A stretch of 21,509 nt of DNA from a virus. Location: positions 1-21,509 of the IMG/VR virus record IMGVR_UViG_3300048004_000019. One strand, written 5' to 3'. Every line of letters begins with the position of its first letter. The stretch's first letter is position 1. Below, piece after piece: positions 1 through 21,509 of this stretch. The position numbers were made by a program, and so were the translations under genes. Under the pieces are notes generated by a model. The model saw only the letters and a list, made by a program, of their open reading frames with translations. It was not told where the DNA came from and made no database searches.

Positions 1-27
1 ACAGTTCAAACTAAACAGGTAGGCTAA
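1..27 (+). CDS. 3' end of an upstream gene (partial)
   Basis: The first frame is open from base 1 to a TAA at 25-27 and encodes the tail TVQTKQVG. The other two forward frames stop earlier, at 12-14 and 20-22. The stop lies one base before the ATG of the next gene, the same tight packing seen through this block, so it is probably the end of another virion gene that starts before the window. Eight residues are too few to assign a function. The purines AGG at 17-19 and 21-23 inside it may serve as ribosome-binding site for the next gene. Confidence 0.4.
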   Translation, partial: TVQTKQVG

Positions 28-28
28 T

Positions 29-271
29 ATGGAACTATCTTCGTATCTGATTTGGAATGCTTTTATAACATTAGTCCTAGCTCCAATACTCTACAACATT
101 CGACAAAACTCTCAAGAAAATAAACGTATTGATATTTTGTTAAATAAAACTAGAGAAGAAATAGCTAGAGACTATGTTACTAAAAGTGAGTCCAGAGCAG
201 TTATGAAAGACTTAGTAGATAGATTAGATAAATTAGATGAAAAGCTTGACAAGCTCTTTGAATTAAGGTAA
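29..271 (+). CDS. Small membrane-anchored coiled-coil protein
   Basis: This 80-aa protein has one hydrophobic segment at about residues 5-22 (SSYLIWNAFITLVLAPILY), followed by a long charged helix. From about residue 55 the helix becomes a heptad-like coiled coil of repeated LD/KLD units (DRLDKLDEKLDKL). It is probably an inner-membrane protein with a short outside tail and a cytoplasmic coil. The same plan recurs in the 95-aa gene at 12597. It lies one base after a preceding stop and eight bases before the next gene, so it is part of the rightward virion/lysis operon. I do not recognise the family. A holin or lysis accessory role is possible from topology alone, as is a minor virion role. 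Confidence 0.7.
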   Translation: MELSSYLIWNAFITLVLAPILYNIRQNSQENKRIDILLNKTREEIARDYVTKSESRAVMKDLVDRLDKLDEKLDKLFELR

Positions 272-279
272 AATAGATT

Positions 280-2490
280 ATGAAGAAAAAGTACAAAAGA
301 GCAGGTACTACTTCTGAACGTCAAGACTATCGCAAGGGTGGGTATGTTGGTGACGGTAAAAGAGTAAAAAAATATTTAGCAGGAGAAATAAAATATCCTT
401 CTAATTTTAATTTTGATTTTTCTGGTGTTAATTTTTCTCCTATTCCTAATATTTCAATACCAACAAATACACCTGCACCTAAGCCAGAAGCAGCACCAGC
501 ACCAGCACCAATATTTACAGCACCGATAACACCAGCACAACAAACACAACAACAAAACAATACAACATTTACTCAAGGACAAAGTACTATTGGTAGCGGA
601 GATGTTGGTTCATCTGCAGGTGGAACTGTAGGTGGATTTAAGATTTTAGGTACAACAGTAGGAGGAACTACAGTGGACAAAGGAAATTTATCACCAGAAG
701 CTCTAGATAGAAAAAGAAAAGATTTAGAAGCACAAGCAGCAGGTCGTGGTATTCAAGCTACTCCTATGCAAGTTCAAACTTTAGCGGGTCAAACAACGCA
801 GGGAGAAATACAACCGGGAACTGGAGATTTAGGTGGATTACAAACTGTAACCGGCACTACTGGGCAAACACAAACTCCAGAACAAGTAAGTACTGCTGCA
901 CCTACTCAAGCTGCTCAACCACAACAAGTAGCTCCTGCACAAATAGCTGCGGTTGAAACTGTAACTGCACAACCTACTCAAGCTGCTGTAGGAACTATTA
1001 GTGATAAATCAGTAGCAGAAAAAGTAGATGTTAGTACTGTACCTACTATTACTGGTGTTGATGTAGATATTAAAGAAGGAGCATTAACTGATAGAGTAGT
1101 TGCTCAAATGTCTCCCGAAGCAGTTGCTCAAGCTGCTCAAGTAAATGGTTTAGATGTTAGAAGAGTTACTAGAGCAAAAGAAGAATTAAGAAATGCTGGT
1201 ATAGATGAAATAACTATTGCAGAACTTGGTAACGACCCTACAGCTTTAGAAAACAGATTAATGAATTTATCTGATAAAGATAGAGGTTTAGTTGCTGGAT
1301 TACCTGAAGAAGCTTTAATTAGCACACAAATGAATACTTTACTATCTGGCATTGAGCAAGGAACTGTACCAGTATGGGCAAGACCTGCTGTAGCACAAGT
1401 AGATGCTATTCTTGCTCAAAGAGGTTTAGAAGCTTCTACAGTTGGTAGAGATACATTATTAAATACAATTATTCAAAGTGCTTTACCAATGGCACAAGAT
1501 AATGCTAGAGCTATACAAACATCATTAGCTCAAGAAAGAGCTACTGAAGCTCAAGTAGCAATTAAAGATGCTGAGTTTAGACAACAAACTGCTCTGACAA
1601 ATGCTAATAATGTATTTAAATTAGACTTAGCACAATTTAGTGCTGACCAACAAACTGCTTTATCTAATAGTAAATTTTTACAAACTGTAAGTTTAGTAGA
1701 AACTAACAATGACCAACAAGCTACTATTCAAAATGCTTCATTATTATCTCAAGCTAATTTAGCTCAAGCTACTGTTGACCAACAAAGACAAATAAATAAT
1801 GCTAAAGCATTTTTACAAATGGATATGGCTAATTTAAGTGCTGAACAACAAACTAATGTACTTAATGCTCAACAAACACAACAAGCTGCATTGAGTAATG
1901 CTGCTGCTCAAAATGCTGCTAAACAATTTAATGCTACTAGCGAAAATCAAGTTAATCAATTTATGGCTACTCTTTCAGCCGACACTGAAAAATTTAATAC
2001 TACACAGATGAACGCTATTCAACAGTTTAATGCTTCACAAGCAAATGCTGCTGCAGCTAGAGATTCACAAAGAAGTTTTGATTTAGAAAAATTTAATACT
2101 GGAATAAAAAATCAAATAGAACAATTTAATTCTGCACTAGAAAATAATAGAAGAGAGTTTAATGCTAAAAATAGTTTAGCTATTGCTCAGTCTAATGCTC
2201 AATGGCGAAGACAAATAGCAACTGCTGATACTGCTGCAGTTAATGCTGCTGCTGAACAAGCAGTTAAACAAAACTTTGCTTTAACTTCACAAGCTCAACA
2301 AGCTTTGTGGCAAGATTTAAGAGACCAAGCACATAACATATTTACAGGTGCTAGAAAAGATAAAGACATTGTAGCTCAAATAGTTGCAGACTTTGCATCT
2401 AATCAGTTTGCAAATGATGAAGCTATGAACGGTATGTTGCAAGTAGTTAAAAGTACAATAACAAGTCTAACAGACTATTCAATAAGATAG
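280..2490 (+). CDS. Virion-type structural protein with 22-residue helical repeats
   Basis: This 736-aa protein has three parts. Residues 1-50 are basic. Residues 55-260 are low complexity, rich in Pro, Ala, Gln, Thr and Gly (stretches such as APKPEAAPAPAP), likely disordered. From about 265 it is helical. Between about 434 and 632 there is a regular repeat: QQ-x-x-hydrophobic-x-N units begin at residues 434, 456, 478, 500 and 522, exactly 22 apart. Phe then recurs at 550, 561, 572, 583, 605, 616 and 627, in steps of 11 or 22. This is the pattern of a hendecad coiled coil. No enzyme motif is seen. Position just before ejection-type proteins suggests a tail or internal virion component, but a fibre or tape-like role is also possible. 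The ATG at 280 is preceded by AAGG at 265-268. Confidence 0.7.
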   Translation: MKKKYKRAGTTSERQDYRKGGYVGDGKRVKKYLAGEIKYPSNFNFDFSGVNFSPIPNISIPTNTPAPKPEAAPAPAPIFTAPITPAQQTQQQNNTTFTQGQSTIGSGDVGSSAGGTVGGFKILGTTVGGTTVDKGNLSPEALDRKRKDLEAQAAGRGIQATPMQVQTLAGQTTQGEIQPGTGDLGGLQTVTGTTGQTQTPEQVSTAAPTQAAQPQQVAPAQIAAVETVTAQPTQAAVGTISDKSVAEKVDVSTVPTITGVDVDIKEGALTDRVVAQMSPEAVAQAAQVNGLDVRRVTRAKEELRNAGIDEITIAELGNDPTALENRLMNLSDKDRGLVAGLPEEALISTQMNTLLSGIEQGTVPVWARPAVAQVDAILAQRGLEASTVGRDTLLNTIIQSALPMAQDNARAIQTSLAQERATEAQVAIKDAEFRQQTALTNANNVFKLDLAQFSADQQTALSNSKFLQTVSLVETNNDQQATIQNASLLSQANLAQATVDQQRQINNAKAFLQMDMANLSAEQQTNVLNAQQTQQAALSNAAAQNAAKQFNATSENQVNQFMATLSADTEKFNTTQMNAIQQFNASQANAAAARDSQRSFDLEKFNTGIKNQIEQFNSALENNRREFNAKNSLAIAQSNAQWRRQIATADTAAVNAAAEQAVKQNFALTSQAQQALWQDLRDQAHNIFTGARKDKDIVAQIVADFASNQFANDEAMNGMLQVVKSTITSLTDYSIR

Positions 2491-2494
2491 GAGG
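2489..2494 (+). promoter_or_regulatory. Strong ribosome-binding site setting a TTG start
   Basis: AGGAGG lies six bases before a TTG at 2501 and overlaps the TAG stop of the previous gene (2488-2490). The frame that follows has no ATG until deep inside the hydrophobic region, and the TTG adds the conserved-looking basic N-terminal helix. The Shine-Dalgarno therefore decides this start. Confidence 0.8.
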
Positions 2495-2500
2495 TTTGAC

Positions 2501-3610
2501 TTGGGATTCTTAAAGAAAGGATTAAAAACTGTAGGGAAAGCAGTTAAAGGTGTTGTCAAAGGTGTCGTAAAAATACAAAAAAAAGTATTTAAAGGTGCTG
2601 TTAACCTTGTTAAAAAAGCATGGAAGAATAAATATATTCGGGCAGGACTAATAATTGCTGCAATCGCTACGGGAGTAGGGGCTATTGCTGTAGCTGGAGC
2701 TACTGGAGCAGGAGCTGGTGGTATATTAGCTGCTACAGGTCTTAAAGGTGCATCGGCATTTGGAGCTTTAATGAAAGCTGGGTTTGTAGGTTTTACTGGA
2801 GCTGCTGGAGCTACTGCTGGATTAATAGGAAGCGGAGGAAGTCTTGGGTTAAGTGGTAGTATTTTAGCTGGAGGCTCTGCTATTACTCCAGTTGCTCCAA
2901 CAGCCGTATCATCTGCAGCTTTATCTACAGCACCAACAGTAATTTCAGGATTACCCGGAGCTACTACAGGAGCTACATTTACTGCTTCTACACCTATTTC
3001 TGGATTAACTACAACAGCTTCTACAGGAGCTTTTAGTACTGCTGCTCCTATTACTAGCAGTTTAAGTTCTGTTGCCCCAACTACTTTTAGTTCAACTTTA
3101 GGGGCAGGAGCAACAACTGGTGGAGGAACATTTATTGGAGGATTAGGAGCAACACCTACAGGACCAATGAGTCTTGCACCTACAACAGCATCAGGAACTT
3201 TTACTGTTGCACCTTCTGCACCTGTAACTAAAGCCGTTAGTACAGCTTCTACAAAATCAGGATTTGTAAAAGGTTTACAAGAAACTTTAATAGGTGGTGT
3301 AAAACAAGGTGGAAAAAGTCTTATAGCACAAGGAATGTATAATCTAGTAATGCATGGTGATATTAAAGGACCAGAGTTCGAACAAGATTTAGTTGGTGGT
3401 GGTGGTAGAGCAGGTAGTTACACAGGCAGTTATGCTTTACCAGATGCTATAAGATTTACACAACAAGGTTTAGGTAGCGACACTATCGGCAGCACATATG
3501 TTAATATGTTACAAAATTTAAATTATGGTACAGGTTCTCTTGATTATGCAAGACATACCAATATGGCTCTTATGAGAGGAATCCAAATACCGCAAATACA
3601 ATATGCTTAG
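2501..3610 (+). CDS. Membrane-active ejection-type virion protein (gp14-like by position)
   Basis: This 369-aa protein starts at TTG. Residues 1-45 form a cationic amphipathic helix with repeating Lys-Gly-Val units (KAVKGVVKGVVK). A Gly/Ala-rich hydrophobic stretch follows at about 47-120, long enough for two or three membrane-spanning helices. Residues 120-255 are Ala/Thr/Ser/Gly low complexity, and the C-terminal 110 residues look folded (for example a GGGGRAGSYTGSY loop). No catalytic motif is seen. In T7 the small membrane-embedded gp14 is encoded just before gp15 and gp16 and forms part of the channel for DNA entry; this gene has the same place before the 718-aa and 1,796-aa proteins. 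The role is an inference from composition and order, since I see no direct sequence match to gp14. Confidence 0.6.
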   Translation: MGFLKKGLKTVGKAVKGVVKGVVKIQKKVFKGAVNLVKKAWKNKYIRAGLIIAAIATGVGAIAVAGATGAGAGGILAATGLKGASAFGALMKAGFVGFTGAAGATAGLIGSGGSLGLSGSILAGGSAITPVAPTAVSSAALSTAPTVISGLPGATTGATFTASTPISGLTTTASTGAFSTAAPITSSLSSVAPTTFSSTLGAGATTGGGTFIGGLGATPTGPMSLAPTTASGTFTVAPSAPVTKAVSTASTKSGFVKGLQETLIGGVKQGGKSLIAQGMYNLVMHGDIKGPEFEQDLVGGGGRAGSYTGSYALPDAIRFTQQGLGSDTIGSTYVNMLQNLNYGTGSLDYARHTNMALMRGIQIPQIQYA

Positions 3611-3612
3611 TT

Positions 3613-4383
3613 ATGTTAAAGAAAGATAAAAAATTAAAAAAAGTTGTTAATTCTACAGTAAGTGGTGCAGCTTTAGAAATGATAGATGAACTGGAAAAGA
3701 ATGATGTTTCTCTTGACGAGTTTAGTGGTGGTGATTTTTTTGAAAGACCAGACAATCGTGGTGAAGAAAGATTACCTTTAACAAATACAAAAAATACACA
3801 AAACATGTCAGATAATTTAGAGTTTATAACATCTCATTTATCTGAGAAACAAGATGTTCCCGGAGCTTCTTTAACAAACGACCCAGAAAAACCTTACCCT
3901 TGGGAGCAACCACCTCAGTTTGCAAATCCTAGAGAAGCACAAGACTACATGTACACTTTACTTTCTACTCCAGAAGTAGCAGCAGATATTGTTACAGCAT
4001 TAGGTCAAGGCATATCTGTAATGGACTTAACAAGTTTATTTGTATTTACTGGTTTTGTTAGTGGTAAATTTACTCCAGATGTAGGGTTATTAATTGGTGA
4101 ACCTACTGCATATTTTATTATGGGTATTGGAGAGATGGCTAATATTGAATATAAAATTGAAGATGATGATACAGATTTAGATGAATTTATTGAGGGTGAT
4201 ATAACTGAAGAAATAATGAAACTAAATAACATGGAAAGAATAAAACAGTTATCAAATAAAAATAAAGTTCAGAAAAAAGATTTACCTAAAGAAGTTTTAG
4301 CAGAGGTTGAACAAAGAGTTGATACAAGTTTATTAGCTCCAACAGAAACAGAAGATAATAATTTATTAGATAGGAAAGAGTAA
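3613..4383 (+). CDS. Acidic phage protein, unknown function
   Basis: This 256-aa protein starts two bases after the previous stop without a clear Shine-Dalgarno, so translation may be coupled. The N-terminus is Lys-rich and residues 20-85 are polar. A compact domain at about 90-190 begins with PEKPYPWEQPPQF, continues with helical segments (REAQDYMYTLLSTPEVAADIV, GQGISVMDLTSLFVFTG) and has GKFTPDVGLLIGEP before a strongly acidic stretch (EDDDTDLDEF). I recall similar 'PWE-PP' then 'D-V/L-L-I' arrangements in small virion-associated proteins of marine phages but cannot name the family. Its place between two ejection-type genes suggests a minor virion or assembly protein. Confidence 0.6.
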   Translation: MLKKDKKLKKVVNSTVSGAALEMIDELEKNDVSLDEFSGGDFFERPDNRGEERLPLTNTKNTQNMSDNLEFITSHLSEKQDVPGASLTNDPEKPYPWEQPPQFANPREAQDYMYTLLSTPEVAADIVTALGQGISVMDLTSLFVFTGFVSGKFTPDVGLLIGEPTAYFIMGIGEMANIEYKIEDDDTDLDEFIEGDITEEIMKLNNMERIKQLSNKNKVQKKDLPKEVLAEVEQRVDTSLLAPTETEDNNLLDRKE

Positions 4384-6539
4384 TGGCAAAAGAAATAGAT
4401 TTAAGTGGCATAGCAGCCGGTGTAGGACAAGCTAATAAAGCAAGACAAAAGTATCTTGAAGATGCTTTTGAAGATGAAAGAAACGAAAGATTTGGAGCTG
4501 CTTTTGTAAAACCTTTTATAGAAGAAACTGTTTTTGATGGTCCAGAAAGAAGGAGAAAAGAACGTCTTGAAATTCAAATGAGAGACCCTAATCTTACAAA
4601 AAAAATAAATGATTCTAAAGCAGAATTAATTAAAACTCGTAGTGAAGCTTTAAGAAGTACATTTGATAGAATTGAAAATAATCCAAATGGACTTGAAGCA
4701 GGAGCTAGAGAAATAGCAGAAGAGTTAATGGCTGACTCAGAAATAGGTAAAACATTTTTAGGAAGTGGTATATTTACCCCTAATCATCCTAAATATACTT
4801 TTGTTTCAAACACTCTTATAGATAAAATGAAAAATCTTTATAAAGAAAGAATTGATAACCAAGCTGAACTTGTTTTAAAAACTCATAATGAAATAAAAGA
4901 TTCTGGAATTTTAAAAGACTATGATATAGGCAATGCTTATAGAATGTCTCAAGCTAATTATGATAAATTAAGTGCTGGAGTTAGTTTAGATGTAGAATCT
5001 TCTGACATATTTAGGCAAGGAGTTAATAAACTATTTGGTGATGATGATGCTGCTGACGTAGCAAATCTTTATAATCAAGCTAGTATGATTCAAAATAAAA
5101 TAGACAAATTTTATAATGAGTCTGAAAAGTTTGTTAACTTAAATAAAACTATTGTTAAAATAGATGATAAGTTAGAAACTTATTTAAGTTCTGTTAATAG
5201 TCTTAATGAAGAAGATTTTAATACATTTCGAAATGCCGAATTAAATGCAATAAATAGCATTGGCACAGATAAAGAAGAAGCAGATTACAAAAGTAATTTT
5301 ACTACTCCAGCAGGTGTGTTAGCTCAATGGAATGAGGGTGATTTAATTGATAAAGAAAAAGGACTTTATATTGCTACTTCAACAAAACTTGAAGGTAGTA
5401 GAGAGTCTGTAAATCCTTTTGGTAAGCAAAGAACAGGACTTTTTGGTTTGGATGAGTTAGCTTTTGATATTTCCGCAGTAAGTGAAGAAAACATTACTTA
5501 TCGTGAAAGAGCTGTTGTTGATGGTAATTTAGTTGAAAGAGAAGTTTTTGGAGAAGCTCTAACTTTTAGAAAATATTTAGGTTTTATGGTAACTCGTCTT
5601 GCTGCTGGTTTAAAATTTGAAGCTGAAAGAAATAGAAACTCTCAAGGAAGCTCAGATTATATAATTGATGCCTATAGACTTTTAGCTAAAAATGGTTATA
5701 TAAGAATGAAAGATGCTACTAATATTGAAAAAGGTTTAATTCTTGTAAAACCTTTAAACAATAGCACTGTTATTTCAGGAAGTGAACAACTTTCTGCAGA
5801 TGAAAGAGAACAATTAGGCATTGATAATTTATATAACATGACTGTAAATAGAGCAATAAAAGATGCTAAAGAATCCGGTGGTGGAACTGATGAAGATATT
5901 GTTCCAACTATAATAGCTGATGCAGAAAAAGATTTAGAAGAAGAAATAGATAATACGCAAGATGTAGAAAAAAGAGAACAACTTTTTACAAGGTTAGATG
6001 ATGTTAATAGTGCAAAACTTAGTGATAATGAAGCCCGTAGACTACTTCTTAAAGAACTAATTGCTCCAACTAAAACCAATCGAGGAAAACCTTATGTATA
6101 TGATGAATCTGTAGGTTTAATATATAATTTTGGAGAGTTAACTAGGGCAGATGCCGAATCTATTTATAAACAACTTCTTATAACAAATGGAGTAGACTCA
6201 GACCCTGAAATAAGAGGCTTAATAGATGTAGCTAGATTTAAGGGTGATGATAATTTAGCTGATACCATGCAACAAGATTTTACAGGCAGACCTTCTCTTG
6301 ATGCTTCAACTCAAGGTGCACCACCAATAGTTACTTTAGGTAAAAATATAGGACAATCATTGTTACAATTTAATACTCAACAACAACAAAGTTCTGACTT
6401 TAAAAAATTACAAGACTATGCTGAAGGAACTCGAACTTTTATTCAACCTAGACAACTTGAAAAATTGTTTACTAAGTACAACTTAGGACAAAATCCTACT
6501 CAAGAAAAAGTTCAAGAATTTTTAAAGGATAATAGCTAA
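4383..6539 (+). CDS. Large helical internal virion protein (gp15-like by position)
   Basis: This 718-aa, highly charged protein is mostly helical, with no signal peptide, membrane segment or enzyme motif. Its N-terminus (residues 5-75) resembles a long coil rich in Glu, Arg and Lys; residues 500-540 are very acidic. Length is close to T7 gp15 (747 aa), and it sits immediately before the giant gp16-like gene as gp15 does, so a role in the internal core or periplasmic ejection tube is likely. That is an inference from size, order and composition, not from visible homology. The start ATG at 4383 shares its A with the TAA of the previous gene, and AGGAAAGAG at 4372-4380 gives a ribosome-binding site, so translation is probably coupled. 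Confidence 0.6.
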   Translation: MAKEIDLSGIAAGVGQANKARQKYLEDAFEDERNERFGAAFVKPFIEETVFDGPERRRKERLEIQMRDPNLTKKINDSKAELIKTRSEALRSTFDRIENNPNGLEAGAREIAEELMADSEIGKTFLGSGIFTPNHPKYTFVSNTLIDKMKNLYKERIDNQAELVLKTHNEIKDSGILKDYDIGNAYRMSQANYDKLSAGVSLDVESSDIFRQGVNKLFGDDDAADVANLYNQASMIQNKIDKFYNESEKFVNLNKTIVKIDDKLETYLSSVNSLNEEDFNTFRNAELNAINSIGTDKEEADYKSNFTTPAGVLAQWNEGDLIDKEKGLYIATSTKLEGSRESVNPFGKQRTGLFGLDELAFDISAVSEENITYRERAVVDGNLVEREVFGEALTFRKYLGFMVTRLAAGLKFEAERNRNSQGSSDYIIDAYRLLAKNGYIRMKDATNIEKGLILVKPLNNSTVISGSEQLSADEREQLGIDNLYNMTVNRAIKDAKESGGGTDEDIVPTIIADAEKDLEEEIDNTQDVEKREQLFTRLDDVNSAKLSDNEARRLLLKELIAPTKTNRGKPYVYDESVGLIYNFGELTRADAESIYKQLLITNGVDSDPEIRGLIDVARFKGDDNLADTMQQDFTGRPSLDASTQGAPPIVTLGKNIGQSLLQFNTQQQQSSDFKKLQDYAEGTRTFIQPRQLEKLFTKYNLGQNPTQEKVQEFLKDNS

Positions 6540-6540
6540 A

Positions 6541-9500
6541 ATGTCTTTATTCACTACAGAACCTTCTAGTTTAAATAGTAATAAAATTACTGAAGAAAAA
6601 GAAAAACAACCTATAAACTTACAAGATGAACCAATTAATCATCGTGGCGAAGGTAATTTTTTATTAACAGATGATAAATATAAAAATTTATTTAGTACTG
6701 ATTCTAAAACTGACCCTATACCTGTTAAGAAACAATCTTTTCAACCATTAGATTACAGAACTCTAAAAACTAATTATGGTGTTACAGACTTTGAAAATAA
6801 TAAAGAAGTTATTAGAGATGCCGAAAAAGTTTTAGGTTACTTTGGTAGTAATGATGAGATTGTTGAGTGGCTAAGAGATGCTGAGATAAGCACTACAAGT
6901 TTAGTTGCTAGAGCATTAAAATCAAAAAACGCACCAGATGAAATTAAAAGTGCTTATGCTAGATTACAAAATAATTTTCGTAAAGCTAAATTAAAAAATC
7001 CTACTGAATGGATTGGCTTACTCAAGAATGGTTTTGTTGATGTAATGGCAGACCCGTTAACTCTTGTGTCTTTAATGGCTGCTCCTTTTACTGCAGGAAC
7101 TTCATTAGCTGCTAGAACTGCGTTAAATCAAGCAATTAAACAAGGTCTTAAAAGATATAGTATGTCAGAAGCTACTAAGTTAGCTGCAAGACCAGCTATA
7201 TTAACTGGAGCAGAAGGTGCTGCTTGGTCAGGCTTACATAACTATTATAATCAAGACTTAGATATTAATTTAGGACTAAGAAATAATCTTGATTTAAATG
7301 AATTAATAACAGCTACTACTGCAGGGGGAGTTATTGGTGGCGGTTTAGGTTTTGTTTCGGGAGCATTAGATGGTCGTAGATATTTTAAAAAACAATACAT
7401 CATGCATAATCCTGATGCACAAATTAAAATTGCTGACTCTAAAACTAGAAAGCAAGTAGTAGAAACAGAACAAGCTTATGATGCAATCTTACCTACACAA
7501 AGAAGTCCTAGAGTACTGGTAGAAAGAGCTATTGGAACTTTTGTTGGTAAAGCTACTACTCCTTTATTAACTACTGCTAAGTCTTCTAAAACTTTAGACT
7601 ACTTTTTAAGAATGTTACGTTACGATTATGGTCGTACAACTTTTGGTTCTGGATTTAAAGAAAAAACAGACGAAGCAGCTTTATCTTTATCTGAAGGTAT
7701 AGCTTTAGGTTTTGGTAAAAGGCATTATCCTTTAGAACAAATCTTTAATAAATTAGGTAGAACTTCTAGATTTAAAAACTTTTTTCAAGCAAGAATTACT
7801 GAACAAGACAATGCAGCTTTACTTAAACTATTACAAACTAGAGGAACAGCTAAACAATTTAAATATAAGGAAGAAGTTTTAGATGTTTCTGATGAAGTAA
7901 AAGAAGCTTACAAAGGTGTAAAGAAATTATTAGATGATACTTTTGATGAAGGTGTTGATGAAGGTATTTTTAGAAAACAAAACAAAGTTAAAAATTATTT
8001 TCCAAGAATATTTTCTTTTGGTTTATTACAAGCAAATAAAGACCAATTTAAAGATTTATTAAAAGCGTATGGTTATGCTACTCCTGTAAATACAAAACCT
8101 AAAAAATATAAAAAGTATTATAACAAATTAGAATTAGATAAAAAAGAAGGTGAAAGAACTATTGAGTTAGGTATTCCTGCCGATGCTAAAACTATTGACC
8201 AAGAAACTTTTGGACTGCAAGAAAAATATGGTGTCGATAGTTTTGAAGATTTGGCTATATTAAGAAAAGTTAAAGAATCTGAAGTAGCTAAAAAAGCTAT
8301 TGATTTAAAAGCAGATGAAATAGTTGAGAATATGTTGGCAATGCGACATACTCCATTTGAATTTAGACCTACTGGAAGTGTTGGTGCTGGAAAAGGTTAC
8401 ATGCAACATCGAGTGTTTACTAAAATACCTGATGATGAATTAGCAGACTTTTTAGAAACAGATGTTACTGATGTCTTAACAGATTATTTTACCAGCACAA
8501 CTCAAACCATAGAAAGAACTAAAAGATTTGGTTTAACTAATGGTGAGTTTGAAGAAAATATTGTTCAAAAAATAAAACAAGAACTAAACGATAATGTACC
8601 GACAAACTTAACAACCGAACAAAAAATACAATACAGTGAAGATATAGAAGCTGTTTTAGAAAAAGTTAGAAACTTACATGGTAAAAGCACAGGTTTAGAT
8701 GTTGATAGACCTACTACTTTAGGTGGCGGTAAGCTACAAGAAATTTCTGAATGGGGTAGATTAAGTCAGCAAATGGCTCACTTACCGTTAGCAGTTATTT
8801 CAAGTGTAACAGAACCTATCATTATGCTATCAAGAGTAGGTGTTACAGATGTTCCTGCAGCTACAGCAGAGATAGGAAAGTCTTTAGTTAAGGGTATACA
8901 AAAAGCTGTAGACAGAACTATACAAGGAGCAAGGTCTTTGAGTGGTAAAAAAGTTACCTTTAAAGACTTAGATGATGACTACTGGAAAGAGTTATATGAA
9001 GTAGGTTTAGCATTAGAATCTGCAACACTTGATGGTTTTGATAGACTTGCAAGTGGCGATGCTTTAACTGGTAAAAGAGCTAAAGGTTTTCAGAATATGT
9101 TCTTTAAAATGAACTTTCTTACTCAATGGACACAATCAGTTCAAGCAGCTTCTTTTGTAACAGGGCAAAAAATTATCAGAAGAAATGCTCAGAAGCTTTA
9201 TGAAGATTCTATAGGAGCAACAACTTTATCTACTGGTAATTTTAGAAATGCTGGAGTGAATCAAAAAGACTATTTAACAGGACAGCTAAACGAATTAGGT
9301 ATTGACGAACAAGATGCAATTAATTGGTATCGTCAATCTTTAAATGAAAACAAAGAATTTGATGTAAATTTATCTCAAGGATTAGATTTTTATTCTGAGA
9401 AATATTTACCCGGAGCAGGAAGATTTGTTAATGAAGTAATTCTTAACCCATCAGTAGCGGCAGCAAATAAACCATTAATGTTTAGTCATCCCGCAGGAAA

Positions 9501-11931
9501 ACTACTATTTCAATTTGCTGGTTATCCGACTGCATTTAATAACATTGTAATGAAAAGGTTTGTAAATGAAAGTTTTAAATACCCGATGTCTGCTTCTCCT
9601 AAAGTACTAGGGGCTACTTTAGCTATGACTTCAGTAGCCGTATTAGGTAATTATTTAAGAAGTGAAGGTAGTTCTTTTGTGGACTATCAAACTGGTAGAC
9701 CTAAAGAATTTGGCGAAATAATAGCTGATGCTTGGGCAAGGTGGGGAGGTTTTGCTTTCTTTGATTATGGTAGAAGAATAAATCAAAATTTTAAATATGG
9801 TTCAGGAACTATTGGCTCAATAGCTAAAGGAGTAACTGGTCCTTTACCTGCAGATATAGTAGATACAATTTTATATAGAAAGGGTCTTTTTTCTTTAGGT
9901 GCTTCTAACTTTCCGGGATATGGAGCTTTAGGTTTAGTTGATAAAGATATGCAAAAAAATGCAAGAAAAGCAGGAAGAGATTTAGATAATAAATTAGCAG
10001 AATTTATGTTTGGTGAAAAAAAATCTTCATCCTCTAATAGAAGAGTAAGATATAGAACTGGAGGACCTTCAGTTAATGTTCCTAATGCTCCTGCTAGACC
10101 AGAAGAAAGAGTAAATAAAAATACTGGTATGCCTTATGATTTAGAAGCTGGACCAACTGCACAGCCTGAGAAAGATAGAAAAGGTTTTAGTGAAGAAGGT
10201 AAGTTACTAGCAACACTAGAAAGAAGACAAAAGAAATTTATAGGCGGTGTAGAAAATTTAAATGATGACTCTATTCCTATGCCTAACCCTATAAATAGAA
10301 ATGATGACTCTATTCCTATGCCTAACCCTATAAATAGAAATGATGACTCTATTCCTATGCCTAGTTTAGGTAAACCCCCTATGTCTAAAGATACAGTTAT
10401 AGATATGGTTAAAGATAAGTCTTGGTTTAAAAGAGCTACTGAACCAGAAGGAGAATTATATAAAGGCAAACATACTTTACTAACAACTTCTATGGAAGCA
10501 GACGGTAAAGAATATTTATTTCCTACAATTAGAGAAGTAAATGGAAAACTTAAAAAACTATCAAATAAAGATGCTTTTAAAGAAGCAATGAGCAAAAAAG
10601 ATTTTTTAGTCTTTGAAGGTAAAGATAAAAGAGAACAAGCTACTGAAGTATCTAAAATAATAAGCAATCTTATTATGCCTACCAGAGATACTAGAATGAA
10701 AAAAGTTACTGGCGGTGTTGGAGCAACTGTTGAGTCTTTGATTAATAAAAAAAGCGATGAACCTGTTAGATATAACAATCCCGGAAATATAGAAGAAGGT
10801 CAAGGATATGCAGGAGAAACTGGTAATGTTTATAACGAAAAAAGAAGAAAAGAAGGAATGAAAGCTTTTGTGGTATTTGATACTCCAGAAGCCGGTATTC
10901 GTGCAATCATGAGAGATACTAGAAATAAAATTAAAAATAGTAAGGGAGATTTAAAAGCTATGATATATAGATATGCTCCTCCAAGTGATAAAAACCCTAC
11001 AGAAAAATATTATAATTTTGTTTTAGGAATGGTAAATAATAAAAAAATTGTAACTGAAGAAGACATACCTAATATTGTGAGAGGTATTATTAAATTTGAA
11101 AATACAAAAGAACTTGCAGATTTTTATTTACAGCCAGAAATTTTTAATAAAGCTATCGCAATAAGTAAACAAGATTTTCCAGAGGGCACTACTACTCAAC
11201 AAATGTTAGAAGCAGTTAATTATTATAAAAGACAAAAATTTGACTCTGGTGGAGATGCAGAAGAAAAAATAAACTTGAACTTTAAGGAAAGAGCTAAAAA
11301 TATTAATGAAACTTATAAAGATAAACCTTTTCATAAAAACATAGATTTTGATTTACTAAGAGACATAGGAAAAAATCCAGTAAGTTCTTATAAATTTGGA
11401 GATAGATACGCACTAGGAAAGAACAACGAAAGAATTGCACTTCCAGATAGTGCTATACGTTTTGCAAATGTTTATTTTAACGCAGCTAAAGCTTTAGGTT
11501 ACAGCGACAACCAAGCTTTAGCAATAACAACTTCTGCTGCTCAAGAAACTGGGTACGGTGCAAAAACAGGTGCTAATTCGTTTGGTATTAAAGCTAGAAA
11601 AGGAGAACCTTATAAAGAAGTAATTACACATGAAGAAAATGCCGAAGGCAGGAAAAAAGAAACTCATAAATTTTATGATTTATCTAACGGAACAGTTCAA
11701 GATAATATTCAATTATTCACACAGACTATGGAAAGAGAATACCCGTCTTATTGGAAAAGTCTTGATACAGAACCTTACTCTAAAGCCATAAAATATTTAC
11801 AAGACATAAACAGAGGTGGTTACAGAAAAGTAGGCACTGGTTATGCTACTGACAAAAATTACTTAAAAAACCTAGATGCCGTACATAAAGGTGTTAAAGA
11901 AAGAATAGGCTATTTTAATGATACTCTATAG
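6541..11931 (+). CDS. Giant internal virion protein with two C-terminal cell-wall modules (gp16-like)
   Basis: This 1,796-aa protein is the largest gene here; T7 gp16 has 1,318 aa. Residues 1-1,200 are helical, with hydrophobic stretches near 160-195, 250-275 and 1,020-1,040 that could insert into membrane. Residues 1,241-1,274 are 2.6 perfect copies of a 13-residue repeat. Residues about 1,287-1,378 form a small domain (TLLTTSMEADGKEYLFPTIR). Residues about 1,405-1,560 start RYNNPGNI and include FDTPEAGIRAI, as in wall-lysis modules of phage structural proteins. Residues about 1,640-1,796 resemble a GH73/FlgJ-type glucosaminidase: Glu1669 in AAQETGYG, NSFGIKA at 1,679-1,685 and GYATD at 1,767-1,771. 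It probably enters the periplasm during DNA ejection and opens peptidoglycan. T7 gp16 has its transglycosylase at the N-terminus instead. AAAGGA at 6524-6529 precedes the ATG. Confidence 0.75.
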   Translation: MSLFTTEPSSLNSNKITEEKEKQPINLQDEPINHRGEGNFLLTDDKYKNLFSTDSKTDPIPVKKQSFQPLDYRTLKTNYGVTDFENNKEVIRDAEKVLGYFGSNDEIVEWLRDAEISTTSLVARALKSKNAPDEIKSAYARLQNNFRKAKLKNPTEWIGLLKNGFVDVMADPLTLVSLMAAPFTAGTSLAARTALNQAIKQGLKRYSMSEATKLAARPAILTGAEGAAWSGLHNYYNQDLDINLGLRNNLDLNELITATTAGGVIGGGLGFVSGALDGRRYFKKQYIMHNPDAQIKIADSKTRKQVVETEQAYDAILPTQRSPRVLVERAIGTFVGKATTPLLTTAKSSKTLDYFLRMLRYDYGRTTFGSGFKEKTDEAALSLSEGIALGFGKRHYPLEQIFNKLGRTSRFKNFFQARITEQDNAALLKLLQTRGTAKQFKYKEEVLDVSDEVKEAYKGVKKLLDDTFDEGVDEGIFRKQNKVKNYFPRIFSFGLLQANKDQFKDLLKAYGYATPVNTKPKKYKKYYNKLELDKKEGERTIELGIPADAKTIDQETFGLQEKYGVDSFEDLAILRKVKESEVAKKAIDLKADEIVENMLAMRHTPFEFRPTGSVGAGKGYMQHRVFTKIPDDELADFLETDVTDVLTDYFTSTTQTIERTKRFGLTNGEFEENIVQKIKQELNDNVPTNLTTEQKIQYSEDIEAVLEKVRNLHGKSTGLDVDRPTTLGGGKLQEISEWGRLSQQMAHLPLAVISSVTEPIIMLSRVGVTDVPAATAEIGKSLVKGIQKAVDRTIQGARSLSGKKVTFKDLDDDYWKELYEVGLALESATLDGFDRLASGDALTGKRAKGFQNMFFKMNFLTQWTQSVQAASFVTGQKIIRRNAQKLYEDSIGATTLSTGNFRNAGVNQKDYLTGQLNELGIDEQDAINWYRQSLNENKEFDVNLSQGLDFYSEKYLPGAGRFVNEVILNPSVAAANKPLMFSHPAGKLLFQFAGYPTAFNNIVMKRFVNESFKYPMSASPKVLGATLAMTSVAVLGNYLRSEGSSFVDYQTGRPKEFGEIIADAWARWGGFAFFDYGRRINQNFKYGSGTIGSIAKGVTGPLPADIVDTILYRKGLFSLGASNFPGYGALGLVDKDMQKNARKAGRDLDNKLAEFMFGEKKSSSSNRRVRYRTGGPSVNVPNAPARPEERVNKNTGMPYDLEAGPTAQPEKDRKGFSEEGKLLATLERRQKKFIGGVENLNDDSIPMPNPINRNDDSIPMPNPINRNDDSIPMPSLGKPPMSKDTVIDMVKDKSWFKRATEPEGELYKGKHTLLTTSMEADGKEYLFPTIREVNGKLKKLSNKDAFKEAMSKKDFLVFEGKDKREQATEVSKIISNLIMPTRDTRMKKVTGGVGATVESLINKKSDEPVRYNNPGNIEEGQGYAGETGNVYNEKRRKEGMKAFVVFDTPEAGIRAIMRDTRNKIKNSKGDLKAMIYRYAPPSDKNPTEKYYNFVLGMVNNKKIVTEEDIPNIVRGIIKFENTKELADFYLQPEIFNKAIAISKQDFPEGTTTQQMLEAVNYYKRQKFDSGGDAEEKINLNFKERAKNINETYKDKPFHKNIDFDLLRDIGKNPVSSYKFGDRYALGKNNERIALPDSAIRFANVYFNAAKALGYSDNQALAITTSAAQETGYGAKTGANSFGIKARKGEPYKEVITHEENAEGRKKETHKFYDLSNGTVQDNIQLFTQTMEREYPSYWKSLDTEPYSKAIKYLQDINRGGYRKVGTGYATDKNYLKNLDAVHKGVKERIGYFNDTL
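10261..10362 (+). repeat. 39-base in-frame tandem repeat, 2.6 copies
   Basis: Units at 10261-10299 and 10300-10338 are identical at every base, followed by a 24-base partial copy at 10339-10362. The unit is 13 codons, NDDSIPMPNPINR, so the reading frame is kept. It lies in a linker between the membrane/helical part and the C-terminal modules of the giant virion protein. Perfect identity, including third codon positions, points to recent slippage-type expansion. Confidence 0.95.
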
Positions 11932-12166
11932 AGAAAAAGATTTAGATGAAGCTTACAAGATAGATTGTAAAGCTCGTACTCGTAATGACATGCCTTGGAT
12001 AAAGCGAGAAGATTTTAGAACTATCTATGAAGACTTAATGGATTTGTATATGATACAACTAAGTCCTAGACAGCTCTTAGAAGTTGAAGAGATTCCTGAA
12101 GTATTACTAGACTCATTAAAAGGAATACTAAATAAAAGCTTACACTTTGAACCAGAGGAAAAGTAA
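11918..12166 (+). CDS. Hypothetical small protein
   Basis: This 82-aa, charged, mainly helical protein has no signal or membrane segment and no motif I recognise. Visible features are a cluster of aromatic and charged residues (RNDMPWIKREDFRTIYEDLMDLYMIQLS) and an acidic middle. Its ATG lies 14 bases inside the end of the giant virion gene and its stop shares one base with the start of the holin-like gene, so it is translated as part of that chain. The placement between ejection and lysis genes suggests a virion or lysis accessory protein, without further support. Confidence 0.65.
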   Translation: MILYREKDLDEAYKIDCKARTRNDMPWIKREDFRTIYEDLMDLYMIQLSPRQLLEVEEIPEVLLDSLKGILNKSLHFEPEEK

Positions 12167-12600
12167 TGGGCTTTCCGTTTGAAATAATTACTATGCTTGG
12201 TTCTACTGTTCTCAGTGGAGTTATGAGTATTTGGGCAGAAAGTAGAAAAGCAAAAGCAGAAGAACAAAAGCTACTTATCTCTAGGGGCGAGTTTGAAATG
12301 AAAGCTGTAGCTGCTGCTCGTAACGTAGACAATGTAGGCTTTCAATGGACTAGAAGAATTATCGCACTAACTGCTATCTTTGCGATTGTAGTGTTGCCAA
12401 AGTTAGTTGCAGTTTTTGCTCCAGATATTGCTGTTACAGTTGGGTATACGCAGTTTAAGCCCGGATTTTTATTCTTTACTCAAGACGTAGAGATATTTAA
12501 ATGGATAACATTTGAGGGCTTAGTAATAACTCAATTAGATACAAACTTAGTATCGGCTATTATCGGTATGTATTTTGGTGGTAGCTTAGTAAAGCGATGA
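12166..12600 (+). CDS. Three-helix membrane protein, probable holin
   Basis: This 144-aa protein has hydrophobic segments at about 4-22 (FEIITMLGSTVLSGVMSIW), 64-84 (IIALTAIFAIVVLPKLVAVF) and 127-142 (NLVSAIIGMYFGGSLV), separated by a charged helix (RKAKAEEQK) and a loop with GFLFFTQDVE. The pattern MGFPxEIITMLGS, NVGFQWTRRIIALTAIFAIVVLP and SAIIGMYFGGSL is one I recall from many marine T7-like phages, where it is usually called a putative holin or hypothetical. A holin opens the inner membrane for lysis. No separate endolysin gene is in the window. The ATG overlaps the previous TAA by one base, and purine-rich AGAGGAAAAG precedes it. Family recognition is from memory; the holin role is not proven. 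Confidence 0.75.
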   Translation: MGFPFEIITMLGSTVLSGVMSIWAESRKAKAEEQKLLISRGEFEMKAVAAARNVDNVGFQWTRRIIALTAIFAIVVLPKLVAVFAPDIAVTVGYTQFKPGFLFFTQDVEIFKWITFEGLVITQLDTNLVSAIIGMYFGGSLVKR

Positions 12601-12884
12601 AAGGATTAGACTATATAGGCATAATAGAAACAATAGGAATACCTATGGTAGGTGCTATCGGCATGGGGTATTTAGTATGGCTAGTAGTAAAGTTTTTGAT
12701 GGCTGATATTCATAAAAAATTAGATACTCAGCATCAAATGATTGTTGCCTTGATAGATAGAATCAGGCAAATGGATAATGATATGATTCGAATTGATGCC
12801 ATGTGTAGAGCTGCAATGGGTCTAGACCCTGATGTCAGTCGAATAGCCAGAGCAGACGGTCAGAAAGACCAACGCAAAGACTAA
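12597..12884 (+). CDS. Small membrane protein with cytoplasmic helix
   Basis: This 95-aa protein has one hydrophobic segment at about residues 8-33 (IIETIGIPMVGAIGMGYLVW and onward), followed by a helix (HKKLDTQHQMIVALIDRIRQMDND) and a polar tail. It starts inside the stop of the holin-like gene (ATGA), so the two are translationally coupled. The architecture resembles small accessory membrane proteins next to phage holins. A holin partner or anti-holin is a reasonable guess, but nothing in the sequence shows it. It is similar in plan, not visibly in sequence, to the 80-aa protein at 29-271. Confidence 0.7.
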   Translation: MKGLDYIGIIETIGIPMVGAIGMGYLVWLVVKFLMADIHKKLDTQHQMIVALIDRIRQMDNDMIRIDAMCRAAMGLDPDVSRIARADGQKDQRKD

Positions 12885-12905
12885 CCATAAAAACTTTATC
12901 AGGTG

Positions 12906-12926
12906 CTGAATAGCTTGTTTATTCGG
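12906..12926 (+). other. RNA hairpin between lysis-type genes and a small peptide gene
   Basis: CTGAATA at 12906-12912 can pair with TATTCGG at 12920-12926 (seven pairs, one of them G-U) around a seven-base loop. GAATAG at 12908-12913 can alternatively pair with CTATTC at 12936-12941. Neither is followed by a T run, so a plain intrinsic terminator is not supported. The second pairing ends five bases before the AGGAGG of the 27-aa gene, so an effect on its translation is conceivable. This 73-base gap (12885-12957) is the longest gap between genes in the window. Confidence 0.4.
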
Positions 12927-12945
12927 TAGAATTAACTATTCCTAA

Positions 12946-12951
12946 AGGAGG
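12946..12951 (+). promoter_or_regulatory. Strong ribosome-binding site of the 27-aa peptide gene
   Basis: AGGAGG lies six bases before the ATG at 12958. It is one of the best Shine-Dalgarno matches in the window, and it is the main reason to accept the very short gene behind it. Confidence 0.75.
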
Positions 12952-12957
12952 AAAAAC

Positions 12958-13041
12958 ATGAGAACAGACGAAACTGTATGCGTATTGTGCATAATGTTTT
13001 GGGTTGGACTAGCTATGTTTTATGCTAGTGTAACTATTTAA
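12958..13041 (+). CDS. 27-residue single-span membrane peptide
   Basis: The frame encodes a short polar start (MRTDET) and then about 21 hydrophobic residues, VCVLCIMFWVGLAMFYASVT, with two Cys, ending at TAA 13039-13041. A consensus AGGAGG six bases upstream makes translation likely. Its stop overlaps the stop of the opposite-strand 77-aa gene (13038-13040). It is the last gene of the rightward block. Tiny single-span peptides near phage lysis genes can be holin-like, regulators of holins or toxins; which one applies here cannot be told from sequence. Confidence 0.6.
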   Translation: MRTDETVCVLCIMFWVGLAMFYASVTI

Positions 13042-13271
13042 TCACTATTTTGAACACGAGCATTTAAATATGATTCAATATAACTATGTATTGCATCAAG
13101 TTTAACTGTAGCTTCCCTAATTATAATCCTAAGATTTTCATAGTCTTGTGGGGCTAGGTGTTTTTTAAGTTTCGTTATATCAACTTTAGTTCTTTCTGTA
13201 ACTAAGTTGCCACTTTTATCATACAATAATCTATAAGCTAAAAGTTGTGCTTCATTTCGTTTCGTTTTCAT
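13038..13271 (-). CDS. Hypothetical protein downstream of nrdB
   Basis: This 77-aa basic protein is helical and has no motif I recognise (MKTKRNEAQLLAYRLLYD at the N-terminus, NLRIIIREATVKLDAIHSYI near the end). Its ATG lies within the last codons of nrdB (20-base overlap), the usual arrangement in this leftward operon, and no other frame here is a better candidate. It is the last gene of the block and its stop overlaps that of the convergent 27-aa gene. Coding status rests on the overlap pattern and the amino-acid composition. Confidence 0.6.
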   Translation of the reverse strand: MKTKRNEAQLLAYRLLYDKSGNLVTERTKVDITKLKKHLAPQDYENLRIIIREATVKLDAIHSYIESYLNARVQNSD

Positions 13272-14244
13272 TGTTAAATCCTGTAAAGGTTAATTGTCCA
13301 TAATCACCTCTCAGTCCGGCTTTTTGATATGAGGTAGCTCTACCTTCAAAAAAGTTTTGATGCTCTACTCCTAACACATCATCTAACCAGCCTAAAGGAT
13401 TATCTTTCTGATTATAATTAGGTTTAAGTCCTAACTGTAATAACCTTCTATCAGCAATGTATTTGTTGTACGCATACATTTCTTCTTTAGTTAATCCTTC
13501 TATATCTCCCATTTCAAATACTAAGTCCAAGAACTTTTCTTCTAGTTTTACCATCTCTCTACATATCTGATAGATTTCTTTTTTAAAGTCATCTGTCCAG
13601 ATGTCTAGATTTTCTTTGATAAATTCTCTAAATAATTTAGTCATTGCTTCTACATGTAAGCTTTCATCTTTAATAGAATAAGCCACAATTTGACACATGC
13701 CTTTCATCTTACCAAATCTTTGAAAGTTCATGAGTATAGCGAAGCTACTGAATAGCTGTAAGCCTTCCGTAAAGGCTGAATAAACGGCTAAAGCTTTGGC
13801 GATAGTCCTTTTATCAGACTTAATAGTTTTAAGGTCTGTAATGTACTCATGCTTGTTAGACATTTCTTCGTATTCGGCAAAAGCTTTATACTCCATTTCA
13901 GGCATACCAACAGTATCTAATAGTAAACTGTAGGCATGTTGATGAATTGCTTCCATGTTGCCAAAGGACAGCATCATCATTCTAGCTTCTGGAAGTTTGA
14001 AAAGTTGCATATACTTTTCTACATATCCCGAAGCAACATCTACATCTGACTGAGTAAACAATCTGAATATCTGAACTAAAAGATTCTTTTCTGAATCAGT
14101 TAATCTTTCATTCCAATCTTTTACATCGGTATGTAGTGGTACTGACATTGGATGCCAGTGCATTCTGTTTTGTAAATCGTAATACTCAAACATCCAACTG
14201 TAGTCAAATGGTTTGTAGTAATCTCTAGTTTTTAATAGGCTCAT
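13252..14244 (-). CDS. nrdB: Ribonucleotide reductase class Ia, beta subunit
   Basis: This 330-aa protein holds the di-iron centre and stable tyrosyl radical that start each reduction of ribonucleotides to deoxyribonucleotides. Aligned by eye with E. coli NrdB, the metal ligands are Asp67, Glu98, His101, Glu160, Glu194 and His197, and the radical Tyr is Tyr105 (in MEAIHQHAYS). All are present, so the enzyme should be a normal tyrosyl-radical type. The spellings FTQSDVDVASGY and AYSLLLDTVGMPE are those of alphaproteobacterial NrdB, suggesting acquisition from such a host. The ATG follows the nrdA stop directly with no gap, and GAGGGA in the last nrdA codons can act as ribosome-binding site. 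It supplies dNTPs for phage replication. Confidence 0.95.
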   Translation of the reverse strand: MSLLKTRDYYKPFDYSWMFEYYDLQNRMHWHPMSVPLHTDVKDWNERLTDSEKNLLVQIFRLFTQSDVDVASGYVEKYMQLFKLPEARMMMLSFGNMEAIHQHAYSLLLDTVGMPEMEYKAFAEYEEMSNKHEYITDLKTIKSDKRTIAKALAVYSAFTEGLQLFSSFAILMNFQRFGKMKGMCQIVAYSIKDESLHVEAMTKLFREFIKENLDIWTDDFKKEIYQICREMVKLEEKFLDLVFEMGDIEGLTKEEMYAYNKYIADRRLLQLGLKPNYNQKDNPLGWLDDVLGVEHQNFFEGRATSYQKAGLRGDYGQLTFTGFNNENETK

Positions 14245-16137
14245 TTATCCCTCACAAGCAATACATTCCACTTCATCTAACTTAATTCGTGGAACTTTAA
14301 TGTTAACATTCTCTGCAGCTTTAGCAGCATCAGACCTAAAATAGTAAAGTGATTTTAATTTATTAGCACCGTACCAATGAACATCACTAACATACTGTAA
14401 GTATTCATTATGTTGTTCTTGATTCTGAGTTGAATCAGGTAAGATAAAAAATAGATTAACACTTTGACTTTGACATATAAACTCTTGTCGCTTATATGCA
14501 TGTTCGACAACCCAGATTTGATTTATCTCATCTGCGGTTTTAAATATTTCTTTTTCTTCTTTTGTAAATAACTTTAACTCTTGTATTGACCCACGATTAT
14601 CACTAATATCTTGCCAAACTTTCTTACGCTTTTTAGGGTCAGTTATTTTTTTGTTGATGAGTTTTTCGAGGTTTTTATTTCTAACTTTGTAGCTTCCAGA
14701 TAACGTTTTGTGAGTGAAGACGTTAGCCCTGATAGGCTCGATGGACGGAGAAGTTCCCCCACAAATAATACTGGAACTAGCATTAGGTGCAACAGCAAGG
14801 AGATGGCAATTCCTAAGACCAGAATTAGAAATATCAGGAGCTTCCCCCCGTAATACAGCAAGTCTTCTAGATGCAAGAACAGCAGCTCCTTTGATGAACT
14901 TAAATAATTTATAGTTGATTCCAGTCGAGAAGATTCCCTCAAAGGGAACGTTTTGATTTTGTAAATAAGAATGAAAACCCATTGCACCAAGACCGATAGA
15001 CCTTTCACGATAGGCTGAATAAGCAGCTTTTGTAAAGCCTTCTTTACCTTCTTTAATGTGCTTTTTAAATCTTTCATAGTTTGCATTGTAACCTCCAAGT
15101 GAATTTAAATCGACTGCATTTTCAATAAAGTGTTCTAATACATTGTCAAGCATAGTAACTAAATCATCTATAAATTTATCATCTTTAGACCATTCATCAA
15201 AGTGTTCAAGGTTAACACTTGACAAACAACATACTGCAGTTCTCTCGTCATTAGTAGGTAAGGTTATCTCTGAACATAAGTTACTTTGTCTTACCTCTAA
15301 GCCTAAATCTTTTTGTCCTTGTGGTAGAGCATCATTACAGTTATCTATATTGACAATGTAAGGCTCTCCAGTTTCTGCTCTAGCATCTAATAATTTGGAC
15401 CAGAGTTCTCTAGCTTTTATAATCTTAACAGCTTCATTTGTTTTCGGGTCAATCAACCGCCAATCATCATCTTCTTCTACAGCAGTTAAGAAAGCATTAG
15501 TTATGTTAACTCCATTATGTAAGTTCAAACATTTTCTATTTACATCGCCTCCAGATTCTTTTCTCATTACCATAAACTCTTCAATCTCTGGATGAGATAT
15601 ATCCATGTAAGCAGCGTAGCTACCTCTTCTAGTAACACCTTGATTGAAGGCTAACATTTGAGAGTCTACTACTTTCATAAAAGGTATTGAGCCAGTAGAT
15701 TTACTACCATTACTTGTAGGTATACCATCACTTCTAATATCTCCCCAGTAACCACCAATACCGCCACCAGAACTAGCTAACCAAATGTTTTCATCATAGT
15801 GGCTAGATAAACCTTCACGGTTATCAGGAACATAATTAAGAAAACAACTAATAGGTAAGCCTCTAGTTGTACCGCCATTAGAAAGAATAGGGGTAGAAAA
15901 CATAAACCAAAGATTAGAAACATAGTTATAAATTCTTTGAGCCATATCAAAGTCGGTTTCTTCTTTAAAGGTAGAAACAAATATAGAGGCTCTAGCGAAT
16001 GCTTCTTGTGGCGAAGTTTCATTCTGCCATAAGTATCTATCTTGAAGCGTATCTAAACTAAACTTATCTAATTTTTTATCTCTATCATAATTTATTATGA
16101 TTCCTAAGTAAGGGTGTTCTCCTTTTTTATCACTCAT
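14245..16137 (-). CDS. nrdA: Ribonucleotide reductase class Ia, alpha subunit
   Basis: This 630-aa catalytic subunit reduces nucleoside diphosphates using the radical supplied by NrdB. Active-site residues are seen at Cys98 (LPISCFL), Asn286/Cys288/Glu290 (NLCSE) and Cys303 (AVCCLSS), matching E. coli Cys225, Asn437/Cys439/Glu441 and Cys462. The radical-transfer pair Tyr598-Tyr599 (KSLYYF) is present, and the C-terminal tail has a reducible Cys pair (CIAC, 625-628). Only 97 residues precede the first active-site Cys, against about 224 in E. coli, so the N-terminal ATP-cone that senses dATP is missing. No intron or intein interrupts it. GAGGAAAC precedes the ATG, and the gene overlaps the DUF3310 gene by eight bases. 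Confidence 0.95.
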   Translation of the reverse strand: MSDKKGEHPYLGIIINYDRDKKLDKFSLDTLQDRYLWQNETSPQEAFARASIFVSTFKEETDFDMAQRIYNYVSNLWFMFSTPILSNGGTTRGLPISCFLNYVPDNREGLSSHYDENIWLASSGGGIGGYWGDIRSDGIPTSNGSKSTGSIPFMKVVDSQMLAFNQGVTRRGSYAAYMDISHPEIEEFMVMRKESGGDVNRKCLNLHNGVNITNAFLTAVEEDDDWRLIDPKTNEAVKIIKARELWSKLLDARAETGEPYIVNIDNCNDALPQGQKDLGLEVRQSNLCSEITLPTNDERTAVCCLSSVNLEHFDEWSKDDKFIDDLVTMLDNVLEHFIENAVDLNSLGGYNANYERFKKHIKEGKEGFTKAAYSAYRERSIGLGAMGFHSYLQNQNVPFEGIFSTGINYKLFKFIKGAAVLASRRLAVLRGEAPDISNSGLRNCHLLAVAPNASSSIICGGTSPSIEPIRANVFTHKTLSGSYKVRNKNLEKLINKKITDPKKRKKVWQDISDNRGSIQELKLFTKEEKEIFKTADEINQIWVVEHAYKRQEFICQSQSVNLFFILPDSTQNQEQHNEYLQYVSDVHWYGANKLKSLYYFRSDAAKAAENVNIKVPRIKLDEVECIACEG

Positions 16138-16369
16138 TTGTTTCCTCTAATACTTTTATTAATTTATTTTCATACCACTCTGCTTTTTTTAAATCTTCGA
16201 TACCGTTTTTATAAGTAAATCGCCATCTATATTTATGAGAGTTACCACGCAGATAACCTATAAATTCTTCTTTAGTTAGCATAGCTTCAATAGAATCAAT
16301 ACATTCTATTTTGCCTTGGTTATAATGTGCTGGATTATTAACAAGGTCATTTATTGTTTTATATTTCAT
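16130..16369 (-). CDS. DUF3310 family protein
   Basis: This 79-aa protein carries the pattern of DUF3310: NPAHYNQGKIECIDSIEAM, then YLRGNSHKYRWRFTYKNG, then DLKKAEWYENKLI. The family is common in phages of many bacteria, often near replication or nucleotide genes. Its biochemical function is not established to my knowledge, though some members have been labelled as nucleotide-kinase-like. It covers the whole small domain. It overlaps endonuclease I by 11 bases upstream and nrdA by eight bases downstream, so it belongs to the replication operon. Confidence 0.85.
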   Translation of the reverse strand: MKYKTINDLVNNPAHYNQGKIECIDSIEAMLTKEEFIGYLRGNSHKYRWRFTYKNGIEDLKKAEWYENKLIKVLEETNE

Positions 16370-16805
16370 TATTTATCCAATCCTTTTCAGGTAATTTAGT
16401 TTCGCTAAACCAACGGAAGCCGTTAGCTTCTGCCCATTCAGCATGGGTTCTTTTAGTTTTATCTTTTCTTACTTTAGCTCCGGGCATAGGAGCATAAGGT
16501 TTTTGAAAGAAAAACACCAACTCAATATGTTTCGGTAAAGCTTTTTTAATATGTACGTATTTACTATACTCTGGAAAATCCCAGAACCTACCTTTAGCTT
16601 CAATTAAAACAACACTACCGTCATCAAACTTACGTACAAAGTCTGGTTCGTATTTGTGTTGGATAACATAATCTATAGTTTCCCAATGATGTCGCCAGTC
16701 AGCAAACAATCTTTGATGTAATTCATATTCCCAATGACTATCGTAGCCTCTAGGAATACCTGCCTCTTTTTTAGGTCTTGGTTTTCTTGGTTTTCTTCTT
16801 GCCAT
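16359..16805 (-). CDS. T7 gp3-like endonuclease I (Holliday junction resolvase)
   Basis: This 148-aa enzyme cuts branched DNA, resolving recombination intermediates and helping break down host DNA. T7 gp3 has 149 aa. The PD-(D/E)XK centre can be read directly: Glu26 in SHWEYEL, Asp55 in EPDF, Glu69 and Lys71 in IEAKG, matching T7 Glu20, Asp55, Glu65 and Lys67. The C-terminal half (HAEWAEANGFRW, then LPEKDWI) also follows T7 gp3. The N-terminus is very basic (MARRKPRKPRPKK), fitting DNA binding. The first 35 bases overlap the Lys-rich tail of the exonuclease gene. Here it lies after the gp6-like exonuclease, whereas in T7 gene 3 comes before genes 4 to 6. Confidence 0.9.
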   Translation of the reverse strand: MARRKPRKPRPKKEAGIPRGYDSHWEYELHQRLFADWRHHWETIDYVIQHKYEPDFVRKFDDGSVVLIEAKGRFWDFPEYSKYVHIKKALPKHIELVFFFQKPYAPMPGAKVRKDKTKRTHAEWAEANGFRWFSETKLPEKDWINNEI

Positions 16806-17613
16806 TTTTCTTTATAGTTGAGTCATAATTTTTAGCAAGTTTCCAATATTCTAAAATATTATTAAACATTCCTAAATGTTTCTTTTGTGATTCTTTATCC
16901 CAAACATGATACAAAATAGTTTCAGTATTTTTTCTATCTATAAATATAGATATTCTTTCTACATCTTTAAAGCCACAACCTTGAGCATAAGCTGAGAGTT
17001 GCATACCATGTTCGTCATAAACTAATTTAGCAGGGTCTTTACCCTCTAAGTTATCTTTAGTTTTAAAGTCAATAAATATTCCAGACTTAGAATATAAATC
17101 AACCTTACCACCATAGCCTTGTTTAGCACAGAAAGAATCTTCGGCTATCCATTCTTCATCAGGATAAGTTTCATCTAACCAAGCCTTAATAATTTTATAA
17201 GGTTTAGTTTTTTCTTTACCTAAGAATCCTTTCTCAATCATCCCATGTATTTTTGTACCTTGTTCAGCAGCTTGAATACTAATCTTTTTAGAATCATATT
17301 TACATCTAGCTGAAAATGATTCAGTAGATTCATCTTCGTATCTTTCTAAAGATAGAGCTGAGTTTAGAGCCTGATTTATTTTCCAGTTTTCTAAAGATGG
17401 TTTAGCTATCGTGCCGATGATAGTAGTAACAGAGGGTACTAAACCTAATGTTTTAGCATCTCTTAATGTAGTGTTTCTTTCTCTACCATTAGCACCAATG
17501 ATAGTATACATTGGTTCTCCGTCTTGGTCATACCAATGACCTGATTCGGATGTGAACTTATTATAGTTGTCTACTTTAATTAAGTCAAGTTTATCGTTAT
17601 TCTTCTTTGTCAT
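16771..17613 (-). CDS. PD-(D/E)XK exonuclease, probable gp6-equivalent
   Basis: This 280-aa protein is of the RecB/Cas4-like exonuclease type. Motifs in order are an upstream helix with His123 (GTKIHGMIEKGF), GYGGKVDLY with Asp172, IDFKTK with Asp182 and Lys184, and a Gln motif QLSAYA (Gln205). This is the layout of the nuclease that in marine T7-like phages takes the place of the gp6 5'-3' exonuclease, acting in host DNA breakdown, primer removal and recombination. The N-terminal 70 residues are unassigned. The C-terminus is a Lys-rich tail (KKNGKKKTKKTK) that overlaps the endonuclease I start. GAGGAAC precedes the ATG. The general nuclease assignment is secure; the gp6 role is inferred from context. 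Confidence 0.85.
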   Translation of the reverse strand: MTKKNNDKLDLIKVDNYNKFTSESGHWYDQDGEPMYTIIGANGRERNTTLRDAKTLGLVPSVTTIIGTIAKPSLENWKINQALNSALSLERYEDESTESFSARCKYDSKKISIQAAEQGTKIHGMIEKGFLGKEKTKPYKIIKAWLDETYPDEEWIAEDSFCAKQGYGGKVDLYSKSGIFIDFKTKDNLEGKDPAKLVYDEHGMQLSAYAQGCGFKDVERISIFIDRKNTETILYHVWDKESQKKHLGMFNNILEYWKLAKNYDSTIKKNGKKKTKKTKT

Positions 17614-18019
17614 TATCTAGTTCCTCAAAGGTTTTAAATACATCGGATGTAAAAAGTTTTTGTATATTAACAAGATACATTCGACTAGCATTGTGGTCGC
17701 CACCACTTACAGATTTTAAATAATCTAATTTCTTTACAAGTTTTTTAAGTTTAGGTACATCAAAAACTAAGGTACAAAATATATCATCGCCAATACATAA
17801 GTTATGAAACCAAAAGTCTGCTTCGGTAGCTTCAATACCGGATGGTTTACCATAAGATTGATACTCAATACAAATGTTACCGGTCTTCATCCACATTCCT
17901 CGTTCTGATTTTACTTCTATTTTTTTATTAGTTAGCATATCTGCTATTCTATCTTCTCTAATAGACCCATATTCTAAGTCAAGGTCAAACTTTTTTCTAT
18001 CTTTCTTAGTGGGTTTCAC
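17597..18019 (-). CDS. PD-(D/E)XK-like nuclease, 140 aa
   Basis: This 140-aa protein starts at GTG 18019, preceded by AAAGGAG. A compact nuclease-like core is seen: an acidic helix with Glu22 (REDRIADML), then KIEVKSE with Glu35 and Lys37, then GNICIEYQSYGKPSGIEATE followed by ADFWFHN. The EVK followed by GNI-IE and SGI-x-T-x-AD-W is a pattern I recall from small PD-(D/E)XK proteins of cyanophages and other marine phages. The substrate is unknown. The GTG and first residues MKPTK are shared, base for base, with the 104-aa gene at 18298 through the 15-base direct repeat. It overlaps the 101-aa gene by 14 bases and the exonuclease by 17. Confidence 0.75.
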   Translation of the reverse strand: MKPTKKDRKKFDLDLEYGSIREDRIADMLTNKKIEVKSERGMWMKTGNICIEYQSYGKPSGIEATEADFWFHNLCIGDDIFCTLVFDVPKLKKLVKKLDYLKSVSGGDHNASRMYLVNIQKLFTSDVFKTFEELDNDKEE

Positions 18020-18020
18020 T
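18006..18020. repeat. 15-base junction direct repeat, copy A
   Basis: This copy reads AGTGAAACCCACTAA on the leftward strand and is identical to 18599-18613. It contains the last codons (SETH, stop) of the 101-aa gene and the GTG start of the 140-aa gene. The start-to-start distance of the two copies is 593 bases. Outside the 15 bases similarity drops at once. Confidence 0.95.
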
Positions 18021-18311
18021 AGAATCTCCTTTATGATTTACAAATTTTATATTTTGTGTTTTTGGATTATACCCTAATATTTTTACTCCTAGTTTTTTTT
18101 GTTTAGATGTTCTTTGTTTAGTAGCATAATTACCAACTAAAGTTTTAACATCTATTAAACTGACATTGTTTTCTTCATCTATTGCTACAATATCTACTGG
18201 TCCATCACAACCACAATTTCTAAAAACTTCATAACCTTTTTCTAATAAAAAAGTAACTGCCTTTAATTCTGCAATATCTCCTTTTCTACTATGTGATTTA
18301 ATATTCTTCAT
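18006..18311 (-). CDS. Small PD-(D/E)XK endonuclease-like protein, 101 aa
   Basis: This 101-aa protein has a full, minimal PD-(D/E)XK core: Glu15 in KGDIAELKAV, Asp40 in DGPVDIVAID, and Asp54-x-Lys56 in SLIDVKT. This E, PVDIV, IDVK layout is that of small resolvase-like or intron-associated endonucleases. The core fills the protein, leaving only a short basic tail, so it would act as a free-standing nuclease. Its last residues, SSETH, match those of the DNA polymerase (WSETH) because of the 15-base repeat. With the 104-aa gene it forms a 593-base unit that looks inserted. It overlaps both neighbours by 14 bases. The nuclease fold is well supported; a homing role is an inference. Confidence 0.8.
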   Translation of the reverse strand: MKNIKSHSRKGDIAELKAVTFLLEKGYEVFRNCGCDGPVDIVAIDEENNVSLIDVKTLVGNYATKQRTSKQKKLGVKILGYNPKTQNIKFVNHKGDSSETH

Positions 18312-18612
18312 TAGAATTTCTTTTTAAAAATCTAGTAAAAAAATCTTTAATGTTTTTTGAATAATAATGTTTTTTAGGATAACCAGTAGGGTTATAGGGA
18401 GACCATCTTCCAGTTGTATAGTAATATGCATACATTTTATCATTAAAATAAATTCTTAACATTTGTGCTTTAGTTTCTTCAAAATAAATATCTTTTCTAT
18501 CTAAAAACTTTTTTACATCCTCTAAAGATTCTTTAGTACTATGTTTAAAAATTACTTCTCCTTTAGAGTTAACTCTATTAAATTTCCAATTATATTCTTT
18601 AGTGGGTTTCAC
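18298..18612 (-). CDS. Hypothetical protein of the inserted cassette, 104 aa
   Basis: This 104-aa, basic, Tyr-rich protein (KMYAYYYTTGRWSPYNPTGY) carries a KSTKESLEDVKKFL-type helix and no motif I recognise. It starts at GTG 18612, with AGGAGG at the end of the polymerase gene as ribosome-binding site. The first codons (MKPTK) lie in the 15-base repeat. By hand count the 60-base lines across it contain about 15-33% G+C, averaging about 22%, while sampled polymerase lines contain about 32-42%, so it differs from its neighbour. It overlaps polymerase and the 101-aa nuclease by 14 bases each. It could be a DNA-binding partner of that nuclease, but this is only a guess from pairing. Confidence 0.65.
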   Translation of the reverse strand: MKPTKEYNWKFNRVNSKGEVIFKHSTKESLEDVKKFLDRKDIYFEETKAQMLRIYFNDKMYAYYYTTGRWSPYNPTGYPKKHYYSKNIKDFFTRFLKRNSNEEY

Positions 18613-18613
18613 T
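18599..18613. repeat. 15-base junction direct repeat, copy B
   Basis: This copy is identical to 18006-18020. It contains the last codons (SETH, stop) of the DNA polymerase and the GTG start of the 104-aa gene. The polymerase tail GGNWSETH resembles the end of T7 DNA polymerase (NWAICH), so this copy is likely the original one. Confidence 0.95.
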
Positions 18614-20329
18614 CCAGTTACCTCCTAGCTTGTACTCGCCAGTCAAAGCACATCTCATGCCCAACTGCTGTCCTGCTTCTTCAATACATTCAACACCCAT
18701 AAGACCAGTAAATTCTGCTATGTCTTGTTTAACTTGCATCTGCCATTCATCGTGAATGTTAGCAACAAACTTAGCATCAAGTGTATTTAGTTTTATTTTA
18801 TTATCAAAGATACACATGGCTTTTTTCATAGCTATCGCACCTCCACCCTGTAGTAAAGTATTTAGAGCAGCATGTTCGTGCCTTACATAAATCTTTCTAC
18901 CATCTAAACCTTTTAAGAATCCTCTTTTTGAAGCTTCTCTAACTCTGTTCGTAAGAGTTTCAAGTGATGGCAAGTTGGTAAGAAAACGCTTTCTAAGTCG
19001 CTTACCATCTTCTCTTTTTCCTCCAACCACTGTACCAAGCTTTTCATCTCCAGCTCCGTAGATAAGTGCATAGATGAAAGTTTTTGCTTTATCTCTTGAT
19101 TCAAGTCCTGCAAGTTCTTGATTTGTTTTGTGTATGTCGCCATTGATTACCTCGTTAATATATTCTTCATCATTCATGTAGTGAGCTAACATTCTAAGTT
19201 CTAAGCCACTAGCATCAATACCTAATAAATTATACCCTTCTGGTACAGTCCAACAAGAACGACACTCTTCTCCGTAAGGACTATATACACCGGGAACTTG
19301 TGCTAGATTAGGACTTCTGTGAGACATACGACCAGTAATAGTGCCGTTAGGTATCACCGAACCATGAACTCTTTCACCTTTTAACTCATCTATCCAAGAG
19401 GATATTTGAGCTATCCGTTTCTGTAATAATAAAAACTCGGCAATGAGCCGAGCTTCGTGTATATGATTTATCTTTTTAAGAGTGCCTTCATCAACTATAG
19501 GCTGTCCAGTAGGTGTAAATCTTTCAGGTTTCCACCCAAAGTCTACTAAGTATTCGCCAATCTGTTTGCGACTACCAAGATTAAAGTCTTGTAGTTTCTT
19601 ACGCATAAATGGGTCATAGTTCTTAGTAGTCAAACGCTTTTCATATTCTTCATCAGTCATGCCACGTTTAGATAAAGTACCGTCTTTCTTTATATAAGGA
19701 GTTACAAGTTTATCTTCTACCCATTTAGGTTTAAAAGTAGTCTGTACTTCATCTTCTACTTCTATCATTCTAGCTTTTAACTTAGCTAAAAGCATCGTGG
19801 CTTTTTCCGTATCAAATAGAAAACCAGTTTGTTCTTGTTGGTGCATGATTTGAGCAACTTGTGTTTCTAAATCTACACTATCCTGACTAAATCCTACACC
19901 TTCTTTTTCTAAAGCATAATAAACTTTCTCATTAAGTAATACATCTTGTTCACAATACTCTAGCATTTCGTGTGTATAGGTATCAAAATCATCAGGTTGT
20001 TCTTGCTTGTGAAAGTTAATTCTATATCCCCACGTTTTTAAACTGTGTCCGTTTTCTCTAACAGGTTGAAATAACCTAGACATAACTAAAGTATCAACAA
20101 CTTGAGCTTCTAATTTAACATCAAGTATTTTTTCTATTGCAGGAATATCATAGCCTATAATATTATGTCCGATTAAAACATCAGCACTTTGTAAATATTC
20201 TACCCCGTCAAGTAATTGATTAGGGTTAAATGTACGGCAAGTATCTTCTGCTAAATCTTTGGCAACAATACACCAGATTTTACTAGGATTTAATCCGTCT
20301 GCTTCTATATCAAAAATCAATTTCTTCAT
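18599..20329 (-). CDS. Family A DNA polymerase, T7 gp5-like
   Basis: This 576-aa replicative polymerase has a 3'-5' proofreading domain. Exonuclease motifs: Asp7 and Glu9 (FDIEADGL), Asp61 (GHNIIGYD), Tyr125 and Asp129 (YCEQD). Polymerase motifs: A with Asp372 and Glu377 (IDASGLELR), B with Arg412, Lys416, Tyr420 and Tyr424 (RDKAKTFIYALIYGAG), C with Asp527-Glu528 (IHDEW). Tyr420 is at the E. coli Phe762 position, as in T7. It is shorter than T7 gp5 (704 aa); the region that holds the thioredoxin-binding loop in T7, about residues 203-242 here, is reduced. SPYGEECRSCW and the C-terminus follow T7 closely. The ATG overlaps the helicase end by 20 bases, with AGGAGA upstream. No intron or intein is seen. 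Confidence 0.95.
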   Translation of the reverse strand: MKKLIFDIEADGLNPSKIWCIVAKDLAEDTCRTFNPNQLLDGVEYLQSADVLIGHNIIGYDIPAIEKILDVKLEAQVVDTLVMSRLFQPVRENGHSLKTWGYRINFHKQEQPDDFDTYTHEMLEYCEQDVLLNEKVYYALEKEGVGFSQDSVDLETQVAQIMHQQEQTGFLFDTEKATMLLAKLKARMIEVEDEVQTTFKPKWVEDKLVTPYIKKDGTLSKRGMTDEEYEKRLTTKNYDPFMRKKLQDFNLGSRKQIGEYLVDFGWKPERFTPTGQPIVDEGTLKKINHIHEARLIAEFLLLQKRIAQISSWIDELKGERVHGSVIPNGTITGRMSHRSPNLAQVPGVYSPYGEECRSCWTVPEGYNLLGIDASGLELRMLAHYMNDEEYINEVINGDIHKTNQELAGLESRDKAKTFIYALIYGAGDEKLGTVVGGKREDGKRLRKRFLTNLPSLETLTNRVREASKRGFLKGLDGRKIYVRHEHAALNTLLQGGGAIAMKKAMCIFDNKIKLNTLDAKFVANIHDEWQMQVKQDIAEFTGLMGVECIEEAGQQLGMRCALTGEYKLGGNWSETH

Positions 20330-21509
20330 TATCGAATGTCTCCTGTTCTGTTAACTCATGTAATCTACCAGTTTCACTATCATATCTTAATGCACAAGCT
20401 AATCCAGTATCTCCAGTATACCTTGATTTTAAAACTCTTACCTTAGTTTTATTTGCTTCTTTAGGGTCTTTAGCTTGTTGATTTCTTTCAAGAGCAATTA
20501 CACAATCAGATAACTGTGAGATTCCTTGTGAACCTTTTAAGTGAGACAGAGATACTTCAATGCCTTGCTCATGCCCTTTTTCTCCTGCAGCTCTACGTAA
20601 GTGTGAAACAAGTATCATGCCCACATTAGTTTCTTCAACTAAACTACGCAGTCTATTCATAAGAGAATCAATACCTCTACGTTCATCGCCTTCGGATAAA
20701 ACATTTACTAACATGTGTAAGTGGTCTACCACTACCCATTTACATTCACACCCTACAATCATGTATCTGAGCTTGGCAAAGATTTCGTCAATGTCAGTTG
20801 CTCCTAAATGTGAATGAATAAATACTCTATTCTTTTCTATTACTTTATCAAACAAAGTATTAAGTTCTTCGTCACTATAATTATCTCTTTTCTCATTAAG
20901 ATATATTCTGTCATTAGCTTCAATGGATATTAAACCATCTGCAGTTCTCATCCAGTTTTCTTCAAGAGCAATAATACCTACGTTATCTTTAGTAGTTTTA
21001 ATTAGCCAATGTTCAAGCTCTCTAGTTACTGAAGACTTACCGAGACCTGTACCACCTGTTAAGGTTACTAACTCGCCTCGTCTCATGCCATATAATTTTT
21101 TATTTAAACCTTCCCAAGGATAAGAAATACTTTCTTTTACTTCTCTATGTAGCCAGTCTGATTTTTGACTAGACAGTTCCATGATACCTGATGGAGTATA
21201 AGTCTTAGATTCCCACCATGCTTTAGTAAAGCCTTGAAACTCTTTTTGTTTGAGCATGTCATTAGCATCTTTATAGCCGTTGGGCAAAGTCATTATCTTT
21301 ACCTTCCCGGGCTTTAATACACGAGCAACATTTCGTGAGGCTTCTCTACCTGCCTTGTCATTATCAAAGCAAAGCACGACATTATCAAAGCTCTCAACAA
21401 ACTCAATGCTTTCTCTAATATCTTTTACTGCCCCTGCAGCACCTCGTTTAAGAGATACGACTGCCCACTTACCTTGAAAGAGTTCGTCTACTGCCATAGC
21501 ATCACACTC
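20310..21509 (-). CDS. T7 gp4-like primase-helicase (5' end outside window)
   Basis: This bifunctional protein unwinds DNA at the fork and makes primers. The frame stays open to the window edge: ECDA precedes the Met at 21497, completing the TOPRIM motif that T7 gp4 spells EGEIDAL, so that Met is internal and the zinc-binding part lies beyond the window. Numbering from that Met: TOPRIM acidic residues Asp45 and Asp47 (FDNDKAG), Walker A Lys154 (GGTGLGKSS), catalytic Glu180 (LEEN), Walker B Asp258 (VVVDHLHM), His299 (SHLRR) and ERNQQ at 337-341. The last stretch (SRYTGDTGLACALRYDSETG) matches T7 gp4. It is the first gene of the leftward block seen here and would partner the polymerase. Confidence 0.95.
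   Translation of the reverse strand, partial: ECDAMAVDELFQGKWAVVSLKRGAAGAVKDIRESIEFVESFDNVVLCFDNDKAGREASRNVARVLKPGKVKIMTLPNGYKDANDMLKQKEFQGFTKAWWESKTYTPSGIMELSSQKSDWLHREVKESISYPWEGLNKKLYGMRRGELVTLTGGTGLGKSSVTRELEHWLIKTTKDNVGIIALEENWMRTADGLISIEANDRIYLNEKRDNYSDEELNTLFDKVIEKNRVFIHSHLGATDIDEIFAKLRYMIVGCECKWVVVDHLHMLVNVLSEGDERRGIDSLMNRLRSLVEETNVGMILVSHLRRAAGEKGHEQGIEVSLSHLKGSQGISQLSDCVIALERNQQAKDPKEANKTKVRVLKSRYTGDTGLACALRYDSETGRLHELTEQETFDNEEIDF

Follow-up and report, generated by a model that had tools for sequence, protein, structure and literature searches.

The DNA analysed here (the window, a virus record of 21,509 bases with kinship to the marine Pelagibacter phages) holds two small genes between the gene for its DNA polymerase and one for a 140-aa protein, all four on the minus strand. 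The same 15 nt are present where the first of these small genes begins and where the second one ends, and these facts raise the question of how two genes could come to lie between two others leaving both of them unbroken.

A gene junction present in repeated copies

The polymerase gene (positions 18599-20329), which is the host of the slot described below, encodes a family A enzyme of 576 aa (PF00476, E 1.1e-49) with the C-terminus GNWSETH, and a tail of the form W-x-ETH is kept in nearly all relatives. Its SETH codons and stop lie in the sequence AGTGAAACCCACTAA (18599-18613, minus strand), where a 104-aa gene (18298-18612) already starts with GTG, so that the two genes overlap by 13 nt. In a second copy of AGTGAAACCCACTAA (18006-18020, minus strand) a 101-aa gene (18006-18311) likewise ends in SETH and the 140-aa gene (17597-18019; phrog_13596, E 1.9e-41) begins with GTG, again with a 13-nt overlap, and MKPTK is the N-terminus of both the 104-aa and the 140-aa proteins. 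The overlap between the 104-aa and 101-aa genes is of 13 nt as well, and there a degenerate third copy is found on the minus strand (AATGAAGAATATTAA, 18298-18312), with 9 of 15 matching positions, which the initial annotation had not noted. At this place the relative L016 has an intact copy, AATGAAACCCACTAA, which is also how the 3' junction copy reads in most siblings of the window.

Read on the plus strand, the repeat (TTAGTGGGTTTCACT) occurs within the window only at 18006-18020 and 18599-18613, with identity ending at exactly 15 nt and with a stop and a GTG start in each copy, which confirms the duplicated gene junction described in an initial annotation of this DNA. By itself the 15-nt repeat is no more than mildly unusual: 200 dinucleotide shuffles gave 0.1 pairs of 15-mers within 700 bp per window, and any such pair in 14 of the 200 (7%). 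It is its position at both gene junctions, along with the comparative data, that gives it significance. If the two frames must both stay open, coding leaves the 15 nt almost no freedom to vary, and the identity of the DNA and the shared SETH and MKPTK ends then constitute one fact and not two.

The longest repeats that occur twice in the window are low-identity coding repeats unrelated to the junction. Besides the junction copies, the window has a single long exact repeat at close spacing, a 39-nt in-frame unit, NDDSIPMPNPINR, present in three tandem copies (10254-10370) within a 1796-aa virion-type gene. Elsewhere in the window, 152 nt (16158-16309) within a 79-aa gene (16130-16369) show 75-77% DNA identity with Acinetobacter phages, in which the counterparts are annotated as nucleotide kinase or hypothetical, a degree of conservation that is unusual for distant phages.

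Empty and occupied junctions among related phages

The comparison drew on viral contigs that were retrieved because they code for the end of the polymerase, for one of the 140-aa, 104-aa and 101-aa proteins, or for a junction pattern. Distinct sites with both the polymerase and the 140-aa gene numbered 179 (136 empty, 42 occupied and one, L212, odd), counts that refer to the retrieved loci, partly picked via their occupants, and not to population frequencies. At the empty sites the polymerase directly overlaps the start of the 140-aa gene, with one 13-nt stop-start overlap. Among them is L118, whose polymerase is 99.4% identical to that of the window, and a direct overlap of the polymerase with the next gene, i.e. 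an uninterrupted junction, is also present in the isolate HTVC031P; in HMO-2011 and HTVC103P the 140-aa gene lies apart from the polymerase, and these two are therefore uninformative on this point. Whatever the occupant, its first gene begins at the position of the polymerase tail where the 140-aa gene begins in empty phages, and the majority of occupants overlap the 140-aa start. Relatives with the polymerase directly before the 140-aa gene, for which the initial annotation had suggested to search, do therefore exist, and its proposal that the polymerase copy of the junction is ancestral is upheld.

When the 3' copy was compared with the 5' copy across occupied sites, 9 to 15 of the 15 positions matched, the match being exact in 3 of 41 and in the range of 9-14 in most carriers. 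This variation in repeat length and identity rules out a strict target-site duplication, and neither a target duplication of fixed length nor a recombinase among the scanned occupants, as would correspond to insertions of the transposon or integron type, was found. The earlier idea of an insertion that duplicated the junction without damage to any gene stands as regards the unbroken neighbours, and not as regards the duplication in its strict sense. Longer exact junction repeats are present in L266 (20 nt, with a 92-aa occupant of C-terminus NWYETH) and in L201 (19 nt).

As to the nature of the occupants, and with classes established by scanning representatives and assigning the rest by similarity and size, a nuclease is present in 31 of the 42: 18 are of the PD-(D/E)XK superfamily (11 of type A, the kind found in the window, and seven of type B), eight are GIY-YIG (T5orf172) and five HNH/endonuclease-VII-like, one of the latter being preceded by a 104-type gene. 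The other 11, without a recognisable nuclease, correspond to a 104-type gene alone in eight cases and to small proteins of 62, 81 and 92 aa in three. Each nuclease family keeps to this place: all 27 GIY-YIG relatives with at least 73% identity and visible upstream DNA are at the polymerase junction, as are the three HNH relatives with visible upstream DNA, while relatives of the 101-aa protein with at least 89% identity sit behind the polymerase even where the downstream gene differs from the 140-aa gene. A PD-(D/E)XK relative (52%) was also located directly behind a more distant polymerase (44%). In this group of marine phages the junction is a slot where genes for unrelated DNA-cutting enzymes plug in repeatedly, their neighbours remaining unbroken.

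Occupants can also accumulate, in stacks that reach three cassettes in L016 (the 104-aa gene, the 101-aa gene and a type B nuclease in series). The initial annotation had treated the 104-aa and 101-aa genes as one unit; each of them is also found alone at the junction in relatives, and they are better described as two stacked cassettes. The pair was not found at other sites in close relatives, as had been suggested to check, and what emerged instead was the sharing of the polymerase junction by other nuclease superfamilies. Among named phages none had the 101-aa gene at the polymerase junction, only weak matches appearing elsewhere, and no homologue of the 104-aa protein was found.

The way in which neighbours would remain functional can be read from the translation signals. 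The conserved W-x-E-T-H codons and those preceding them are shown, according to anti-SD pairing, to encode a predicted ribosome-binding site and a start that overlaps the stop by 13 nt. In the window this site is AGGAGGT (18620-18626, minus strand), lying in polymerase codons and expected to serve whichever gene follows. The polymerase tail encodes, some 10 nt ahead of the start codon, a sequence resembling AGGAGG, with a mean anti-SD duplex of -8.9 kcal/mol where the junction is empty and -8.1 where it is occupied, versus -2.3 in controls from the body of the polymerase. These values show putative signals available to the 140-aa gene in phages with an empty junction and to the first gene of the cassette in those where it is occupied. 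A second candidate site, AAAGGAGA (18025-18032, minus strand), lies within the final codons of the 101-aa gene and would serve the 140-aa gene; as a tendency across occupied sites, cassettes encode a Shine-Dalgarno sequence ahead of the 140-aa start (mean -6.5 vs -1.9 in controls). Since the last codons of a cassette usually bring a new ribosome-binding site and a new 140-aa start, nothing is broken, and because one set of signals is taken and another supplied, intact expression of both neighbours is predicted.

Age, flanking DNA and probable mobility of the cassettes

In a tree of 163 polymerases, with 37 occupied rows, at least 25 changes in occupancy are required, compared to a mean of 33.5 and a minimum of 27 with shuffled labels. 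Sister pairs with polymerases 97-99% identical and unlike junction states exist: L160 is empty and L159 carries a GIY-YIG gene, their polymerases being 99.1% identical, and among close sisters L137 is empty whereas L007, L136 and L138 contain, respectively, a PD-(D/E)XK nuclease, an 81-aa gene and an HNH nuclease. Nuclease genes of three unrelated superfamilies are found at one junction, are gained and lost between near-identical phages and are common to phages with diverged polymerases.

The 101-aa protein was compared with known families. Its scores for PDDEXK_5 (PF11645; 24.2 bits, cutoff 26.1, E 3.7e-5) and for Hjc (PF01870; 19.1 bits, cutoff 21.1) are both below the cutoff, and since this is so for PDDEXK_5 its assignment to the superfamily is based on motif and fold. 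Residues E15, D40, D54, K56 (in a D54-x-K56 arrangement) and Q71, which include the catalytic motif of these nucleases, are invariant in 20 relatives, and a structural model (pLDDT 82) had in Foldseek the homing endonuclease I-Ssp6803I as its best solved match (2ost, E 1.9e-4), with Hjc resolvases as a close second. The identification of this protein as a PD-(D/E)XK nuclease in the initial annotation is in agreement with these results.

In the same carriers, mean dS is 0.10 for the 101-type gene and 1.44 for the polymerase, that is, about 14-fold fewer synonymous changes, and dN/dS for the 101-type gene is 0.175, indicative of purifying selection; together, these values mean that the gene is mobile and kept functional. 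It is an open reading frame outside any intron or intein, at a conserved junction, missing from close relatives and spread beyond its host genes, as expected of a free-standing homing gene. Purifying selection, and the likeness in sequence and fold to Hjc, would also agree with useful cargo, i.e. a small Holliday-junction resolvase or a nuclease acting on competitors, beneficial and gained or lost by selection. We regard this as improbable, given that the window already has a T7-type endonuclease I (16359-16805; PF05367, E 8.5e-6; phrog_945, E 3.6e-30), most close relatives do without the 101-aa gene and unrelated nucleases fill the same junction. Less probable still is that the cassette is ancestral and that a deletion between direct repeats removed it from the empty phages. 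Such a deletion between the 15-nt copies would yield the exact empty junction, and some single losses may be of this kind; against it, most sites on the tree are empty, as is that of the isolate HTVC031P, the occupants are mutually unrelated, perfect repeats are absent in most carriers and the 101-type gene is, by its dS, far younger than the polymerases ahead of it.

The 104-aa protein yielded nothing solid against Pfam and PHROGs, and its model, usable by its confidence (pLDDT 81), had no significant match among solved or viral folds. Relatives have the module by itself, in two copies, or in the company of HNH and PD-(D/E)XK nucleases, either as a neighbour or as a fusion: it adjoins HNH in L321, is fused to HNH in L325 (888-1682) and L326 (3971-4765), and in L328 (3980-4786) a second 104-type copy is followed by a PD-(D/E)XK domain in one fusion. 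The last three cases have the appearance of domain shuffling, with an undescribed module involved. In view of these associations we infer a role in targeting for it; being also found alone at the junction, it could possibly be a nuclease itself. In L022 (3965-4771), in another phage context and with no polymerase nearby, a PD-(D/E)XK gene is followed by a 104-like gene, in reverse order.

The DNA on both sides of the junction was also compared. Between the window and L118 identity is 99% in the polymerase, 75-82% in the 140-aa gene and again 99% in the exonuclease, and L001, which carries the cassette of the window, has mostly a 140-aa gene of the L118 type with its start converted. In the lineage of the window, the cassette would have arrived with an exchange of the whole 140-aa gene, or else the exchange would have come later. 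More generally, two diverged alleles of this gene (about 75% DNA identity) are swapped between phages otherwise 99% identical, the window and L116 having one and L118 and L001 the other. L160 and L159 show 0 differences at -600 to -100 in the polymerase and 4 in its last 100 positions; the 140-aa gene has 13 within its opening 100 positions and almost none further on. Tracts resembling co-conversion are clear in L159/L160 and in L118/L001, and insertions are nearly clean in L131/L011 and L137/L136. Divergence beside the junction was larger in 10 empty/occupied pairs than in 35 empty/empty pairs on the downstream side (p 0.013, with pairs that are not independent) and not significantly so upstream. 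This pattern is compatible with break repair, short of proof, and the short centred tract of L159/L160, as one clear pair, hints at a local cut at the junction.

The homologous flanks, the swapping of the 140-aa gene itself and the short overlap conserved at either end, which would allow clean swaps of modules, could also result from a junction that tolerates accessory genes, exchanged by ordinary recombination in the flanks without nucleases as drivers. Some occupants do lack a nuclease, and because these amount to 11 of 42 the two types of exchange are not separated beyond doubt. Passive exchange seems nonetheless unlikely to us: a random draw from phage genes would hardly give nucleases of three superfamilies in 31 of 42 cases, each nuclease family keeps to the polymerase junction, and the L159/L160 tract is short and centred there, rather than a long exchange.

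Taken together, the data make it probable that the insert in the window is a stack of two free-standing cassettes of the homing-endonuclease type at a hot spot, and this two-gene plug-in is most likely a selfish mobile element. According to this model, the nuclease would cut the uninterrupted junction in another phage infecting the same cell, with the 104-aa module perhaps helping to direct the cut, and repair from the occupied copy would then install the cassette and some of its flank. The superfamilies could have come to share the junction by recombination via the short conserved overlap, or through the acquisition of a new nuclease body by a cassette already in place. A broader proposal, which we consider possible and put forward tentatively, is that the C-terminal codons of the polymerase are a base-exact homing slot for unrelated nucleases, with stacked, translation-neutral cassettes that repeat the stop-start overlap, and that the 104-aa protein represents an undescribed family of targeting proteins or nucleases.

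Three unrelated nuclease folds meet here on one 13-nt overlap anchored in codons that the polymerase rarely changes, and most of the cassettes furnish replacement translation signals for the neighbour gene, so the slot suggests a route by which mobile genes may enter compact arrays of overlapping genes without harm. Empty, single and multiple alleles in near-identical phages offer a natural series for testing how sites are chosen, what tracts insertions leave and what an insertion costs, and the unstudied 104-aa module and the very small PD-(D/E)XK enzyme come forward as possible site-specific nucleases.

Relation to known systems

The closest solved fold, I-Ssp6803I (PDB 2OST), is like the 101-aa protein a member of the PD-(D/E)XK superfamily and is a homing endonuclease; it is encoded in a cyanobacterial intron and has about 150 aa, whereas the nuclease of the window is free-standing, of 101 aa and from a phage. 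Gene 5.3 of T7, regarded as of the HNH homing type, is likewise small and immediately downstream of a family A polymerase (gene 5), although it starts 16 nt past the polymerase stop and without overlap, unlike the cassette described here.

It is already known that homing endonucleases cluster near phage DNA polymerases, with classes mixed at one locus, as illustrated in the report on ICP1-like T5orf172 and IPA-HNH enzymes near replication genes (Barth et al., 2023; PMC10448857). Location near the polymerase, several classes per locus and domain shuffling are common to those clusters and to the present slot. In contrast, they extend over neighbourhoods of several kb, and in the passages of that report considered here no shared base-exact junction, no PD-(D/E)XK enzyme and no 104-aa module was found. 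F-CphI of cyanophage S-PM2, a free-standing phage homing enzyme with an endonuclease VII motif, resembles the HNH/EndoVII-like occupants and differs in gene and site, no polymerase junction being described in the section of the source considered (PMC6083498). In open-licence papers we found no description of a polymerase-junction slot, i.e. a base-exact stop-start overlap common to PD-(D/E)XK, HNH and GIY-YIG cassettes, nor any of the 104-aa module.

The free-standing homing endonucleases of T4 (seg, GIY-YIG, and mob, HNH) have no intron, are located between conserved genes and are inherited by break repair with co-conversion, and the cuts they make reportedly fall hundreds to thousands of bp away from where their genes are inserted (PMC2988022). 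The cassettes of the polymerase junction share with them the condition of intron-less nuclease genes between conserved phage genes, and differ in that three superfamilies converge on one base-exact stop-start overlap and in that the tract of L159/L160 is short and centred on it.
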